This document shows, in pieces, positions 1 through 64,000 of a stretch of 64,000 bases of DNA. Made by a program: the position numbers and the translations under genes. The notes beneath the pieces were generated by a model that searched no databases, was not told the origin of the DNA, and worked only from the letters and a program-made list of their open reading frames with translations. Each line of letters opens with the position of its first letter. Position 1 is the stretch's first letter. Origin of the DNA: a virus; IMG/VR virus record IMGVR_UViG_3300033153_010139, positions 55,267-119,266 of that record; one strand, written 5' to 3'.

Positions 1-19
1 ACCTGTTCAGGAGCCTGCC

Positions 20-709
20 GTGCGAGGAACTCTCATTGTCAGCGATCTTCACTTAGGGGCGCCCAGCCGTTACCCGCAGGCCGACGGCGAACTGTGCCGG
101 ATCCTCTGGCAGCCCTGGGAGCGCATTATCCTGGCCGGCGACGTCTTCGACCTGTGGCGCTCGTCCTACTGGGCGATCCGCAAGGTCCACACGACCGTGC
201 TGGAGACCATCGCAGCGGCCAAGTGCCCGGTAATCTTCATCCCTGGGAACCACGATGACGTATACCGCGGCGTGACCGACCTCGAAGGCATGGAAGTCGT
301 GTGGCCCAGCTACACGTTCACCAGCGGCGGGAAGAAGGTCACCGTCTGCCACGGCGATACCTACGACACCGCCAGCCCGGCGCTGTCGGGTTTCGGGGCT
401 TGGCTGGGTAACGCGGCCGACCGGATCGCGACCTGGCTCGCCGGTCCGGGGGCGTCGATCCAGCGGTCGGTGCGCCACTCATTCGTAGACCGTGGCCCAG
501 GGCGCGAGCGCTACGCCAGACCAATCCTGGAGGCCGCGGCGCGCGATATTGACGCCGATCTGGTGGTGCTCGGCCACACGCACCTCCCGAGCGGGCCGGA
601 GGAGATTGCCGGCAAGATCGTAGTCAACTCGGGAGACTTCGGCTCCGAGCACATGACCTACGTGGTGGTTTCTGAGGGAAAGGCAGAGCTTCGTGACCTA
701 CAGGCATGA
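20..709 (+). CDS. Calcineurin-like metallophosphoesterase
   Basis: A 229-residue metal-dependent phosphoesterase. The metal-binding motifs are in canonical order: SDLHLG (residues 8-13), GDVFD (40-44), GNHDD (76-80), a CHGD segment near 110 and GHTH near 187. This layout resembles UDP-2,3-diacylglucosamine hydrolase (LpxH) and other class III phosphoesterases, but the substrate cannot be inferred. The GTG start has a CAGGAG ribosome site eight bases upstream. It lies just before the tail-fibre block and does not look structural. A second, different phosphatase lies at 21290. Confidence 0.85.
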   Translation: MRGTLIVSDLHLGAPSRYPQADGELCRILWQPWERIILAGDVFDLWRSSYWAIRKVHTTVLETIAAAKCPVIFIPGNHDDVYRGVTDLEGMEVVWPSYTFTSGGKKVTVCHGDTYDTASPALSGFGAWLGNAADRIATWLAGPGASIQRSVRHSFVDRGPGRERYARPILEAAARDIDADLVVLGHTHLPSGPEEIAGKIVVNSGDFGSEHMTYVVVSEGKAELRDLQA

Positions 710-720
710 TGCCGTAGAAT
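693..720 (+). promoter_or_regulatory. Candidate promoter before the tail-fibre operon
   Basis: GTGACC, a 16-base spacer and TAGAAT at 715-720. The 11-base palindrome GGCATGATGCC (703-713) ends one base before the TAGAAT box, an arrangement repeated elsewhere in the window. It lies between the phosphoesterase and the first fibre gene. Confidence 0.5.
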
Positions 721-745
721 GTCGTGGAGATAGGCGAGGGAGCTG

Positions 746-2722
746 ATGACGACTACCAAAGCGGTCCTCGACATTCAGTCGGATCTCGACCAGCCCAACG
801 CCCCGTCGGTCGCGACCGACGTGGCGAACAAGGGTTACGTGGACTCGGTCGCGGGCGGCGTGGACGCCACTTCCGCATCTGGCGGCGGAATCAAGGGCAA
901 GGCCACGTACGACGAGGACAAGGGGCTTCTCGTTGCGGCGGGCATCGCCGAGGTCAAGGTCGATACGGCGGCCGGCGTCGAATTCAACGGCTCGGGCGCG
1001 ATCAGGGCCAAGGTCTCGCCGACAGAGGCCATCGAGTTCAACGGCAGCGGGGAGATCAGGACCAAGATCGACGGCAGCTCGGTCACCTTGAACGGCTCTG
1101 GCCAGCTGGCCGTCCCAGAGGCTGCCGCGGCGTCCGGTGGCGGGGCCAAGGGGCTGGCGACCTACGATTCCGATAAGGGCATTGCCGTGACGTCTGGGGT
1201 CGCCGAGGTCAAGCTCGACTCGACGCTCCACTTCGACGGTCTGGGCCGAGTGGGAATCGTCGGCGCCGGAGGCGGTGGCGGCGCGATCGGCACCGTGTCG
1301 CAGCGGGCGCAGGTCATTCGGACCATCACAGCCATTACCCCGGCCACGCCGATCACGATCGGAACCGGGATCGACGCCCTGTCGCACCCGAACGGCTCGA
1401 TCACGGGACAACGAATCGAGGTGGCTGTTCCGCCCGACTACTACACGGGTACGCTGGACCTGCGGCTGACCTACCGCATGTCGTCGGCAGTCGGAGGTCC
1501 GAACAACCAGGTCCGGTTGAGCCTGGCAGCCGAGATCGCCCAAGTGACCACCGGGCTGATCGACTTCACGTCGTACCCAGACACGGGCCAGGATCTCATC
1601 ACGCCGACGAACACCGACATCGTGCGGCAGTTAGTGATGTCGCTGACCGCCGGCTCGTTCGATACCGGGGCCACGATCGCGTTCTACGTGAAGCGTCTGG
1701 GCACGCACGCGAACGACCTGCACACGGGCGCCCTCGACATCATCGCCTACGAGTGGGCCTACACGTCGATCGTCGATTCGCGGATGGCTACCCAGACCCT
1801 TGACGTGCTCGTGGCCGCGCCGCCCGAGGCGGCTACCACGCCCAACACGCTGGGCTCCGGGATCGACGCGTGGGACTTCGTGACCGGCACGGACAACTCA
1901 CTGAAGGGCTCGTTCATCGTCCCGGAGAACTGGGACGGGGTGACCGACGCGATCATCTACGCCACCTACGCGATGTCCTCCGGGTCCGCTTCGGTGGTGC
2001 GGCTGGAGACGAGCGGGGAGATCGCCAACGTCACGACCGGCGCCATAGACGTGGTGGTGGCCCAGAACTACGACGTGGGCACAACGGCGGACACGAACGT
2101 CCACAAGGCCGCGATCCGTTCGATTCCGGCGTCGGCGCTCCAGACCGGGAGCCATATCACTGCGAAGCTCGTGCGGCGCGTGTCCGTGGGCAGCAACCAC
2201 CCCGGCAGCTTCCAGCTGATCGGGCTGTCCGTCGCCTTCAGCACGGCGCCGGTCTCCGGCTTCACGGCGATCACGACCGAGGAGCACTTCATCGACGAGT
2301 TCGGGTTCAACATCATCACGACCGACGGCGTCTGGGGCGACTCGGAGTATCCGAGCTTCGCTACAACCTTCGACCAGTACGTCAAGATGAACTCGACCGT
2401 CTCGTCCGGCCGACTCGACGTGGCCTTCTCCGGCCGACTGATGAGTGCGCAGGCCACGGTCGCCCAGGTGAAGATGAACATCATGGGCGTCGGGGCCACG
2501 CCGAGGCACAAGCTGCTGATCTACGCGGAAGGTTCGGGGGCCACGGCCGTCTACGACTCCGGCCTTGTGCCGTCGCCGGTCGCGCCGACCGAGTACGTCA
2601 TTACGGCTGCTATGATGTCGGCCCAACCGCTCGTGCAGAAGCGTTTTCACGTGGTCGTGGAGGCGTATATCGACTCGGGCGAGGTGGTCAAGTGTAGCCT
2701 TCCGTTCGTGCGGCAGGAGTAG
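746..2722 (+). CDS. Modular tail-fibre-like structural protein
   Basis: 658 residues without catalytic motifs. Residues 1-180 are Gly/Ser/Ala-rich with NGSG repeats and the phrase NKGYVDSVA, as in phage fibres and in the gene at 3230. Residues about 200-520 hold two copies of a roughly 150-residue beta-rich domain (VPPDYYTGTLDLRLTYRMSS / VPENWDGVTDAIIYATYAMS) that recurs in the protein at 8432. The last 130 residues (YAEGSGATAVYDSGL, VVVEAYIDSGE) form a C-terminal module shared with the proteins at 6273 and 8432. SD GAGGGAG precedes the ATG. Inferred host-recognition or baseplate appendage. Confidence 0.75.
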   Translation: MTTTKAVLDIQSDLDQPNAPSVATDVANKGYVDSVAGGVDATSASGGGIKGKATYDEDKGLLVAAGIAEVKVDTAAGVEFNGSGAIRAKVSPTEAIEFNGSGEIRTKIDGSSVTLNGSGQLAVPEAAAASGGGAKGLATYDSDKGIAVTSGVAEVKLDSTLHFDGLGRVGIVGAGGGGGAIGTVSQRAQVIRTITAITPATPITIGTGIDALSHPNGSITGQRIEVAVPPDYYTGTLDLRLTYRMSSAVGGPNNQVRLSLAAEIAQVTTGLIDFTSYPDTGQDLITPTNTDIVRQLVMSLTAGSFDTGATIAFYVKRLGTHANDLHTGALDIIAYEWAYTSIVDSRMATQTLDVLVAAPPEAATTPNTLGSGIDAWDFVTGTDNSLKGSFIVPENWDGVTDAIIYATYAMSSGSASVVRLETSGEIANVTTGAIDVVVAQNYDVGTTADTNVHKAAIRSIPASALQTGSHITAKLVRRVSVGSNHPGSFQLIGLSVAFSTAPVSGFTAITTEEHFIDEFGFNIITTDGVWGDSEYPSFATTFDQYVKMNSTVSSGRLDVAFSGRLMSAQATVAQVKMNIMGVGATPRHKLLIYAEGSGATAVYDSGLVPSPVAPTEYVITAAMMSAQPLVQKRFHVVVEAYIDSGEVVKCSLPFVRQE

Positions 2723-2726
2723 GCCG

Positions 2727-3182
2727 ATGAGCGCCTTCGAGGACTTTGTTGCTCTTGAGCTGCCCAGGCGCTCGACGCTGCTCACCAAGGCGATCACCTC
2801 CTACGATGCCGATCCGAACCTCGGCGGCGCGCCGGCCATCGTCCAGAGCGCGCCGCTCGGCACCTGGTTCTACGAGGAGACCGCAAACAAGTGGTGGCGA
2901 AGGCGCGGGGCGGCGCCGACGACGTGGTCCGACCAGACGTCCGGTGGCGCTGCGACCTTCGACCGCCGAGAGGAGACCTTCGTTCCGACGCTTGGGCAGA
3001 CGGTGTTCACTTTGTCGGCCACGCCGGCAACACCGAACGACACGAGCGTGTTTGTGAACACGGTCAAATACATCTACGGGACCGACTTCTCGGTCGCCGG
3101 CAATCAGGTTACTTGGATCCCCGGCGCCGCCGGGTTTGCGCTGGACGCGCTGGACGTGGTGGAGATCATCTACTTCGTCTAA
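2727..3182 (+). CDS. Small tail/fibre-associated protein
   Basis: 151 residues starting four bases after the upstream stop, with GAG from that gene's end as ribosome site. The N-terminal half contains LGTWFYEETANKWWRRRG. The C-terminal half (ETFVPTLGQTVFTLSATP, VFVNTVKYIYGTDFSVAG, DALDVVEIIYFV) resembles the short beta domain often found at fibre tips, where an imposed value is followed by VNGVxY. It is co-transcribed with the fibre genes on both sides. Function inferred only from context. Confidence 0.6.
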   Translation: MSAFEDFVALELPRRSTLLTKAITSYDADPNLGGAPAIVQSAPLGTWFYEETANKWWRRRGAAPTTWSDQTSGGAATFDRREETFVPTLGQTVFTLSATPATPNDTSVFVNTVKYIYGTDFSVAGNQVTWIPGAAGFALDALDVVEIIYFV

Positions 3183-3229
3183 CGGACGGCGGCTTTCGCA
3201 ACACACCACGCAGGGAGTTTTAGGAAGAC

Positions 3230-5698
3230 ATGGCAATCCGAGCAAAGCAAATGCTGTCGAGCACTTTCGACAGCACCCAGGTCACCCGGCTGTTCGCGGC
3301 ACAAGCAATCGCCGGCTCCAAAATCGCCAATGGCGACATCACCGGAACGCAGTTAGCGACGTCGGTGGCCGGCTCCGGCCTGACCGGCGGCGGCGGTTCG
3401 GCGCTGGCTGTCGAGCCCAACGTTACCGACAACGGCCAGGTTCCCGGGCTGGAGGCCGCGGCCAACGGCGTACGGATCGCGGCTGCGGCAGCTGGCAATG
3501 GCCTCGCGGGCGGCGGTGGCACGGCGCTGTCCGTGGATGTGGACTCGGAGACGGGTTCCAACATCCAGCCGGCCAATCTCACCGCCAACGGCGTGGGCGT
3601 GGACATCAACGCCATCGCCGGCACCGGTGTCGAAGCCGACGGTTCCGCCAACCTGCGCCTCGCAACCCAAGGCAACGGTATCGCCGGCGGCAACGGTTCG
3701 ACCCTGAGCGTGGACCCGGACTCCGAGAGCGGCGGCAACACCGAGCCAGTGTCCGTGGGCGCCAACGGCGTCGGGCTCAACGTGTCCGGCATTGCCGGCA
3801 CCGGCATCGAGGCCGATGGGTCGGCGAACCTGCGCCTCGCCGCACAGGGCAACGGCATTACCGGTGGCGCCGGTTCGACCTTGTCGGTCGATCCTGACAC
3901 CGGCATTGCTGTTGGCGCGAGCGGCGTTGCCGTCGATGTCGGATCGACGGTGGACTTCTCCGGCGACACTCCAGTCTGGACATTCGGCAACGAGACCACG
4001 GCCGAGGGGCTATTCGTCACAGGTACGCCGCAAGACGCCAACCACGTGCCCAACAAGAGCTACGTGGACAACGCAATCACTGGACTCACCTGGCTGCCGC
4101 CGGTGCATGTCAAGGAGATGATCGGCTCGGACGCTGCGCTGGACATCGAGGGGTTCTCCCCAGCTGCCGGCGACGCCTACGTGATCGACACGGCCAACGG
4201 CGCCGGCGTGCTCGCCGGTGCGACAGTGGGCGACATCTGGGAGTACAGCGGATCCGCGTGGGCGCTGATCATCGCCGGCGACGGCGGCTATGTAGCCAAC
4301 GGCTACCGAGCACTCGCCTCGATCCAGACGGCGCTCAACGGTTCCATCGGGTTGGTGAACGACACCGACGACGGCAAGGTGTTGGAGTGGGATGGCACGA
4401 GCCTGACCCCGGCCAAGACCTCGCCGTCCAGTGGCGACGCGGCCCTGATCACAGATCAGGACGCGGACGGCGACTCGATCTACGCCAACAGCGCCTTCAC
4501 GTTCGAGGGCGCGGTCCCGACCGGAACGTGGATCCAGTTCTCTGGCGCGGGGTCGATCAACGCTGGCGCTGGCCTCAGCAAGGACGGCAACACGATCAAC
4601 GTTGGCGACGCCAACAAGGGCGTCCAGGCTAACGCGGACGACCTGGAAATCGCCGCCAGCGAGATCGTCAGCAACGGTCTTGGCGTAGGCGCCAGCTCAC
4701 ACCTGCTGGCCGTCAAGCCGAACACCGCCGACAACGGTGGTGTTCCTGGCGTGGAGGTCGCGGCCAACGGGCTGAGGCTCGCGGCTGCGGCAGCTGGCGA
4801 TGGCCTGGCCGGAGGCGCGGGCGACGCGCTCTCGGTGGATTCCGACACGGAGACCGGCGGAAACATCCAGGGCGTCAACGTCACAGCGAACGGCGCTGGG
4901 CTCGATGTCTCGGCCGTTGCCGGTACTGGCGTTGAGGCGGACGGTTCCGCGAACCTGCGCCTCGCGACGCAGGGCAACGGCATCGCCGGCGGCAACGGTT
5001 CGACGTTGAGCGTCGATTCCGACACGGAAACTGGCGGGAATGTCCAGGGCGCCAACGTCACGGCCAACGGCGTAGGTGTAGACATCAACGCAATCGCCGG
5101 CACCGGTCTCGAAGCCGACGGCAGCGCGAACCTTCGTCTGGCGACGCAGGGCAATGGCATCTCCGGCGGCAACGGTTCGACGTTGAGCGTGGATCCCGAC
5201 ACCGGCATTGCCGTCGGCGCCAGCGGCGTCGCTATCGATGTCGGCTCGACGGTGGACTTCTCCGGCGATACGCCGGTTTGGACCTTCGGCAACGAGACCA
5301 CTGCTGAGGGGCTATTCGTCACCGGCACGCCGCAAGACGCCAACCACGTGCCCAACAAGAGCTACGTGGATACCGCTGTCGGGAACGTCAACACGGCGGC
5401 CCTGACCGCATCCGACAAGGCCAGGATCCCGTCGTCCGCGACGTCCGGGAACTACTCAACGACTGGCCTCACGATTTCGGCCACGCCGCTCGGCTGGGTC
5501 GGGATCTACGTCAACGGTATCCTCTACGAGCTGGGCGCCGACCGCACGAAGGCGTGCTACTTCAGCTCGGACGGCGGCACGACCGCCAAGGCGATTGCGG
5601 CCATCGCCAGTGGCGACACGCTCTACTGGAACGGTTCGATCATTGGCTGGGAACTCGACGACTCCACCGACGTGGTGGACATGGTTTACGAGACCTAG
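3230..5698 (+). CDS. Repeat-rich long tail-fibre protein
   Basis: 822 residues built of tandem repeats of about 59 residues (GTGVEADGSANLRLATQGNG followed by GGNGSTLSVD). Two blocks of these each end in the same 65-residue segment containing GDTPVWTFGNETTAEGLFVT and HVPNKSYVD. Between them (about 285-440) is a segment with LPPVHVKEM and GDAYVID, a phage fibre domain. The C-terminal 100 residues (GWVGIYVNGILYELG) look like a receptor-proximal head. The composition (Gly, Asn, Ser, Asp) and repeats fit an elongated trimeric beta fibre. SD AGGAAG before the ATG. Confidence 0.8.
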   Translation: MAIRAKQMLSSTFDSTQVTRLFAAQAIAGSKIANGDITGTQLATSVAGSGLTGGGGSALAVEPNVTDNGQVPGLEAAANGVRIAAAAAGNGLAGGGGTALSVDVDSETGSNIQPANLTANGVGVDINAIAGTGVEADGSANLRLATQGNGIAGGNGSTLSVDPDSESGGNTEPVSVGANGVGLNVSGIAGTGIEADGSANLRLAAQGNGITGGAGSTLSVDPDTGIAVGASGVAVDVGSTVDFSGDTPVWTFGNETTAEGLFVTGTPQDANHVPNKSYVDNAITGLTWLPPVHVKEMIGSDAALDIEGFSPAAGDAYVIDTANGAGVLAGATVGDIWEYSGSAWALIIAGDGGYVANGYRALASIQTALNGSIGLVNDTDDGKVLEWDGTSLTPAKTSPSSGDAALITDQDADGDSIYANSAFTFEGAVPTGTWIQFSGAGSINAGAGLSKDGNTINVGDANKGVQANADDLEIAASEIVSNGLGVGASSHLLAVKPNTADNGGVPGVEVAANGLRLAAAAAGDGLAGGAGDALSVDSDTETGGNIQGVNVTANGAGLDVSAVAGTGVEADGSANLRLATQGNGIAGGNGSTLSVDSDTETGGNVQGANVTANGVGVDINAIAGTGLEADGSANLRLATQGNGISGGNGSTLSVDPDTGIAVGASGVAIDVGSTVDFSGDTPVWTFGNETTAEGLFVTGTPQDANHVPNKSYVDTAVGNVNTAALTASDKARIPSSATSGNYSTTGLTISATPLGWVGIYVNGILYELGADRTKACYFSSDGGTTAKAIAAIASGDTLYWNGSIIGWELDDSTDVVDMVYET
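3875..4069 (+). repeat. Long repeat within the fibre gene, copy 1
   Basis: This 195-base segment and the segment at 5177-5371 encode almost the same 65 residues and stay highly similar at the DNA level, including an identical run through the HVPNKSYVD codons. It is a substrate for unequal recombination that could lengthen or shorten the fibre. Confidence 0.8.
5177..5371 (+). repeat. Long repeat within the fibre gene, copy 2
   Basis: Second copy of the 195-base segment at 3875-4069. Differences are mostly synonymous (for example ACT to ACG at the GDTPVW codons). Confidence 0.8.
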
Positions 5699-5728
5699 CA
5701 GAGCGGGTTAGGGTAGAGGTCCAAGCGC

Positions 5729-6262
5729 ATGAAACAGCTGAAACCTGGACAACGCGGGCTCAAAGCTGCGCAGATTCGCAACGCACCGGACTTCCCGGTG
5801 CAGAACCTCTACCCGTGCGCCCAGGGGCCGGAGCCGTTCGTGGCCTGGCTCCTGGGAGATCTGCAGCTCGCCGAAGGCATCCTGTTCCGCTCGGACGGCT
5901 ACGTCTCTTACGTTCCGGCAATGATCGCCAGAATGAAGATCAAGCGTGTTCTCGTCATCGCCCATGTCGATGGTTTCGACGAGGAATGCGAGTACCGGCT
6001 TCGGCTGGTCTACACGAGCAAGACGGGTGAGTATTTCGAGATCGTTTCGGTCGTGCTTCGTGCCGCCGAAACCGAGCGCTTCCCGTTCGAGATTCCGCTG
6101 GAGCACGTGGATCCGGCAGGCTGGCTCACATGCGCGCTCAACGTCGAGCTGCTCACGCCCATGCCGGCTGGACCCGCCTATGACGCTGCTGTCGCCATCG
6201 GCTGCGAGGCTCCCCATATGCCTGTGAGCATTCGCGGTTCTTACTTGGAGATCACCGGATGA
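5729..6262 (+). CDS. Tail-operon protein, function unknown
   Basis: 177 residues. It opens MKQLKPGQRGLKAAQIRNAP and continues with beta-rich sequence (RVLVIAHVDGFDEECEYRLR, EIVSVVLRAAETERFPFEIP) and no enzyme signature. Its size and position suggest a fibre-associated or chaperone-like protein. No clear ribosome site precedes the ATG. Not recognised. Confidence 0.55.
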   Translation: MKQLKPGQRGLKAAQIRNAPDFPVQNLYPCAQGPEPFVAWLLGDLQLAEGILFRSDGYVSYVPAMIARMKIKRVLVIAHVDGFDEECEYRLRLVYTSKTGEYFEIVSVVLRAAETERFPFEIPLEHVDPAGWLTCALNVELLTPMPAGPAYDAAVAIGCEAPHMPVSIRGSYLEITG

Positions 6263-6272
6263 GGAAACGGTA

Positions 6273-6740
6273 GTGCCAGGTCCAAGGCAAAAGCAGCTCC
6301 GCGTCCAGCACTACCTGCCATTGGGCATTTACGGCATCGTTTCGGAGAGCGGCATCACCGTCGATTCGCAAGCTCCGAGCTTGGCTGGCGACTTCGAGAT
6401 CTACGACCGCTTCACGGCCACAGAGGACTCTCGCCGGGCTGATGTCTACTACCAAGGGAGTCTTGAAGCGAGCGAGGGGAAGATCGCCGAGATCAAGATC
6501 CCGATCAAGGGCAGCAGCACCAACGCGCAGTACCGTGTGCTCGTCTACGCCGAGGGCTCTGGCGCTTCGGCGGTCTACGACAGCTCACTGTCGGCGGCGT
6601 CAGTCACACGGACGGTCACGACGATCACGTCATTCTCCGCGCCTCCCACCGGGGAGAAGCGTTACCATATCAAGGTCGAAGCGCACCTGGACACCGGCGA
6701 GATTCTCTACGTCGGCCGACCGCGCGTCAGGCACGGGTGA
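6273..6740 (+). CDS. Fibre C-terminal-module protein
   Basis: 155 residues from a GTG with GAGGAAACGG upstream. Almost the whole protein is the module that ends the proteins at 746 and 8432: YAEGSGASAVYDSSLS, then RYHIKVEAHLDTGEILYVGR and a charged last residue group. Here it stands alone, so the module folds and is expressed independently. Inferred beta-sandwich receptor-binding or fibre-capping domain. Confidence 0.65.
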   Translation: MPGPRQKQLRVQHYLPLGIYGIVSESGITVDSQAPSLAGDFEIYDRFTATEDSRRADVYYQGSLEASEGKIAEIKIPIKGSSTNAQYRVLVYAEGSGASAVYDSSLSAASVTRTVTTITSFSAPPTGEKRYHIKVEAHLDTGEILYVGRPRVRHG

Positions 6741-6744
6741 TCAC

Positions 6745-8133
6745 ATGCCGCTTACCGTAGGGAACCAGAACATCCGCACCAGCCGCATGGTCTCGGCCAA
6801 CATCACCGAGGCCACGCACGGGTTTACCGTTGGCGAGCCCGTCTCCTACGACGGCTCCAACTGGGTCCAGGCTAAAGCGGACGACGTCACCACAGAGGCC
6901 CTCGGCCTCGTCTACGAGGTAGTCGATACCAACACGTTCACCTACCTCAGTCGCGGGAGCTTCTCGCGCACAACGCCGCAGTGGGACGCGCTCGTCGGCA
7001 CGACCGGCGGCCTGGTCGCCGGCTCGGACTACGCCGTGTCGCAAACCACGGCTGGCCAGTACGAAACGACGGAACCGACGTCGGGCGTCATTCAGTTCAT
7101 GTTCCGCGCGATCAGCACGACCGAGGTCGAGGTCTATTGCGCCACGCCGAGGTTCAACTCGTGGACCGGTGCGCACGTCCACGACGCGAATCTCGGCGGC
7201 TTTTCGACCGTGCTTCCGGCGGGCTCCTCGTACGCCGAGGTGCAGGCGGCGCTGGACGCCTACCAGATCGTCTACCTGCAACAAGGGGAATACAACACCT
7301 GGGGGACCGGCTACCTCCGGCTCCGCATCCCGAGCTACACACACCTGATCGGCCTGTCCCTCGGCTACCAGTACATAACCAGCAGCTACACGCCTCGGAT
7401 AACCTTGTCCGGGTCCAACCAGGGCGTAGAGCTGCAAGCCGGTGCGTCGATCAGGAACGTAGGCTTCTACTGCAGCTACAGCGGCACGTCGTCCGCGTCA
7501 GCCCTCTTCACCTGCAGCTACAGCAGCCGGAACTTGATCAAGAACTGCTGGGCGGACTTCGCCAACCAGTGCGCACAGAACTTCCTTACGGCGAATGGGC
7601 CGTGCCGTGTGGAGGACTGCACGGCTTACCGGCTTCCGAACACCTCTAGTCCGGGCGGCTACGTGATCAGCATAGCGGGTTACAGCGCCGCGACGCTGGT
7701 TCCGTACCACGGCGTCCACAACTGCCGCATTTACTTCACCAGCTCGCCGACGCTCGGGAGCAGGGGCGGGATCAGCTGCACCTACGGCGGGCAGATCAAG
7801 GACACCCTCGTATTCAATGCCCCAGGTCACGGGTTCTACATGACCTCGTCCAACGGGTACCAGCCGGGCCAGATCAACGGCTGTTACGCCTACAACTGTG
7901 GGGTTTCCACCGCCTACCACGGGTTCTATATGCTCGGCGCCGGGGATGCGAGCTGGCTTACCTGTATCAACAACAAGGCGGCTGATTGCAACGGTTGGGG
8001 GTTCTGGTTTCCGTCCGGTTACTCCGGTAGCCACGGCGGCGCTGCGACCAACAACCACTCACATCAATGCCCGGCCGGCGCTTATCAATTCAGCGGCAGT
8101 TTCCTAAACAATAACGGGAACCACAGCAACTAG
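6745..8133 (+). CDS. Right-handed beta-helix tail-spike protein
   Basis: 462 residues. An N-terminal 150-residue region (TVGEPVSYDGSNWVQAKADD) probably attaches to the virion. From about residue 165 the sequence has the look of a parallel beta-helix: a pectate-lyase-like opening (YAEVQAALDAYQIVYLQQGE), then short turns rich in N, G, S, Y and Cys (IRNVGFYCSYSG, LIKNCWADF, VHNCRIYFTS, INGCYAYNCG). Such spikes bind or cut surface polysaccharide. No acidic catalytic pair can be assigned by eye. The ATG at 6745 was preferred over an earlier in-frame ATG because the upstream extension overlaps the previous gene. Confidence 0.75.
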   Translation: MPLTVGNQNIRTSRMVSANITEATHGFTVGEPVSYDGSNWVQAKADDVTTEALGLVYEVVDTNTFTYLSRGSFSRTTPQWDALVGTTGGLVAGSDYAVSQTTAGQYETTEPTSGVIQFMFRAISTTEVEVYCATPRFNSWTGAHVHDANLGGFSTVLPAGSSYAEVQAALDAYQIVYLQQGEYNTWGTGYLRLRIPSYTHLIGLSLGYQYITSSYTPRITLSGSNQGVELQAGASIRNVGFYCSYSGTSSASALFTCSYSSRNLIKNCWADFANQCAQNFLTANGPCRVEDCTAYRLPNTSSPGGYVISIAGYSAATLVPYHGVHNCRIYFTSSPTLGSRGGISCTYGGQIKDTLVFNAPGHGFYMTSSNGYQPGQINGCYAYNCGVSTAYHGFYMLGAGDASWLTCINNKAADCNGWGFWFPSGYSGSHGGAATNNHSHQCPAGAYQFSGSFLNNNGNHSN

Positions 8134-8143
8134 GGGAATGGGC

Positions 8144-8428
8144 ATGAGTACATTCGCTTGCCACTGCGGCGGGATCGTCACGGGAACCTCCGATCCCGAC
8201 CCGGAACGCGACGACAACCCTACCTGGACCTTCGCCTGCAACGATCACCGGGGCGCCGGTCCGCGCGAACTGCTCATTGTTCGCGTCAGCGGAACGCCGA
8301 CCGGCGAGAGGGCTCTTGCGCTGACCGAGGAAGATCGCATGGCGGTCATGAAGGACGCCATCGACGTTAACGGGCAGTGGTTGCTCGACAACCCGACGAC
8401 TCCGCTCACATCAGACGTGATACTGTGA
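8144..8428 (+). CDS. Small protein with CxC motif in tail operon
   Basis: 94 residues beginning MSTFACHCGGIVTGTSDPDP, with a further Cys-His pair in FACNDHRG. Cys, Cys, Cys and His could bind zinc. The ATG at 8144 sits about eight bases from AGGGGA; an ATG two codons earlier is too close. Function unknown. Confidence 0.55.
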   Translation: MSTFACHCGGIVTGTSDPDPERDDNPTWTFACNDHRGAGPRELLIVRVSGTPTGERALALTEEDRMAVMKDAIDVNGQWLLDNPTTPLTSDVIL

Positions 8429-8431
8429 CAC

Positions 8432-9919
8432 ATGCCCAGACTTGTTGTTGACGGAACGATCCCAGGCAGCGGTGGCGCCGGCAGCGTACAGGTCACCGGC
8501 TCCATTTCGCACCTCGTGCCGTTCACCGAGAACATCCCGACGGTTTCGGCACCGACCCTGGGGACAGCGGGAACCGCTACCGGTACGTTGGACCACCCAG
8601 ACGCTGCCACGACGGGCCAGAAGTTCGAGATCACCGTCCCGGACGACTACGATTCCGGCAATCTGACCGTCAGCATCACCTACGCCATGTCCACGTCGTA
8701 CTCCGGCAACGTGCGGCTGGAGACGACCGCCGAGATTGCGCAGGCATCAGCGGGCACGATCGACTCGGCCTCCTACCCGGCCACCGGCGTCACGATCACG
8801 CCGCCGACGGACACGGCCATCGCGAAGGAGGTGCTGCTCACCATCGACGAGGGCGACATCCAAGCCGGTGACCAGATCGTCGTCTTAGTCAAGCGCATCG
8901 GGGCCGACGGCCTGGACTCGCACACGGGCGACTGGCGCCTCATCGCCTACACCTACACCTACACGGGCCAGCTGGCCGCCAGGAACGTCTCGCAGTTCAT
9001 TGCGCTGTTCTCGGACACCGACGAAACGCGACCGCCAGCCGGTCTCATTGGCAATATCTCGACCCTGGACTTCAATCCTTCCGTGGACCGCGAGCAGAAA
9101 TTCGAGGTGCTGGTCCCCGAGCACTGGGACAGCTACTCGGATGGCCACGTCCGGTTCGTCTTCGCGATGTCCACGGCGGTAGACGCGTTCGTCAAGCTGG
9201 AGACCGAGGTCGAGATCGCGAACGCTACGGACGGCACCTACGACCTTTACTCGGCTGAGGCGCAGATCCTCGATCTCGATGCAGACACGAACCCGCACCG
9301 CACGGTCACGGTCCGGTCCATTCCCGTGGCTGCCATGCACAAAGGCGACCACGTCACGATCAAGATCGCCCGTCGGGGAACGTCCGGCGACGACACGCAC
9401 TCGGGCGCGTGGCGGCTCATGTCTGCGCACTTCGCGACCGGCATTTCGCCGACGTCCGGCGCAATCGTTTCACCGACGGCCTACTACATCCAGATCCACG
9501 ACTTCGAGGAGGTCTCCGGCACGGTCTATGGCGATCTCCTGTCGCCCGACTTCGCCGGCGACTTTGAGACCTGGACGAAGATGTCGTCGGACTCGGCCGG
9601 CGGCCGGATCGACGTTGCGTTCCAAGGCAAGCTCCGCGCCGACCAGACGACGCTCGCGGAGTTCCAGCTCGCCATCAAAGGCAACCTGGCCACGGCGCAG
9701 TACCAGGTCAAGCTCTACGTCGATGGCTCGGGCGCGACGCAGAAGCTCACTCCGTCAGCGCTGACCTTCGCCCCGACGTCGCGCACGAAGCTCATCTACA
9801 GCGCGTCCGACTTCTCGGCTCAACCAACAGGCGACGGGCGATACTTCATCGTGGTCGAGGCGACGCTCGACACTGGTGAGATCCTTTACGTCGGCCGGCC
9901 CTACGTGAAGCAGGAGTAA
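8432..9919 (+). CDS. Modular tail-fibre-like structural protein, paralogue of 746
   Basis: 495 residues. Residues about 45-170 and 190-335 are two copies of the beta domain seen in the protein at 746 (TVPDDYDSGNLTVSITYAMS, VPEHWDSYSDGHVRFVFAMS; both followed by VRLET or VKLET and EIA). The last 135 residues are the shared C-terminal module (FIVVEATLDTGEILYVGRPY). It lacks the Gly-rich N-terminal region of the 746 protein and so looks like its distal half with a new anchor. Confidence 0.7.
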   Translation: MPRLVVDGTIPGSGGAGSVQVTGSISHLVPFTENIPTVSAPTLGTAGTATGTLDHPDAATTGQKFEITVPDDYDSGNLTVSITYAMSTSYSGNVRLETTAEIAQASAGTIDSASYPATGVTITPPTDTAIAKEVLLTIDEGDIQAGDQIVVLVKRIGADGLDSHTGDWRLIAYTYTYTGQLAARNVSQFIALFSDTDETRPPAGLIGNISTLDFNPSVDREQKFEVLVPEHWDSYSDGHVRFVFAMSTAVDAFVKLETEVEIANATDGTYDLYSAEAQILDLDADTNPHRTVTVRSIPVAAMHKGDHVTIKIARRGTSGDDTHSGAWRLMSAHFATGISPTSGAIVSPTAYYIQIHDFEEVSGTVYGDLLSPDFAGDFETWTKMSSDSAGGRIDVAFQGKLRADQTTLAEFQLAIKGNLATAQYQVKLYVDGSGATQKLTPSALTFAPTSRTKLIYSASDFSAQPTGDGRYFIVVEATLDTGEILYVGRPYVKQE

Positions 9920-9924
9920 GCCGC

Positions 9925-11373
9925 ATGGCCATCAGCTTTGGTGACGCCTCTGTTCTGCCCGCTGCCGATGCCGTTCCGACGCCCGATGTCTGGGGTGTGC
10001 GTGAGCACACGTTCACCGGCACGCTGAACCTGCTGGACACGGACAAGACGGTTCAGATCCTCGACGGTTCCAGTACGCCGGTCGTCAACCTGCCGACGAG
10101 TACGGTAGACAACCCGTTCTTCGTGCTGATCAACGCTGGCATAGAAGAATTCCTGGTCGGTATGCCAACCAGTGGCCGCTCGTTCACGCTCGCCGTTGGT
10201 GAGGGCGTCCAAGTCTTCTCTGACGGGTCGGTCGAGTGGTATGGTTCGCCGGACAATCTCAAAACGCAGACCGGGCTGGCGGTCCTTCACTACGGTGGCA
10301 GATGCTACACCATCGGTGGCAATCCCTACGGCCCCCCTGCAGGCTACTGGGTGGACACGCAGATCACGCAGATCACCACCACAGAAACGGTCACTTCTTG
10401 GTCGATGCCGGTGTCTGGGAGACTCGTCGGGTTTGCCTGTCGGTATCAGACTTCCGTGATCTTCAGTTTGAAGATTTACAAGAACGGCATCCTCTCTGAG
10501 TCGAAGACAGAACTCGCGAGCACCACGTCCCGATACTACGGTGACGAGTTCTTTACGACGTTTGTCGCCGGGGATCGGTTGTCGGTCGCCAATAGCGGTA
10601 CCGTCTCGACCGGCGAGGGGGGTTATCAGTACTTTGTTGAGCTGTACGGTATCGACGCGGTCCTTGACTTCACCAGCATCATGAGTACCTCCTACCGCTG
10701 GCCAATCGTCAATACGCCCTACACGCTCCAAGGGTCCTCGACTTATGTGACCTACAACTGCGATCACATTGTGCCGATTGCCCTGACGATGCGCGGCGTC
10801 TCCTACGATTTACAGAATGCGGGGGTACACGTCTTCGAGATCGTCAAGAACGGCACCGATTCTGGCGTGACTTTCACGACGGACGCGTTGCTGAAGGTCG
10901 GTACCGCCCCATTGTCCGGCGCGCTGTCGTTCGCTGCTGGTGATCGCATCGCGCTTCATCTGACCAGCGCTACCAACCCAAATCAATCAAGAGTCACCTG
11001 CCTGTTCGCCGCTACGCCCACGAAGTTCTATCGGTGGGGCGGTGCCGCCGGCAGCGCCAGCTACTACTACATGCCGTTTGCGTATCCTTCCAGGAGCATC
11101 AGCAACTCGGCGATTGGCTACAGAACCTCGATTTACATGCCTGTTGCCGGTACCGTGGTCGCGCTTGCGCACACGAGGCGTTACACGGGAACATTGGGCG
11201 TTCAGCTCTACAAGAACGGTATGCTCTCAGAGGTCGTCACCACTGTGACCGCCCCTGGTGGCGTAGATTCTTCCATGAGCACGACCGTAGTCCCCGGCGA
11301 CTACTTAGACGTCAAACATCCTGCTTCGGGCACCTCACCTGGAGCATCCTCAATCATCGTGGCCATAAGGTAG
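9925..11373 (+). CDS. Fibre protein with repeated KNGILSE domains
   Basis: 482 residues. The N-terminal 110 residues (NPFFVLINAG) match a region of the protein at 11909 (TPFFLLVNPA). Three following beta domains share the pattern W-x-M-P-V-x-G followed by YKNGILSE or YKNGMLSE and a GD(R/Y)L strand. Similar domains occupy the C-terminal half of the 11909 protein. Inferred receptor-binding fibre or tip protein. Confidence 0.65.
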   Translation: MAISFGDASVLPAADAVPTPDVWGVREHTFTGTLNLLDTDKTVQILDGSSTPVVNLPTSTVDNPFFVLINAGIEEFLVGMPTSGRSFTLAVGEGVQVFSDGSVEWYGSPDNLKTQTGLAVLHYGGRCYTIGGNPYGPPAGYWVDTQITQITTTETVTSWSMPVSGRLVGFACRYQTSVIFSLKIYKNGILSESKTELASTTSRYYGDEFFTTFVAGDRLSVANSGTVSTGEGGYQYFVELYGIDAVLDFTSIMSTSYRWPIVNTPYTLQGSSTYVTYNCDHIVPIALTMRGVSYDLQNAGVHVFEIVKNGTDSGVTFTTDALLKVGTAPLSGALSFAAGDRIALHLTSATNPNQSRVTCLFAATPTKFYRWGGAAGSASYYYMPFAYPSRSISNSAIGYRTSIYMPVAGTVVALAHTRRYTGTLGVQLYKNGMLSEVVTTVTAPGGVDSSMSTTVVPGDYLDVKHPASGTSPGASSIIVAIR

Positions 11374-11377
11374 ATCA

Positions 11378-11899
11378 ATGGAAACCAGGACAGCATGGCT
11401 CATTACAGAGAGCGGCACGCCTCACTCGCTCTCCTTCGGGAACTACAAGAACCCGTCCCAGGAAGCGGACGAGAGTAAGCGCTCTTGGGCCGCAGCGCTT
11501 AACGAAACACAAGAGGCTGACCCGAACTTCGATGCCACGATGACGGCCTGGAAGGCCGCGTCAACTATCCCCGGGCGCATGGGCCACGCGAGCGCGGGCG
11601 CCGGCCTCACTGGGCGCACGCTCACCATAGCCGGCGTCACTTGGGATCTCGACGACGCCGGGCGCGCCCAAGGCGCAGGCATGGAAAACTTCCCGCCAGA
11701 CGGCACGCTCATCGATGCAACGGCGGCTGTTACCTTTGCGGAAGCCCTCGAAGGGGATCTCGAATTTGTCGAGGCGACGACGCTGAAGCGGGTCAAGGTC
11801 TGGTGCACCGAAGACCCGGCCGATCCATACGAGGGCGGCTTCGATTCCGCACTGTATCGCCAGGACTCGGACGAGAGCGTCGTTCGCGTAGACGCGTAG
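11378..11899 (+). CDS. Tail-operon protein, function unknown
   Basis: 173 residues, soluble and acidic. The start is five bases after the upstream stop. It is beta-rich with GRTLTIAGVTWDLDDAG and an EGDLEFVEATTLKRVKVWCT segment. Lying between two fibre genes, it may be a small fibre-associated or assembly protein. Not recognised. Confidence 0.5.
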   Translation: METRTAWLITESGTPHSLSFGNYKNPSQEADESKRSWAAALNETQEADPNFDATMTAWKAASTIPGRMGHASAGAGLTGRTLTIAGVTWDLDDAGRAQGAGMENFPPDGTLIDATAAVTFAEALEGDLEFVEATTLKRVKVWCTEDPADPYEGGFDSALYRQDSDESVVRVDA

Positions 11900-11908
11900 G
11901 AGACTGCC

Positions 11909-14464
11909 ATGGTCGTTAGCGTAGGAGACGTCGGTCCCGGTCTCTCGGTTGTCTGCCAAGTGCGGCGCACGACAAACTACACCGTAACCGGGGCGTGGGC
12001 CGACATCGCGTTCGACGCCGTGGACGTCGAAACGAACGACGCTGAGATCGAGCACGACTACGGCGGCGGCGGGACCGACCGGATCTACGTGAAGACGGCC
12101 GGCACGTACAGAGTCTCCATCCAAGGCCATTACTACGCGGGCGCGACCGGCGCCGCTTATGTACGTCTGCGGGTGAACGACACTACGGTCGTGAACGGTT
12201 CCACCTGGCGTACCTACCAACAGAACGTGGATGATCCTTTCGCCCGCTCGGTCGAAGTGCCACTCAGCGCTGGTGATTTCCTGACGTGGCAGGCTTACGA
12301 CTCTGTCACAGGGGCCTCCTTTACGGATCCTCTGCTCTTTACTGTCAGCCACTACACAGGCTCGACCGGAGCAGACGGCGCCGATGGCGACATCGTCTGG
12401 GCCAACGCCTGGACCTCGCAGAACTACACGATCAACCAGGCCGTCTCCTACCTGGGCTCGTCCTACGTCTGCAAGCTGGACACGGTCTCGTCGGAGGTGC
12501 CGACGGACACGACCTATTGGGACGTGCTCGCCGCGAAGGGCGAGGTGGGAGATGCCGGCGCGCCGAACGTGCCGATGGTCCAGGCTCGCGAATCGTCCGC
12601 GATCACGCTCGGGGCTTCGTGGGCTGACATCCCGTTTGACACCACCGACGTCGAAACGGCCGACACAGAGATCAAGCACCACGACAGCAACACCGACCAA
12701 ATCCACGTCTACACGACTGGCGTCTATGACGTGACGGTCGAGGGGACTGCGAGCTTCAACAACACCGGGATCGAGCTGCGGGTCAGGAGTAACGACACTA
12801 CGGTGATTCCCGGCTCCGTGATCGAGAAGCACTGGGGAGCCGGGACCACGAACGCATCCTTCAGCAAGTCCTTTTTGGTGACACTTACGGCCGGCGACTA
12901 TCTCACGGTGCAGGGACAGTACGCGACCGCCCCCCGTGGCATTCTGGCTGACATGCTGTTCTCCGTCCGCCGCTACGTCGGCATCGAAGGCGAGAAGGGC
13001 GACACCGGCGACACGGGGTTGACCGGCCCAGCTGGCGCCGCCGAGCCCACCGCCGGCGGCTTCGGCTACAACGCCGCGACGATTACGACCGACAAGACGC
13101 TCACCGATTCCGACGACACGATCCAGACGCTCACGTGCAACACTGCCGACCTGAAGGTGCTTCTGCCGACGATTACCGAAGACACGCCATTCTTCTTGTT
13201 GGTCAACCCGGCCACATCTTCGTACTCCTACGACATCGCCGACGCGAACGGCGTTACTCGCGTCACATGCGAGCCGGGCCAGCAGGTCAAGGTCCAGACG
13301 GATGCCGTGGACTCATTCCTGACGGTGCTCGATAACGTCCCGTCCACTGTTGGCTTCATCACGTTCCCGTTCGGCGGCTACTGCCATTCGTCCTACGTCG
13401 GTCGCTACTACCAGACGAACTACGAGTATTACGCCCAAGCCGTCACCTCCGGTCTCACCTATGCGAACGAGTACACCGTCCCCGTCGATGGCACGATCAA
13501 GTACATAACCTTCGCTTGCCAATCCGCTGTGGATTCGACATTCAAGATTGTTATCAACGGTACGCCCGGCGCGGGAATAACGCTTGCCGGCACGTACTTC
13601 GCGAATGAGGAAATTGATATTGCCGTGTCTGCTGGCGACACCATCGCGTTGGAGTTCGACGCATACGCGTCGGCGCCGAACTACTCGGTGGCCTGTCTCT
13701 ACATGGAGGCTGACTCGGGCGCGGGCTACACCAGCAAACCGTTCGGAGCGTACCTGCAGAGCGTGAACTACTTCCACGAGGCGGGTGGGCGCGCTACCAG
13801 CAGCCAGCTTTCGTCTGAAGCCTCGAACGGGGCCAGAACGACGCTGAACAACTGCACGCTGAGCGAAGTTAGCTGGCGTACAGAGAACACCATGGCGACC
13901 CAAGAGCTTTCAGCCTTCAAGAACGGCATCTTGTCTGAGACCAAAGCCTACGGAACAGGTACGTCTGGCGTTATGACAGGCTGGGCGACGCATTATGCCC
14001 CCGGAGATGACTGTGCCTTCCGCGCGACCACGGCCGCCCCTTTTCGCGTGCAGCTGCTTGCCGCCTTCTCTGGTAGTGGATCTACCGCTCTAGAACACTA
14101 CGGCTCCGCGGTGACTACCAACTACTGGCAGTACAACAGGTACAACCAGAAGACGAACAATGGAGGAAGTAATCCCGCACTGAATATTCGGTACGAGTAC
14201 GTTCACGTGATCCCCCAGACCGGCCTGATCACCGGTTTCACGCTCAGCGCTGGCCTGAACTCCGGCAGTAAGCCTATGACCGTGGCGGTTGTTGGGAGTG
14301 GCGGCAGTGAGTCCGCCACCGTAGTACTGGTGGATTACCGGGGTTACGCGGAGTTTGACGCGCCCATTCCCGTGGTGGCCGGTGACTACGTCTACATCTA
14401 CCCCGCCGATACGACGAACCTCTCCTCTGGAACCTTCAGCTTGATGTACAAGATCATCGACTAG
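11909..14464 (+). CDS. Large fibre protein with carbohydrate-module and collagen-like linkers
   Basis: 851 residues. Two related beta domains (about 20-145 and 225-350; ADIAFDAVDVETNDAEIEHD / ADIPFDTTDVETADTEIKHH) resemble C1q/TNF-like jelly-roll repeats. Between them is a carbohydrate-binding-module-like strand (WTSQNYTINQAVSYLGSSYV). A short collagen-like stretch (GEKGDTGDTGLTGPAGA, about 356-372) precedes the C-terminal 470 residues, which share the FFLLVNP and KNGILSE modules with the 9925 protein. A typical receptor-binding fibre architecture. Confidence 0.75.
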   Translation: MVVSVGDVGPGLSVVCQVRRTTNYTVTGAWADIAFDAVDVETNDAEIEHDYGGGGTDRIYVKTAGTYRVSIQGHYYAGATGAAYVRLRVNDTTVVNGSTWRTYQQNVDDPFARSVEVPLSAGDFLTWQAYDSVTGASFTDPLLFTVSHYTGSTGADGADGDIVWANAWTSQNYTINQAVSYLGSSYVCKLDTVSSEVPTDTTYWDVLAAKGEVGDAGAPNVPMVQARESSAITLGASWADIPFDTTDVETADTEIKHHDSNTDQIHVYTTGVYDVTVEGTASFNNTGIELRVRSNDTTVIPGSVIEKHWGAGTTNASFSKSFLVTLTAGDYLTVQGQYATAPRGILADMLFSVRRYVGIEGEKGDTGDTGLTGPAGAAEPTAGGFGYNAATITTDKTLTDSDDTIQTLTCNTADLKVLLPTITEDTPFFLLVNPATSSYSYDIADANGVTRVTCEPGQQVKVQTDAVDSFLTVLDNVPSTVGFITFPFGGYCHSSYVGRYYQTNYEYYAQAVTSGLTYANEYTVPVDGTIKYITFACQSAVDSTFKIVINGTPGAGITLAGTYFANEEIDIAVSAGDTIALEFDAYASAPNYSVACLYMEADSGAGYTSKPFGAYLQSVNYFHEAGGRATSSQLSSEASNGARTTLNNCTLSEVSWRTENTMATQELSAFKNGILSETKAYGTGTSGVMTGWATHYAPGDDCAFRATTAAPFRVQLLAAFSGSGSTALEHYGSAVTTNYWQYNRYNQKTNNGGSNPALNIRYEYVHVIPQTGLITGFTLSAGLNSGSKPMTVAVVGSGGSESATVVLVDYRGYAEFDAPIPVVAGDYVYIYPADTTNLSSGTFSLMYKIID

Positions 14465-14494
14465 GTCTTCACGCGGCCTGCCGTAGCGAAGACC
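14464..14494 (+). terminator. Hairpin after the tail-fibre operon
   Basis: GGTCTTC (14464-14470) pairs perfectly with GAAGACC (14488-14494), and inner bases can extend the stem. No U-tract follows, so it may be a factor-dependent terminator or an mRNA-end stabiliser. The first G is the last base of the fibre stop codon. Confidence 0.45.
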
Positions 14495-14507
14495 GCGGTC
14501 CCGACGG

Positions 14508-14513
14508 TAGAAT
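14508..14513 (+). promoter_or_regulatory. Second TAGAAT box upstream of 14651
   Basis: TAGAAT seven bases after the perfect palindrome GACCGCGGTC (14491-14500). No convincing -35 at 16-18 bases. Possibly an alternative promoter to the one at 14583. Confidence 0.3.
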
Positions 14514-14582
14514 CGACCTACGTGCCGAACCGAGCGACCAAATACCCCATTTCCACCACACGCTGCGGTCGTCTTTCGCAGC

Positions 14583-14611
14583 TTGACCGTCTACTCTGAC
14601 GAGCCTAGAAT
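14583..14611 (+). promoter_or_regulatory. Sigma70-type promoter for the 14651-15782 unit
   Basis: TTGACC, a 17-base spacer and TAGAAT (14606-14611). This is the best canonical promoter in the window and fits high expression of the two genes that follow. Confidence 0.7.
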
Positions 14612-14650
14612 GTCAGCCGACGCACGAGGTTTCGTCCCAAGGAGATTCCA

Positions 14651-15262
14651 ATGAGCATTGTCAACCGCGCACAGTTCGCCAAGTCTGTCACGGTGTCCTT
14701 CCCGAACGTGACGGCGACCACCTTCGACGTGCCTCGTCCCGTGACGACGCCCGCCGAGCCCGCCTACTGCGAGGGATCGGATCACGTCATCAAGCCCACT
14801 TCGCTGGAAGAGGACTTCGCTGGCGAGGTCGTCGTTCGCCTGCCCACCACGCTGGAACTCGCGACCGTGTTCCTGCGGAGCGTGGAAGTCCGCAAGCTGC
14901 TCCCCGCCGCCCAGAAGGGTCTCGCGGGACCGTCCTCGACCTTCCCGCACCCTCCCGGCGCCGTCTCTCCCATCTTCCCCTCCGGTGCCCCCACGGACAG
15001 CGAGCACGTCCGCTTCCTGGTGGAAGAGGCTGGCAACACGATCGAGATGTCGCAGGGCGCCGGCCACGCGCTCCTCGGTAGCCCCGATCCCACGAACCTG
15101 GCCGCTGGCGGCCTGACGCGCTCCTACCCCGGCATCACGCTGCGGGCCGGCGAGTACGTGCGGCTCACGTTCTACAACAACTCGGGCGGCGATCTCAACA
15201 ACCAGATCATCACGGCCAACTACAACATGGGCCAGTTCCACGGCGACGTGGGCCGTCCGTAG
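14651..15262 (+). CDS. Probable virion structural protein
   Basis: 203 residues, predicted all-beta (VTVSFPNVTATTFDVP, GEVVVRLPTTLELATVFLRS, GEYVRLTFYNNSGGDLNNQ). It has a strong ribosome site (AAGGAGATTCC) and its own strong promoter, as expected for an abundant particle component such as a decoration or tail-tip protein. No family recognised. Confidence 0.55.
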   Translation: MSIVNRAQFAKSVTVSFPNVTATTFDVPRPVTTPAEPAYCEGSDHVIKPTSLEEDFAGEVVVRLPTTLELATVFLRSVEVRKLLPAAQKGLAGPSSTFPHPPGAVSPIFPSGAPTDSEHVRFLVEEAGNTIEMSQGAGHALLGSPDPTNLAAGGLTRSYPGITLRAGEYVRLTFYNNSGGDLNNQIITANYNMGQFHGDVGRP

Positions 15263-15320
15263 TCAGCGCCGTCCGGCGTAACAAGACCACAGAGCAGAAA
15301 ACACCAGCAGGAGATCAATC

Positions 15321-15782
15321 ATGCACGGCGACGCACTCATCGACGCGGATGTCACCCTCACCGGCATCACCGCCTTCAACCACGCGACTGGCGCCAGTCT
15401 CGTCAAGAGTCTCAAGTTCGGGGTCGAAGAGGAGGAGATGCTCGTGGATCTCAAGGTGCTCTGCACCTTGCACCACAGCGTCGCCGACGAAGTCCTCGAC
15501 TACACCCTGTTCCTCGACGGCACGGACCTCGCGCCGCTGGCCGCCGGGCTGGGCCGTCTGGCCATGCCCTCGACGGCGGACGATCCGACCCAGCTCGCGT
15601 TCGAGCGGACCATGCGGATTCCGCAGGGCGAGCACCAGCTGCAGCTCCACCTGCGGACCGCGGCCGGCAACATCATCGTGGACGGCGCGACCTGGAACGG
15701 TTGGCTCACCGCCACGCGGCACAGCCACCCGGCGACGCTGGCGCAGGGCGTCAACAGCAAGAGCGTCGGCGGCAGCTTCTAG
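15321..15782 (+). CDS. Probable virion structural protein, beta-sandwich
   Basis: 153 residues with good SD (CAGGAG). It alternates beta strands (LVKSLKFGVEEEEMLVDLKV, GEHQLQLHLRTAAGNIIVDG) and ends in a flexible tail. Expressed from the same promoter as the preceding gene. It could be a decoration protein; the identity is an inference from context and composition. Confidence 0.5.
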   Translation: MHGDALIDADVTLTGITAFNHATGASLVKSLKFGVEEEEMLVDLKVLCTLHHSVADEVLDYTLFLDGTDLAPLAAGLGRLAMPSTADDPTQLAFERTMRIPQGEHQLQLHLRTAAGNIIVDGATWNGWLTATRHSHPATLAQGVNSKSVGGSF

Positions 15783-15809
15783 CCTTCGGGCTCGGGATCG
15801 GAATCTCCG

Positions 15810-15839
15810 CAACGGGGGCGCCATCGTGCGCCCTCGTTG
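15810..15839. terminator. Bidirectional terminator between convergent genes
   Basis: A 12-base-pair stem (CAACGGGGGCGC with GCGCCCTCGTTG, one G-T pair) closed by a six-base loop, located between the plus gene ending at 15782 and the minus gene ending at 15850. Confidence 0.7.
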
Positions 15840-15849
15840 TCATCCCCGG

Positions 15850-16410
15850 TCAGCGCTGACTCTGGAGGCGCTTGATCCGCCCGCGGCGCTCGCGGATCTC
15901 CCGCTTGAGCTTCTTGACCGCAGACTCGGCGCGCTTCCGCTTCTTCTCCCATGCGGCTAGCTTGGCCTCGGCCTTCGTGATCTCGGCCTTCTGGTAGGCC
16001 ACGCCGGTCAGCTTCTCGGGCTCCGACGGCAGCGGCTTGATCCGCACGCGCCGGCCCTCGGCCCACTTCGGGACCGTCTTGTACCACCGGCACTTCTCCT
16101 TCGTGCCCTGGACGTACCACGAGACCAGAGAGCAGAGGTCGATGAGGACCGGCTGCGGTATCGCGGCGCCGCCGCTGGCGAGGCCGCCCAGCTGATCGAT
16201 CGCGTCCACGGCGAGGCGCTCGGTGCGAATGATCTTCAGCGTGTTGCCGTGCGCGGTGACGGAGTGCTGGCGCGGGGCGTAGTAGACGACGCTCAGCGTG
16301 AGGTTGCGGAGGGGCCCGCCAGCCATGCTGACGCCCGAGTAGCTCGCGCACGCGCAGAACAGGCCCCGGATGTCCCTCCCATCGTAGCGGGTCTCGTTCT
16401 GGATCTTCAC
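15850..16410 (-). CDS. Protein with basic coiled C terminus
   Basis: 186 residues from a GTG eight bases after the stop of the upstream gene. The open frame extends further upstream, but that part is low-complexity shadow of the gene at 16419. The N-terminal 120 residues are mixed alpha/beta (NTLKIIRTERLAVDAIDQLG). Residues 130-186 are a Lys/Arg/Glu-rich helix (EAKLAAWEKKRKRAESAVKK), possibly nucleic-acid binding. AVDAIDQLGGLAS is loosely like the SAVD motif of this phage. Function unknown. Confidence 0.55.
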   Translation of the reverse strand: MKIQNETRYDGRDIRGLFCACASYSGVSMAGGPLRNLTLSVVYYAPRQHSVTAHGNTLKIIRTERLAVDAIDQLGGLASGGAAIPQPVLIDLCSLVSWYVQGTKEKCRWYKTVPKWAEGRRVRIKPLPSEPEKLTGVAYQKAEITKAEAKLAAWEKKRKRAESAVKKLKREIRERRGRIKRLQSQR

Positions 16411-16418
16411 CGGGCGGG

Positions 16419-16955
16419 CTACTCCCCGCGCTGGATCCGACCGAAGAGGCTGCCCAGGAGCGCCCCGGCCCGCAGCTCGGGCGGGGGGATCGCCGGGCGA
16501 TCCTCGGGCACCGGCTTCGCGGGCGTCGTCGGGCAGGTGATCTGAGCCGCCAAAGCCATCTCGGGCTCCTGGGCGGGCTCCTGGGGCTCCTGGGGGGCCT
16601 CTGGTGCCTGGGCCGCGGGCTCGATCCCGGCCTCGGGGAGCGTGACCGGGTCCGCCTCCGGGCGGGGCACCGGCTTGGGCTTCGGCTTGGGCTTGGGCGT
16701 CGCCTCGGCCTTGCCCTCGACCTGATCGAGCAGGCGCTGGATGGCCTTCCTGCGCTTGGGGGTTGGGCCCTCGTCGATCAGGCCCCGAAGCACGCCGGCC
16801 AGCGCAGCCAGCTCCTCGGTGTCGCCGTCCGGCAGATTCCACCGGACCTGGACCTTCCACTTCTTCGCGTAGGCGTCGAGCCAGGCGGACAGCTCCTCGG
16901 ATGCCGCGTCGTGGATCGCGTTGTAGAGCTTGTAGGACGTGAGCAGCAGTTTCAT
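16419..16955 (-). CDS. Protein with Lys-Pro and Pro-Glu linker
   Basis: 178 residues. The N-terminal 80 residues are helical (MKLLLTSYKLYNAIHDAASE). A KPKPKPKPVP tract and a PEAPQEPQEPAQEPE tract follow, then a short C terminus. This is a small domain on a stiff, extended linker. SD AGAAAGGA and an upstream TAGAAC box support the start. Function unknown. Confidence 0.6.
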   Translation of the reverse strand: MKLLLTSYKLYNAIHDAASEELSAWLDAYAKKWKVQVRWNLPDGDTEELAALAGVLRGLIDEGPTPKRRKAIQRLLDQVEGKAEATPKPKPKPKPVPRPEADPVTLPEAGIEPAAQAPEAPQEPQEPAQEPEMALAAQITCPTTPAKPVPEDRPAIPPPELRAGALLGSLFGRIQRGE

Positions 16956-16974
16956 GGCGTAGTCCTTTCTCTGT

Positions 16975-16980
16975 GTTCTA
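16975..16980 (-). promoter_or_regulatory. TAGAAC box upstream of 16955
   Basis: CCGGGTAGAACA on the minus strand, 19 bases before the ATG. The 15 bases upstream can form an imperfect GC stem ending in CCGGG, as at 29649. Confidence 0.45.
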
Positions 16981-17025
16981 CCCGGCTGTGCGGGGTCAGG
17001 TGTTGCGCGCTCAGAATCTGGCGCA

Positions 17026-17958
17026 TTAGGCCGCCGCCCCGTTGTCGTCGGTCTTGGGCTTGGTCCGCAGGCTGTCCAGCGAGACGGGCGCGGACTTGGG
17101 CTGCTGGAGCAGGAGACCCTGCACCAGAGCCGCGATCGTGCTGCTGCTCGTCTCGGGGAGACCGGCGGCCTCGACCAGGGCGGAAATCGCCGCGTCGATG
17201 GGGTGGGGCGGGAGCTTGGCGGCCGTCTTGACCTCGACGACCGTCTTGGGCTCGGGCGCGGGCTCGGCGACCGCGAGGATCGTGACCGGCATCTCCTCTG
17301 CTATCTCGGCAGCTTGCTTGAGGACGCTCTTGACGACGTCATCGGGCATCGAGCCGCTCGGATCCATCTCGACCGGCGCCAGGGCCGCGAGCTTCTCGAT
17401 CGTGCTGACCTTGACGTTGGCCATCTCGACGCCCAGGAGCTTCGCGCAGACAGGCCCGAGGCCGGTCTTGATCGAGGCGGGCACCGTCAGGGGAGCGGCG
17501 CAGCGACCGCAGATCCCGCGCTGCCAGACCTGGATCTTGTGACCGGCTTCCTTGCCGTCCACGAGCCAAGCGATCACGTCGCCGATCATGTTGATGTTGA
17601 CGGCGGTGGCGTGCTGGTTCTTCTTGGTGCCCTGCGTGGTGCGGAACCGGCGGGCGCCGTGCGTGTCGTCCACGCAGCCGAGGTACTTGTAGGAGCGCGT
17701 GTTGTCATCGCCGCAGAGCAGGTAGACGAACCAGCGATCCTTCTCGACCTGCTCGACGGTTCCGTCGGCCTGCTTGACGTCGTCCACGGCCCGCTTGATG
17801 TAGTAGGTGTGGCGGACGCTGCTCGCCTTCTCGACGAGGGTAGTGACCGCGTGCCCGGCCAGCATGAACTTGAGGCAGTTCGGTCCCCAGGGGAGGGCCA
17901 TGCCCGGGTCGAGCGTCTTCTTCGCCAGATTCTTCGTGCTTACGTGCTTGAGTGCCAT
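17026..17958 (-). CDS. DUF6011-type zinc-motif protein
   Basis: 310 residues. Around residues 148-175 is GICGRCAAPLTVPASIKTG, then a GLGPVC turn. This is the DUF6011 signature (two CxxC-type half sites with a GxGPxC turn), presumably binding zinc. VSTIEKLAALAPVE at about 184-197 resembles the SAVD motif. The N-terminal half contains RWFVYLLCGDDN and a charged beta region; the C-terminal 100 residues are Ala/Pro-rich. SD GGAAGGAAA. It is divergent from the 18186 operon, with a shared leader element. Confidence 0.65.
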   Translation of the reverse strand: MALKHVSTKNLAKKTLDPGMALPWGPNCLKFMLAGHAVTTLVEKASSVRHTYYIKRAVDDVKQADGTVEQVEKDRWFVYLLCGDDNTRSYKYLGCVDDTHGARRFRTTQGTKKNQHATAVNINMIGDVIAWLVDGKEAGHKIQVWQRGICGRCAAPLTVPASIKTGLGPVCAKLLGVEMANVKVSTIEKLAALAPVEMDPSGSMPDDVVKSVLKQAAEIAEEMPVTILAVAEPAPEPKTVVEVKTAAKLPPHPIDAAISALVEAAGLPETSSSTIAALVQGLLLQQPKSAPVSLDSLRTKPKTDDNGAAA

Positions 17959-17982
17959 GTGGGTTTCCTTCCTTCCACTGGC

Positions 17983-18043
17983 GCCAACAACGCTGGCGCG
18001 AAGTTCTACACGATGTTCCGAGAAACATCTTGGAATCGTTCTA
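17983..18043 (-). promoter_or_regulatory. Leader hairpin and tandem TAGAAC boxes for the 17958 gene
   Basis: Minus-strand order: GGGGGTAGAAC (box 18043-18038), a GATGTT/AACATC hairpin, GTGTAGAAC (box 18008-18003), then GCGCCAGCGTTGTTGGCGC (stem of six pairs, 17999-17981). The core GCCAGCGTTGTTGGC occurs twice more on the plus strand (18114, 29582), always just after a TAGAAC box. Confidence 0.5.
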
Positions 18044-18089
18044 CCCCCGTTCTGGCAATGGGTTACGGCTTGTCGCCGCCAAAGGCTTT

Positions 18090-18167
18090 ACGGAATTCCG
18101 TGTAGAACTTTCGGCCAGCGTTGTTGGCGGGGTTGGAGAAGATCCTCGGGAGAACCGGGGGTAGAAC
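18090..18167 (+). promoter_or_regulatory. Leader hairpin and tandem TAGAAC boxes for the 18186 operon
   Basis: The palindrome ACGGAATTCCGT (18090-18101) is followed by TAGAAC (18103-18108) and the conserved hairpin core GCCAGCGTTGTTGGC (18114-18128). A second hairpin (CTCGG, loop GAGAA, CCGGG) comes next, then TAGAAC at 18162-18167. SD GAGGAG follows before the ATG at 18186. The same composite occurs at 29571-29654. Confidence 0.5.
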
Positions 18168-18185
18168 AACCACGAGGAGAACACG

Positions 18186-18449
18186 ATGAACCAAGACACG
18201 GTGAGAGCCGTAATCCTGGGCGCCGCCTGCGGCGATCTGATGAAAGCTGTGGAGCTGGTTCTCGCACCGCTTGCGTGCGTCGAGTCCAATCCGGCTTCGG
18301 CCAGTGCCGCAGGACGATTCGCGGTAAGGGTTCCGATTGCCGATCTTCGCGACCTCAAAGCCAAGCACGATGGGGTGAAGCGCAGTGCTAGGATGACGGG
18401 AGCGGCCGACTGTGCCAACAGCCGACCGCGCCCTAACCCCGAGACCTGA
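18186..18449 (+). CDS. Short protein with ADP-ribosylglycohydrolase-like N terminus
   Basis: 87 residues. The first 19 (MNQDTVRAVILGAACGDLM) match the start of the ADP-ribosylglycohydrolase at 19338 (AVILGAGCGDALGAP), but the rest diverges and lacks the DDT and GDSD metal motifs. It may be a truncated duplicate or the remnant of a gene broken by insertion of the HNH gene that follows. It has its own promoter elements and good SD, so it is probably translated. Confidence 0.55.
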   Translation: MNQDTVRAVILGAACGDLMKAVELVLAPLACVESNPASASAAGRFAVRVPIADLRDLKAKHDGVKRSARMTGAADCANSRPRPNPET

Positions 18450-18462
18450 GATGGAGGTCACC

Positions 18463-19341
18463 GTGGCTGGTACACGTTCTACCCCGAAGCTCTACTCCTA
18501 CCAGGGTCGCCAGTGGCCGCTGCGCGATCTGGCCGAAGCGCACGGCATGGACGTGGGCACGCTCAGGAGCCGCCTCTACCGCGGACTGTCCTTGGAGGCG
18601 GCGCTGGCGCGGCCGGTGGGACCGGCGAACAACCCGAGGCGCAAGCAGGCACCGCACCACAAGACCGCCAAGCGGCTGCTCGGCAACACGTACGGCGAAC
18701 TGACTGTCGTTGGCTACGAGACCGGCCCCGGCTGGAAGTGGAAGTGCCGGTGCTCGTGCGGAGCCGCGGTTCTGCGCGGCCAGAGCGACATGCTGCAAGT
18801 CGCCAGGAACAGCGTCGGCGCGTCCTGCAGCACGGCCCAACACCGCGGCGGGCTACCGCCATTCGAGACCATGCCCGAGTACTCCGTCTGGGGTTCGATG
18901 CGCGCAAGGTGCAACAACCCGAACAACAAGCGCTATCCGCGCTACGGCGGACGCGGCATCAAGGTCTGCTCTCGGTGGAATGAACCGTACAACGGCTTCC
19001 TCCGGTTCGTGCGCGACATGGGCCGCAGGCCGTCGCCGGAGTTGACCATCGAGCGCGTTGACAACGACGGTGATTACGAGCCGGACAACTGCGAGTGGGC
19101 AAGCCGGAAGCAGCAGGCGCGGAACCGCGCAACCAACCGCCACCTGACCATCGACGGTGAAACGCGGACGCTGGCCGAGTGGAGCGAGTTGCACGGAATC
19201 CACTCGGCCACCATCAGCAACAGGCTGGTCCGGGGCTGGCCACCGCGTGTTGCCGTGTCAGCGCCGCCGATGAGCCCACGCGAGATGCAACAACTGAGCG
19301 CCGCAGTGCGGCGCGAGAAACGGAAGAGGGGCGAGACATGA
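18463..19341 (+). CDS. HNH-family homing endonuclease
   Basis: 292 residues from a GTG with GGAGG six bases upstream. The central nuclease region has YGGRGIKVCSRWNE, then ELTIERVDNDGDYEPDNCEW and a QQARNR tail, the free-standing phage HNH/AP2-like homing endonuclease pattern. It is flanked by two copies of a helix-turn-helix-like repeat (about 10-55 and 232-275; YQGRQWPLRDLAEAHGM, IDGETRTLAEWSELHG) likely to read DNA. A relative lies at 53272. Presumed mobile, acting on a nearby phage sequence. Confidence 0.8.
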   Translation: MAGTRSTPKLYSYQGRQWPLRDLAEAHGMDVGTLRSRLYRGLSLEAALARPVGPANNPRRKQAPHHKTAKRLLGNTYGELTVVGYETGPGWKWKCRCSCGAAVLRGQSDMLQVARNSVGASCSTAQHRGGLPPFETMPEYSVWGSMRARCNNPNNKRYPRYGGRGIKVCSRWNEPYNGFLRFVRDMGRRPSPELTIERVDNDGDYEPDNCEWASRKQQARNRATNRHLTIDGETRTLAEWSELHGIHSATISNRLVRGWPPRVAVSAPPMSPREMQQLSAAVRREKRKRGET

Positions 19342-20363
19342 GCATCAGCAGGGAGACGTGCCAGGCGGTCATCTTGGGAGCAGGTTGTGGCGATGCTCTC
19401 GGAGCGCCGACCGAGTTCCACCACATGGACAGCATTCGGCGCCAGTTCGGCCAGGACGGGATCCAGGAGCTGGTGCAGACGTCCGGCCGGTACACCGACG
19501 ACACGGCGATGTTGATCGCGCTGGCCGAGGGCCTGCTCGATGCGCACGGAGGCGCCCAGAGCTGGCGCGGCTACCCCGAAGCCCCAATGACCAGCCCGGA
19601 CTTCGTGATGCCCTACGTCGCCAGGAGTTTCGTCGAGTGGTCCAACTCCGACCAGACCGGCCGCGCTCCCGGCAACACCTGCCTGGGCGGCTGCCGCAAC
19701 ATGGAGAAGGGCATGTCCTGGCGCGAATCCGGGATCGCCCGCTCGAAGGGCTGCGGCGGGATCATGCGGGTGGCCCCCGTCGGGCTGGTCTACTCCGACG
19801 CCGGGGATGTCCTGAAGATCGCCCAAGCGCAGTGCACCTGCACACACGGACACCCGTCCGCCTACCAGGCTGCGCAGCTCGGGGCACTCGCTGTCCACCT
19901 GCTCGCGCGTCGCGGGCTCCCGGCATCCGACCTGCTCGAAACGCTCCGCGAGACGCTGGCCGTGATGCCCGACCCCGACCCCACGCTGACCGACCTGCTC
20001 TGGCGCGTCCGCGGGGCCCTCGATCTGGTCCACACAGGCAAGGCCGGGCCGCACGAGGTCCAGCAACACATGGCCGGCGGCCCCAAGAACCTGGGCGAGA
20101 GCTGGCACGGCGACGAGGCGCTGGCGTCGTCGCTGTTCTGCTTCCTGCTCGCGCACGAGGCCGGCGAGGGCTACATCGAGACCGTGCGCTACGGCGCCAA
20201 CACCGACGGCGACAGCGATTCGATCGCAACGATCGCGGGCGGCATGGCCGGAGCCTACTGGGGGCTGGGCGAGAAGGGCGTGCCCCAGAGCTGGATCGAC
20301 CAGGTCGAGAGTGCCGACTACCTGCTGACGCTGGCCGACCGGCTCCACGCGGCGGCGCTGTGA
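19338..20363 (+). CDS. ADP-ribosylglycohydrolase (DraG/ADPRH family)
   Basis: 341 residues, start ATG overlapping the upstream stop. All family motifs are present: GCGDALGAPTE (about 16-26), YTDDTAM (about 51-57), GCGGIMRVAPVGL (about 136-148), CTHGHPSA and NTDGDSDSIATIAGG near the C terminus. The Asp residues coordinate two Mg ions. The family removes ADP-ribose from protein Arg or from other acceptors. In a phage it could reverse ADP-ribosylation by host defence toxins or regulate host enzymes; that role is inference. Confidence 0.88.
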   Translation: MSISRETCQAVILGAGCGDALGAPTEFHHMDSIRRQFGQDGIQELVQTSGRYTDDTAMLIALAEGLLDAHGGAQSWRGYPEAPMTSPDFVMPYVARSFVEWSNSDQTGRAPGNTCLGGCRNMEKGMSWRESGIARSKGCGGIMRVAPVGLVYSDAGDVLKIAQAQCTCTHGHPSAYQAAQLGALAVHLLARRGLPASDLLETLRETLAVMPDPDPTLTDLLWRVRGALDLVHTGKAGPHEVQQHMAGGPKNLGESWHGDEALASSLFCFLLAHEAGEGYIETVRYGANTDGDSDSIATIAGGMAGAYWGLGEKGVPQSWIDQVESADYLLTLADRLHAAAL

Positions 20364-20773
20364 AGCTGATCGACCTCACCGGCTCGGATCGCCGGTTGCG
20401 CGTCCGACGCGTGAACGAGGAAAGCCTGGCGCGCTACGTGGCTGCCGAGGCGCGCAAGGATGACACGTGGGTCGTCGATGTCCGGCACGGCGGCACGGTG
20501 GCCAACGCCTACGGCTACCCCGCCGAGACCGAATGCGCGCTGGCGGTCGCCAGCCCGGCCGGGTTGGTGATCGTCTGGCTCGCGCGGGCCAGCGCCAACG
20601 CGACGACCGAGCGGGGTGCGGCCGAAGCGTGCCTGCTGGGCGCCGGTGACCTGTGGGACGGCCGCGTCAAGCGCGAGGAGCGCAAGGACGCGGCGTGGGA
20701 GCTGATCAAGGCGACCTTCGCCGAGGAGATGCCGGTCGTAGACCAGCTCGCATCGCTCGTGGGGGCGGCATGA
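20360..20773 (+). CDS. Small acidic protein ending in the SAVD-type motif
   Basis: 137 residues, GTG overlapping the previous stop. The N-terminal 110 residues are alpha/beta (MKLIDLTGSDRRLRVRRVNE, CALAVASPAGLVIVWLARAS) with no known family. It ends EEMPVVDQLASLVGAA, the first instance in the window of the C-terminal S/P-A-V-D-x-L motif shared by many small proteins here. Confidence 0.65.
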   Translation: MKLIDLTGSDRRLRVRRVNEESLARYVAAEARKDDTWVVDVRHGGTVANAYGYPAETECALAVASPAGLVIVWLARASANATTERGAAEACLLGAGDLWDGRVKREERKDAAWELIKATFAEEMPVVDQLASLVGAA

Positions 20774-20949
20774 AGCGCGAACGGTGCGGTACTGCGCTCG
20801 TGGTCGAGCGCTACGGCGGCGGTCAGCGCTGGCACTGCCCAACCTGCGACAAGCGCTGGAACGACCGCCACATGACGGTAGTCACGTGGACCAACAGCGC
20901 GCCGCCGGCCGGCCGCCACTGCGCCAACTCGCGAAGGAGCTACCGGTGA
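20770..20949 (+). CDS. Mini zinc-ribbon protein
   Basis: 59 residues, ATG overlapping the upstream stop. RCGTALVVERYGGGQRWHCP with TCDKRW gives CxxC-type pairs (Cys6, Cys24, Cys27) and His/Cys near the end, suggesting a small zinc finger. Function unknown. Confidence 0.55.
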   Translation: MKRERCGTALVVERYGGGQRWHCPTCDKRWNDRHMTVVTWTNSAPPAGRHCANSRRSYR

Positions 20950-21293
20950 CCGGGCCCGGCGAGACTGTGGAGCTGCTGCCCCCGTGGCCGCACGGCGCGA
21001 CCGGAACGGTGGTACGTGCCGAGGACGATGGGCGCATCGCCGTGCGGTTCGACTGCCGGTCAGCGCTGCCGCCCGACAAGCAGGTCATCCTGGTCTACCC
21101 CCAGGACATCAGGCCATGCCTCGATCCGCGCAAGAACGCCCGCCGGTTCGAGCTGATCAACAAGGAGATGGACGACGGGGAACTGACCGCCGAGGAGGCG
21201 ACCGAGCTGGAGAGCCTGGAGCAGTGGTGCGACGAGGCGATGGACAAGATCTGCCCGCTGCCCGAGCCGCCAGCGATTGGAGGAGAGGAATGA
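20946..21293 (+). CDS. Small protein with beta-barrel N terminus
   Basis: 115 residues from an overlapping GTG. The opening GETVELLPPWPHGATGTVVR then IAVRFDC resembles small SH3-like barrels, like those at 32092 and 33655. The second half is an acidic helix pair (FELINKEMDDGELTAEEATE). Function unknown. Confidence 0.6.
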   Translation: MTGPGETVELLPPWPHGATGTVVRAEDDGRIAVRFDCRSALPPDKQVILVYPQDIRPCLDPRKNARRFELINKEMDDGELTAEEATELESLEQWCDEAMDKICPLPEPPAIGGEE

Positions 21294-22114
21294 CCAAGGT
21301 CGCAGTCATCGGAGATGTCCACGGGCACGCCACCCAGCTGCTGGCCGCGCTCGATCGCGTGGAGACCGAAGGCGTGGATCGCATCATCCTGCTGGGCGAC
21401 TTGATCGACCGGGGCACCGGCTCGATGGCGTGCCTACGGCTCGCGCAGACGCGAACCTTCCGGGCGCGCAACGGACGGCGCTACAGCCTGGAGATCGTCA
21501 AAGGCAATCACGAGGACGCCTACGTCCGACTCGCGGACGGAATCCCCAAGCCGGGGCGGGATCGCGTTTCGCCGGCAGAATCGCACCCGTTCTACGGGCG
21601 CCTGACCGCGGACGATCTGGCCTGGATGCGCGGCCTGCCGCACTACATCCGCGTTGACGAGCTGAACGTGACCTGCCTGCACGGCGGCGTCACGCCCTTC
21701 CAGTTCGATCTGGACGTGGCCGGACCTTGGGTCCTGCGCGCACGCTACCTGAGCGACGAGGGCCACGCGCTGGTCTCGACCATGTCCAGCGAATGGTTCT
21801 GGGCCGACACCTACAACGGGCGGTTCGGCACGATCGTGTTCGGCCACGAGGGGCACACGCTGCCGACCCGCTACCCGCACGCCATCGCGCTCGACGGCGA
21901 GGGCTTCGGGCGGCTGCACGGCGTGATCCTCTCCGACGAGCCGAACGACAAGCCGGAGGCCGCTTTCACGATCGCCTACGGCTCGCGAAGGGTCGTCAAC
22001 CACAAGCGCCTGTCCGAGCGCCCCATGCGGGTGCACGGCGGTTGGCGCCGAGACGCTCGGCTGCGGGAAGCGCAGAAGCGCACAGCACAACGCCTGCTCT
22101 GGGGGAATGCGTGA
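21290..22114 (+). CDS. PPP-family serine/threonine protein phosphatase
   Basis: 274 residues, SD GGAGAGGA. Motifs GDVHGH (8-13), GDLIDRG (about 36-42), KGNHED (about 70-75), LHGG (about 130) and GHEGH (about 185) match the lambda-type PPP phosphatases, which are Mn-dependent and dephosphorylate proteins or small phosphoesters. The C-terminal 60 residues are basic. Possible roles are reversing host kinase defence or hydrolysing a nucleotide signal; neither can be chosen from sequence. Confidence 0.85.
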   Translation: MTKVAVIGDVHGHATQLLAALDRVETEGVDRIILLGDLIDRGTGSMACLRLAQTRTFRARNGRRYSLEIVKGNHEDAYVRLADGIPKPGRDRVSPAESHPFYGRLTADDLAWMRGLPHYIRVDELNVTCLHGGVTPFQFDLDVAGPWVLRARYLSDEGHALVSTMSSEWFWADTYNGRFGTIVFGHEGHTLPTRYPHAIALDGEGFGRLHGVILSDEPNDKPEAAFTIAYGSRRVVNHKRLSERPMRVHGGWRRDARLREAQKRTAQRLLWGNA

Positions 22115-22650
22115 CGAGAAGGTACCGGAAGCCGAAGATCTTCACCGAAGACCCTGACCAAATGGCGGCCATGCGCCGCTGCGGCCAGTGCACGGCGTGC
22201 TGCACGTGCCCGAGCTTGAGCGTGCCCGACTGCAAGCGCCTCGACGCGCACTGCGTGCACCTGCGCCGCGGGCGCGCGAAGGCGAGATGCCCAGGGTGCG
22301 CCATCTACGACGCGAAGCCGGGCAACTGCCAGGACTACGCCTGCTTCTGGCGGCTGGGGATGCTCGGCCGACACGAGCGCCCGGACAAGCTGGGCATCAT
22401 CTTCGACACGGCGGCGCCGACGGTGCAGAAGGTGATCGCGGCAGCTGGCGTGCCGGTCGTGCTCGCGCGAGAGACCTACCCGGGCTCGTCCAACAACTCG
22501 CGCACGAAGATAGCGATCCTCGCCATGGCGGACAGCTTCGGCGTGATCCGCGTCGGCGTTGCGGCCGGTCCGATCGTTCACGCGGCGACGCAGGAGATTA
22601 CCGACAAGGTCATCGCGGCCATCGAAGCGGTGGAAGCGGAGAGCGCATGA
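22111..22650 (+). CDS. YkgJ-like cysteine-cluster protein
   Basis: 179 residues, overlapping GTG. Cysteines RCGQCTACCTCP (about 24-35), then CKRLDAHC, CPGCAIYD and NCQDYACFW follow the CxxCxxCC family (YkgJ/Fli-B-like), thought to bind zinc or an iron-sulphur cluster and linked in other contexts to protein N-methylation. The last 60 residues form an alpha/beta end. Function unproven. Confidence 0.75.
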   Translation: MTRRYRKPKIFTEDPDQMAAMRRCGQCTACCTCPSLSVPDCKRLDAHCVHLRRGRAKARCPGCAIYDAKPGNCQDYACFWRLGMLGRHERPDKLGIIFDTAAPTVQKVIAAAGVPVVLARETYPGSSNNSRTKIAILAMADSFGVIRVGVAAGPIVHAATQEITDKVIAAIEAVEAESA

Positions 22651-23039
22651 TCGAGCGCCGGGTGATCTACGACGAGACCGACGTCAAGCTCGTGATGCGC
22701 TTCGCGCAGGAGAACAAGAAGGGCGAGGTCGTCGAGCGCCGTTACGCCGCCCGGCGCAGCGCTGGCGGGAAACACGAGTGGTACGTCACCTTGACCCCCT
22801 CTCGGGCGTACGGGTTCGATGACGTGGCCTGGGCGCGGCGCTACTCGAAGATCGTCAAGCGGTTCAAAGAGTTCGCGGAGGGCGCCCACGGCAAGGGCTG
22901 GAGGACGGAGGTCGTCGAGATGACCGACCGCCGCGTCAGGACGCGCGAGATCAAACAGCTCTACCCGGTCGTAGACGCGATCGAGGCTCTGGCGGACCTG
23001 GGACGCGCGACGAACAAGAGAATCGCAGGAGGAGTCTGA
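22647..23039 (+). CDS. Small basic protein with SAVD-like end
   Basis: 130 residues. A beta-rich N-terminal region (RRVIYDETDVKLVMRFAQEN, HEWYVTLTPSRAYGF), then a helix and VVDAIEALADLGRATNKR, a longer variant of the SAVD motif. The first base of the next ATG is the last base of this stop codon. Function unknown. Confidence 0.6.
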   Translation: MIERRVIYDETDVKLVMRFAQENKKGEVVERRYAARRSAGGKHEWYVTLTPSRAYGFDDVAWARRYSKIVKRFKEFAEGAHGKGWRTEVVEMTDRRVRTREIKQLYPVVDAIEALADLGRATNKRIAGGV

Positions 23040-23572
23040 TGGGGAGGCGTATCGGTCGTGGCACGAAACGACTGCGCGAGCGGCAACGAGCGGAGCGCGT
23101 CGCGTGTCGCACTAAGCACGACGCGTGCATGAAGGAACTGGCAGAGAGGGACAAGCGAGACAGTGAGGCCGCGCGAGTTGCCCAGGTGAAGGCCGCCGCT
23201 CAGGCGAAGATAGATCGGGCAAGGGCTAAGGAACTGACCGACCGGCTCGGGGCCTTGGGCTTCAAGATCGGCGTGATCCGGGCGTGCGCTTTGCCCGACC
23301 TCTCGCCTCGCAACATCTACACTCTCGATGAAAGCGAGCTGGAGAGGCTGGTTGCCGCGCTAATCGAGCGCCGCACGCCGCGCGGCGGTGTGATGCGGCT
23401 CCCGCGGGCGCTGGCGCCGCGCGTCGGCACCAGGCCGGGGATGATCGGCCGGTTCATCTGCAAGCTCGCTGGACACCCGCCAGGTCCGGTCTGGCGGGGA
23501 GTTCCGCCGGACGGGGAGGGCGCCGACCTCCGATGCCGGGCTTGTGGGGGCGTTGTCCGCCAACCGGGGTAG
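23039..23572 (+). CDS. Protein with basic coiled N terminus and C-terminal zinc knuckle
   Basis: 177 residues. Residues 1-70 are a Lys/Arg/Ala coiled coil (RLRERQRAERVACRTKHDAC). A middle helical region (YTLDESELERLVAALIERRT) follows. The end has CKLAGHPPGP and LRCRACGGVV, a possible zinc site made of Cys, His and CxxC. SD AGGAGG. Its TAG stop is the TAG of the next TAGAAC box. Confidence 0.6.
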   Translation: MGRRIGRGTKRLRERQRAERVACRTKHDACMKELAERDKRDSEAARVAQVKAAAQAKIDRARAKELTDRLGALGFKIGVIRACALPDLSPRNIYTLDESELERLVAALIERRTPRGGVMRLPRALAPRVGTRPGMIGRFICKLAGHPPGPVWRGVPPDGEGADLRCRACGGVVRQPG

Positions 23573-23575
23573 AAC
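23570..23575 (+). promoter_or_regulatory. TAGAAC box upstream of 23593
   Basis: CCGGGGTAGAACAAC, 17 bases before the ATG, with a GGCG/CGCC hairpin just upstream (23549-23561). Same core as the boxes at 18162, 29649 and 60053. Confidence 0.45.
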
Positions 23576-23592
23576 AACTGCGGAGGCCGACC

Positions 23593-24276
23593 ATGAGCAA
23601 GCCACGCGTTCTCGTCATTGGCGGTAAGCGTAAGAACATTCCGGCTTGGGCCGATGCCGCCTTCGAGATCGTGCTGTTAGAGCAGGAGGGGCCGAAGGCG
23701 CGTATCGAGCCGCCCGAGGCGCCGTGTTCCGCGATCGTGATCTACACGGGGGCCGTCTCGCACCAGCACTCCGGGCAGGCGCACGAGATGGGCTCCACGT
23801 GGGACGTGCCGGTGCTCAAGGCGCGCGACGGTTGGAGTACCGCTGTCCAGCAGGCCGCGCAAATCGGCGCTACGTGGTTCGTGGACGCCGTGCAGACCGG
23901 CGCCGCGGCCATCAGCGACAAGAACCCGCCGCGCGCTGAAGAGGCCGCCAAGATCGTGGACAACGCTTGGCGCGATCACGCCGAGCAGGAGGCCGCCAGG
24001 AGCGACGGCCTGGAGAAGCGGCTACGCAAAGTTCAGGTCAAGCTCGACAAGGCCAACGAGGTGATCGCCCGCCTGCGGTCTGGCGCAGAGGAGCGGATCC
24101 TCTCCGAGATCAGGCGGCGTGCGGCAGAGGTGCGCCAGGAGCGGGAAGGGCTGAAGACCGAGAAGCGCATCGTGCACGGCATCACGCAGGATTTGGCCAG
24201 CTGGCTCGGCAAGGCCGCCGACCTGCACGCTCATCTGAAAGAGGTCGAGGCGCGCTTGCAGGACGAGGTAGACTGA
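23593..24276 (+). CDS. DUF2325-like N-terminal domain with coiled-coil tail
   Basis: 227 residues, start chosen at the ATG after SD GGAGG. Residues 1-110 are a Rossmann-like fold (RVLVIGGKRKNIPAW, AIVIYTGAVSHQHS) resembling DUF2325 proteins, which have a GG near the start and an SH motif. Residues 120-227 are a long coiled coil (EAARSDGLEKRLRKVQVKLD). Possibly a nucleotide-sensing or scaffolding protein. The family assignment is tentative. Confidence 0.55.
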   Translation: MSKPRVLVIGGKRKNIPAWADAAFEIVLLEQEGPKARIEPPEAPCSAIVIYTGAVSHQHSGQAHEMGSTWDVPVLKARDGWSTAVQQAAQIGATWFVDAVQTGAAAISDKNPPRAEEAAKIVDNAWRDHAEQEAARSDGLEKRLRKVQVKLDKANEVIARLRSGAEERILSEIRRRAAEVRQEREGLKTEKRIVHGITQDLASWLGKAADLHAHLKEVEARLQDEVD

Positions 24277-24283
24277 CCCGACC

Positions 24284-26647
24284 ATGGGCGAGCCTTACCT
24301 GAACGTTGTTGGCGTCGGAGACGCTCTGGAGTACCTGCGTCGCGTTCCCGACAGTTCCATCGACTCGTGCGTGGCGGACGCTCCGTACGGATTGGGCACG
24401 CCGCCGATACCGCAGGAGGTCATGTTCTTCTGGATGCGGGGCAAGGACTATAACGCCAAAGGCACCGGCTTCATGGAGGCGTCGTGGGACGCGTTCGTTC
24501 CGGGACCGCCGATCTGGAAAGAGGTCTACCGCGTTCTGAAGCCCGGCGCCTGGTGCCTGGTGTTCTTCGGCACGCGCACCTACGACTGGGGCGCGATGGC
24601 GATGCGGTTCGCCGGGTTCGAGGTGCAGGACTGCGCCTCTTGGATCTTCGGATCGGGCTTCCCCAAATCGCTGAACGTCTCGAAGGCCATCGACGCGCAC
24701 CTGGTCTCCGGCTACAGCGACTCCCATGCGCTGAAGCACGCGAACGACAACGTTCGCACCGGCGAGGGCCGGGAGCGCGCGAGCACGCACAACCGCGGAA
24801 TCTCAAGCCACGACGAGCGCGGCGGCAGGACCATTCGCGACGAGCCCGCGACTGAGGACGGCAAGCGCTGGCAGGGCTGGGGCACGGCAATGAAACCGGC
24901 CCAGGAGCTTGTCGCGATGGCGCGCAAGCCGTTCGACGGTACCTACGCCGAGCACGTGCTGGAGCACGGCACGGGCGCGTTGAACATCGACGCGAGTCGC
25001 ATTGCCGCCAGCGATCCGGTGAACTTCCAGTTCGGACCTTCCGAGAGCTTGGGGCATGGCTCGTTCAAGATGGCCGACTCGACGGACGCCAAACGCGCGA
25101 ACACGCTGTGGGAGAACACGCAGGGGAGGTGGCCAACGAACGTCCTCTTCCAGCACCTGCCCGAGTGCCAGCTGGTCGGCACGAAACGCGTGGCGACTGG
25201 AACGGCGGTGAAGCGGAATCTGCCACCCGAGGGCGCGAGCCGGCGGGTCGGCAACAAGGCACGCACGCAACGCGGCGATGACATTACCTACGCCGACGCG
25301 GACGGCAAAGAGGCCATCGAGGAATGGGACTGCGCGCCGGGTTGCCCGGTCGGCGAGCTAGATCGGCAGAGCGGCGTCAGCAGCTCAACCGGCGGTACCG
25401 GCGAGGCCAGCAAACGAACCGCGGGCAGCGGTAGCGTCTTCCAGCGCCCGAGTAACACGGGCGGATTTGGCGATACCGGCGGCGCCAGCAGGTTCTTTCT
25501 GACGCTGCCAGCGACGGTTGACCAATCGGGTTCTTCTATGCACGATGAAGCACAGGAGACGCTATGCAACGATCGTGCGAGCAGTGCGCCGGAACGTTCG
25601 ACGCCAGGCCGTCGGCAGTTGCACGAGGTTACGGGCGGTTCTGTACCAGGCAATGCGCCGGACTCGCGCGACGCGGTCGAGGGCGAGTTGACGCCTGGAG
25701 ATATTTCAGCAAGCGCGATGGGCGCTGGTACCGAAAATGGCGGGAACCCGGCTCGCGGAAGCTCCGCTCCCAGCTCGAAAACCGCTGGATCTGGGAGCAA
25801 GCGCACGGCGCTATCCCCGAGGGGCACGAAGTCCATCACCGGAACGGGCGCCAAACCGACAACACCCCCTCCAACCTCCAGCTCGTCACAGAAGCATGGC
25901 ACGACAACTATCACCAGCGACGACGAGAGGCGCACCGTAACAAGAACGGGCACGAGGAGAGACGCTGCCAGTGCTGCAAGCGATGGAAGCGCCTCAACCA
26001 CTTCAGCATTCGCCGGGCCGGAACCTACCATGGCTACTGCAAGCCCTGCGCCCGCCGGAAGCTCCAAGAGTGGCGTGCCGCGAACCGAGAACACCACAAC
26101 GCCTACATGCGAGCCTACCGTCGAAGACAAGCTCGCCTCTAGCCCCCGCTTCTTCTACCACGCGAAGGCGGCGAACAAGGAGCGCTGGTCCTACTGCCGC
26201 ACCTGCAAGATCGCGTTCCAGCACAGTCGCGAGCGCTTCAAGGAGCACGAAGCGCACAAGGACGAGGTCATCTCGCACCCAACTCAAAAGCCGCTCAAGC
26301 TCATGGAGTACCTGGTCCGGCTGGTCACGCAACCCGGCGGCGTCGTGCTTGATCCTTTCTGTGGTACCGGATCGACGCCGGTGGCAGCCAGACGGCTCGG
26401 GCTCAACTTCGTGACCTGTGACCTGGACGAGGACTACACGCACATCGCGCGCGCCAGGCTGGGGCAGATCGGTCGAGAGGCCGAGTCAGCGCTTACCTCC
26501 GGCGCCTACTTCTGCCCCGGCTGCAAGGCAAAGGGCGAGATCAAGCTGATCGCCCGGGAGGCCGTAGAGCGCATGCGCAAGCGCGGCAAGAAGACGACCT
26601 GCGTGAAGTGCATGGAGCGATACACCTACGAGGAGCTGGTCACGTGA
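24284..26647 (+). CDS. DNA N4/N6 methyltransferase with an in-frame HNH-bearing insert
   Basis: 787 residues. The N-terminal part has the SAM-dependent DNA methylase core: motif IV as ADAPYGLG (about 31-38), GAWCLVFFGTRTYDWGAM, KPAQELVAMARKPFDG and CPVGELDRQSG. The C-terminal part continues with RFFYHAKAANKERW, HPTQKPLKLMEYLVRL and DPFCGTGSTPVAARRLG. Between them residues 406-624 (25499-26155) are Ser/Thr/Pro/Gly-rich filler lying over an HNH gene in another frame. The flanks both encode RFF, so without the insert the protein would be a normal 568 residues. Whether the long form is active is unknown. Confidence 0.8.
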   Translation: MGEPYLNVVGVGDALEYLRRVPDSSIDSCVADAPYGLGTPPIPQEVMFFWMRGKDYNAKGTGFMEASWDAFVPGPPIWKEVYRVLKPGAWCLVFFGTRTYDWGAMAMRFAGFEVQDCASWIFGSGFPKSLNVSKAIDAHLVSGYSDSHALKHANDNVRTGEGRERASTHNRGISSHDERGGRTIRDEPATEDGKRWQGWGTAMKPAQELVAMARKPFDGTYAEHVLEHGTGALNIDASRIAASDPVNFQFGPSESLGHGSFKMADSTDAKRANTLWENTQGRWPTNVLFQHLPECQLVGTKRVATGTAVKRNLPPEGASRRVGNKARTQRGDDITYADADGKEAIEEWDCAPGCPVGELDRQSGVSSSTGGTGEASKRTAGSGSVFQRPSNTGGFGDTGGASRFFLTLPATVDQSGSSMHDEAQETLCNDRASSAPERSTPGRRQLHEVTGGSVPGNAPDSRDAVEGELTPGDISASAMGAGTENGGNPARGSSAPSSKTAGSGSKRTALSPRGTKSITGTGAKPTTPPPTSSSSQKHGTTTITSDDERRTVTRTGTRRDAASAASDGSASTTSAFAGPEPTMATASPAPAGSSKSGVPRTENTTTPTCEPTVEDKLASSPRFFYHAKAANKERWSYCRTCKIAFQHSRERFKEHEAHKDEVISHPTQKPLKLMEYLVRLVTQPGGVVLDPFCGTGSTPVAARRLGLNFVTCDLDEDYTHIARARLGQIGREAESALTSGAYFCPGCKAKGEIKLIAREAVERMRKRGKKTTCVKCMERYTYEELVT
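25564..26142 (+). CDS. HNH homing endonuclease embedded in the methyltransferase gene
   Basis: 192 residues in a frame different from the host gene, with its own SD (CAGGAG) before the ATG. Catalytic HNH core: EVHHRNGRQTDN, then PSNLQLVTEAWHDNYHQ. An N-terminal CEQCAGTFDARP with CTRQCAG and a C-terminal CQCCKRW with CKPCARR give two zinc-finger-like modules. Its TAG stop lies at 26140-26142, immediately before the methyltransferase sequence resumes. It probably spread by homing into the conserved methylase site. Confidence 0.85.
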   Translation: MQRSCEQCAGTFDARPSAVARGYGRFCTRQCAGLARRGRGRVDAWRYFSKRDGRWYRKWREPGSRKLRSQLENRWIWEQAHGAIPEGHEVHHRNGRQTDNTPSNLQLVTEAWHDNYHQRRREAHRNKNGHEERRCQCCKRWKRLNHFSIRRAGTYHGYCKPCARRKLQEWRAANREHHNAYMRAYRRRQARL

Positions 26648-26835
26648 GGCTGCGGTGTGAGGGTTGCGGTACGGAGAACTCCTACAGCGGGTGGCACGAG
26701 CATGGGACGCTGCCGGGCGCCGTACTCTGCACATGCTGCCACTACGCGAGCTGGCCGGAACCGTGCCCGTGCGGCGACTGCGGACCGGCGAACGCCATCG
26801 ACGCTCTTGGCGATCTTGTGAGGACCGGCGCGTGA
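26644..26835 (+). CDS. Mini zinc protein ending in SAVD-type motif
   Basis: 63 residues from an overlapping GTG. Two CxxC pairs (LRCEGCGTEN, LCTCCHY) and CPCGDCG suggest bound zinc. It ends PANAIDALGDLVRTGA, a clear member of the C-terminal motif family. Sits between two methyltransferases. Confidence 0.65.
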   Translation: MRLRCEGCGTENSYSGWHEHGTLPGAVLCTCCHYASWPEPCPCGDCGPANAIDALGDLVRTGA

Positions 26836-27599
26836 GGAAGCGGACAGAGGCTCAACGGACCGAGGCGCTTGAGACGGGGATTTACCACGGCAATGCTCTG
26901 CAGCTCCTCAAGCACCTGCCGCCGAACAGCATCGATCTGTTGCTTACGGACCCCCCGTACAACACGTCCAAGGCGAACAACTTCCACACGATGGGCCGCA
27001 CCGGCATCAACTTCTCGTGGGACGGCGGCTTCGACCAGGTCACGTGGCTGCGGCTCGCCGACCCGGCGCTCAGGCCCGGCGCCAACGTGGTGATCTGGAA
27101 CGACTGGAAAAACCTCGGGCTGATCGCCGCCGCGCTGGAGCAGCTGGGCTACGACATCAAGCGCGACATTTCCTGGTGGAAGAGTAATCCGATGCCGCGC
27201 AACATCAGGCGGTCGATGGTCCAGCGAAACGAGCACGGCTTTTGGGCCGTGAAGCGAGGAGCTAAGTGGACCTTCAACCCGGAGCCCGGTCGGCCATACG
27301 AAGACGGCGTGTATCGCTACCCGATCCCGCGCGGATCTTCCGGCGCGGGCCGCGAACGGCACGAGACGAAAAAACCGGACGACATGTTCCGGGCGATCAT
27401 CCGACTCTTGAGCAACCCGCTCGACCGGGTGCTTGATCCGTTCGTCGGCGGTGGCACAGCCGCGTACGCGGCAGAGGCCGAAGGGCGCAGACACATCAGC
27501 TTTGAGCTTTCGGCGAAGTGGTACGCCGAGGCGCGCATACACCTGCTGGGGGCTCCGTCGGTTTCGGCGGTAGACCAGCTCGCTCAGATCGCACTGTAG
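26832..27599 (+). CDS. DNA methyltransferase (DPPY class) with C-terminal SAVD motif
   Basis: 255 residues, overlapping GTG. TDPPYNTSKAN (about 37-47) is catalytic motif IV; DPFVGGGTAAYAAEAEGRRH (about 208-227) is the SAM-binding FxGxG motif, so the order is beta class (N6-adenine or N4-cytosine). The end SVSAVDQLAQIAL is added after the last expected helix of the fold, showing the motif grafted onto a known enzyme. It may modify phage DNA against host restriction. The recognition site is unknown. Confidence 0.85.
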   Translation: MRKRTEAQRTEALETGIYHGNALQLLKHLPPNSIDLLLTDPPYNTSKANNFHTMGRTGINFSWDGGFDQVTWLRLADPALRPGANVVIWNDWKNLGLIAAALEQLGYDIKRDISWWKSNPMPRNIRRSMVQRNEHGFWAVKRGAKWTFNPEPGRPYEDGVYRYPIPRGSSGAGRERHETKKPDDMFRAIIRLLSNPLDRVLDPFVGGGTAAYAAEAEGRRHISFELSAKWYAEARIHLLGAPSVSAVDQLAQIAL

Positions 27600-27610
27600 A
27601 GGCACCATCC

Positions 27611-28348
27611 GTGGACAACAACCGCCAGCTCATTCAGGAAATCGACATCAACGCCGTCATGGCGGCACTCCCCCATCTGCGCGATGCCCGTGGCAAGTTC
27701 ATCGGTATCGAGGCCAACATCGGCGCTGGAAAAACAGAGGCTTGCAACATGCTCTCGCGCATCCGGCAGGCGCACGACGGGCCGGCGATGGTCCTGTTCG
27801 AGCCGCTCATGGGCCGGTTCAAGGAGCTGCTCGGGCGCTACTACCAGGACCCGGCGCGCTGGGGTTTCACCTTCCAGATGCACGCGCTGCAAGCGCGGTT
27901 CCGGCAGCACACGCTCGCGGCCGAGCTGACCGCCAACGGCATCGACGTGGTGCAGGACCGCACGATCTACGCTGACGGGTGCTTCGGCATGACGGTCCGC
28001 GAAGACCACAACATGGACGAGGAGGAGTGGGGGATCTACGCCGACACGTTCGGGTGCATGAAGCGCAACCTGCGCTACCCGGACATCATCGTCTACCTCC
28101 GCACCGACCCCGAGACCTGCCATACGCGCATGAAGCGCCGCGCCCGTAGCGAGGAGGCTGGCGTGCCGCTCGACTACTTGCGGAGGATCCACGACAAGCA
28201 CGAGATGCTGGCCGCAGCGATGTCGCGCTACACGCGCGTTCTCATCGCGGACTGGGATGAGTACGGCGACATCGAGTCGCTGAACAGTAAGATCAACCGC
28301 GTCCTTCAGGAAGACCGACCTTTTCTTCGCGACTGGAACGGCGTATAG
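27611..28348 (+). CDS. Deoxynucleoside kinase
   Basis: 245 residues from a GTG. P-loop GIEANIGAGKT (about 33-43), VLFEPL (about 61-66), QDRTIYADGCFGMTV (the DRS-like motif, about 117-131) and an Arg-rich LID (RMKRRARSEE, about 176-185) are those of the dCK/dGK/Drosophila dNK family. It phosphorylates deoxynucleosides to monophosphates, feeding phage DNA synthesis together with the thymidine kinase at 28924. Confidence 0.82.
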   Translation: MDNNRQLIQEIDINAVMAALPHLRDARGKFIGIEANIGAGKTEACNMLSRIRQAHDGPAMVLFEPLMGRFKELLGRYYQDPARWGFTFQMHALQARFRQHTLAAELTANGIDVVQDRTIYADGCFGMTVREDHNMDEEEWGIYADTFGCMKRNLRYPDIIVYLRTDPETCHTRMKRRARSEEAGVPLDYLRRIHDKHEMLAAAMSRYTRVLIADWDEYGDIESLNSKINRVLQEDRPFLRDWNGV

Positions 28349-28357
28349 GAGGCCGAG

Positions 28358-28927
28358 ATGACCACGATCGTCCGCGGCGGGCACGTTCCCGTCATCTTCA
28401 CCTACCGACGCGTGACGAAGCGCCCGGAGATCAAGAGAAGCAAGAGCTTCATCGGCTGGAAGCGTATTGTCGGAACGCTCGTGCACCGGGCGCTCGAATG
28501 GGTCGAGGACTTGGCCTACGAGGCCAACGACGAGGTGCTCGACGCCGGGCGCGAAGAGTCTGTTCACTGGGCGCTGCAGGTCGATGACCCCTGGGGCCCG
28601 CACGAGAACGGGCAGCTGGTCGTGACCCGCGTCCCGGAGAATTTCCGCGGCGGCATGAACTTCGAGATGATCAGGATCGAGGAGCCGCAGACGGAGCAGG
28701 AGCAGGACGAGCGCGCCCGACGGCCCGCCAACTTCGAGCAGGCGCGCTCGCGCATGCGCGACATGATCCAGCGCGAGCAGCAGTTCGTGCCGCCACCGCC
28801 GCCTCAGCAGCCGCAGCCGCAGCGGCCGGAATTCGAGCAGCGGTTCGTGCAGCCGCCGCAGCAGGTACCGCAGTCTCCCGGCTTTGCCCCGCCGGCGCCG
28901 GGCGGCGACGGCAACGGGCGCTCGTGA
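28358..28927 (+). CDS. Protein with Pro/Gln-rich tail
   Basis: 189 residues with SD AGGAGG. The N-terminal 120 residues are folded and Trp-containing (FIGWKRIVGTLVHRALEWVE). The C terminus is low-complexity (QQFVPPPPPQQPQPQRPEFE). Lies between two nucleoside kinases but has no kinase motif. Function unknown. Confidence 0.55.
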   Translation: MTTIVRGGHVPVIFTYRRVTKRPEIKRSKSFIGWKRIVGTLVHRALEWVEDLAYEANDEVLDAGREESVHWALQVDDPWGPHENGQLVVTRVPENFRGGMNFEMIRIEEPQTEQEQDERARRPANFEQARSRMRDMIQREQQFVPPPPPQQPQPQRPEFEQRFVQPPQQVPQSPGFAPPAPGGDGNGRS

Positions 28928-29550
28928 GCCTGCGCAAGCTCCTTGTCGTCTTCGCCGGTCCCACCCACGCCGAGAAGTCCACCGGCGCCATCCAGGCAGC
29001 TGGCAGACTCAAGCGGCTCGGCAAGCGCGTGGTCCTGATCCGGCCCACGCAATCGATCAGGCCGCTCGACCCGAAGGACCCGGACCCGACGGAAGGGGAT
29101 CGGCCGGGGGCGCTCGTCACCAAGCGCGACGAGGAATGGCCCAGCATCGATCTTGAGTCGGCCGCCGACATCGTCGCGGCGTTCGAGGCGAGTGGTGGTG
29201 ACGTGCTCTGGCTCGACGAGCCGGGACTTTGGCCGGACGACCACCTGGCCATCCCCGCTGTTCGGCAGATCCGGCAGCGCGCGGACGTCATCGTCTCGAC
29301 CATCGTGACCGACTCCGAGGGCGAGCCGTTCCGCACGGCCCCGCCGTGGCTCTGGGCCGCCGCGGACGTGCCCTCCTGGCGCAAGGCCGACTGTGACGCC
29401 TGCGCGTCGTTCGGCACCGCGACCCGCTCGGTCTACATCGGCGATGCGCCCAAGGTCGGCCAGGTGAAGGTCGGGGGCGTCTCGGACTACGCCGCCTTCT
29501 GCCCCAACTGCGACATTCGTCGCGCAAGGGCCTGCGCACAGGCCGTTTAG
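28924..29550 (+). CDS. tdk: Thymidine kinase (type II)
   Basis: 208 residues, overlapping GTG. Walker A FAGPTHAEKST (about 10-20; the Lys and Ser/Thr are kept, though the usual MxSGKS is THAEKS), VLWLDEPGLW as Walker B (about 94-103), and a C-terminal Zn site formed by CDACAS and CPNCD, with the substrate loop VYIGDAPKVGQVKVGG. These fit the tetrameric bacterial/phage TdK fold. The altered P-loop residues are worth noting. Confidence 0.72.
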   Translation: MSLRKLLVVFAGPTHAEKSTGAIQAAGRLKRLGKRVVLIRPTQSIRPLDPKDPDPTEGDRPGALVTKRDEEWPSIDLESAADIVAAFEASGGDVLWLDEPGLWPDDHLAIPAVRQIRQRADVIVSTIVTDSEGEPFRTAPPWLWAAADVPSWRKADCDACASFGTATRSVYIGDAPKVGQVKVGGVSDYAAFCPNCDIRRARACAQAV

Positions 29551-29570
29551 GGCAATCTGATTTTGGGGTG

Positions 29571-29654
29571 TAGAACTTCCGGCCAGCGTTGTTGGCGGGG
29601 TTGGAGGGCTGAAATGGTCAGCTCGACAACCGACCCGGAGAAGCCGGGTAGAAC
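29571..29654 (+). promoter_or_regulatory. Composite leader: TAGAAC, conserved hairpin, TAGAAC
   Basis: TAGAAC (29571-29576), the conserved core GCCAGCGTTGTTGGC (29582-29596) followed by GGGGTTGGAG, then a perfect five-pair hairpin CCCGG-AGAAG-CCGGG directly abutting TAGAAC (29649-29654). SD GGAAGGAGG leads into the AAA+ gene at 29679. Nearly the same as 18103-18167. Confidence 0.5.
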
Positions 29655-29678
29655 AACAACCGGAAGGAGGCCCCACTC

Positions 29679-30809
29679 ATGAGCGGCTTCAACGATCTTG
29701 CCGAGCTGATTTGCGAGGACACCCCCGAGGAGGTGCCCGTATTCCTGAAGGGCCCGCCCGGGATCGGGAAGTCGGCGCTCTGTCAGGCCGTGTCGGCCGC
29801 CTTCGCCAAGAAGGCCGAGGCCGCGAACCGGACGTTCGCGTTCGATCGCTGGGAGCTGACGGTGCACCAGCCCGAGGATCTCTCGGGAATCCCGTTCGCC
29901 CACGACGGTTGGATGCGGTTCTGCCCGCCCGAGAGGCTGGCCCCGTTCTGCGCCGGCTCCGGCGTGAACGGCACCGACCCAATCGGTTGCCTGGTCTTCG
30001 AGGACGTCACTCACGCGAGCCAGGCCGTCAAGAACGGCATGCTGCAGCTCGTGCAAGAGCGCACGCTCGGTGCCCTGGTCCTGTCGCCAGACATCCGCAT
30101 TCTCATGACGGGCAACCGCACGAGCGACAAGGCCGGCGCTCGTGACCTGCTGTCGGCGTTGAAGAATCGCGTTCTCGTTCTCGACCTCCAGCCGAATCTC
30201 GAAGAGTGGATGCTCTGGGCCGGCTCGCGCGGGCTCCCCTCGGTGATCGGTGGGTTCCTGAGCTGGAAGCCAGGATCGTTCTCGACGCTGCCCAACAGCG
30301 AGTGCAAGGAGAACGGCCAGTTCGCCACGCCCCGGAGCTGGGCCAACGTCGGGGCCTGCTACAACAAGGTCTTCCGCAACGGCAGCACGGCCGCGGCTTA
30401 CAGCAAGCTGCTCCTGCAGACGTCGGGGCTGATCGGTCAGGGGCACGCGCACGAGTTCGTGGCCTTCGTCCGGCTCAAGGAGGAGTACCCCGACCCCAAG
30501 AAGATCCTGGACGACCCCGAGAACGCGCTGCCCAAGCCGCCGACCGAGGCCGACCGGGTGATCGCGCTCGTCACGGCGCTCGGCGACTACTCCGCGCACC
30601 ACCAGGAGAAGGACAAGGCGATCTACCTCAAGCTGCTGCTGGCGCTCTCGCACGTCTCCGGCAAGAACCGCGAAGGCTGCGCCGCAGGCGTCTCGGTCTT
30701 CCAGGCGTGCGGCGGCGATGTCGCCAAGCTCGTGGACGCTGCCGACAAGAACAAGAAGGATGGCCGGGTTCTGGCGGTGCTGAAGTTCTTCGCCGAGGCG
30801 ACCAAGTGA
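29679..30809 (+). CDS. MoxR-type AAA+ ATPase
   Basis: 376 residues. Walker A FLKGPPGIGKSALCQAV (about 22-38), Walker B CLVFEDVTHA (about 105-114), sensor I MTGNRTSDKAG (about 144-154) and an arginine finger region SALKNRVLVL. Such ATPases act with a VWA-domain partner, and one follows directly at 30806 with a 4-base overlap. The target of the pair is unknown. One of two such pairs in this phage; compare 56560. Confidence 0.82.
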   Translation: MSGFNDLAELICEDTPEEVPVFLKGPPGIGKSALCQAVSAAFAKKAEAANRTFAFDRWELTVHQPEDLSGIPFAHDGWMRFCPPERLAPFCAGSGVNGTDPIGCLVFEDVTHASQAVKNGMLQLVQERTLGALVLSPDIRILMTGNRTSDKAGARDLLSALKNRVLVLDLQPNLEEWMLWAGSRGLPSVIGGFLSWKPGSFSTLPNSECKENGQFATPRSWANVGACYNKVFRNGSTAAAYSKLLLQTSGLIGQGHAHEFVAFVRLKEEYPDPKKILDDPENALPKPPTEADRVIALVTALGDYSAHHQEKDKAIYLKLLLALSHVSGKNREGCAAGVSVFQACGGDVAKLVDAADKNKKDGRVLAVLKFFAEATK

Positions 30810-32095
30810 GCGCCAAGGCCAAGCCGGCGCTCGACGTTCGCTACGAGGTGGGTCTGGCGCGCACGCGGTGCGTCGCGCGCCTCCCCCTGATCGGGCGGAT
30901 CGTCATGCAGATGGCGCCTCGGGCCGCACGGCCCGAGGACGGGGTTTCGACGGCGGCGATCTCCCCCGACGGAACGGCGATCTTCAACCCCGACTACCTG
31001 GCGACGCTGAACAACAAGCAGCGGGCCGGCGTAGTTGCGCATGAGGCGTTCCACCCGGCGCTGCTGTTCTGGCAGCGCAAGGGTACGCGCAACATGCTGC
31101 TCGCGAACATCGCGCACGACCTGGTGATCAACCCCTACATCGAGGAGCTGTCCTGCGGCGAGATCGAGTTGCCGCCCGGCGCGTTGCTCGACCCCAAGTT
31201 CTACGGCATGGCGATGGAGGAGGTCTACACCTACCTCCAGAGGGGCGACCCGAACACGCCCGGAATGACCAACGTCAAGTGCAAGGGCGGCGGCGAGATC
31301 ACCGTGGACACCACGTCCGGCGGCGATCCCGGCGGCGACGGCAGCGGCATGGGCGGGAGCCTGTGGGGCGACTGCCGTCCCGACCTGTCCGACAGCAAGG
31401 ACGGCAAGAAGGCCGCGAAGGGCGACGCGTCAGCGCAGAAGAAGCTCGAAGGCCAGTGGAAGATGGCGCTCGCCGAAGCGGTGCAGCAGCACGAGGCTCG
31501 CAAGAGCCAAGGCAGGCTGCCGGCCGGACTCAAGCGCTACATCGACGAGCTGCTCCACCCCCAGCTCGACTGGACCGAGGAGCTGGCGCGCTGGTGCGGT
31601 GACAACGGGAAGCGCGAGAACTACTCGTTCCGGCGCCCGCACCGTTGGTCCTGCTCGCTCGGCACCGTGCTCCCCAGCCAGTGCCTCGGCGGATTCGCTG
31701 ACGTCGTGTTCCTGCTCGACACGTCCGGCTCCATGAGCAAGCACGAGATCAGCCGCGGCATGTCCGAGTGCGGTGGAATCCTCGAAGCCATGGGGTCCGA
31801 GATCCGCGTGTTGATCTGCGACGCTGACGTGCACGTGGACATGACCATCGAAGACGCGCTCGACGTCGAGATCAAGGGCGGCGGGGGGTCCAACTTCATC
31901 CCGGCCTTCGATCTGCTCGAAGAGAGCGGCTTCGACGGCGCGGTAATCGCCTTCACCGACGGAATGATCAGCGTGCCCCACGAGAAGCCGCCCTCCCTGA
32001 AGGGCTGCCTGTGGGTCACCACCGGCGACTACGATCCGCCGAGCGAAGGCGAATGGGGCGAGCACATCAAGATGCCGCCGGAGACCGACCAGTGA
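30806..32095 (+). CDS. VWA protein with metallopeptidase-like N domain (DUF2201 type)
   Basis: 429 residues, overlapping GTG. The N domain contains VVAHEAFHPALLFWQRKG: HEAFH is an HExxH zinc motif, in the typical DUF2201_N setting. A Gly/Ser/Asp-rich linker follows (about 170-210). The C domain is VWA-like with DTSGSMSKHE (MIDAS DxSxS, about 306-315) and AFTDGMISVP. Works with the AAA+ ATPase at 29679, by analogy with MoxR/VWA chaperone systems. Confidence 0.8.
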   Translation: MSAKAKPALDVRYEVGLARTRCVARLPLIGRIVMQMAPRAARPEDGVSTAAISPDGTAIFNPDYLATLNNKQRAGVVAHEAFHPALLFWQRKGTRNMLLANIAHDLVINPYIEELSCGEIELPPGALLDPKFYGMAMEEVYTYLQRGDPNTPGMTNVKCKGGGEITVDTTSGGDPGGDGSGMGGSLWGDCRPDLSDSKDGKKAAKGDASAQKKLEGQWKMALAEAVQQHEARKSQGRLPAGLKRYIDELLHPQLDWTEELARWCGDNGKRENYSFRRPHRWSCSLGTVLPSQCLGGFADVVFLLDTSGSMSKHEISRGMSECGGILEAMGSEIRVLICDADVHVDMTIEDALDVEIKGGGGSNFIPAFDLLEESGFDGAVIAFTDGMISVPHEKPPSLKGCLWVTTGDYDPPSEGEWGEHIKMPPETDQ

Positions 32096-32409
32096 GCGAG
32101 TGGGCGCCGGGCGACAGGGTAGCGGCCAAGCACGACTGCATCGGGCTCTACGCTCCCTACAGCGACGACCGGCGCTTCGAGATCGGCAACGTCAACACGT
32201 CCTACCCGGCGAGGCGCGGCGACACGGGCACAGTGGTCGAGTGGGCCCAGGGCTACTCCAAGGCCGGACCGACCGGGCACCCGAACGACATGTGGCGAGT
32301 CCGCTTCGAGATCCACGGGCTGTGGGCCGTCGGCCGGAACGGCATTAGGCCGGTGACCAAGCTCGAACGCCAGGGATACCGAACACCGCGGGGAGCGCGC
32401 GGTGCCTGA
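32092..32409 (+). CDS. Small beta-barrel-like protein
   Basis: 105 residues, overlapping GTG. WAPGDRVAAKHDC, then GDTGTVVEWAQGYS and WRVRFEIHGLW describe a KOW/SH3-like strand pattern similar to 20946, 33655 and 33900. Function unknown. Confidence 0.6.
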   Translation: MSEWAPGDRVAAKHDCIGLYAPYSDDRRFEIGNVNTSYPARRGDTGTVVEWAQGYSKAGPTGHPNDMWRVRFEIHGLWAVGRNGIRPVTKLERQGYRTPRGARGA

Positions 32410-32653
32410 GCTGGAAGGAACCCACATCCGCTTTGTCTCGGCGCCGCCCAAGCCCAAGACGGCGGTCTGGTGGGTAGTGAACAAGCACGACGACGTTCAA
32501 CTCGGATGCGTGGGCTGGTTTGGCAGGTGGCGCAAGTACGCCTTCTACCCCAAGCCGGACACGGTCTACGAGCAGGTCTGTCTGCGGGAAATCGCGGACT
32601 TCTGCGAAACCGCTACCCGGGAGCACAGGAAGAGGTCCAGTGACGAAGCGTAA
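32402..32653 (+). CDS. Small conserved-looking protein
   Basis: 83 residues from a GTG eight bases inside the previous gene. Beta-rich (THIRFVSAPPKPKTAVWWVV, LGCVGWFGRWRKYAFYPKPD) with a C-terminal helix. It resembles small phage proteins that wrap a Trp-rich sheet. No function assignable. Confidence 0.55.
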   Translation: MPELEGTHIRFVSAPPKPKTAVWWVVNKHDDVQLGCVGWFGRWRKYAFYPKPDTVYEQVCLREIADFCETATREHRKRSSDEA

Positions 32654-33413
32654 GACTGGCACGCGCGAATGGGCGGCCAGGAATTTGAACATCGCCACAG
32701 GGTGTTCGCACGACTGCAGATATTGCTACGCCCGCCACGACGCCGTCAAACGCTTCAAGCGGATTGAACCGGCCGACTGGACGACCATGGTCGTGGACCA
32801 GGCGCGCGTCGCCAAGGGCTACGGCAAGCGCAAGAACGAAGACGACTCCGTCTACGACATCATGTTTCCGACGGCTCATGATGTTACGCCCGAGATCGTG
32901 GGCGACTGCATCACCGTGCTCAAGAAGGTGCTGGACGCCGGCAACACCGTGCTGATCGTGACCAAGCCGCACCTGGCGTGCGTGGCCAAGATGATCAGCG
33001 CGCTCGGCCAGTGGAAGGCGCAGGTGGCCTTCCGCTTCACCATCGGCGCCGACACGGACGAGATCCTGTCGGTCTGGGAGCCGGGGGCGCCGCCGTTCGC
33101 GGAGCGCCTGGCCGCACTGAAGACCGCGTTCGATCACGGCTGGACTACGAGCGTCAGCGCCGAGCCCATGCTCGACCCGGCGAACGTCGATCGGCTCGTG
33201 AACCAGCTGCTCCCGTTCGTCAACGAGACCTTGTGGCTCGGCAAGATGAACAAGATCCGCTCACGCTGTACGGGCTTGCCCGAGTCAGCGCTGACCGCGC
33301 TGGAAGCCGAATACACCGACGACAAGATCCTGCAGATCGTCGATCGCTGGGACGGCACGCCGCAGATCGAGTGGAAGGATTCGATCAAGCAGGTGATCGA
33401 GGCGCGGGGGTGA
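32640..33413 (+). CDS. Radical SAM protein (SPL/photolyase-like family)
   Basis: 257 residues, overlapping GTG. The cluster motif GCSHDCRYCYARHD (about 21-34) has CxxxCxxC for a 4Fe-4S cluster. LDAGNTVLIVTKPH and FRFTIGADTDEILSVWEPGA (SAM-binding and barrel strands) follow, as in the spore-photoproduct-lyase-like group often called DNA repair photolyase SplB-like. DNA or tRNA repair or modification is possible; the substrate is unknown. Confidence 0.78.
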   Translation: MTKRKTGTREWAARNLNIATGCSHDCRYCYARHDAVKRFKRIEPADWTTMVVDQARVAKGYGKRKNEDDSVYDIMFPTAHDVTPEIVGDCITVLKKVLDAGNTVLIVTKPHLACVAKMISALGQWKAQVAFRFTIGADTDEILSVWEPGAPPFAERLAALKTAFDHGWTTSVSAEPMLDPANVDRLVNQLLPFVNETLWLGKMNKIRSRCTGLPESALTALEAEYTDDKILQIVDRWDGTPQIEWKDSIKQVIEARG

Positions 33414-33658
33414 CCCGCGAGGAGTGCGAAGAAGGCGTCGCTGTCATCGTCTCGCGCGGGTGGCTCCGAGGGCGCGTCGGGAGGATCCGCCAGGAGGGGC
33501 TTTGGGACATGGAGACCACCGTGTGGGTCTACTTCTCCGACTGCGCGGTGAACATCCAGCCCAAGCGGTTGGCCTTCGCGTCTGCGGTAGACCTGTTAGC
33601 GGACGTGGCCCGACGGTGGCCGCACGTGCGGGGCACCATACGGTTGGCGGTGTCGTGA
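33410..33658 (+). CDS. Small protein with internal SAVD motif
   Basis: 82 residues from an overlapping GTG. Short beta domain (GVAVIVSRGWLRGRVGRIRQ, TTVWVYFSDCAVNIQPKRL), then FASAVDLLADVARRWPHVRG. First of a run of four overlapping genes carrying the motif. Confidence 0.6.
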   Translation: MTREECEEGVAVIVSRGWLRGRVGRIRQEGLWDMETTVWVYFSDCAVNIQPKRLAFASAVDLLADVARRWPHVRGTIRLAVS

Positions 33659-33903
33659 GCGACAACATCAACGAGCCGACCTACCCGATCGGTGCCCGAG
33701 TGCGCGTGTTCTGGACGTTCGGTGGCGACCCTCTGCCAGGCGGCTACACAGGCGTAATCGTTCAAGCGCCACGGTGGACGGCGATCGGCTGGGAAGCCTG
33801 CGTCCGCCGCGATGATCTGCCGGGGCAGTTCGACAAGTGGATCCAGGCGGATCACGTCTCTGCTCTCAGCGCCGTGGAATTGCTCGCGGAGCTGTCGCCA
33901 TGA
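33655..33903 (+). CDS. Small SH3-like protein ending in SAVD motif
   Basis: 82 residues, overlapping GTG. Beta-barrel-like (YPIGARVRVFWTFGGDPLPG, YTGVIVQAPRW, IQADHVS) and ends SALSAVELLAELSP. Confidence 0.65.
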   Translation: MSDNINEPTYPIGARVRVFWTFGGDPLPGGYTGVIVQAPRWTAIGWEACVRRDDLPGQFDKWIQADHVSALSAVELLAELSP

Positions 33904-34091
33904 GCTTCAAGCTGGGCGACCCTGTCGAATTCGAGGACGATCACGGCAACAAGCGCAAAGGCAAGGTCGTGAATCCAGGTCACGGAGAGCCGGAAGGCAT
34001 CGGCGTCGAGTGGACGGAGATGGCCTACTTCTCATCGCACGAGCTGCGGCACGTTTCTGCCGTAGACCGACTCGCGGAGCTGGCGTCGTGA
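33900..34091 (+). CDS. Mini SH3-like protein ending in SAVD motif
   Basis: 63 residues, overlapping ATG. KLGDPVEFEDDHGNKRKGKV, then GIGVEWTEMAYFSSHELRHV is a compact SH3-like fold and VSAVDRLAELAS is the exact C terminus. It looks like a minimal domain plus tag. Confidence 0.65.
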   Translation: MSFKLGDPVEFEDDHGNKRKGKVVNPGHGEPEGIGVEWTEMAYFSSHELRHVSAVDRLAELAS

Positions 34092-34492
34092 TCGTCAACG
34101 TCGAGACGGCCGAGGGCAACCGCGAGTTCATCGTACCGTCGCAGTGGCACGGTGCGGTGCTCTCACTGCTGGAGACCATCGACAGGTGGGTCATGTCCGG
34201 GGTCGGCGAGATGGTCCAACCGCGGCTGATCGACAGGGGTGTCAGGTCAATCGCGGTGATCAAGGTACTGCGGACCTACTACGAGATTACGCTCATGGAG
34301 GGGAAGCGCTACGTGGACCGCGCGCCGATTACGCTCCCCCCGCTCCCGCACATCAAGGCGCAGAAGATGCTCATCGAGCTGGAGAGCGTAGGCGCAAAGG
34401 CCGAGCTGCCCAGCGCCGTGGATCGCCTGGGAGCACTCGCAAAACACGACGCTGACGCGGCACGGGCCATGTCGGCACTGAACGGAGAATGA
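34088..34492 (+). CDS. Small protein with SAVD motif near C terminus
   Basis: 134 residues, overlapping GTG. An alpha/beta domain (FIVPSQWHGAVLSLLETIDR, SIAVIKVLRTYYEITLMEGK) then ELPSAVDRLGALAKHDADAA and a short helix. The start ATG of the next gene follows after one base. Confidence 0.65.
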   Translation: MIVNVETAEGNREFIVPSQWHGAVLSLLETIDRWVMSGVGEMVQPRLIDRGVRSIAVIKVLRTYYEITLMEGKRYVDRAPITLPPLPHIKAQKMLIELESVGAKAELPSAVDRLGALAKHDADAARAMSALNGE

Positions 34493-34493
34493 G

Positions 34494-34910
34494 ATGACGA
34501 CGCCAGCGAAGTTCTTGAAGAAACCCGACACCGATCTAAGCGAGCTGAACGAGGCCGAGCTGCAGAAGCTCGGGAGCGGCCTGGTCAAGCGCACGATCAA
34601 GCTCATGTTGGCCGCTTCCGAGGAGCCAGCTGAGGCATGGGAGGAGCCGGTACTGGAGTTCCTCCGGGCGTGCTCGCACATCGGGCTGAAGCACCCGCAC
34701 CTGGCCGGCGCCATGTGCGGCATCTTCCAGAAGGATGGGCCGCCGCAGGCGCTCGACGCGCTGCTGGGGCTCGCCGAGAAGCACAGGAACGACGACAAGG
34801 AGATCGGCGAGTACCTCACGCTGATCCGCAGCGCGATGAACGAGGGCGGCGAAAAGGCGCTCGCGTTCAAGGCCAAGTGCGACCAGCTGGAGAGTGTTCT
34901 ACAGGCGTGA
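34494..34910 (+). CDS. Helical protein, function unknown
   Basis: 138 residues, all-helical by composition (ETTAEAW-like acidic helices; LEFLRACSHIGLKHPHLAGA, ALDALLGLAEKHRNDDKEIG). SD GGAGAATGAG overlaps the end of the upstream gene. No recognised family. Confidence 0.6.
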   Translation: MTTPAKFLKKPDTDLSELNEAELQKLGSGLVKRTIKLMLAASEEPAEAWEEPVLEFLRACSHIGLKHPHLAGAMCGIFQKDGPPQALDALLGLAEKHRNDDKEIGEYLTLIRSAMNEGGEKALAFKAKCDQLESVLQA

Positions 34911-34943
34911 TGTGATCGCGGGCCCGGCCCGCGGGAGGACGTC

Positions 34944-35246
34944 ATGCCTGAACAGCACGACCCGATGTACGCGGCCACGATGGTGGCCAAGTCGCAGCTC
35001 CGGCTGGGGCGACTGATGGAAGGCAACGCACCGCCGGTCCTGATCGAGCGCGAGGAGAAGCTGCTCGCCGATTGGCGGGAGCACCTCAAGCACGCCGTTG
35101 CGGTCGCGGCAGACCTGCCGCCGCGCGACAGCCTGCTCGGGGCACTGGCAGCGGTCGGTGGTGTCGAGACGACGGAAGACGCGCAGCGCATAATGGCCGC
35201 CGTCGCGTTTCTGGATGCAGCCTACCCAGACGGAGCAGCGACATGA
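34944..35246 (+). CDS. Small helical protein
   Basis: 100 residues, SD GGGAGGACGTC. Helices YAATMVAKSQLRLGRLMEGN and EEKLLADWREHLKHAVAVAA. Function unknown; operon member. Confidence 0.55.
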   Translation: MPEQHDPMYAATMVAKSQLRLGRLMEGNAPPVLIEREEKLLADWREHLKHAVAVAADLPPRDSLLGALAAVGGVETTEDAQRIMAAVAFLDAAYPDGAAT

Positions 35247-35458
35247 AGATCAAGAAGATCCTGAGCCAGGCTCGTCGAGACTTCAAGGCCGTCTACGAGT
35301 GCGAGCACTGCGGCGCAACGCACGAGGATGTTGGCTACGACGATCGCCACTTCCACGCGTCCGTCGTGCCCGACATGGCGTGCAAGAAGTGCGGCAAGAA
35401 AGCGTCGGGGGACTACGTTGCCAGGGCCACCAAGTACCCGGATGCGGAGGTCGTGTGA
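35243..35458 (+). CDS. Zinc-ribbon mini-protein
   Basis: 71 residues, overlapping ATG. CEHCGATHED and CKKCGKKASG form two CxxC knuckles about 28 residues apart, a standard zinc ribbon. Basic N terminus (MKIKKILSQARRDFKAVYE). Confidence 0.65.
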   Translation: MKIKKILSQARRDFKAVYECEHCGATHEDVGYDDRHFHASVVPDMACKKCGKKASGDYVARATKYPDAEVV

Positions 35459-35919
35459 GCAAGCTCACGCCGCAGCAGATTGTGGAGACCCTGAGCACAC
35501 CGCTCGGACGGAACTACTTCATCCAAGACGAGACGGTGCTCGCCGAGCGCAAGAGGATCCGCGCCAAGTACGAGGAGCTGCAGTCCATACCGATCTGGTG
35601 CCCCGGCCGCGGCCCCAAGGGCGAGCACGATGGCCCGGGAGCGATGCTGACCCCGGGATTCGAGTACGCCTCGATCGAGGCTCGCGCCTGGTGGCTCCAA
35701 GAGAACGTGCTGGGGAAGGTGGACGAGGTGGAGGCCGAGCTTCTGCGCTTCCGCGCGGACGTGACGGGAGAGATGGACGAGATGAAGGCCGAGCTTCTGC
35801 ACTTTCGCGCAGTCGTCTACCCGTCCACGCGCGAGCTGTTGAACAAGGCGCGCAGGGAGCGGGACGAGCTGGCCGCCAAGGTCGAGGAGCTGGAGGCAGA
35901 GCTGCGGGAGGCGCAGTGA
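35455..35919 (+). CDS. Coiled-coil protein
   Basis: 154 residues, overlapping GTG. A small N domain (TPQQIVETLSTPLGRNYFIQ) then, from about residue 80, repeated acidic/leucine heptads (VDEVEAELLRFRADVTGEMD, DELAAKVEELEAELREAQ). Two neighbouring coiled-coil units (AELLRFRA and AELLHFRA) look duplicated. Confidence 0.6.
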   Translation: MSKLTPQQIVETLSTPLGRNYFIQDETVLAERKRIRAKYEELQSIPIWCPGRGPKGEHDGPGAMLTPGFEYASIEARAWWLQENVLGKVDEVEAELLRFRADVTGEMDEMKAELLHFRAVVYPSTRELLNKARRERDELAAKVEELEAELREAQ

Positions 35920-36134
35920 CCGACGTCTGGTGCGTGCGGCACCGCAACGGCTGGTGCGCGACCTACGCCGGCCGTCGGCCGAGCGCCGAAGCCTGGAGCG
36001 ACCGCACGCGCTGCGGCCACTACGTGCTCCTGCGTTGGGGTTCTGCGCGCCGGATGCCAGACTGCCAGGACTGCCTGAAGAGGATTCGTGGACGATCGAA
36101 TGCGGCGCCTGGAGCGCCAAGCCGCGCAAGGTGA
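35916..36134 (+). CDS. Cys-rich mini-protein
   Basis: 72 residues, overlapping GTG. CVRHRNGWCATYAG, RCGHYVLLRWG and CQDCLKRI suggest a zinc finger. Its end overlaps the next gene by 47 bases, an unusually long overlap here. Confidence 0.5.
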   Translation: MTDVWCVRHRNGWCATYAGRRPSAEAWSDRTRCGHYVLLRWGSARRMPDCQDCLKRIRGRSNAAPGAPSRAR

Positions 36135-36747
36135 CGCTCGGGCGCGTGACCAGCTGGTCGCCGCGCGCCTGCGCACAGGTGATCTGGATCGAGAGCGCGT
36201 GAAGCTCGCGGCGCACTTGAGCGATCCGCTCGCGGAGCAGCTCACCTCGGAGGCGCCGCCGTCGCTCAAGTGCTCGTGCGGTGGCTCTCGCGCGTGCATG
36301 AGGTGCGGCGGTACCGGGCGCAGGCCGCTGCCGACAGATCTGGTGCCGTTCGCGCGTTCAGCGGAAGTCCCGGGCGACGTCCTGCGCGAGTGGGCGTGCG
36401 ACTGCGCCGCGCACGTGCTTCCGCTCGTTACCGAAGATGAGCGCGAGCCGCTGCGCAACCTGATCGCCTCGGCCCGTGCCCTCGACGGCGCTCTGGCGTC
36501 CGGCGGGAGGAGCACCCAGCTGCGGGGGAACGTGCTGAGGCGCGAACCGGCGCCGGCGGACCAGCGCGTCAGCGAGGCTGTGCAGCTCCTGGTCAACGCG
36601 GCGGTGTTCCAGCGCAACCTGCAGCCGCCGCATCGCTGGCGTACGGCCTACGCCGGCGTGGTGACCTGCGCCTACCGGGCGGCGGGGAACGGTCGGGACG
36701 AGCGAGACTGGCAGCGCCGAGCACTCTCCGGTCGGCTGCTGGCATAG
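36088..36747 (+). CDS. Protein with DnaJ-type CxxCxGxG knuckle
   Basis: 219 residues from a GTG inside the previous gene. A basic helical N terminus is followed by KCSCGGSRACMRCGGTGRRP (about 66-85), like a half DnaJ zinc module, then WACDCAAHVLPLVTEDERE and a helical C domain. Last gene of the long plus-strand operon. Function unknown. Confidence 0.6.
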   Translation: MDDRMRRLERQAAQGDARARDQLVAARLRTGDLDRERVKLAAHLSDPLAEQLTSEAPPSLKCSCGGSRACMRCGGTGRRPLPTDLVPFARSAEVPGDVLREWACDCAAHVLPLVTEDEREPLRNLIASARALDGALASGGRSTQLRGNVLRREPAPADQRVSEAVQLLVNAAVFQRNLQPPHRWRTAYAGVVTCAYRAAGNGRDERDWQRRALSGRLLA

Positions 36748-36753
36748 CCCCTC

Positions 36754-36829
36754 GGGCTCCAGGGAGCCCCGTGGCGCGATGATCTGGGGAAACGTGGAGC
36801 AGGACGCGCCCCGCCCCGGCCTGGCCGGG
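36754..36829. terminator. Two hairpins between convergent operons
   Basis: GGGCTCC-AG-GGAGCCC (36754-36769) and CCCGGCC-T-GGCCGGG (36815-36829), both perfect, between the plus operon ending at 36747 and the minus gene ending at 36859. No U-tracts. Confidence 0.5.
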
Positions 36830-36858
36830 CGTCTCGGTCATCGGACTGCCGCGTCCGC

Positions 36859-37083
36859 TTAGGCGGCGCCTGTCTGCTGGCAGACACCGTCCTGGCAGCA
36901 CGGGCACAATCCGCGGGCGGTGCACGATCCGCAGACGAACACCCACTCGACCTCGGGGTCGATGGCCAGTTCGGGCGAGCTGGCGAGGATCTCCCGCACC
37001 CGCTCCTCGAACTCCTCGGGCTGGTATTCTCCACAGACTGTGCAAACAGCCGGAACGTACGTGATCTGATCGCTACTACTCAT
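36859..37083 (-). CDS. Double zinc-knuckle mini-protein
   Basis: 74 residues from the ATG at 37083. VCTVCGEYQPEEFEERVREI, then VCGSCTARGLCPCCQDGVC gives four Cys pairs. It is clearly paralogous to the C-terminal half of the protein at 37451, with the same spacing (VCxVCGE, helix, DP, VCGxC, GLCPCC). The ATG is preferred over upstream frame extension, although GGAG is rather far. Confidence 0.6.
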   Translation of the reverse strand: MSSSDQITYVPAVCTVCGEYQPEEFEERVREILASSPELAIDPEVEWVFVCGSCTARGLCPCCQDGVCQQTGAA

Positions 37084-37275
37084 TGGTCCATGTCCTACTC
37101 CCAATAGTGCCCCCGGCTGTCGGTAAAAGCAAGGGTTACGCGTGGTCGGCGGGTCTGGGGAGCCAAACCGCACCCGTGATAGGGGCACCAGGAGTCCCCC
37201 AGCGTTCCAGCACAACAGCCGCTAACGCAATGGCTTACGCCAACCGGCCGTGCGATGTCACGACCTGCGCCAGTG

Positions 37276-37470
37276 TCAGGAATTTCTTGGTAACTCGGCG
37301 GCGCGCGCGAGGTTGCCGAGGAGGTCCACGGCGCTCGGGTCCAGCGCGCGGTGAAGCTCGGAGCCCTCCTCGACGCGGACCCAGTTCGATCGGGACTTGA
37401 TGGTGCGCTCGTAGATCTCGTTGGAGGCGCGAGTGATGCGCTCGATCAGGTCAGGATCGGGCGACGTCAT
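37276..37470 (-). CDS. Mini-protein with SAVD motif
   Basis: 64 residues, the ATG overlapping the end of the upstream gene by 20 bases. A helix (DLIERITRASNEIYERTIKS) and then LDPSAVDLLGNLARAAELPR at the end. Shows that the motif also occurs in minus-strand operons. Confidence 0.65.
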   Translation of the reverse strand: MTSPDPDLIERITRASNEIYERTIKSRSNWVRVEEGSELHRALDPSAVDLLGNLARAAELPRNS

Positions 37471-37933
37471 CGCGGTCGTGCCCGCAGTCTTTCGCTCCGC
37501 AGCACGGGCAGAGCCCGAGATCGCCGCACCGACCGCAGACGGGCTTGAGGAACTTGTCGGGGTCCTCGGCGATGTGCGGCCACATGCGAAGGAACTTGGT
37601 CACAGCCGCTTCGGAGCAGGCCGCCGGCTCGCCGCATACCGAGCACACGAGTTGCGCGCCCAGCTGCCTAGCTTGATCGGCGACGGCCGCGTAATCGGGG
37701 TGCTCGTACTGGAAGACGGCCGACACGACTCCTCCGTCGTTCGTTTTCGTTGCTGCCGTAGCGCCGGTGTGCCGAACACCGCAGCGTTCGCACGTCGGCA
37801 TTGGCGTCGGGTCCTTACGCAACGGCACGAGGTTCTGGGTGCTCTCGTACACCAGAATCATCCTGCCGTTGGCAGGCTGGTCCTCACAGAATAGGCACCA
37901 GGTCGGCTCGACCACGCTTTGATTGTAGGGCAT
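37451..37933 (-). CDS. Multi zinc-knuckle protein
   Basis: 160 residues, ATG at 37933. Cys pairs: PTWCLFCED (about 10-16), CERCGVRH, VCSVCGEPAACS, VCGRCGDLGLCPCCG and CGHD. About ten Cys and several His suggest three zinc sites. The C-terminal half is duplicated as the gene at 36859. Possibly nucleic-acid or protein binding; function unknown. Confidence 0.6.
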   Translation of the reverse strand: MPYNQSVVEPTWCLFCEDQPANGRMILVYESTQNLVPLRKDPTPMPTCERCGVRHTGATAATKTNDGGVVSAVFQYEHPDYAAVADQARQLGAQLVCSVCGEPAACSEAAVTKFLRMWPHIAEDPDKFLKPVCGRCGDLGLCPCCGAKDCGHDRDDVARS

Positions 37934-37962
37934 GCGGCTGCACCAGGAACACGGACTACGCG

Positions 37963-38304
37963 CTACGCCCCGGCTTTCCAAGTTTCCAGGCTGCGCATCT
38001 CGACCGGGCGGCCGTCCGTCTCGGCGCGCGCGATGCCGAGCTTCATGCCATCGCTGATGCCGAGGTCGGTGTAGACCGCCGTCAGCTCGGCGCGCTCCCC
38101 CCACGCGAGCCCGGCCTCGATGCCGAGCGTCCGCTCGGCGGGATCGTTGTCGTCCAGCACGCCGGGCTGCGTGTAGAGCAGGTGGGAAGCGTACGGCGCG
38201 TCGCCGCGCTTCAGGCAATCCCGCATCGCGGCCCTGGCGTACGCCTTGTTCTTCGCAACGTCGCCCGCGAACGGGCTCTCGATAAGGACGAGTCTGAAGC
38301 TCAT
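37963..38304 (-). CDS. DUF7768-like protein
   Basis: 113 residues, start ATG with SD AGGAG (an upstream in-frame ATG has no such site). RLVLIESPFAGDVAKNKAYA, SHLLYTQPGVLDD and VYTDLGISDGMKLGI are hallmarks of a small family common in phages and mobile elements (DUF7768 by recollection), with a nucleoside-deoxyribosyltransferase/TIR-like look. The biochemical role is not established. Confidence 0.72.
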   Translation of the reverse strand: MSFRLVLIESPFAGDVAKNKAYARAAMRDCLKRGDAPYASHLLYTQPGVLDDNDPAERTLGIEAGLAWGERAELTAVYTDLGISDGMKLGIARAETDGRPVEMRSLETWKAGA

Positions 38305-38388
38305 TCGTTCTCCTGATTTCAGGAACACGGGCGCCGGCCACGGGCGAGTATGGAAACCCGTGGCCGGCTCTGCCGCATACCGCATTGA

Positions 38389-38801
38389 TGGAGGCGCAGA
38401 GAGTCGAACTCTGGTCCCGTAACCGCTCCCTCCCAGCCTCTACGTGCGTAGTTCGCTGAAGGTCTCACCTACGAGCTGCAGCGAGCACAAAACTCGTAGG
38501 CCAGTCACAGAACTTTCTCGTCTCTTCCCCCTGCGACGCAGGGTTGAGACCAGCCCATCTTGTGGCCCTGCTTCAGCTCCCATGGGCGGGGGGCTGTAGC
38601 AGGGGGAGTCCCGTCTTAGACGAGGACGGCCTCGGTCGAGTCCACCGTCGCCATGAAGACGTCGATGTTGTCGTCCGAGAGCCACTCCGGGGTGCTGTTC
38701 GCGTTGGCAAATAGCGTTTTGCCGGTGGTTTTACGAGGCCAACCGGCGACCTCGGCACGCAACTGGGGCTTCGCAAGTCCGGTCGATACCGGGCCGCCCC
38801 C
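38389..38801 (-). ncRNA. ssrA: Transfer-messenger RNA (tmRNA)
   Basis: 413 nt. The 5' end GGGGGCG pairs with CGCCTCC near the 3' end, giving a seven-base-pair acceptor stem with a G3-U70 wobble, the alanine identity mark. The TΨC arm CAGAG-TTCGACT-CTCTG precedes the 3' strand, the discriminator is A and CCA is not encoded. The tag frame runs 38708 to 38616: resume codon GCC (Ala), then Asn, encoding ANANSTPEWLSDD... and ending ...TEAVLV before TAA. That is 30 residues, three times the usual length, and lacks the LAA degron. It would rescue stalled ribosomes and tag nascent peptides, probably rerouting them from ClpXP recognition of LAA. Confidence 0.88.
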
Positions 38802-38908
38802 AATGTGGAGTCGTGTTCCTGATTGTCAAAAAGCGCAAGACGACGAGCAGGGCCGGGTCCGTGGGGAAAAGGTCGGGGATGGTAGGACCCTCCCCTGCTC
38901 GCCTCTTT

Positions 38909-38936
38909 GTTATACCCCCGACGTCGGAGGTGTCGA
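38909..38936 (-). promoter_or_regulatory. Promoter for the tmRNA
   Basis: Minus strand: TCGACA, a 16-base spacer and TATAAC (38914-38909), about 105 bases before the mature 5' end. The spacer contains the palindrome CCGACGTCGG ending three bases before the TATAAC box. The string GGTATAACAAAG recurs at 48527 before the Pth2 gene. Confidence 0.6.
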
Positions 38937-38938
38937 GA

Positions 38939-39463
38939 CTAGAGCTTGCTCGCGACCCTGGCGATGACGTCGGCGATGGTGGCTTCGGTCGGTTCGAGGC
39001 CGCCGTTCCACGGCTGCGGGAACAAGCAGGCTTCGCCGCCGGCAGCGAGGAACGACGCGATATGCTCAGGCGAGTCGTCCACGAGCACGCGCGTAGGCTG
39101 GGCGAGCAGGTCTTTGCTGGAGGTGAGGTGGATGTCTCGGAATTGCCGGCCGAACATCTTGTCGAACCACATCTTCTTGCCGGCGTAAGACTGCCACGAC
39201 CAGCCGGGCTGGGTGACGAACAGTACGCGCCCGAGCGCCTTGAACCCGTTGTAGAGCTGGTCAAACCACGGGTAGACGTCCAGATCGCGCCAAAACTCCG
39301 GCCCGGCCGCGTCGATGACGCGCCAGAACTCGGTTGGCGTAACGCCGATGTAAGGCTCCAGCCGGTACGAGGTCATGTCCTTGACCTGGAAGTCAGAGCC
39401 GTGAGCGAGGAGAGCCCCGCGCATGAAATCGACGCACACGCCGTCTACGTCGAGCAGGATCAT
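38939..39463 (-). CDS. 5'(3')-deoxyribonucleotidase, HAD family
   Basis: 174 residues. HAD motif I LLDVDGVCVDFM (3-14), motif II FVTQPG region (about 82-87), Lys region and motif IV VLVDDSPEHI (about 126-135) match NT5C-type deoxyribonucleotidases. It dephosphorylates dNMPs, so it could remove host-type or unwanted nucleotides. It opposes the nucleoside kinases at 27611 and 28924 unless their specificities differ. ATG overlaps the upstream stop. Confidence 0.78.
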   Translation of the reverse strand: MILLDVDGVCVDFMRGALLAHGSDFQVKDMTSYRLEPYIGVTPTEFWRVIDAAGPEFWRDLDVYPWFDQLYNGFKALGRVLFVTQPGWSWQSYAGKKMWFDKMFGRQFRDIHLTSSKDLLAQPTRVLVDDSPEHIASFLAAGGEACLFPQPWNGGLEPTEATIADVIARVASKL

Positions 39464-39816
39464 ACGAGGTCTCCCAGTTTTTCTACGGCCGATGGTTCTG
39501 GTTGTACGCGGGTAATGCTGGCGCTAACGTCCAGTTCAGCGCCGCGGCCGTCGTTCATGGCCTCGGCACGGACGGTCAGCCGTTCGTTCGGTCTCACGCG
39601 CGCTTTGGCTATTATCATCGCTTCGCTAACCCAGGCGCGCCGGATGTAGACGGCGGTCTCGCTACGGACCGTGACGAATGCCGGTTCGGTGGCGTAGATC
39701 GCCAACTCCAGGTCAAGGGCGCCTGGCGGCGTCACGCACAGCTCACGGGCGGGCTCGCCCGTGAAGATCCGCAGCGCGACCGCTTCGGCGATTATGGAAC
39801 CGGCAGGCGGTCTCAC
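39460..39816 (-). CDS. Beta-rich protein ending in SAVD motif
   Basis: 118 residues, ATG overlapping the stop of the GroES-like gene. Strand-rich (ELAIYATEPAFVTVRSETAV) and ends EPSAVEKLGDLV, the motif at the exact C terminus. Function unknown. Confidence 0.65.
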   Translation of the reverse strand: MRPPAGSIIAEAVALRIFTGEPARELCVTPPGALDLELAIYATEPAFVTVRSETAVYIRRAWVSEAMIIAKARVRPNERLTVRAEAMNDGRGAELDVSASITRVQPEPSAVEKLGDLV

Positions 39817-40292
39817 CGGAGCTTGACGTGCGCGCTGGCCGCTTTCTTCCCGAGCAGATCGGTCTCGGCGAGGATGTGGTAGGTGAAGCCGTGCACGGTG
39901 ACGGGGATCATCGACCGGAACTTCTCGAAGACGACGATGTCGCCTTGCGCGACGCGCAGGGGGATCACGCTACCGTCGCCCTTCATGATGCCTGGGCCCG
40001 TGGCAAGCACGGTGCCGGTCATGGTTCGCCACTCGCCACGCCGTGCCGATTCGGGCAGGATGATCCCCCCGTCGGTCATCTCCTGCACGTCGTCGCGCTT
40101 GATGACGATCTTGTTGTCGAAGAGGTCGATAGGGAAGGGTGTCGTGGTCCAGTCCGGCTCCTCGGGCTTGGCGCCCTTCTTGGCCTCGGGCGCGGGCTCG
40201 GCCGGCTCGGCCTTGGGCGCCGGCGAGCCATCGGGCATGACAATCGAGGTTGGGCTTGGGCCGGGGGTTGGACCGGGGTTTAGTTCAGGCAC
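39813..40292 (-). CDS. GroES-like co-chaperonin with Pro-rich extension
   Basis: 159 residues. Residues 60-155 are a Cpn10 fold: DNKIVIKRDDVQEMTDGGII (the mobile loop), GTVLATGPG, GDIVVFEKF and YHILAETDLLG. The N-terminal 50 residues are Pro/Ala/Glu-rich and atypical. Phage co-chaperonins such as T4 gp31 retarget host GroEL to fold the capsid protein; the same role is inferred. The transcript may start from the TAGAAC box at 40384. Confidence 0.82.
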   Translation of the reverse strand: MPELNPGPTPGPSPTSIVMPDGSPAPKAEPAEPAPEAKKGAKPEEPDWTTTPFPIDLFDNKIVIKRDDVQEMTDGGIILPESARRGEWRTMTGTVLATGPGIMKGDGSVIPLRVAQGDIVVFEKFRSMIPVTVHGFTYHILAETDLLGKKAASAHVKLR

Positions 40293-40339
40293 TGGCTTCT
40301 CCTTCTTGTGGCGGGCAGAATACCGAAATGGAGGGACAG

Positions 40340-40885
40340 ATGAACTGCCTCATTCGATTCTTGCCCTTGGTCCTGCTTGTTCTACCCACCGGGTGCGTCA
40401 GTGTGGTGGAGAAGTTCTACCCGAGCGACGCGTTGCCCGAGGAGTGGCGTCCCCTGGAGAAGATCCAGGAGCGGCCCGAGATGCTGGCGAAGGACACCGT
40501 TTCGACCACCATCGGACGCACGCTTTACGTCGCGAATCTGGCCAAGTGGTTCGAGAAGCACCCGCCTGGCAGCGTGCGCTGGCGGGCTATCCTTCGCCAC
40601 GAGCAGGAGCACTCGCGCCGCCAGCTGGCCGCCGGCGTTCTGCTCTGGATGGCGAAATACGCTTACGACATCGACTTCATGTGGAACGAGGAGATGATCG
40701 GGTATTACTACGCGATTACCATTCGGCAGCAGGGCGGCGACCCGATCAATCCCTTGGGCCTGGCGAACACGCTGCACGGCTACAAGAACCTGTCTGGGAA
40801 CATGGTGTCGTTCGATGACGCGCTGACCTGGATCAACCAGGTGCTCGCCGGCCAGTGGCAGCCGCCGCCCAGCCCTCCGCAATGA
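40340..40885 (+). CDS. Lipoprotein with HExxH motif
   Basis: 181 residues. MNCLIRFLPLVLLVLPTGCV is a type II signal peptide with lipobox LPTGC, predicting a lipid-anchored envelope protein. Further on, ILRHEQEHSRRQLAAG (about 82-97) contains HEQEH, an HExxH metalloprotease-like motif, in a helical surround. SD GGAGGG precedes the chosen ATG. Possibilities include superinfection exclusion, envelope-stress suppression or lysis timing; none can be decided. Confidence 0.72.
   Translation: MNCLIRFLPLVLLVLPTGCVSVVEKFYPSDALPEEWRPLEKIQERPEMLAKDTVSTTIGRTLYVANLAKWFEKHPPGSVRWRAILRHEQEHSRRQLAAGVLLWMAKYAYDIDFMWNEEMIGYYYAITIRQQGGDPINPLGLANTLHGYKNLSGNMVSFDDALTWINQVLAGQWQPPPSPPQ
40379..40384 (-). promoter_or_regulatory. 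TAGAAC box upstream of the GroES-like operon
   Basis: Minus strand GGGTAGAACAAG, preceded by ACCC-GGT-GGGT, which can fold on itself. It lies 87 bases before the ATG at 40292, within the start of the divergent lipoprotein gene. Confidence 0.4.
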
Positions 40886-41289
40886 GCTGTACGCCAATCG
40901 ACGCTGAGCGATTCAACTGCCCCGGGTGGACCGGCGTGGGCCCCCCGGGCGTGCACTACTGGTACGAGAGGGAGGGCTGGCGGCGTTGCTCGCACTGCGG
41001 ATCGATTCACCCAGACGATTGGGCAGACCTGGTGCGCGAGTCCGTCACGACCGGCGGGGTGGTGAACATCGACCGCGGCAAGCCGGGCAAGTTCTACGTC
41101 ACCAAGCCCAATCCCGATGGCGACAAGTCGCTGCACGGCAAGTTCTACGGCGGCCACATGCCCGAGGAGCTACGGCAAGACGATGCGCTGACCGATCAGC
41201 TGGACCGGGCGCTTCGGGCGTCGTGGGATCGCACGTTCCGGGAGCGCGACGCGAAGTCGGCAGTAGAGAAGCTAGGCGACCTCGCGTAA
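40882..41289 (+). CDS. Small Cys/His protein ending in SAVD motif
   Basis: 135 residues, ATG overlapping the previous stop. RFNCPGWTGVG, then RRCSHCGSIHPDDWADLV looks like a zinc knuckle. Residues 70-100 are beta (GKFYVTKPNPDGDKSLHGKF). Ends KSAVEKLGDLA exactly at the C terminus. Confidence 0.68.
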   Translation: MSCTPIDAERFNCPGWTGVGPPGVHYWYEREGWRRCSHCGSIHPDDWADLVRESVTTGGVVNIDRGKPGKFYVTKPNPDGDKSLHGKFYGGHMPEELRQDDALTDQLDRALRASWDRTFRERDAKSAVEKLGDLA

Positions 41290-41296
41290 AGCAAGG

Positions 41297-41302
41297 TAGA
41301 AC
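41297..41302 (+). promoter_or_regulatory. TAGAAC box six bases before a start codon
   Basis: TAGAAC, then TAGAGC, then the ATG at 41309. If it is a -10 box the transcript would be leaderless or nearly so. No SD is visible upstream of this ATG. Confidence 0.4.
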
Positions 41303-41308
41303 TAGAGC

Positions 41309-42010
41309 ATGGCTCCGAAGCGCCAGCTCCAGTCCGTATTCTCCCAGGCTGAGGAGAGCCTCCGCGAGTTGTGGGGACCGGACCTAGTCCAGCGCAACGC
41401 CGAGCTTCGCGCCGCAGTCGATCGTGACATCGCCCGGACACTGGTGCCGACAATCTCCACGGACCCGATGTCGGCAGTAGACGAGCTGGCGGCGCTCTCC
41501 AAATTCCCGCACCTGCCGGCGGTGCTGCGGCGAGTCGCGAGCGGGAGCTGGGACTACGACGCGGAAGAGTTCAGCCGAGCCGTCCGAGACGCCATCGTGT
41601 GCGGGCCGCGGATGCCGGAGATCGCCCAGGAGGATCTCGATGCCGAGATTGAGGCAGCGCTGGCCGACGCCGCGCAAGGCATCCCGAGCCCGGACCTGCA
41701 CGACCGTGTGCTGGAGCTGATGCACGAGCGCGACGCGGGCGGGATCGGCTGGTATCCGGGCCGGATCCCCGAGGTCGAGCTGCATCTCCGGGCCGAGTCG
41801 ATCAGTGCCAAGCCGCGCCAGCTGCGTGGTACCTGGCCACCGAAGCCGCCCGAGCCGTCAGTGGTGGACCGACTGGCGGCGACGGTGGACCAGGTTGCCG
41901 CCGAGCGCGTGGCCAAGATGGACGCGGCGCGCGCTCGTGTTGACGAAGCGGCCGACGAACTGCGCATCCTGTTCGAGCCGACACGCTACGGTGGGGAAGA
42001 GGCCGAATGA
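41309..42010 (+). CDS. Helical protein with two SAVD motifs
   Basis: 233 residues, mostly helical. The motif occurs twice: TDPMSAVDELAALSKF (about 52-66) and PPEPSVVDRLAATVDQVAAE (about 181-200), the second followed by a long charged helix (MDAARARVDEAADELRILFE). This looks like two fused tag-bearing genes. Opens the run of tiny overlapping genes up to 46761. Confidence 0.68.
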   Translation: MAPKRQLQSVFSQAEESLRELWGPDLVQRNAELRAAVDRDIARTLVPTISTDPMSAVDELAALSKFPHLPAVLRRVASGSWDYDAEEFSRAVRDAIVCGPRMPEIAQEDLDAEIEAALADAAQGIPSPDLHDRVLELMHERDAGGIGWYPGRIPEVELHLRAESISAKPRQLRGTWPPKPPEPSVVDRLAATVDQVAAERVAKMDAARARVDEAADELRILFEPTRYGGEEAE

Positions 42011-42285
42011 CCTTTGCGCCGGAACCGAGGAAGCTCAAGCCGGGCGAGAAACCCCAGAGGATCGAGGTCGGTGAGTTCACGACGTTCAAGCTCCCCCCGA
42101 TCCAGCCCCCCGAGCCGTCGGCGGTTGATCAGCTGGCGGCTGTCGTGAGCAAGCGCGCGAGGAAGCGCCTGGAGCGCAAGAAGCGGTGGGCACCGCTCAC
42201 CAACGAGCAGATGGCTGGCGTTCTCCCAATGACGCGCGGTGCTACCTTCCCCATGAACGTCACGTACAGGCGGCAATCCCGATGA
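42007..42285 (+). CDS. Small protein with central SAVD motif
   Basis: 92 residues, ATGA overlap. A Pro/Lys-rich N terminus (APEPRKLKPGEKPQRIEVGE) leads to PPEPSAVDQLAAVVSKRARK and a basic helix (RLERKKRW). The end MTRGATFPMNVTYRRQSR is free of the motif. Confidence 0.62.
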   Translation: MTFAPEPRKLKPGEKPQRIEVGEFTTFKLPPIQPPEPSAVDQLAAVVSKRARKRLERKKRWAPLTNEQMAGVLPMTRGATFPMNVTYRRQSR

Positions 42286-42773
42286 CCGACGACACCATGT
42301 TTCCCGTCTACACCTTCCCGCTCAAGAACAACGAGCACCGCGTGATCGATGGCGATACAGTCGTCGTTGAAATCGACCGTGGCTGGGGCGACCGGAAGAA
42401 GACCGCACTGCGGCTTAACGGGCTCGACGCGCCCGAGTCGCGCACACGCAAGAACCTGCTGGAGCGCCAGGCCGGCAAACTCGTCACGAAGGTCGTGCTC
42501 AAGTGGTTCGAGGACCAGGGGAACCGCCAGCTCTACGCCAGCTCGGACACGCGCCCCAAGTACGCCGGCCGGACAGTCGGTCGCATCTGGGCCGGGGGCT
42601 ACGGCCAGTGCCTCAACACCTACCTGGTCGATCAGGGCCTCGTCGTCGAGTACCACGGCGGCAAGAAGGCCGCGTGGTCGCAGACGAAGCTCAAAGCGGT
42701 GATCCGCGCAGCGAACAAGATCCTGAACGACGATGCGGTGACCGAGCTGGGAGACCTGGCGCGCGATGACTGA
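42282..42773 (+). CDS. Thermonuclease-like nuclease (SNase fold) with SAVD-type tail
   Basis: 163 residues. HRVIDGDTVVVEIDRGWGDR, then ALRLNGLDAPESRTR is the SNase/micrococcal nuclease signature with the catalytic Asp/Arg region; YAGRTVGRIWAGGYGQCLNT follows. Ca-dependent DNA/RNA hydrolysis is the family activity. The end DDAVTELGDLARDD is an added tag, again showing the motif on a recognisable enzyme. Confidence 0.8.
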   Translation: MTDDTMFPVYTFPLKNNEHRVIDGDTVVVEIDRGWGDRKKTALRLNGLDAPESRTRKNLLERQAGKLVTKVVLKWFEDQGNRQLYASSDTRPKYAGRTVGRIWAGGYGQCLNTYLVDQGLVVEYHGGKKAAWSQTKLKAVIRAANKILNDDAVTELGDLARDD

Positions 42774-43029
42774 TCCGTACAGCAAGTTCAAGTTCCGTGT
42801 TGCCGAGCCTTGGTCCGTCACCAGCGTCCCGCCGCCGGCATCGGTGGTTGAACGCCTGGCCGGGCTGGAGGACGCCAAGATTGCCGAGCGCAACCGTCAG
42901 TTGGACAAGGTGAACGCCGACCTGGAGGAGTGGCGCAAGAAGACCGGCGACGCGGACGAGTGGTGCGAGGTGGAGGTCAACGGCGTCAAGACGCGCGCTC
43001 GCATTCGCCTGGAGTACCGTGAAGAGTGA
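42766..43029 (+). CDS. Small protein with SAVD plus second helix
   Basis: 87 residues. PPPASVVERLAGLEDAKIAE then a charged helix (RNRQLDKVNADLEEWRKK) and a beta end (CEVEVNGVKTRARIRLEY). The extended version of the motif, with a second amphipathic helix, is shared with neighbours. Confidence 0.65.
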   Translation: MTDPYSKFKFRVAEPWSVTSVPPPASVVERLAGLEDAKIAERNRQLDKVNADLEEWRKKTGDADEWCEVEVNGVKTRARIRLEYREE

Positions 43030-43268
43030 GCGCCGCGAGGAAGATAGCCAAGATCGCGAGCTTCGGCATGCTCTACGGGCAGAGCGCGCAGAGTCTCAAG
43101 AAGTTCGCGATGCCGGTATGGGAGCCGTCCGCGGTCGATCGCTTGGCCGCGCTGGCGGACCCGGAGATGGCGCGCAGGGTCGAGGAGTTCGACGAACCAG
43201 ACCTGAAGGCGAGAAGGCTGATCGCGCGCTGGGAGAAGGCTTTCCACACGAAGCAGCGCTTCCGGTGA
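43026..43268 (+). CDS. Small basic protein with SAVD plus second helix
   Basis: 80 residues. A basic N-terminal helix (MSAARKIAKIASFGMLYGQS) then WEPSAVDRLAALADPEMARR and VEEFDEPDLKARRLIARWEK. The best match to the motif consensus. ATGA overlap with both neighbours. Confidence 0.65.
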   Translation: MSAARKIAKIASFGMLYGQSAQSLKKFAMPVWEPSAVDRLAALADPEMARRVEEFDEPDLKARRLIARWEKAFHTKQRFR

Positions 43269-43417
43269 CTGAGCCGCAGGACAAGTACGAGGAGTCCAAG
43301 AACCGCGAGCGCGTCGCCGGGATCATCGACTACGAGACCGGCGAGGTCAACCTGACGTGGACCAAGACGGACGACGCGACGACCGCGCTCGGCGATCTGG
43401 TGCGCAACGATGGCTAG
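43265..43417 (+). CDS. Mini-protein with SAVD-type tail
   Basis: 50 residues from an overlapping GTG; found by following the coupling. Body KYEESKNRERVAGIIDYETG, EVNLTWTKT; ends DDATTALGDLVRNDG, a degenerate motif member. Confidence 0.6.
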   Translation: MTEPQDKYEESKNRERVAGIIDYETGEVNLTWTKTDDATTALGDLVRNDG

Positions 43418-43703
43418 GGCGGGCGTATTCCTGAACGGCCAGCTGATGCGCGAGGGCGAGGACTGCAAGGTCACGTGGGCGCGTGGCGCGGTGCAGGTCG
43501 AGTGGGCCGGGGTTCTGCCGGCGAAGGGCGATGAGATTTCCGTCCAGTACCTCGACCCCGAGCCTAGCGCGGTCGATCAGCTGGGAGAGGTCGCGCTCAC
43601 CCCGGAGGAGCGCAAGCGCCGCCAGCGGATGCGCAGCATGAACACGCTGTTCCGCCAACCTGTTGAGATCGGGATCTCGTCCAGGGGGACAAAGCCCAAG
43701 TGA
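43410..43703 (+). CDS. Small beta protein with SAVD motif
   Basis: 97 residues. A compact beta domain (GVFLNGQLMREGEDCKVTWA, GAVQVEWAGVLPAKGDEISV) resembling short fibre-tip domains (as in 2727), then DPEPSAVDQLGEVALTPEER and a basic tail. Confidence 0.65.
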   Translation: MARAGVFLNGQLMREGEDCKVTWARGAVQVEWAGVLPAKGDEISVQYLDPEPSAVDQLGEVALTPEERKRRQRMRSMNTLFRQPVEIGISSRGTKPK

Positions 43704-44029
43704 CCGACGCGGTCTACATCGTGCAGCAGGTCCGGGACGTTGACACGACGTGCAACAAGTCCGCGTGGCGCACGAAAGGCGAGGCGGAAGCCGAAGCCAA
43801 CCGACTGGCCTACGAAGACGCCAGCAAGACGCGCCCCTCGGTGCCGAGCGGGCAAGTGCGGGTAGAGCACGAGACGTGGCACGGCCGGGCGGTTTGGGCC
43901 GTAAGGAAGGCGGTGGCGCGCTGGACAGGCGGGCCCGTCCAGTGGCACATGCTCCGTCACTATTCCGTGCTGCGCCTGGTCATCCAAGAAGGCAGCGCTG
44001 TGGACCGTCTCGCGGAGCTGGCGCCGTGA
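43700..44029 (+). CDS. Small protein ending in SAVD motif
   Basis: 109 residues, overlapping GTG. AVYIVQQVRDVDTTCNKSAW, KGEAEAEANRLAYED, then HYSVLRLVIQEGSAVDRLAE with LAP at the exact end. No family recognised. Confidence 0.65.
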   Translation: MTDAVYIVQQVRDVDTTCNKSAWRTKGEAEAEANRLAYEDASKTRPSVPSGQVRVEHETWHGRAVWAVRKAVARWTGGPVQWHMLRHYSVLRLVIQEGSAVDRLAELAP

Positions 44030-44376
44030 CGTTCGCGGAAAAGCAGGCGCGCGCGCTTCTCGAACGCTACACGGAGAAGTGGGCCAAGCAACTCGAAGGT
44101 GTCGAGGACGCCGAGAGCGGTGAAACGCCGGCATGGATCAAGCACGGCATGGCGCTGATCAGGCGCGCGGAGGTCCGTAATCCGCTCTACACGCCCATCG
44201 TCTCTGTGCAGCCCATGACTGGGCCGGTCGGCGGGATGGCCTTCTACCAGCCGGTCTACCCCAAGTGGGAACCGTCTGCTGTCGATCGCCTGGCCGCCCT
44301 GGCCGAGCCAAACGGCGAGCTGGCGCAGCGGATCTCAGACTACGACGGCCGGCAAGCACTGCTGAGGAACCTGTGA
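44026..44376 (+). CDS. Small helical protein with SAVD plus second helix
   Basis: 116 residues, overlapping GTG. Helical N half (KQARALLERYTEKWAKQLEG), a Pro/Gly-rich middle (PMTGPVGGMAFYQPVYPKWE) and PSAVDRLAALAEPNGELAQR with a short second helix. Confidence 0.65.
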   Translation: MTFAEKQARALLERYTEKWAKQLEGVEDAESGETPAWIKHGMALIRRAEVRNPLYTPIVSVQPMTGPVGGMAFYQPVYPKWEPSAVDRLAALAEPNGELAQRISDYDGRQALLRNL

Positions 44377-44627
44377 TCGCCTGGAACAGTGGCCTGGGCG
44401 ACGCGTGGGCGAGGCAGGAGCGGCGCGCGAGGATGGAGTTGGAGAACCGTCTGCTCGCGAAGCGCCTGGCCGCTACGCTGGCCAGGATGGAGGCCGAAGC
44501 GGCAGCGTTCCGCGAGACCGTGGCCCGACTGCACCGGTGTGAAAGCCAGCAGGCGTTCCGCCGTCCACCGAAGAGGTGCGGCCGGGGACGGCCGCCGATG
44601 CGCAAATGGGAGGCGAGAAGCCGATGA
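44373..44627 (+). CDS. Small basic protein with QQAFRRP C-terminal box
   Basis: 84 residues, overlapping GTG. Basic coiled coil (WARQERRARMELENRLLAKR) and CESQQAFRRPPKRCGRGRPP, an Arg/Pro-rich end almost the same as in the next gene. Lacks the SAVD motif. Confidence 0.6.
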   Translation: MIAWNSGLGDAWARQERRARMELENRLLAKRLAATLARMEAEAAAFRETVARLHRCESQQAFRRPPKRCGRGRPPMRKWEARSR

Positions 44628-44881
44628 GCGATTACCTCGCCACGCTTGCCGCCGGAGTCCAGGCGCTGGCCGACGAGATGCGCGACGAGATCGACCGCGA
44701 GATCGCCGAGGGCGCGGAGGTCTCGGCCGTGGACGCGCTGGCAGAGATCGTCCGAGGTGGGCGACGGAAGGCGAGGCTGGCCGCCGAACACCGTCGCAAG
44801 TGCCAGCAGGCGTTCCGCCGGCCGTCGCGGCGCTGCGGCCGGGGTTCGCCTCCCAGGAAGAAGTGGGGAGCGCTCCGATGA
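44624..44881 (+). CDS. Small protein with SAVD motif and QQAFRRP box
   Basis: 85 residues, ATG overlapping the previous stop. Helix MSDYLATLAAGVQALADEMR, then GAEVSAVDALAEIVRGGRRK and CQQAFRRPSRRCGRGSPPRK. Combines the tag with the basic box of the upstream gene, suggesting domain duplication. Confidence 0.65.
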   Translation: MSDYLATLAAGVQALADEMRDEIDREIAEGAEVSAVDALAEIVRGGRRKARLAAEHRRKCQQAFRRPSRRCGRGSPPRKKWGALR

Positions 44882-45318
44882 GCGTCTACGATCTGCCGGT
44901 CAACAAGAACGGTCGCGTCTACCCGCCCGACGTGCTGCGCAAGATGGTCGAGGACTCGCAGGAGAAGATCGCAGCTGGTCGCATGATCGGCGAGATCGAG
45001 CCGCCAGGTGGCCGTTTGCGGATCAGCCACGCCAGCCACATCGTGCGTGACATGCGTGTGGAGAGCGACGGATCCATCGTTGCCACGGTGGAGTTCGCCG
45101 ACACTCCGGCGGGCCGCATCGCCCAGGAGATGATGAAGCAGGGGCTTCCGATGGCCGGCACGCTGCGCGGCCGGGGCGCCGTGGACAAGAACAAGGTGGT
45201 CGGCGGTGTGACGCTTGACGGTGTAGACATCACGATGTTCGAGCCCGAGTTCCCGCGCAGCGCCGTGGACCAGATGGGCGACCTCGTGCGCGAGGACGAG
45301 GGCGAGGACGATGCCTGA
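44878..45318 (+). CDS. Prohead-protease-like protein (gp21/U9 type) with SAVD tail
   Basis: 146 residues. VNKNGRVYPPDVLRKMVEDS, GEIEPPGGRLRISHASHIVR, ATVEFADTPAGRIAQEMMKQ and GTLRGRGAVD follow the order of T4 gp21-like prohead core proteases (NGRxYP, GE, SHxV, TPxG, RGxG). The segment that normally supplies Ser before RGxG reads TLRG, so catalysis is uncertain. Ends FPRSAVDQMGDLVREDEGED. Its location among accessory genes rather than head genes is odd. Confidence 0.55.
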   Translation: MSVYDLPVNKNGRVYPPDVLRKMVEDSQEKIAAGRMIGEIEPPGGRLRISHASHIVRDMRVESDGSIVATVEFADTPAGRIAQEMMKQGLPMAGTLRGRGAVDKNKVVGGVTLDGVDITMFEPEFPRSAVDQMGDLVREDEGEDDA

Positions 45319-45523
45319 CTTCATGCCGGGACCGCCGATTCCGATCCGCTGCGAGTGCGGCGCGAGGGCGACGTGGCGCGTTTACAACAGGAAGGTTAAG
45401 GGGGAGCAGTATCACTGCGAGACCCATGTGCCGCCGGTCGGCACGCCGCGCATCAAGCGGCTTGGGCACCGGCCATCTGGATTCTGGACAGACGCGCCGT
45501 CCGCTCCTGGGGTTCTCGACTGA
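45311..45523 (+). CDS. Mini zinc-finger protein
   Basis: 70 residues. RCECGARATW then HCETHVPPVG (CxC with CxxH) suggests one zinc site. The last base of its stop is the first base of the next ATG. No SAVD motif. Confidence 0.55.
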   Translation: MPDFMPGPPIPIRCECGARATWRVYNRKVKGEQYHCETHVPPVGTPRIKRLGHRPSGFWTDAPSAPGVLD

Positions 45524-45702
45524 TGCCGACGACTGCCCTCCAACCCGAGGAGTGCAAGCTCAAGTGGGCTGACATGGTGAGCGGCCTCGACGAGCCGGAG
45601 GCGACCACCATGGCATGCCTGCTCGAAGCACAGCACAGCTTCCTCAAGAACCGGCCGGCGGTTGACCAGCTGGCCGATCTGGCAAGGGAGAAGAATGCCT
45701 GA
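45523..45702 (+). CDS. Mini-protein ending in SAVD-type motif
   Basis: 59 residues, tightly coupled to both neighbours. TALQPEECKLKWADMVSGLD, TMACLLEAQHSFLKN, then RPAVDQLADLAREKNA at the C terminus. Confidence 0.62.
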   Translation: MPTTALQPEECKLKWADMVSGLDEPEATTMACLLEAQHSFLKNRPAVDQLADLAREKNA

Positions 45703-45910
45703 CGTGTGGGACGACGCCTCGATGCGCGAGAGCATCCGCAAGCGCTACGGGCACCTGTGGCGCCCGCCCAGCGCGGTCGATCGGCTCGCCGCCCTGGCCG
45801 ACCCTGATGGCGAGTCCGCCGAGCTGGTGCGCAGATGGGAGAAGACGAAGGAGCGGCTGACGCTCATCCGGCCGGAATTCTACAAGACGGTCACGGTGGA
45901 GAACCTGTGA
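45695..45910 (+). CDS. Small protein with SAVD plus second helix
   Basis: 71 residues. MRESIRKRYGHLWRPPSAVD then RLAALADPDGESAELVRRWE and KTKERL. One of the cleanest extended-motif proteins. Confidence 0.65.
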   Translation: MPDVWDDASMRESIRKRYGHLWRPPSAVDRLAALADPDGESAELVRRWEKTKERLTLIRPEFYKTVTVENL

Positions 45911-46257
45911 GCGACGGCCCGGCAACCAGCAACCATGCGCCTCCCCCGGTCAGCGCCGACTCTGGGAAGCGTGTGGAGAATGAGCCCGCCGCCCCGATCG
46001 AGTGGCTGGCCGCGAACATGCCGGGGGCTGTCCCAACAGCGATAGACCGGCTGGCGGCTGTCGCCGACCCCGAAGCTGCTGGGCGAGTCGCCGACTACGA
46101 CGAGTTCGAGACGCGCTTCGCCGAGGCATGCGGAGGCGAGACGCCGGGTCCTGAGTTCCTCACACCCGAGCAGTACAAGTGGGTCATCGCCACGGTGGTC
46201 AACGGGCGCCAGGGGTTCATCGACGCGGTCGAGGGGCGGGAGGCGACCAGTGGGTGA
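45907..46257 (+). CDS. Small acidic protein with internal SAVD-type motif
   Basis: 116 residues, overlapping GTG. Disordered N terminus (ATSNHAPPPVSADSGKR), then PGAVPTAIDRLAAVADPEAA with GRVADYDEFETRF, and a C-terminal helical region (LTPEQYKWVIATVVNGRQGF). Confidence 0.63.
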   Translation: MSDGPATSNHAPPPVSADSGKRVENEPAAPIEWLAANMPGAVPTAIDRLAAVADPEAAGRVADYDEFETRFAEACGGETPGPEFLTPEQYKWVIATVVNGRQGFIDAVEGREATSG

Positions 46258-46495
46258 GCGCGAGCGCGAGGCCGACAAGAAGCTGTGGAAGGAGGCCGTG
46301 GAGCGCGGCTTCTACTACAAGCCGTTCGTCCCGCTCCAGATCACCGCGAACTTCTTTGCCCAGGAGCCCTCGGCCGTAGACCGACTCGCGGCCAAGGCCG
46401 ATCCAGCTGGCGAAGCCGCAAAGCGCGTGCGGGAGTGGGAGGAGGCGAAGGCGGTGGAGGACAGGTTTCGAGCGTCCGTCAGGTACGAGCCATGA
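46250..46495 (+). CDS. Small protein with SAVD plus second helix
   Basis: 81 residues. MGEREREADKKLWKEAVERG, YKPFVPLQITANFFAQEPSA and VDRLAAKADPAGEAAKRVRE then WEEAKAVEDRF. The N terminus is a charged helix. Confidence 0.65.
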   Translation: MGEREREADKKLWKEAVERGFYYKPFVPLQITANFFAQEPSAVDRLAAKADPAGEAAKRVREWEEAKAVEDRFRASVRYEP

Positions 46496-46761
46496 GCGTG
46501 CTGGACAACAACTGGCGCATCTACAAGGACCCAACGTACTCGCGCGCCGATAACCTCCCGCTCATGTTCAAACCGCGGCTGCCGCCGTCCGCCGTAGAAC
46601 GCTTGGCCGCTCTCGAAGATCCTGTGATCGCAGAGCGCATCAAGAAGTGGGACGAGGCACGAGCGCTGGGGGACAAGTTCGAGCTGCGCTCGATCGACTT
46701 CGTAGCCGACGAAGCGTGCCCGAGGGCTTACCCAATGCCGCGCCCGCCGAGCCTGGCGTAA
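46492..46761 (+). CDS. Small protein with SAVD plus second helix, last of the run
   Basis: 89 residues. NWRIYKDPTYSRADNLPLMF, then PPSAVERLAALEDPVIAERI and KKWDEARALGDKFE. Ends the plus-strand cluster, convergent with the gene at 46773. Confidence 0.65.
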   Translation: MSVLDNNWRIYKDPTYSRADNLPLMFKPRLPPSAVERLAALEDPVIAERIKKWDEARALGDKFELRSIDFVADEACPRAYPMPRPPSLA

Positions 46762-46772
46762 GCGGCTCGCCG

Positions 46773-47108
46773 CTACCCGGATTCGGCCGGCGGTGGCTTC
46801 ACGGCATAGTCCATCAGGTCGATGTCGATCGGGAAGTAGCGGTCCCTGTGCGGCGGCAGCAAGCTCTCCGGCCTGCTGCTCTCGATCCTGACCTTGACCG
46901 TCCAAGGGAAGAGTCGGAACACCAGCTTGCAGCACTCGCCAGTGACGATGCCCTGCGCGTCGGCGTCTTCCCAGTTGATGATCCGCTTGCACTTTGGGCA
47001 CATGCACCGCAGCGCGTGGTAGTTGACGAGGTGCGCACCGTCCGTCAGCGGCACCGCCGGGCGGCGGCGGCAGAGGTCTTCTAGCGCGCGGCGCCGAGCT
47101 GCATCCAT
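46773..47108 (-). CDS. Small zinc-motif protein
   Basis: 111 residues. CMCPKCKRIINWEDADAQGI, then GECCKLVFRLFPWTVKVRIE form a CxxC plus CC site. The ATG is seven bases after a TAGAAT box, with no SD, so a leaderless transcript is possible. Confidence 0.6.
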   Translation of the reverse strand: MDAARRRALEDLCRRRPAVPLTDGAHLVNYHALRCMCPKCKRIINWEDADAQGIVTGECCKLVFRLFPWTVKVRIESSRPESLLPPHRDRYFPIDIDLMDYAVKPPPAESG

Positions 47109-47115
47109 GCGCCCG

Positions 47116-47121
47116 ATTCTA
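47116..47121 (-). promoter_or_regulatory. TAGAAT box seven bases before a start codon
   Basis: Minus strand TAGAAT, seven bases, ATG at 47108. The TAG is also the stop of the upstream gene (47119-47121). The spacing fits a -10 box with transcription from the start codon. Confidence 0.45.
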
Positions 47122-47493
47122 CACGTCGCAGGTTGCGGCCAATCGCGAGATCGCGTCGTCGTCGAACCCGTCCGTCGATGTCCAGGTCATCGTGAGCAGG
47201 AAGGCGCCCTGGAGGAGCAGCGGCGTGGGACCTTTCCAGCCGGGTCCGGCGGTACCCATCAGCGACAAGAACCGACGCCAGGACATCCTGAGCTGGTGCT
47301 TGTCGTCGTCGTCCCAGAAGTCCCTCTTGATGCGGTAGCGATCATGCCCGTCGCCTTTGGTCCGGTACATCAGGAACGTGACCGAGCGCGGCGTTGCCGA
47401 GAACCCCCACTCGCCCTCGACCACGCCGTTCCGCGCGAGCTTCGCGAGCTTCTGGATGTCGGCGGGATCCTTTGGCTTGAACGGTGCTCTCAT
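47119..47493 (-). CDS. Protein downstream of tRNA-Phe
   Basis: 124 residues from the ATG at 47493. A longer frame upstream would cross the tRNA gene, so this start, two bases after the tRNA, is preferred although it has no SD. RSVTFLMYRTKGDGHDRYRI, RMSWRRFLSLMGTAGPGWKG; ends DDDAISRLAATCDV, a variant of the SAVD motif. Function unknown. Confidence 0.6.
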   Translation of the reverse strand: MRAPFKPKDPADIQKLAKLARNGVVEGEWGFSATPRSVTFLMYRTKGDGHDRYRIKRDFWDDDDKHQLRMSWRRFLSLMGTAGPGWKGPTPLLLQGAFLLTMTWTSTDGFDDDAISRLAATCDV

Positions 47494-47494
47494 A

Positions 47495-47568
47495 AGGGGC
47501 TGACGGGAGTCGAACCCGTGGTCTCGATGTTCTTCACGCATCGCGCTTTGCCGATAAGCTACAGCCCC
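47495..47568 (-). tRNA. tRNA-Phe (GAA) with enlarged anticodon loop
   Basis: Acceptor GGGGCTG/CAGCCCC, D arm GCTT-ATCGGCA-AAGC, T arm ACGGG-TTCGACT-CCCGT and a five-base variable loop are all well formed. The anticodon stem CGATG/CATCG encloses nine bases (CGTGAAGAA), or seven if the inner C-A mismatch is counted as a pair. Either way the centre is T-GAA-G, reading TTC. CCA is not encoded; the discriminator is T. Confidence 0.82.
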
Positions 47569-47653
47569 AGATCCCCCCAGGGCCGTTTCCGGGGGGCAGG
47601 CAGGTGGTATCCGACCATGAGCAACGAGCCCATGGCCGAAACTGCCCACACAC

Positions 47654-47659
47654 GTTCTA
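47654..47659 (-). promoter_or_regulatory. TAGAAC box upstream of tRNA-Phe
   Basis: Minus strand CCGGGTAGAACGTG, 86 bases before the tRNA 5' end, inside the end of the upstream gene. Confidence 0.4.
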
Positions 47660-48184
47660 CCCGGCAGCGCGGACTTCCTCGGACTCGTCCAGCTCGAACG
47701 GCTCGGCGATACACTCGGCCCACTCCAGCTGGTCTTCCAGCGAGATGCTTTCGAGCCCCAGGTCTTCCAGCGTCTCCGTCTTCGTGTTCGGCGAGAAGTG
47801 TGATCTCCCGCGCATGGACGCGCGCAGGGCGCAGAGACGGGTGAAGTAGAGGGAAACCCCTCCCCACAGCCAGTAGCCGTTGTGCGATGACCGAAACGCG
47901 CTCAGCCTGTACTTGGGCTGGAACACGACTTCCAGTTCTTTGAGCAGTTCTTCGGACGGCGCCAAGCCCCAGGGCTCGCGCCGCTCGCGCTGGGCCCGCT
48001 TGAAGGCGGCGCTGTTCTCGCGCAGCGCGCGAGAGAGGAGGCGGATCTCGGTCTTGATCTTCTTCACGTTCAGCTTCGTCATGTCGATTTCTTCTTCCTC
48101 TTCTTCGGCAACAGATCGGACAAGTGGTTTCGGTTGCGGTCTTGCGGGACCAATCAGAATTCGTCGCAGCAGTTTCTTGAACAC
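47657..48184 (-). CDS. Acidic/basic helical protein, function unknown
   Basis: 175 residues. A basic N terminus (MFKKLLRRILIGPARPQPKP), an EEEEEE run, a helical charged middle (VKKIKTEIRLLSRALRENSA) and an acidic end (LEDQLEWAECIAEPFELDES). It starts two bases after the Pth2 stop and is co-transcribed with it. Not recognised. Confidence 0.55.
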   Translation of the reverse strand: MFKKLLRRILIGPARPQPKPLVRSVAEEEEEEIDMTKLNVKKIKTEIRLLSRALRENSAAFKRAQRERREPWGLAPSEELLKELEVVFQPKYRLSAFRSSHNGYWLWGGVSLYFTRLCALRASMRGRSHFSPNTKTETLEDLGLESISLEDQLEWAECIAEPFELDESEEVRAAG

Positions 48185-48186
48185 GG

Positions 48187-48477
48187 CTACTCCAGCAGGT
48201 GCAGGCGCCCGAGAACGCGGGCTACACGTTTCCGGTCGCGGGTTGGGGGGAGCGCGAGCGCCGTAGCCTCACCGAGGAACGGCGGGTCCGGCTCGCGTAC
48301 GAGATGGAATTCAAGCCCGCGCCGGTCCAGACGATCGGCTACGCGCAGCAGCGCGCGCTCGTCGGGAACGCCGAGAACGACGGCGCGGGTGCCAGGTAGC
48401 GGGAGTGGGGTGGCGCTTTCGCCGGCCGCGTGGACGGCCTGGACGACCTGCACCGGGCGCGGCAGGTCACCGCGCAC
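48187..48477 (-). CDS. Pth2-family peptidyl-tRNA hydrolase
   Basis: 96 residues from the only in-frame canonical start, a GTG. VQVVQAVHAAGE (the AQxxHA region), TRAVVLGVPDERALLRVADR, RRGLEFHLVREPDPPF and ATALALPPT then VLGRLHLL fit Pth2, which recycles peptidyl-tRNA. The GTG cuts into the first strand; the bases upstream encode NPAVHFVVVRGD in the same frame with no start codon. A leaderless ATG at 48520 is one frame away and meets TAA after six codons, so a +1 shift would restore the full protein. Confidence 0.65.
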   Translation of the reverse strand: MRGDLPRPVQVVQAVHAAGESATPLPLPGTRAVVLGVPDERALLRVADRLDRRGLEFHLVREPDPPFLGEATALALPPTRDRKRVARVLGRLHLLE

Positions 48478-48526
48478 GACAACGAAATGAACCGCCGGGT
48501 TACGTTCGAGGTCGAAGCATGACTTT

Positions 48527-48532
48527 GTTATA
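48527..48532 (-). promoter_or_regulatory. TATAAC box upstream of the Pth2 gene
   Basis: Minus strand GGTATAACAAAGTC, six bases before the ATG at 48520. GGTATAACAAAG is the same as at the tmRNA promoter (38909), hinting at co-regulation of the two rescue genes. Confidence 0.5.
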
Positions 48533-48566
48533 CCTCAATGCAGCAGCACGAACAGCGGAGATCACG

Positions 48567-49442
48567 ATGCCCGAGCCAACTTCCGCTCCTCAGCCACCAG
48601 AGCCGTCCGACCCGACGCCGCCCGACGCTTGCGGCAACTGCGGCACCAAGGTCAGCGCTGACGGCGCATTCTGCTCCTCGTGCGGGAAGGGAGTCACGCG
48701 ACCGGCCGGACCCCCAGGTCCAGCAGCCGCCCCTGCGACATCCGCGACTGCTGCTGCCGCAGCAGTCGCCGCGCCGGGACTCATCGGCGGGCTTCTGCGG
48801 CGGGCGCTCGGTACCACCGCGTCCGGTACACACCGCAAGCTCACCGACATGGACGCTGACGAGCTAGGGGCGTTGGCCAAAGTCATCGAGGCGAAGCGCA
48901 GTCCGCTCGACCGTTGGATCACGCGCGGCTTGATCCCGGTGATGCTCCTGATCGCCGGCCCGCTCGTGACCTACTACTTCACGACGCGTGCTGATCAGGC
49001 CGCCGAGGTAATGCAGGCCACGAACGACGAGATCGCTCGCCTGTCCGGCGCTACCGACAGACTGGAAACGCTCATCACCGACGCAGGCGCACGGGTCGAA
49101 CAGATGGACGATGCGCGCGCGCACGAGCTGCAGGCACTACGTGTGATCGTGCAGCGGCTCGAAAACGCGCTCCGGCTGGTTGTGCTACAGACCGCTATCA
49201 GGGAGGCCGCGGCGGTTCAGCTGGCGGCGGCGGTAAAGGAAAGGCCGATGATGTTCAGCGGTTCAGATTTCAAGCCTTCGATGACGGCTCTGCTGCGCGA
49301 CAAGCGCGACAAGATCGTGCGCCAGGTACAGGAGCAGTCGCAACAGCAATTCCCGGGCATCGACGAGGACGACAGTTTGGCCGAGGTCGAGACGGCCTTC
49401 GACCGCTACGTCCAACAGCAGGTCCAAGCGCAGCAGGAATAG
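48567..49442 (+). CDS. Membrane-anchored zinc-ribbon coiled-coil protein
   Basis: 291 residues, ATG with SD CGGAG. Zinc ribbon CGNCGTKVSADGAFCSSCGK (about 22-41), an Ala/Pro linker, a transmembrane segment LIPVMLLIAGPLVTYYFTT (about 126-144), then a helical C region (ATDRLETLITDAGARVEQMD) to a Gln-rich end. Probably anchored in the inner membrane with a long helical domain. Its role is unknown. Confidence 0.65.
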   Translation: MPEPTSAPQPPEPSDPTPPDACGNCGTKVSADGAFCSSCGKGVTRPAGPPGPAAAPATSATAAAAAVAAPGLIGGLLRRALGTTASGTHRKLTDMDADELGALAKVIEAKRSPLDRWITRGLIPVMLLIAGPLVTYYFTTRADQAAEVMQATNDEIARLSGATDRLETLITDAGARVEQMDDARAHELQALRVIVQRLENALRLVVLQTAIREAAAVQLAAAVKERPMMFSGSDFKPSMTALLRDKRDKIVRQVQEQSQQQFPGIDEDDSLAEVETAFDRYVQQQVQAQQE

Positions 49443-49558
49443 CGCTCGGGCGCATGTGGACATGTGGGCGGCCTGCTGGTGCACCTACCATAGGGGCACT
49501 TCGCGCCGATTCTGTCCGGGTTATGCAACGCCGGCAGTTGGTTCTCGATGTGGCAGGG

Positions 49559-49694
49559 GTGAGCGAGCTATAAATTGAGAAGCCCGGCACGGTGCCGGGC
49601 TTCTCTGCCTGATCGCTCTACCAACTGGAGGACATCGTCGCCCAGTAACCGACTCGACCGACTGGGTGACAGTCAACCGGGCCAGCTCGCTCAC
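49559..49694. other. Structured intergenic region: candidate ncRNA or replication origin
   Basis: The 330-base gap between 49442 and 49773 holds no gene I can support. Inverted arms GTGAGCGAGCT (49559-49569) and AGCTCGCTCAC (49684-49694) pair perfectly and enclose a 14-pair hairpin (49577-49605, GAGAAGCCCGGCAC) and a 10-pair hairpin (49637-49646 with 49661-49670, one G-T). This predicts a multi-branch fold. The 14-pair hairpin alone could be a terminator for the upstream gene. Replication genes start 79 bases further on. Confidence 0.5.
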
Positions 49695-49772
49695 AGGGTA
49701 CCACAACCCGCCGGACACGGTCAAAGGGTGATGTACCTTCCCGGGGCTGCTGGATGAAACCCTGGGGTTCCT

Positions 49773-50117
49773 GTGAACATTGAAGAAGAGGCGCGCTACC
49801 AGATCCGACTGGGCGCGTGCTCGCCCATCATGCTCCCGACCGAGCTGGTGCGCGACGTGGTATCGGGCGCCGTAAGTAGTGGCGCATTTGCAACTTACGC
49901 AGTGCTTTACTGCATCAACGATGGCGGTCTGGGGAGGCCGCTGCACGAGATCGCCGCCGCCCGCGGCCTCCGCGTGCCCAGTTTCAGCCGGCACCTCGAC
50001 CAGCTGGAGGAACGCGGGTGGCTCGACCGCGGCGTCGCCGAGACCGACCAGGCCGGTGATCCGACGCTCCGCGAGTTCGTGCTGCAGCAGAAGCGCCGAG
50101 AGGCGGTAGACGCATGA
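49773..50117 (+). CDS. Winged-helix DNA-binding protein
   Basis: 114 residues from a GTG. FATYAVLYCINDGGLGRPLH, EIAAARGLRVPSFSRHLDQL and EERGWLDRG are a winged helix-turn-helix. It is paralogous to the N-terminal domain of the following protein (VFTYYAMRVWGRTNGRVWRN). Likely regulator or accessory replication initiator. Confidence 0.68.
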   Translation: MNIEEEARYQIRLGACSPIMLPTELVRDVVSGAVSSGAFATYAVLYCINDGGLGRPLHEIAAARGLRVPSFSRHLDQLEERGWLDRGVAETDQAGDPTLREFVLQQKRREAVDA

Positions 50118-51454
50118 GCGCTCGCGACAAGACGCCGATCGCTATCCGCTGCGCGCAGTGGGAGTACTGCGCCGTCCCGTCCGGCATGCTCGTTGACGTG
50201 CTAGAGGGCAAGCTCTCCAAGTCGCAGGTCTTTACCTACTACGCGATGCGCGTTTGGGGTCGAACGAACGGGCGCGTCTGGCGTAATCGCGACGATCTCG
50301 CGGCCGAGATCAAGTTCAACTCGAAGCGACCGCTCATAGATCACCTCAAGGCGCTGGTCGAGACGGGCTGGATCGACCGGTCCTATGAACCGCCGGATCT
50401 GGACCACGCCTACCCTCTCTACGTGTTGACACTCAGAGACGCAAAGCGCGAAGAAGAAGATTCGTGCCAGTGCTGGTTCAAGTGCATCTGCGGAAAGCGT
50501 CGGAAGCGTTCCACGAATCCCGAGCCGCGCGGTCCCGACCAAGGCCCCGATTCTCGCGCGCAAAAGGACCAGTGCCGCAAAAGAGGCACTCAGGGGGTGC
50601 CGCAAAAGAAGCACCCAAAGGAGACCAAGAGAAAGGTAGAAACCTTCGGAGAAGGTTTCCCCCCGGAAAATCGGGAGATCGAGGTCACGGATAGTGGCGT
50701 AAAAAACAGGGGAAGCACGGGGGACGAGGAACCTGAGACGAATGAAAGCGCGATAGAAGATTTCCACGCTGCGCCGGTCATCGCGATCCCGGACACCGAC
50801 GAGCTGCCGGAGCACGGCGACGGCTACGGGGACGTGACGCGCTACGGCGATGAGCCGGTGAAGACGCCTCGGGCGCAGAAGCCGAAGGAGCGACCGGGGG
50901 AGAAGTTCGCCGGCGACGGCCCGCCACCGCCGAAGAAGAAAAGGAAGAACCCGGAGACGCCGGTCCCCATGCACATCAAGCACGGCAAGCCCCAGTGGCC
51001 GCCGCGCGCCGATTACCACAGCGGCTATGACGTGACCGCCAAGTGGATCGAGGAGATGAAGCTGCGGCACCCCAAGTTCCAGACGGAGGTGCCCCGAGGG
51101 GAGCACGTGGGCCAGGCCAGGCACATCTTCAATCAGATCCAGGACCCGGACAACATTCTAGCCATCATCCGGCTGGCGATCTGGGACTGGCCGGCGATCC
51201 GGGAGACGGTCGAGACCTGGTACACGGCGAGCAAGCCGTTGCCGAACCCGACGCATATTCTCAAGATCCTGGACCAGCTGGCCGGGCGTCTCGATCGTGG
51301 CTTCATCTCGCCTGCACGCCGCAGGTCCGTCTACGTTGCGCGCTGGATAGACGGCACGTGGGTCGATCCGCGCGCGCCGCGTCCGCCCGGCCCGAGTTTG
51401 GCCGAGGCAGCTCGCGCCAGGCGGCGGAAGAAGCAGCACGGACTGACCGGCTAG
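50114..51454 (+). CDS. Replication-initiator-like protein with winged-helix N domain
   Basis: 446 residues, ATGA overlap. wHTH at about 40-95 (DLAAEIKFNSKRPLIDHLKA, LVETGWIDR), Cys pairs CQCWFKCICG near 117, then about 180 residues of Lys/Pro/Glu-rich disorder, and a C-terminal helical domain (GQARHIFNQIQDPDNILAII, IWDWPAIRETVETWYTASKP). The architecture and position before clamp, loader and helicase suggest an origin-binding or primosome protein. Confidence 0.6.
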   Translation: MSARDKTPIAIRCAQWEYCAVPSGMLVDVLEGKLSKSQVFTYYAMRVWGRTNGRVWRNRDDLAAEIKFNSKRPLIDHLKALVETGWIDRSYEPPDLDHAYPLYVLTLRDAKREEEDSCQCWFKCICGKRRKRSTNPEPRGPDQGPDSRAQKDQCRKRGTQGVPQKKHPKETKRKVETFGEGFPPENREIEVTDSGVKNRGSTGDEEPETNESAIEDFHAAPVIAIPDTDELPEHGDGYGDVTRYGDEPVKTPRAQKPKERPGEKFAGDGPPPPKKKRKNPETPVPMHIKHGKPQWPPRADYHSGYDVTAKWIEEMKLRHPKFQTEVPRGEHVGQARHIFNQIQDPDNILAIIRLAIWDWPAIRETVETWYTASKPLPNPTHILKILDQLAGRLDRGFISPARRRSVYVARWIDGTWVDPRAPRPPGPSLAEAARARRRKKQHGLTG

Positions 51455-51465
51455 CCGGGTAGAAC
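51447..51465 (+). promoter_or_regulatory. Palindrome plus TAGAAC box before the clamp gene
   Basis: Perfect palindrome CCGGCTAGCCGG (51447-51458), G, TAGAAC (51460-51465), then seven bases to the ATG at 51473. The upstream stop TAG lies in the palindrome centre. No SD, so translation may be leaderless. Confidence 0.5.
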
Positions 51466-51472
51466 AGGCACC

Positions 51473-52588
51473 ATGAGACTCCGCGCGCCGTCCATCAAGC
51501 TCAAGCCGTTCGTGAACGCGACCGCAAGCCTCGCCCCGGGGTCCGGCAAGCGCCCGCAGCTCGAATGCACGCGAATCGACGTGCTCGGCGACAAGGCGAC
51601 CTTCTCGGCCACCAATCTCAGCGAGACCGTGCGTCTGGTCCTTTCGGACGACGAGATGACCGGGGAGGACGGTTCCGTCTACCTGCCGTCCGTCAACCTG
51701 CAGCGCGTCGTGCGTGAGGCGAAGCGGGAGGACGTGGAAATCTCGTGGAACGGGAAGGCCCAGAAGGCGCTGGTGCAGTTCGGTTCGGTGCGCGTCTCGC
51801 TGCCCATCGAGCCGCCGGACAACCTCCCCCGGATCCCCAAGTTCGACGCGAAGGCGCCGTTCGTGACGCTCACTGGCGCCGCCCTGGCCGGCACGCTGGC
51901 GCGTACCACGTTTGCCGTGCAGTCGAACTTCATGGCGCGCGCGCTGGGCGGCGTGAGCATGAAGCTCAAGCCGGGCCAGCTGGAGGCGGCGGCGACCGAT
52001 GGAACCGCAATCGCGATCGTGCGCGTGCCCGTGTCCAACCCGTCGGCTGTTTCGGCGGAAGCCATCCTGCCTCCGATCTCCCACAAGACGATCGCCTGGG
52101 TCTGCGCTGACGACACCGCCAACGTTGACCTGCAGTTCGCCGAGAACTCGCTCAGGGTGCGCGGGCCGGACGGCGAGCTGACCTGGCGCCTGATGGTCGG
52201 CAAGTTCCCCGACTACGACGGGCACGTGCCGGAGAGCGCCCCTAAGACTGTCGAGGTCGAGCGGCGCAAGTTGCTGCTGTTCCTCGATAAGGCGCGGCTG
52301 CTCAAGTACGCCAGCTTGCCCGAATACACGTTCACGGCGCGGCGGGGTGAGCTGGAGATGGTGGCGACCGCCGGGATCGATGGGACCGTGCAGGCCACGT
52401 TGGAGATCGACTGGGTGTGGGAGGAGCTGGTGACGTCGCTGGATCCGCTCCTGCTGGAAGTGGCCGTCAAGGCGATGGGCGAGGACACCATCACAGTCGG
52501 CTTCGAGGCCGGCGACAAGCCGGTGCTCTTGCGCGAAAGCGGAGCGCTCCTCGAAAACCGCTACGCCGTTAGCCCCAGATTCAAGTGA
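51473..52588 (+). CDS. dnaN: DNA polymerase sliding clamp (beta-clamp-like)
   Basis: 371 residues, the length of bacterial DnaN. Three repeated beta/alpha domains: N (ECTRIDVLGDKATFSATNLS, VYLPSVNLQRVVREAKREDV), middle (FVTLTGAALAGTLARTTFAV, LGGVSMKLKPGQLEAAATDG) and C (LRVRGPDGELTWRLMVGKFP with the YPDY-like FPDYDG). It tethers the phage or host polymerase. Unlike T4 gp45 it is of the long bacterial type. Confidence 0.85.
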   Translation: MRLRAPSIKLKPFVNATASLAPGSGKRPQLECTRIDVLGDKATFSATNLSETVRLVLSDDEMTGEDGSVYLPSVNLQRVVREAKREDVEISWNGKAQKALVQFGSVRVSLPIEPPDNLPRIPKFDAKAPFVTLTGAALAGTLARTTFAVQSNFMARALGGVSMKLKPGQLEAAATDGTAIAIVRVPVSNPSAVSAEAILPPISHKTIAWVCADDTANVDLQFAENSLRVRGPDGELTWRLMVGKFPDYDGHVPESAPKTVEVERRKLLLFLDKARLLKYASLPEYTFTARRGELEMVATAGIDGTVQATLEIDWVWEELVTSLDPLLLEVAVKAMGEDTITVGFEAGDKPVLLRESGALLENRYAVSPRFK

Positions 52589-52595
52589 GGTAATC

Positions 52596-53210
52596 GTGTA
52601 CCGCGCAGTCCTACGACCAGAACCAGACGACCGCAAGCTCACCCCTGCCCATTTGCGGGGGGCCAACATCGACGTTCGTTACGCCGAAGCAACGCTCGGC
52701 GAGATTCCAGACGACGCGACGCACAAGGCGCCCGTGCTTGCCTTTGCTCGGAGCATGCACCAGACGGAGAAGGACGGCCTTGGCCTGGTCATCTCCGGGC
52801 TGGTCGGCACCGGCAAGAGCACGATCGCTTGCCAGTTGCTGATGCGCGCGATGTTGAGCAGTCCGGCGGGCTGCTGGTACGTGGACGCTGCCGAGATCCC
52901 CGGCATCGCGATCGAGAGACCCATGACCGACGACGGCGAGTCGGTGTGGGGGCTGTTGCGCGGCGGGGCGCAGTTTCTCGTGATCGACGATCTGGGGAAC
53001 GACAACGGGACCAAGTGGAACGACACATCGTTCCGGCGGGTACTGAACGCGCGATACGGCAAGAAGATTCCAACCTACATCACCACGAACCTGTCGCGCT
53101 CGGAGCTGTTCGAGCGCGTCGCCCGACTGGGCGAATTGTTCGGCGACAGCTACTCGTGGCTCGACGTGGTCGGTCCTGTGTGGCGCACCGGCGCCGAGGA
53201 GTGCTGCTAG
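52596..53210 (+). CDS. DnaC-like helicase loader ATPase
   Basis: 204 residues, GTG. Walker A VISGLVGTGKSTIACQLLMR (about 64-83), Walker B FLVIDDLGND (about 128-137) and sensor/arginine region PTYITTNLSRSELFERV. This matches DnaC/IstB-type AAA+ ATPases that load DnaB. Directly upstream of the helicase, apart from the inserted HNH gene. Confidence 0.8.
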   Translation: MYRAVLRPEPDDRKLTPAHLRGANIDVRYAEATLGEIPDDATHKAPVLAFARSMHQTEKDGLGLVISGLVGTGKSTIACQLLMRAMLSSPAGCWYVDAAEIPGIAIERPMTDDGESVWGLLRGGAQFLVIDDLGNDNGTKWNDTSFRRVLNARYGKKIPTYITTNLSRSELFERVARLGELFGDSYSWLDVVGPVWRTGAEECC

Positions 53211-53285
53211 ATGTCAGACGCTGACGCTTCCGGCGAGGCCGCTGCCAACATGGACATGGATACGACGCCCCGTGCGCGCTCTTGA
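53211..53285 (+). CDS. 24-residue ORF, possible severed start of the helicase gene
   Basis: ATG directly after the loader stop; 24 codons to TGA, ending in MDMDTTPRARS. The stretch ATGGACATGGATACGAC resembles ATGGACAGTACGAC at the start of the helicase (MDSTTLERALL, 53919). It may be the original helicase start, separated by insertion of the HNH gene at 53272. Translation is unproven. Confidence 0.35.
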   Translation: MSDADASGEAAANMDMDTTPRARS

Positions 53286-53889
53286 TCTCGCGGGCGAGCG
53301 GTTTGGGCGCCTTGTTGTACAGAGGCGGGCCGATGTTTCCGGCAAAACTGCCTGGCACGTGCGCTGCGACTGCGGTGCCGAGAAAGTCGTGGCGACCGAC
53401 GCGCTTCGCCAAGATCGCACGCGGAGTTGCGGTTGCCTTCTGGCCGACGCCAACCGCCGATTACGGACGACGCACGGCATGCGTCGCACGCCGGAGTACA
53501 AGGCGTGGTGCGATATGAAATCGCGGTGCGGGCGCCCGTCCGACAACCGCTTCCACCATTACGGTGCCAGAGGTATTGCGGTTTGCGGCGTGTGGCGGGG
53601 GAGCTTTGCGTTGTTTGTTGAGCATGTCGGGGTGCGGCCATCGCCGGAGCACTCGCTTGACCGTATTGACAACGACGGTGACTACGAGCCGGGTAATGCG
53701 CGATGGGCGACGCGCAGCGAGCAGCGCCGCAATCGTCGTGACTTTGTGCTGATCGAGTTCCTCGGCGAGAGGTTGTGCATCTCCGAGTGGGCGGCTCGCA
53801 CGGGCATCGGCCGGCTTACGTTGCGCGGCCGATTGGAGGCCGGCTGGTCCGTGGAACGGGCACTGACAGTACCAGTGAGGGGTAAGTGA
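53272..53889 (+). CDS. HNH-family homing endonuclease
   Basis: 205 residues, GTG. N-terminal zinc-like segment (HVRCDCGAEKVV, SCGCLLADANRR), nuclease core HYGARGIAVCGVWRG and HSLDRIDNDGDYEPGNARWA, then QRRNRRDF. The C-terminal repeat FLGERLCISEWAARTGIGR is shared with the endonuclease at 18463. Sits between helicase loader and helicase, a typical homing location in replication genes. Confidence 0.8.
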   Translation: MRALDLAGERFGRLVVQRRADVSGKTAWHVRCDCGAEKVVATDALRQDRTRSCGCLLADANRRLRTTHGMRRTPEYKAWCDMKSRCGRPSDNRFHHYGARGIAVCGVWRGSFALFVEHVGVRPSPEHSLDRIDNDGDYEPGNARWATRSEQRRNRRDFVLIEFLGERLCISEWAARTGIGRLTLRGRLEAGWSVERALTVPVRGK

Positions 53890-55436
53890 CTGTGGACGAC
53901 ACGACTGAGCCTGCTATGGACAGTACGACTTTAGAGAGAGCGCTGCTCTACGGGGTGCTGCAAGGCGGCGTTGACGCCTACTTCAAGGCGTGCGAGATCG
54001 GAATCACCGCCGAGTTCACCGAGGACAAGGTCACCAAGGAGAAGAAGTACCGGTTCTTCGAGGAGGCCGAGGACGCCGGGGTGTTCGCCTTCTTCAAGCT
54101 GTTCCTTCGCAGAGAGAAGCGGCTGCCGTTGCCGCCGGAGATCAAGGCCGGCACAGGTGTTGCCCTTGTCGTGCCCGAGCAGCCCTACTCGGTTACGGTG
54201 TTCGCCGAGCGGCTGGTCAAGTGCGCGCTCCGTAACGCGATTAGCGAGCGGCTCGGGCGACTTGCCGAGCTGCTGGTCACGGACCCGGAGAAGGCTCGCA
54301 AGGCCATGGCCCAGCTGGTGCGCGACACGGCCTGGAGCTTGGGTCGGATCACGTCCTATACGGACCCGGGCACGGCGAAGGAGCTGCTCGCCGACTACGA
54401 GCGCGCGAAGGCGAGCACGGGCGAGCTGATGGGTCTCAGTTCGCCGTGGCTGGAGGTGGACAGGTACAGCCTCGGGCTCCAGCCGGGCGAGCTGACCGTG
54501 CTGCTGGCGAAGCGCAAAGTCGGTAAGACCTGGCTGCTGCTGGCCTGGTTCATGCACATCTTGCGCAACGATCTGAAGGCCGGCGAGTGCCTGCTGCTCG
54601 TGTCGATGGAGATGCCCAAGAAGCAGATCTACCGACGCATGGCGGCTATCGACATGAAGCTCAACTACGAGGACTTCCGTAGTGGGCGGCTGACCGTGGA
54701 TGAGGAGGCGCGGCTGTCGGCGTGGGCCGAGGAGATGCAGACGCCGGACCCGGATAGGCCGACGATCCACGTCGCCACGGCGGCCGAGGTTCGAGACGTT
54801 GCCGACATCTGCGACAAGGTCGCGGAGCTGAACCCGCGGGCGGTCGGCGTTGACGGTATGTACATCCTGGGTCGCGACCGCCGCATGGGGATGTGGGAGC
54901 GCACGATCCAGAACTGCTCTGAGATCAAGCTCGACCTGTGCGCGGAGATGGACATTGCGGTCCTGGCGACTACACAGCTCAAGGGGACCAAGGACAAGTA
55001 CTCGCTGGAGGCCGACGCTGATGACGCGGCCTACGCCAAGGCGATCGGCGATTGGGCGGACGCCATGCGCGGGCTGTTCATGTCCAAGAACTTCGAGCGC
55101 GACGGCATGCGGATGTTCACCTTCATGGAGAGCCGCGAGTTCCGGGGCATCGACTTCGAGATCTTCTTCAAGCTCACGACCATGAACTTTGGGTTCTCGC
55201 GCGTCGCGGACAAGCCGGCCGAGGAGGGCGAAGGCGAGGGCGAGAAGAAGGAAGACGAAGAAGGCGGCGACGCGAAGCCGCTGATCGACGGCACCGGCGA
55301 CGCCGCCCCGGAGGTGTCCATCGAAGGCGCTGCCGCCGAGGTCCCGGAGGAGGCGCCGGAGGCGGACGAGTCCGACGACGACGACGACGACGACGCCGGA
55401 GAGGATACCGGCGAGGTGGGGGTGGTGACCTTCTAG
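53886..55436 (+). CDS. DnaB-type replicative helicase
   Basis: 516 residues, overlapping GTG. The RecA-like core starts near 190: LQPGELTVLLAKRKVGKT is Walker A, then SMEMPKKQIYRRM (the DnaB SxEM motif), NPRAVGVDGMYIL (Walker B) and VLATTQLKG (motif H3-like). The N-terminal region is helical (LERALLYGVLQGGVDAYFKA). The tail is highly acidic with a run of seven Asp near residue 505. Unwinds DNA ahead of the replisome with the primase at 55436. Confidence 0.82.
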   Translation: MTVDDTTEPAMDSTTLERALLYGVLQGGVDAYFKACEIGITAEFTEDKVTKEKKYRFFEEAEDAGVFAFFKLFLRREKRLPLPPEIKAGTGVALVVPEQPYSVTVFAERLVKCALRNAISERLGRLAELLVTDPEKARKAMAQLVRDTAWSLGRITSYTDPGTAKELLADYERAKASTGELMGLSSPWLEVDRYSLGLQPGELTVLLAKRKVGKTWLLLAWFMHILRNDLKAGECLLLVSMEMPKKQIYRRMAAIDMKLNYEDFRSGRLTVDEEARLSAWAEEMQTPDPDRPTIHVATAAEVRDVADICDKVAELNPRAVGVDGMYILGRDRRMGMWERTIQNCSEIKLDLCAEMDIAVLATTQLKGTKDKYSLEADADDAAYAKAIGDWADAMRGLFMSKNFERDGMRMFTFMESREFRGIDFEIFFKLTTMNFGFSRVADKPAEEGEGEGEKKEDEEGGDAKPLIDGTGDAAPEVSIEGAAAEVPEEAPEADESDDDDDDDAGEDTGEVGVVTF

Positions 55437-56542
55437 TGGACGAGTCGGGTGTGGCTGACGTTTGCGATCACCTCGGACTGAGGCGGGGCAGGCCGTACAC
55501 CAACAGGCACGGGCAGCAGCAGATGATGATCGGCTGCCCGCTCGCGCCATGGCACCACGATGACCCGACGGACCGCAACAAGAGCTGCTCGGTGCTGCTC
55601 GTCCCAGATGGCCCAAGCTACGCCAGGTGCTTCTCGCTCGCGTGCGACTACAAGGGGAGCTTCTTCCGTCTGGTCCAGAAGGTCGTCATCAGCCACAAGA
55701 ACGCGCCGCCGGATCTGATTGAACTGCTCAAGTGGGTGGCGAAGGTTGACGAGGACACGATCGAGAAGCGCATCGGCCGTGTGCAGGTGAAGGTCGAGGC
55801 GGACAAGCAGGCGTGGCACCATGTCGAGGGCGCTCGCGCCGGGAACAGGCTGCACGAGCGCGACGTGCTCGACGAGTCTGTATTCGCGCCGTTCTCTGGG
55901 AAGTTGCCGCCCTACGCTGTGAACACGCGCGGCATCTCGATCAAGGCGGCGAAGGCGTGGAAGCTCGGTCACGACGTTGAGCGCGGGCGGCTCGTGTTCA
56001 CCGTGCGGCGCAGCGATGGCAAGCTGGTCGGGCTGACGGGGCGAATCCTTCCGACCGTGGAGGCCCGGCTACGGAACCAGGGCTACGAGCCGACGAAGTA
56101 CCACAACTACTCGGGGCTCGACAAAGGGCGCTACCTCTACGGGACGCACACCTGGTCGAAGGGGCTGCCGGTCGTCCTGGTCGAGGGGCCGATCGATGCC
56201 GTGCGCACGTGGCAAGCGCTGCACCCGCGCGCGAACATCGGCGCGACGCTCGGCGAAGGCTTCTCACAGGAGCACAGGCGGACGATCAACTCGGCCTGGC
56301 CGGAGGAGGTCTACCTGTTCCCGGATGGCGATGTCGCCGGTCGGCGCATGGCCGAGAAGCTCCATCACATCCTGAAGGGGTTCCGCGTGATCAGGCTCAT
56401 GCGCTGCCCTGTGCGTTACGTTGAGGACGACGAGACCGGCGAGTTGCACGAAGTGGCGAGCGACCCCGGCGAGATGACGAACGAGGAAATCGTGCACGCG
56501 TTCGAGACCGCGGACGTGATCCTGCACAAGATCAGGTGGTAG
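55436..56542 (+). CDS. DNA primase (TOPRIM type)
   Basis: 368 residues, GTG overlapping the stop of the helicase. N-terminal zinc-binding region MMIGCPLAPWHHDDPTDRNK, then SCSVLL and ARCFSLACDYKG (Cys/His pattern of DnaG-like CHC2). TOPRIM domain: LPVVLVEGPIDAVRTWQALH and VYLFPDGDVAGRRMAEKLH with Glu and two Asp conserved. Synthesises RNA primers; coupled to the helicase. Confidence 0.82.
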   Translation: MDESGVADVCDHLGLRRGRPYTNRHGQQQMMIGCPLAPWHHDDPTDRNKSCSVLLVPDGPSYARCFSLACDYKGSFFRLVQKVVISHKNAPPDLIELLKWVAKVDEDTIEKRIGRVQVKVEADKQAWHHVEGARAGNRLHERDVLDESVFAPFSGKLPPYAVNTRGISIKAAKAWKLGHDVERGRLVFTVRRSDGKLVGLTGRILPTVEARLRNQGYEPTKYHNYSGLDKGRYLYGTHTWSKGLPVVLVEGPIDAVRTWQALHPRANIGATLGEGFSQEHRRTINSAWPEEVYLFPDGDVAGRRMAEKLHHILKGFRVIRLMRCPVRYVEDDETGELHEVASDPGEMTNEEIVHAFETADVILHKIRW

Positions 56543-56559
56543 AAGTGGCAGGAGCGACG

Positions 56560-57837
56560 ATGACGAAGAAGACGAGGCCCACCGCGCACGAGGTGATCGC
56601 GCGGCTCGGCGCTGCTGCGGTGACCTCTACATCGGTGCCGCCGAAACCGGCTGTCGCTGCGCCCAAGGCCAAGGCCGAGCCTAAGCCTAAGCTCGGGGCG
56701 GTGCCGCCGCTGCCGACGGCCGGGTTGGGCGACTTCCTGGTCGCCGGCGCGAACATTGTAGTCGCGCCCGATGTCGCGGAGCGCGCCGTCGAGCGCGCCG
56801 TGGCGAGCGGAGAGATCCTCACCTTTGCCGAGCTGGGGTGTGACGAGACCGGGATGGCCGGCGAGGCGATGCTCGTGCACCCCGCCTTTGTGCGTGCCGC
56901 GGCGCGGCGAGGCTTCGCGTTCTACGCGGGGCCGAGCGGTCGTGTGCGGCGATTCTCTCTCGCGTCCGATGGGCAGGCGCCGGTTGCAGCGCCGAAGGCC
57001 GCCAGCGTCGAGGGCGCGTTCTATCTGAAGCCGGCTTGGTTTGACGACCTGGCCGACTTCGTGGAGCGCGGCGAGACGGTGCTGTTGATCGGGCCAGCTG
57101 GCGCCGGCAAGTCCGAGTCCGTGGAGCGGCTGTTTGCCGAGCGCGGGCAGCAGCTCCGCATCGTGCCCTGCCACCAGCGCATGACGGCGAATGACCTGGA
57201 AGGCGGGATCGATTTGGTTGTCGAGGATGGGCACCAGGTCACCCGCTTCACGCCCGCCGACCCGGCAACAGCCTCGACGGAGGGGCACGGGCTGCTGCTC
57301 GACGAGGCGGACGCGGCGCCGGCCGAGGCCATGTACGCGGTCTACCGGTTGATCGACGGCAAGCCGATGCACATCCTGCGTAAAGGCTTGGACGCGGTGA
57401 TCCCGCGCGACGACGCCTTCCGGGTGGTTGGCACGCAGAACACCGAGGGCCGTGGCGATGACCGCGGGCTGCACCATGGGAGGAGCTACCAGGACGAGGC
57501 GTTCCTGGACCGGTGGCAGAACACGATCCGCGTGGACTACCCGAAGAAGGCCGATGAGGTGCTGATCCTGCGCAAGCGGTGCGGGATCTCCGGCGTTCAG
57601 GCCGAGCGGATTGTGGACGCTGCCTCCTCGTTCCGCAATGCGCTCAAGCACGACGAGATCCAGCTGGTCTGCTCGCTCAGGCGTACGCTGTCGGTCGCCG
57701 GCAACATCGCGGCTGGCAGGAGCCCGGCGGCGAGCTGGGGGTTCGCGGTGCTCAACCGGGCGACGCGCGAGGATGCGGACAAGCTCCCGGAGACGCTGCA
57801 TAGGATCTACGGCGACAAGTGGCGAAAGACGTCGTGA
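56560..57837 (+). CDS. AAA+ ATPase, MoxR/CobS type
   Basis: 425 residues; ATG with GGAG chosen over a GTG eight codons upstream. Residues 1-60 are Ala/Lys/Pro-rich; a small domain (about 60-150) precedes Walker A LLIGPAGAGKSESVERLF (about 175-192), Walker B GLLLDEADAAPAEAMY and sensor FRVVGTQNTEGRGDDRGLHH. CobS-like enzymes need a CobT-like VWA partner, found at 58334. Second AAA+/VWA pair in this window. Confidence 0.8.
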   Translation: MTKKTRPTAHEVIARLGAAAVTSTSVPPKPAVAAPKAKAEPKPKLGAVPPLPTAGLGDFLVAGANIVVAPDVAERAVERAVASGEILTFAELGCDETGMAGEAMLVHPAFVRAAARRGFAFYAGPSGRVRRFSLASDGQAPVAAPKAASVEGAFYLKPAWFDDLADFVERGETVLLIGPAGAGKSESVERLFAERGQQLRIVPCHQRMTANDLEGGIDLVVEDGHQVTRFTPADPATASTEGHGLLLDEADAAPAEAMYAVYRLIDGKPMHILRKGLDAVIPRDDAFRVVGTQNTEGRGDDRGLHHGRSYQDEAFLDRWQNTIRVDYPKKADEVLILRKRCGISGVQAERIVDAASSFRNALKHDEIQLVCSLRRTLSVAGNIAAGRSPAASWGFAVLNRATREDADKLPETLHRIYGDKWRKTS

Positions 57838-58130
57838 AGCGGTTTCGGGCCAGCGTCCACTTCGTGGACAACACCTATTGGGACGATGGGAACCGCTACA
57901 CCAGGCGCTACCACGAGTTCGCGACGCTTGCCGGGGCTGTCGAGTTCCGGCGGAAGACGTTGAAGGCGAAATGGTACGAGGCCACGAGCTACGAGACCGG
58001 CGAGACGGACAAGTTCTTCCTGCACGACGAAAGCCACGTCCATCTCGATCGACTGGACGGGGATGGCAAGTGGCAGCGGATCAAGAGCCCGGACGTCATC
58101 ACGCTGCTGGGCGGGGTCGCTGATGATTGA
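57834..58130 (+). CDS. Small protein between AAA+ and VWA genes
   Basis: 98 residues from an overlapping GTG (an earlier GTG at 57819 is possible). Beta-rich (FRASVHFVDNTYWDDGNRYT, YHEFATLAGAVEFRRKTLKA). No family recognised; may be a substrate or adaptor of the pair. Confidence 0.55.
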   Translation: MKRFRASVHFVDNTYWDDGNRYTRRYHEFATLAGAVEFRRKTLKAKWYEATSYETGETDKFFLHDESHVHLDRLDGDGKWQRIKSPDVITLLGGVADD

Positions 58131-58341
58131 CGGCGTGCGGGCGAACGAGTTTTCGGCGCCTCTCGACTCTGACGACTGCGATCACGGGAGCTGGGTGCGC
58201 ATTGTCGGCGAGTCGTGGAACGAGGGCATGGTCAAGATCGTCTGCGCGGGGTGCGGCTGGGCGCCGCTTCGCCCCTTCCCTGAGCGCGAGCGGCGTGACG
58301 CGGTGACCCGGCTTGCGGCTGTTGCAGGTACCGGTGATTGA
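58123..58341 (+). CDS. Mini-protein with zinc motif and SAVD-like end
   Basis: 72 residues. DCDHGSWVRIVGESWNEGMV, KIVCAGCGWAPL (CxxC). Ends RRDAVTRLAAVAGTGD, a distant copy of the tag more than 10 kb from the main cluster. Overlaps both neighbours. Confidence 0.6.
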   Translation: MIDGVRANEFSAPLDSDDCDHGSWVRIVGESWNEGMVKIVCAGCGWAPLRPFPERERRDAVTRLAAVAGTGD

Positions 58342-60055
58342 CCGTCGGGCGCTGATGAACGCGCAGCAGTCGGTGGTTGCCGGGCTGCTCGACGAGGAGA
58401 TCACCGTCGTCTTCGATGCCGAGACGCCGCACGCCGATCTGCGCGGCCGGGTGATGCACGCTCGCCCATTGCCGGAGGACGTTTCCGAGGAGGATCTCCT
58501 GCACCTGCGCGCGGACACCGATCACGAGATGGGCCACTTCGCGTGGTCGGACCCGGACGTGTTGGCGCGGTCCGCGAAGCGCCCGCTGTTGGCGTTGGCG
58601 CACAACGCTGTCGAGGACGGCTTCATCGAGCGCAAGCTGTCCGAGCGCTGGCTCGGCGTCGCGCAGACGCTCGCCAAGTCGAACGACAAGGTGTCGGCCG
58701 AGATCAAGGCGGCTGCCAAGAACACGCCCAGGAGCCGTCAAGAGCGCCTGCTGCACGCGCTGCAGTTCCTGGCGTTGGGCGAGACCGGCAAGCAGGTCTG
58801 CGACCGCCTTGGCGATGACATCGCGGACGGCGTCGCCGAGATCGCCGACCTGCTGCCGGCGCTGGCCGCTGTGGACGGCTCGGAGTCGGCCCTGCAGGCC
58901 GCGCGCGCCGTCCTGGCGCGCTGGCAGTGGGGTAGCAAGTCGCGCGGCAAGAGCAAGAAGAAGAAAGGGAAGGGGAAGGACAAGGACAAGAAGGGCAGCG
59001 CTGCCCCAGAGCAGGCGAGGGATGAGAAGTACCGCGAGCGCGAGGATCGCGTGGCCAAGCGGATCAAGAAGCGCGCGTCGGTTTCGGACGCGCGCAAGAA
59101 GCTCATCCGCGAGATGAAGTTCGAGGGCGCCGTTACCTACAACCCGCGCACGGACGCCGACGTCGTGGAGCGGCTGGTGGTCAAGCGCAAGGTGCGGGAG
59201 GCTGCGCCGGCGTTCCTGCGCTCCGTGCGTGCCGTGGCCGCGCCGCTGCGGCGCAGGCTCCTGATGGAGTTCCGAGGTCTCGGGCAGCGTACTGAGCACG
59301 CGCACGCGTCCGGTGATCTGGACCGTAGTGTCCTGCACCAGGTGGCGCTCGGCAGCACGAACGTCTTCACACGCGAGATCCCGACGACCGTCGTCGATGC
59401 CGACGTGACCCTTCTGGTGGACGTGTCCGGTTCGATGACGAGCTATCACGACGACGTGCCGCGCATCTTCACGGCCGCGCAGGCCGCAGCCGCGTTCAGC
59501 CTGGTGCTCGACGCGCTGCGTATTCCGCACGAGTGCCTGGCGTTCACGACGGCCACGAAGGTTTCGACGGCGGCGCAGGCGAGCTTCTACGACGGCACCT
59601 ACCAGCGCGTGCGCCCGCTTCGGCACCTGATCGTGAAGTCGGCCGACCAGTCGTTCCGCCAGGCGCTTCCCAACTTCGTGGCGCTGGCGTGCTTCCGCGG
59701 GTGTTCGGAGAACGTGGACGGCGAGGCGGTGCTCTGGGCTGCGCAGCGGTTGGCCAGCCGCTCCAGGGCCGGCCGTAGGCCGTTCCTGTTCGCCTTTTCC
59801 GACGGCGAGCCCGCGAGCGTGCCCGAGCGCAGCCGGCTGCTCGAATGGCACCTCAAGCGCGCATTGGCGCGGGTCGAGAAGGCCGGGATCACGGTGCTCG
59901 GCGTCGGGATCGCCACCGATTCGGTGGCGCAATTCTACGAGCGCCACCTCGTGATTGACGAGCTAACGGACCTAGTTGGAACTAGTTACAACCTGATCCG
60001 GCAAGCGCTGCGATCTTCCACGAAAACCCCGTCAAGAGTCAGAGGGGCGGGGTAG
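58334..60055 (+). CDS. CobT-like VWA-domain protein with HExxH-type motif
   Basis: 573 residues, GTG. Residues 1-180: LHLRADTDHEMGHFAWSDPD, with HEMGH (HExxH), and helical segments. A Lys-rich linker (SRGKSKKKKGKGKDKDKKG, about 208-226) follows. The C-terminal VWA: VDADVTLLVDVSGSMTSYHD with MIDAS DVSGSM and ITVLGVGIATDSVAQFYER. Same layout (zinc motif, linker, VWA) as the protein at 30806 but poorly similar. Partner of the ATPase at 56560. Confidence 0.78.
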   Translation: MIDRRALMNAQQSVVAGLLDEEITVVFDAETPHADLRGRVMHARPLPEDVSEEDLLHLRADTDHEMGHFAWSDPDVLARSAKRPLLALAHNAVEDGFIERKLSERWLGVAQTLAKSNDKVSAEIKAAAKNTPRSRQERLLHALQFLALGETGKQVCDRLGDDIADGVAEIADLLPALAAVDGSESALQAARAVLARWQWGSKSRGKSKKKKGKGKDKDKKGSAAPEQARDEKYREREDRVAKRIKKRASVSDARKKLIREMKFEGAVTYNPRTDADVVERLVVKRKVREAAPAFLRSVRAVAAPLRRRLLMEFRGLGQRTEHAHASGDLDRSVLHQVALGSTNVFTREIPTTVVDADVTLLVDVSGSMTSYHDDVPRIFTAAQAAAAFSLVLDALRIPHECLAFTTATKVSTAAQASFYDGTYQRVRPLRHLIVKSADQSFRQALPNFVALACFRGCSENVDGEAVLWAAQRLASRSRAGRRPFLFAFSDGEPASVPERSRLLEWHLKRALARVEKAGITVLGVGIATDSVAQFYERHLVIDELTDLVGTSYNLIRQALRSSTKTPSRVRGAG

Positions 60056-60058
60056 AAC
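60053..60058 (+). promoter_or_regulatory. TAGAAC box upstream of 60103
   Basis: GCGGGGTAGAACAACCG; its TAG is the stop codon of the VWA gene. Upstream CCCC (60027-60030) can pair with the GGGG next to the box. Confidence 0.45.
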
Positions 60059-60102
60059 AACCGCACGGCAGTCAAGGACGATGCCGAGCAAAGGAAGTCT
60101 AC

Positions 60103-60915
60103 ATGGGTTCTTCAGACGGTTTTTCGGGTGACGGCGGCGCACCTCCCCCTCCCGGGAGTGGCGGCGGATACACAAAGAACGACGCGATGTATGGTTTCGA
60201 CGAGACCATCACGAAGGAAGTGAAGGGCGAGACCAAGAGCTATCCCAGGCGGGTGAAGCTCTGGTACCTTCCGCCCGGCGCCAAGGACAAGCCGTGCACG
60301 GTGCTCGATCGCAAGGGCGACCGCTACACGGTCCTGGTCCACGAGTTCGTCGGTCCCGACGGCAAGACCAAGCCCAAGTGCATGGTCCGCTGCATTGCCA
60401 AGAAGGAGCTGGAGAAGGGCTGCCCCATCTGTGAGGCGCTCGGACAGGAAGGTCGCTGGTTCTGGGCCCTTACGGGCATCGATGGCAGCAAGTTCACGCC
60501 CGACAAGGGCCAGAACAAGGGCAACGTCTACACCAACTTCCGTCGCCTGATCCTGATCACCAGCCAGCACTACGAGTACATGCGCGACATCGAGGGCAAG
60601 GGCGACGAGGGCTGGCGCGGGCGCCGCTTCGACGTGAGCCGCGACGTGGACACCAAGTCCCCGAAGATCGGGAACCTCTGGTACCCCAACGCCAAGAAGG
60701 GCATCGTCACTGACGAGGAGATGCTGAGCGAGTTCGAGGAGGCCGCGGGCACCTACGGGCTGCCGGCCGAGCGGTTCTCCGAGCCCTTCGATTACGATCG
60801 GGTCCTGAAGGCCCCGACCTTCGAGGAGGCGCAGAAGATCGCAGCGGCGATCAAGGGCACCACGGCGGACGGCGTCACGGTTCCCGAGGGCGATCAGCAG
60901 TCCATCAGCTTCTGA
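60103..60915 (+). CDS. Candidate single-stranded DNA-binding protein
   Basis: 270 residues, SD AAAGGAAG. A Gly/Pro-rich N-terminal 20, then a domain with VKLWYLPPGAKDKPCTVLDR, CMVRCIAKKELEKGCPICEA (a CxxC zinc-like turn), WFWALTGIDGSKF and NFRRLILITSQHYEYMRDI, and an acidic-Ser end GDQQSISF. The order basic OB-like core with CPICE and a C-terminal tail ending in Phe is like gp32/ICP8-type phage SSBs. The identity is inferred. Confidence 0.5.
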   Translation: MGSSDGFSGDGGAPPPPGSGGGYTKNDAMYGFDETITKEVKGETKSYPRRVKLWYLPPGAKDKPCTVLDRKGDRYTVLVHEFVGPDGKTKPKCMVRCIAKKELEKGCPICEALGQEGRWFWALTGIDGSKFTPDKGQNKGNVYTNFRRLILITSQHYEYMRDIEGKGDEGWRGRRFDVSRDVDTKSPKIGNLWYPNAKKGIVTDEEMLSEFEEAAGTYGLPAERFSEPFDYDRVLKAPTFEEAQKIAAAIKGTTADGVTVPEGDQQSISF

Positions 60916-60928
60916 GACCAGGTGCTGC

Positions 60929-61519
60929 GTGAAGCCTCACACGATGGCCGAACGCGCCAAGTTCTACGCGGATGGTGTGCCTGGTAAGAAGTGGCCGGCG
61001 TCGGTCCCAACTGTTGGGGCCGACGGTCGGTTGCAGGCCGTCTGGCTTCTCGGTAACGACTACCGGAACAAGACGCCCTACCATGGGGCATTCCCCCCGA
61101 ATTACTTGACGCGAGTCACTGCGCTGTTCCCGGACGCTGAGCGGGTGCTGCACCTGTTCTCCGGCTCGATGCCGGCCGGCGCCTACACGCGCTTCGATCT
61201 TCGCGACGACGTGACCTGCGAGGTGCGCGGCGACGCGCACCAGCTGGCGTCGTACTTCCCAGACCGGACCTTCGACATCATCTACGCGGATCCGCCCTAT
61301 ACCGGCGAGGACGCCGCCGCCTACGGGACTCCTATGGTCAATCGGAACACCATAGTCCGCGAGGTCTACAAGATCCTGGAGCCGGGCGGCTATCTCGTCT
61401 GGCTCGACATGGTCCTCCCGATGTACCGCAAGGTCGAGCTGGAGATGGCTGGCATCATCGGCATCGTCCGTTCAACAAACCACCGCTTCAGGTGCGTGAC
61501 GATCTTCAGGAGGCTGTGA
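60929..61519 (+). CDS. DNA adenine methyltransferase-like protein
   Basis: 196 residues, GTG. Motif I as VLHLFSGSMPAG (about 72-83) and motif IV as DIIYADPPYTGEDAAAYG (about 113-130), in alpha/gamma order, then REVYKILEPGGYLVWLDMVL. A small single-domain SAM methylase. Third methyltransferase in the window; its target site is unknown. Confidence 0.75.
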   Translation: MKPHTMAERAKFYADGVPGKKWPASVPTVGADGRLQAVWLLGNDYRNKTPYHGAFPPNYLTRVTALFPDAERVLHLFSGSMPAGAYTRFDLRDDVTCEVRGDAHQLASYFPDRTFDIIYADPPYTGEDAAAYGTPMVNRNTIVREVYKILEPGGYLVWLDMVLPMYRKVELEMAGIIGIVRSTNHRFRCVTIFRRL

Positions 61520-61521
61520 AG

Positions 61522-62805
61522 ATGAGTAATATCACGAATACCGGTGGCGGGCCTGAGCCGGCCGTGCCCGAGGTTGCGATCACCTTCTCCTATTTCATGA
61601 GGGTCGAGCTGATCTACGTGTTCGGGTTCAAGAGCGATAACCCCGCGCTTACCGATTGGGCGGCGACGGATCGTTTCGTCCATGCCAGCAAGGACGTCAG
61701 GGCCGCGGGGTACGGTGAGCTGCACGACGACCGGGTCTACTCGGAACCACCGGAGGAGGAGCGCAACAAGGTCCGCAAGACCTATCTGTGGCCGCTGTGG
61801 GACGTCGGTGACGAGGGCAGCAAGGTGTGCATCCCGATGCCGCGCTGGACGGCGCCGGACCAGGTGCTGAAAGCGAGCGCGGAGGATGCGGCGCGCATCG
61901 TTCTTGAAGCAAAGCCGGATGCTGACGTGGCCGCTGTTCTGGAGGCCATCAGCGACGGCAGGTTCGCGCCGTGCATGAAGCCGCGCGCCACTATGCCAAT
62001 GAAGAAGTGGTACATATTCAACAACCTCCAAATGCGGATGTGGCGACTCAAGCTCCTGGACTACGGAATTGCCCCGAAGTTTGATCGCGCCGCTCCCTAT
62101 ACCATCGACACGGCTGCGTGGTGGATGGACAAGCCGCTCCCGCTTCTGACCGGAAAGGAGGCCGACGATCCGGCGCTCAACCAGTTGATCGCCAAGACCG
62201 GCCGCGAGGTGTCCGGTCGCGATCGGGTGTCTCTTGCCCCTATCCCGGAAGATGGGGTCAGGCCGGGGGCAGAGGCGAAGGCCGAGCCGGAACCCGAGTC
62301 TGAGCCTGCGCCCGAGCCTGTGCCCGAGCCTGTGCCTGAGCCTGCGCCCGAGCCTGTGCCCGAGCCTGTGCCTGAGCCTGTGCCCGAGGGTCTGGCGGCC
62401 GACATGACGGCCGAGGAGCGGGCCGAGTTCTTGGCCGGTCTGACAGCTGAGGAGCGGGACAAGTTCGTGGCCGTCTACAGGGACGAGAACGATCAGCTGG
62501 TCGCCGAGGCTGACCGGACCGCGCGAGCGAAGAAAGCCGCCGAAGCCGCCGAAGCCGCCGAAGCCCAGCGCAAGGAGGCTAGGGTGGCGACGCTGTTTGC
62601 GCTGGCCCGCGGGCTGGCGAGAGCCGACTACGATGCCGAGATCGACGACTCTCCTGAAGCACAGGCGCGCCGTGTTGCTATGGAGGACAAGCACGCTGCG
62701 CGTTCCGAGGCCCGCGATTTGCGGAAGGAGAAGGCCCAGGGTCGGGCGGCGCGTTCCCTGGCAAGCGCGGGAATCGGACCACAATCAACCACCAGCAGCA
62801 AATAA
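61522..62805 (+). CDS. Protein with (Pro-Glu)n linker
   Basis: 427 residues, SD AGGAGG. Residues 1-245 are a folded domain with many Trp and Arg (MKKWYIFNNLQMRMWRLKLL). Residues 255-295 are PEPVPEP repeats, giving a stiff rod. A charged helical C region follows (MTAEERAEFLAGLTAEERDK) with AEAAEAAEA repeats. Function unknown; perhaps a scaffold or inhibitor. Confidence 0.6.
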   Translation: MSNITNTGGGPEPAVPEVAITFSYFMRVELIYVFGFKSDNPALTDWAATDRFVHASKDVRAAGYGELHDDRVYSEPPEEERNKVRKTYLWPLWDVGDEGSKVCIPMPRWTAPDQVLKASAEDAARIVLEAKPDADVAAVLEAISDGRFAPCMKPRATMPMKKWYIFNNLQMRMWRLKLLDYGIAPKFDRAAPYTIDTAAWWMDKPLPLLTGKEADDPALNQLIAKTGREVSGRDRVSLAPIPEDGVRPGAEAKAEPEPESEPAPEPVPEPVPEPAPEPVPEPVPEPVPEGLAADMTAEERAEFLAGLTAEERDKFVAVYRDENDQLVAEADRTARAKKAAEAAEAAEAQRKEARVATLFALARGLARADYDAEIDDSPEAQARRVAMEDKHAARSEARDLRKEKAQGRAARSLASAGIGPQSTTSSK

Positions 62806-62817
62806 GGAGGGGGTTTT

Positions 62818-63498
62818 ATGCCACCGAGCGCTGCGATTGCTACGAAGGACGCTTTACACAGGACCAAAGGCTACGCCCGAGTGGAGCAGGAGTTCTACTC
62901 GGGCCAGGCCAAGTCTCGCGAGGGTCGCTACATACAGGCCAAGGCGATCAGCGACCTGTATGACCTGGTTCCGCACTGGCCGGATGTGCGCGTACGAGGT
63001 GTCATGCGCGACTGGAACGGCGGCGCCGCGCCGGGGACCTTGGACACGTGGTCGCTGATGGGCGACCTCTACAAGAAGTACCCGAAGCAGGCTTTCTGGA
63101 TGGCGCTGGCGTGGGGTACGCTCTCGCAGCTCGGTACGGTACGGCCGAGGAACAGGCAGGCCGTCATGGATCACGTCTGCGGTGTTCGGAAAAAGGCCAT
63201 GGGCGGCAGGTGCAAGGAGCCCAGCGGCCACGTCGAGAGGGGCTCGGTTCGCGAATTTCTGGCGGACATCCCGGATCCGGCGGCCGACCGGCTCGCCTAT
63301 AGCGGTCGCGACGGCGGCGCGAAGGGGCAGTACCGGAAGCTGCAGTCCAAGACGATCTCATCGCTCGGTGCCGGGCTTGACGAGCAGTTCGAGAACGGCG
63401 CTAAGGAGCTGCTCCTCGATACCGTACCGCCGGACGTGCGGGAGCATCTGATTGACGAGTACGGTTGGAAGCCGGCCAAGAAGGCCAAGGCCGGCTAG
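62818..63498 (+). CDS. Protein of unknown function
   Basis: 226 residues, SD AAGGAGGGGG. Helical (RVEQEFYSGQAKSREGRYIQ, YPKQAFWMALAWGTLSQLGT) with a basic Gly-rich middle (GRDGGAKGQYRKLQ) and Lys-rich end. No motif recognised. Confidence 0.55.
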   Translation: MPPSAAIATKDALHRTKGYARVEQEFYSGQAKSREGRYIQAKAISDLYDLVPHWPDVRVRGVMRDWNGGAAPGTLDTWSLMGDLYKKYPKQAFWMALAWGTLSQLGTVRPRNRQAVMDHVCGVRKKAMGGRCKEPSGHVERGSVREFLADIPDPAADRLAYSGRDGGAKGQYRKLQSKTISSLGAGLDEQFENGAKELLLDTVPPDVREHLIDEYGWKPAKKAKAG

Positions 63499-63501
63499 GG
63501 C

Positions 63502-63726
63502 GTGGCCGTCTGCTACGAGTGCAACAAGCGCTTCTATGGGAGCCTTTGCGTGTACTGCGGGTGGGCGGCCGTTTACAAATGTTGGTCGTGCAAGGGTGAG
63601 GTGACTCCCGACGACGACCATTGTCGGCGCTGCGGCTGGTTCGAGTGCCCGGACTGCGGAAAGTGCGGGTGCGACAAGAGCCGGCCGCAGAGCCGCGAGG
63701 AACGTGGCGAGCATCTGGTCAGCTGA
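63502..63726 (+). CDS. Triple zinc-ribbon mini-protein
   Basis: 74 residues, GTG. VCYECNKRF, CVYCGWAAVY, CWSCKGEV, HCRRCGWFECPDCGKCGC give five CxxC-type pairs. A compact zinc-binding protein of unknown partner. Confidence 0.62.
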   Translation: MAVCYECNKRFYGSLCVYCGWAAVYKCWSCKGEVTPDDDHCRRCGWFECPDCGKCGCDKSRPQSREERGEHLVS

Positions 63727-63737
63727 AAGGAGAGGCG

Positions 63738-63914
63738 ATGAACAAGGACGAGCTGGGCAAACTCGGCGAGAAGATGCGGCGCATTGGCGCGGGGCTACAG
63801 AAAGCTCGCGCGGAGTGCGACGCCTACGACCGAGCGGATGAAGGCCGTATGGACAGGAGCAGCGTCATTCAGGCCATCGGCCTGCTCAACTCGATGGTCG
63901 AGGGCTGCGAGTAG
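63738..63914 (+). CDS. Small helical protein
   Basis: 58 residues, strong SD AAAGGAGAGG. Charged helices (DELGKLGEKMRRIGAGLQKA, AIGLLNSMVEG). Function unknown. Confidence 0.55.
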   Translation: MNKDELGKLGEKMRRIGAGLQKARAECDAYDRADEGRMDRSSVIQAIGLLNSMVEGCE

Positions 63915-63978
63915 CACTCCGACGGAGCCCGCGCGCTCTTGATGGCCGCGGTGGACTGGCTGAGAGAGGAAGAAGACG

Positions 63979-64000
63979 ATGGACCGCCGACCGCCCTTGG
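63979..64000 (+). CDS. Start of a gene cut by the window end
   Basis: ATG after SD GAGAGGAAGAAG; only seven codons are present (MDRRPPL). An earlier ATG at 63942 in another frame (MAAVDWLREEEDD) lacks an SD and is less likely. Confidence 0.35.

Follow-up and report, generated by a model that had tools for sequence, protein, structure and literature searches.

Bacterial proteases read non-polar C-terminal ends, and in the tags added by tmRNA the usual end is LAA. In a 2025 database with 97,179 tmRNAs, tags of 10 residues are the most frequent (PMC11915505). Among the described phage tmRNAs close to the one reported here are those of Bixzunavirus (mycobacteriophage cluster C) and of Phabba. The Bixzunavirus phages Alice and LinStu encode the tag ATDTDATVTDAEIEAFFAEEAAALV, with the tmRNA annotated as such in Alice, and the Phabba tag is ANDNDATVTEADFAEIEAFANDSVLV. 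These tags have 25–26 residues, including seven Asp or Glu and no Lys or Arg, share an EIEAF core, and end in ALV (Bixzunavirus) or VLV (Phabba and one more phage). Their RNAs sit within tRNA arrays, the hosts are Mycobacterium, and no phage SmpB was found. The Gordonia phage Orchid (Orchidvirus) encodes an acidic tag of 29 residues, ADDNVDADYVAAGIADVEAFLADSVLAKA. Among bacteria, the ssrA tags of Mollicutes (Mesoplasma florum) are also long; they end in NYAFA and are read by Lon in hosts without active ClpXP. Long phage tags of the VLV type are a known but little-studied kind, and our literature search on the function of long phage tags found no paper.

Here we describe a tmRNA gene in a 64,000-nucleotide stretch (the window; positions 55,267 to 119,266) of the virus record IMGVR_UViG_3300033153_010139. 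Like the RNAs of Bixzunavirus and Phabba, it is phage-encoded, no phage SmpB was found with it, and it specifies a long acidic tag with an LV end. Indeed, the tag (30 residues, six Asp or Glu, no Lys or Arg, VLV end) has the length of at least 25 residues, the acidity and the LV end of the Bixzunavirus type, and lacks the C-terminal LAA or xAA of the canonical ssrA degron. It differs from them in that the tmRNA stands outside any tRNA array, the tag has no significant match to the EIEAF core, and the Bixzunavirus scaffold is another one (the Alice and LinStu tmRNAs score 74–77 Rfam bits). The RNA scaffolds nearest to the window are those of two large phages, G001 and G002, and scaffold orthology with Bixzunavirus does not hold. 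The Orchid tag is likewise acidic and without an AA end, but it ends in AKA and its RNA scaffold is poorer in G+C. The Mollicute tags share the length and the non-LAA end, with no sequence likeness noted. Homology between the window tag and mycobacteriophage tags, plausible by eye, was rejected: local alignment to mycobacteriophage and Gordonia phage tags gave uncorrected P values of 0.02–0.67 (0.09 for Alice, 0.67 for Phabba, 0.34 for the survey sequence L104; best for Orchid, 0.017 uncorrected), which is not significant, so that we claim a likeness of class (length, acidity, end) and not descent.

Results

The tmRNA gene

The window contains a complete one-piece tmRNA (ssrA) gene of 413 nt without CCA, on the minus strand at 38801..38389. 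The Rfam match to RF00023 covers the full model (1–374) at 38801..38386 with 157.9 bits (gathering score 47) and E 2.5e-62; ARAGORN reports the gene at 38801..38389 with the tag ANANSTPEWLSDDNIDVFMATVDSTEAVLV. The 119,266-base record contains no other tmRNA. The tmRNA strand folds with a z-score of −4.35 and is more stable than 100 of 100 shuffles. A chance or artefactual origin is ruled out by the Rfam match, the folding z-score and the coding signature of the tag, and, as far as its sequence tells, the tmRNA is real and probably functional.

A previous sequence-only reading had proposed a phage-encoded tmRNA at this locus from a G3-U70 acceptor stem, a T arm, a GCC-AAC resume site and an in-frame TAA, with a tag about three times the usual length that ends in VLV and not LAA. 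All four elements are present in the sequence, the ARAGORN frame returns the 30 residues and the VLV end, and the covariance-model search suggested by that reading as a check gave the full-length match above, at the same locus and with the same tag as ARAGORN.

The RNA resembles standard bacterial tmRNA (RF00023, E. coli) in its overall fold, the G3-U70 pair, pseudoknots 1, 2 and 4, the A at −4 and the stop in helix 5 (Table 1), whereas the E. coli-type tag has about 10 residues and an LAA end. The acceptor stem carries G3-U70, the alanine identity pair; CCA is absent from the gene sequence, and TCA stands 3′ of the discriminator A. Pseudoknot 1 shows compensatory changes in the orthologues of G001 and G002 (C48-G68 to A-U, and several pairs of stem 2), and the second stem of pseudoknot 2 is unchanged in both. 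At the position of pseudoknot 3 a second stem was looked for and none was identified, unlike at pseudoknots 1, 2 and 4. The resume codon is GCC, followed by AAC. In E. coli, the frame is determined by A86, four nucleotides 5′ of the resume codon (PMC2481249), and the window RNA has an A at this place, like the other long-tag tmRNAs that were checked. Helix 5 holds the final codons of the tag together with its stop.

Table 1. Elements of the tmRNA and neighbouring genes, in window coordinates
Feature	Position	Strand	Details
GroES-like (Cpn10) gene	39813..40292	minus	PF00166; first in groES-nucleotidase-tmRNA block
5′(3′)-deoxyribonucleotidase-like (NT5C) gene	38939..39463	minus	Pfam PF06941; directly precedes tmRNA
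Acceptor stem, 5′ strand GGGGGCG	38795..38801	minus	7/7 pairs with 38390-38396; carries G3
Pseudoknot 1, CGAGG/CCTCG + GCCGGT/ACCGGC	38721..38754	minus	5/5 + 6/6 pairs
A at −4 before resume codon (= E. coli A86, frame determinant)	38712..38712	minus	present
Tag frame, 30 codons, ANANSTPEWLSDDNIDVFMATVDSTEAVLV	38619..38708	minus	ARAGORN; A-4; GC3 30/30
Tag stop TAA, helix 5 loop	38616..38618	minus	in frame, after 30 codons
Helix 5, GTCC-T-CGTC/GACG-GGAC	38608..38627	minus	pairing by sequence; MFE model
Pseudoknot 2, CCCTGC/GCAGGG + GCCCAT/ATGGGC	38553..38604	minus	6/6 + 6/6 pairs
Pseudoknot 3 position	38520..38550	minus	GTCTC/GAGAC stem enclosing CCCTGC/GCAGGG hairpin
Pseudoknot 4, CCTACGAG/CTCGTAGG + CGCTG/CAGCG	38454..38500	minus	8/8 + 5/5 pairs
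T arm CAGAG-TTCGACT-CTCTG	38397..38413	minus	5/5 pairs; Rfam alignment
Acceptor stem, 3′ strand CGCCTCC + discriminator A	38389..38396	minus	7/7 pairs
DUF7768/nucleoside 2-deoxyribosyltransferase-like gene	37963..38385	minus	starts 3 bases past tmRNA 3′ end

The tag as coding sequence

The G+C fractions at the three codon positions of the tag are 0.57, 0.40 and 1.00, with G or C at all 30 third positions, a value reached by none of 20,000 shuffles. In the genes of the window mean GC3 is 0.82, and 3% of 30-codon stretches reach 100%; the tag therefore fits phage coding sequence and not chance. Accordingly, the 30-codon tag reads as genuine coding sequence of the phage, on the strength of the A at −4, the TAA in the loop of helix 5 and the GC3/GC2 signature, and these elements also rule out a wrong call of the tag frame.

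The exact tag is known from one genome. That it was copied from one of the phage's own proteins was considered and dropped, as tblastn of the record returned nothing above chance. Used as a direct query against phage records, the tag gave no match; the Bxz1 tag was missed as well, although Alice and LinStu encode it, and such direct searches are thus insensitive for short queries.

The phage and the surroundings of the gene

The record covers 119 kb of a large, uncultured phage with a contractile tail. It has matches to tail sheath, baseplate and tape-measure proteins, a DnaB helicase and a polymerase processivity factor, and the contig is probably a partial genome. The minus-strand gene order around the tmRNA is GroES-like gene, small ORF, NT5C nucleotidase, tmRNA and DUF7768/deoxyribosyltransferase, with 137 bp between nucleotidase and tmRNA. 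Promoter- or terminator-like sites were scanned for and none were found. The record has one tRNA gene. Hints to the host conflict, the tail sheath being nearest to that of PhiPA3-type Pseudomonas phages and a neighbour gene nearest to genes of Gordonia and Rhizobium phages; a WhiB host marker was found in none of G000–G002.

Several other genes deserve mention. The record has two distinct tail-sheath genes (L002:16697-19441 and L003:17438-19012), the latter encoding a sheath 38% identical to that of the Pseudomonas jumbo phage PhiPA3. At 33812-34492 (+) the window encodes a predicted protein of 226 residues whose C-terminal domain is that of ribosomal L7/L12 (PF00542), so a predicted bL12-like protein and a tmRNA occur together in one phage genome. 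An ADP-ribosylglycohydrolase-family gene (19179-20363, +; PF03747, E 4e-60) possibly counters a host ADP-ribosylation defence. A CobS-like ATPase and CobT-like pair (phrog_249, phrog_17276) lies at 56536-57837 and 58313-60055 (+).

A tag changed on a conserved scaffold

Two relatives, G001 (275 kb) and G002 (160 kb), were found in IMG/VR through their DnaB proteins, which are about 60% identical to that of the window phage; DnaB searches and a search with the pseudoknot 2 motif returned these two only. In the DnaB of G002 (L006:8210-10978), an intein-like stretch of about 400 residues interrupts the Walker A motif (RKVGK/SIPDYT...ITHN/TW, slashes at the borders); the DnaB proteins of G001 and the window phage do not have it.

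Each relative carries a tmRNA, and its tag, ANAPVRLAA, has nine residues. Outside the tag, the window RNA is about 70% identical to both. Among the tmRNAs collected, those of G001 and G002 align to it with scores of 92–106 and the next best with 38. Furthermore, groES, nucleotidase and tmRNA follow in the same order and on the same strand in all three phages. Being the nearest RNAs and lying in this collinear block, the tmRNAs are taken as orthologous. They have the resume region GCC-AAC-GC in common, and in all of them helix 5 contains the final tag codons together with the stop. The window tag is longer by 21 codons and has VLV where the relatives have LAA. Since the RNAs are orthologous and the tags different, the tag has changed on a conserved scaffold.

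The phages also differ in what lies next to the gene. In G001 and G002 (L200, L201), 11–14 kb with about 33 tRNA genes separate the nucleotidase from the tmRNA, which ends this array, and the array is missing from the window phage. That the tmRNA is present although the array is absent suggests a role of its own.

Long tags among phage tmRNAs

Phage tags were surveyed by pattern scans of IMG/VR and in a handful of named phages; where ARAGORN failed, we set the frame manually. The 60 distinct tags have a median length of 12 residues and a maximum of 36; 16 have at least 20 residues and 10 at least 25. Five end in Val, none of them shorter than 25 residues (Fisher P 5e-5; 0.002 with three related mycobacteriophage-type tags counted as one), and an AA end is missing from 8 of the 10 tags that reach 25 residues compared with 2 of the 50 shorter ones (P 7e-7; 2e-5 after the same collapse). 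These P values serve only as a guide, because the patterns used bias the sample and its rows share ancestry. In all 60 tags, as in every well-formed tag surveyed, the terminal residue is Ala or Val.

The sequence-only reading had pointed to long-tag tmRNAs in some mycobacteriophages, a precedent that the tags retrieved from Alice, LinStu and Phabba substantiate, and had proposed a comparison with known phage tags, which gave the ends ALV (Bixzunavirus), VLV (Phabba) and AKA (Orchid). In one respect it overstated the case: tags that are long and end otherwise are not singular among phages, with 16 of the 60 reaching 20 residues and five ending in Val.

ARAGORN misreads or misses the long tags in L039, L074, L104, L046, L211 and L214, and long-tag phage tmRNAs are consequently under-counted; missed altogether are the tmRNAs of L211 (minus), L214 (plus), L046 (minus) and L104 (minus), with tags of 36, 32, 29 and 26 residues. 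A separate observation concerns a phage tmRNA-like gene at L037:14074-14310, which has a normal pseudoknot 1 but no recognisable normal 3′ tRNA-like half. Its long tag frame, AKNDEFDVPFDLVVAAGFGGGPSARAWN, resembles ANDEFDVPFDLIEANGFGGYGARALAA of L207, and the gene is perhaps decaying or split.

Discussion

We consider it rather likely that the window gene yields a working trans-translation RNA, which works with the SmpB of the host and attaches a tag that is re-tuned but still proteolytic. What the sequence shows is how the RNA is built, its reading frame with the coding signature, the orthology and the difference between the tags; expression, tagging and any protease that reads the tag are inferred. 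Host alanyl-tRNA synthetase, EF-Tu and SmpB would charge the phage tmRNA and bring it to stalled ribosomes on broken mRNAs, which are expected to be plentiful during infection; host factors are assumed since no SmpB, ClpP or Lon gene was found in the record or in G001 and G002. Translation would resume on GCC-AAC, append Ala and the 30 residues, and terminate at TAA, whereupon the ribosome would be recycled. Ribosome rescue would follow from the intact RNA itself. The long acidic VLV tag would act as a degron re-tuned to a different affinity or routing than the host tag, and the tagged proteins, given their non-polar end, would still be proteolysed.

A different outcome would be rescue without destruction, whereby host ClpXP ignores the tag, ribosomes are recycled and the tagged proteins, mostly those of the phage, are spared, comparable to laboratory tags ending in DD, which stabilise proteins (PMC2584231). 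The window tag is without the LAA end of its orthologues, the missing AA end is typical of surveyed tags of at least 25 residues (8/10 against 2/50), and H. pylori needs ribosome rescue while tagging is dispensable for its growth (PMC2584231). Escape from host ClpXP/SspB, as the sequence-only reading had proposed, may occur. However, the end of the window tag is still non-polar, and no well-formed surveyed tag has a charged end, which unconstrained drift or selection for stable products would permit. The restriction to Ala or Val argues against a simple loss of the degron and makes us prefer a re-tuned degron to a stabilising tag. Indeed, E. coli tag variants ending in Val (AAV) are still ClpXP substrates, though degraded more slowly (PMC9382460), and we regard sparing of the tagged proteins as unlikely. 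Routing to a protease other than ClpXP (Lon, FtsH, Tsp or ClpC/ClpA), in the way Lon reads the long Mesoplasma tag with its NYAFA end (PMC9382460; PMC8138137), would agree with the recurrence of long acidic LV-ended tags among mycobacteriophages. Like rescue without destruction, it is a live rival, though quite an unlikely one to us, as no ClpP or Lon gene was found in the phage, no motif common to the window and Mollicute tags was noted, and the similarity to mycobacteriophage and Gordonia phage tags is unconvincing at the uncorrected P values given above.

Two further explanations would leave the tag without importance or the gene without a phage origin. The phage RNA could be a decoy in competition for SmpB or ribosomes, so that trans-translation by the host is blocked, the tag being unimportant. 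The mycobacteriophage DS6A tmRNA, which consists of the tRNA-like domain only, inhibits tmRNA in E. coli (PMC4131195; PMC11915505). A decoy would need no mRNA-like half, yet that of the window RNA is complete, with a 30-codon coding signature and a conserved A at −4 and stop, which makes the decoy improbable. ssrA genes are common integration sites, and L007, L008, L013 and other survey contigs carry bacterial-type tmRNAs with standard tags, so the gene might be a scar, a host ssrA gene or fragment acquired at an integration site. Against this, it is a complete gene inside a phage block with orthologues in two other large phages, and the 53 bacterial contigs that share the pseudoknot 2 motif held no tmRNA of the window kind, only one of them having a tmRNA at all (tag VNPQFALAA). 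With no near-identical bacterial ssrA among these, a position internal to the block and orthologues found only in phages, a prophage attachment scar was rejected, and we give a host-derived scar hardly any credence.

Beyond the preferred explanation of a re-tuned degron, we would tentatively raise, as a doubtful but possible generalisation, that long non-AA tags mark a distinct class of tmRNA that arose repeatedly and independently in phages, with the tag as an addressed signal and not a generic LAA degron. Such a class would comprise tags of 25–36 residues, usually acidic, directed at a host protease, an adaptor or another partner, or acting as stabilisers, and in the window lineage the switch to a long tag would have taken place on an otherwise conserved RNA.

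Similar tags already exist in a few other phages, and the window case is a natural experiment and not a new system. What gives it value is that the tags of orthologous RNAs differ, and that very long tags without an AA end recur in phages. Two related RNA scaffolds with opposite tags, nine residues ending in LAA and 30 residues ending in VLV, make a clean pair for the role of the tag, which bears on the open question why phages carry tmRNA. Should long tags prove to be addressed signals, phages would offer natural degrons whose protease specificity is new.
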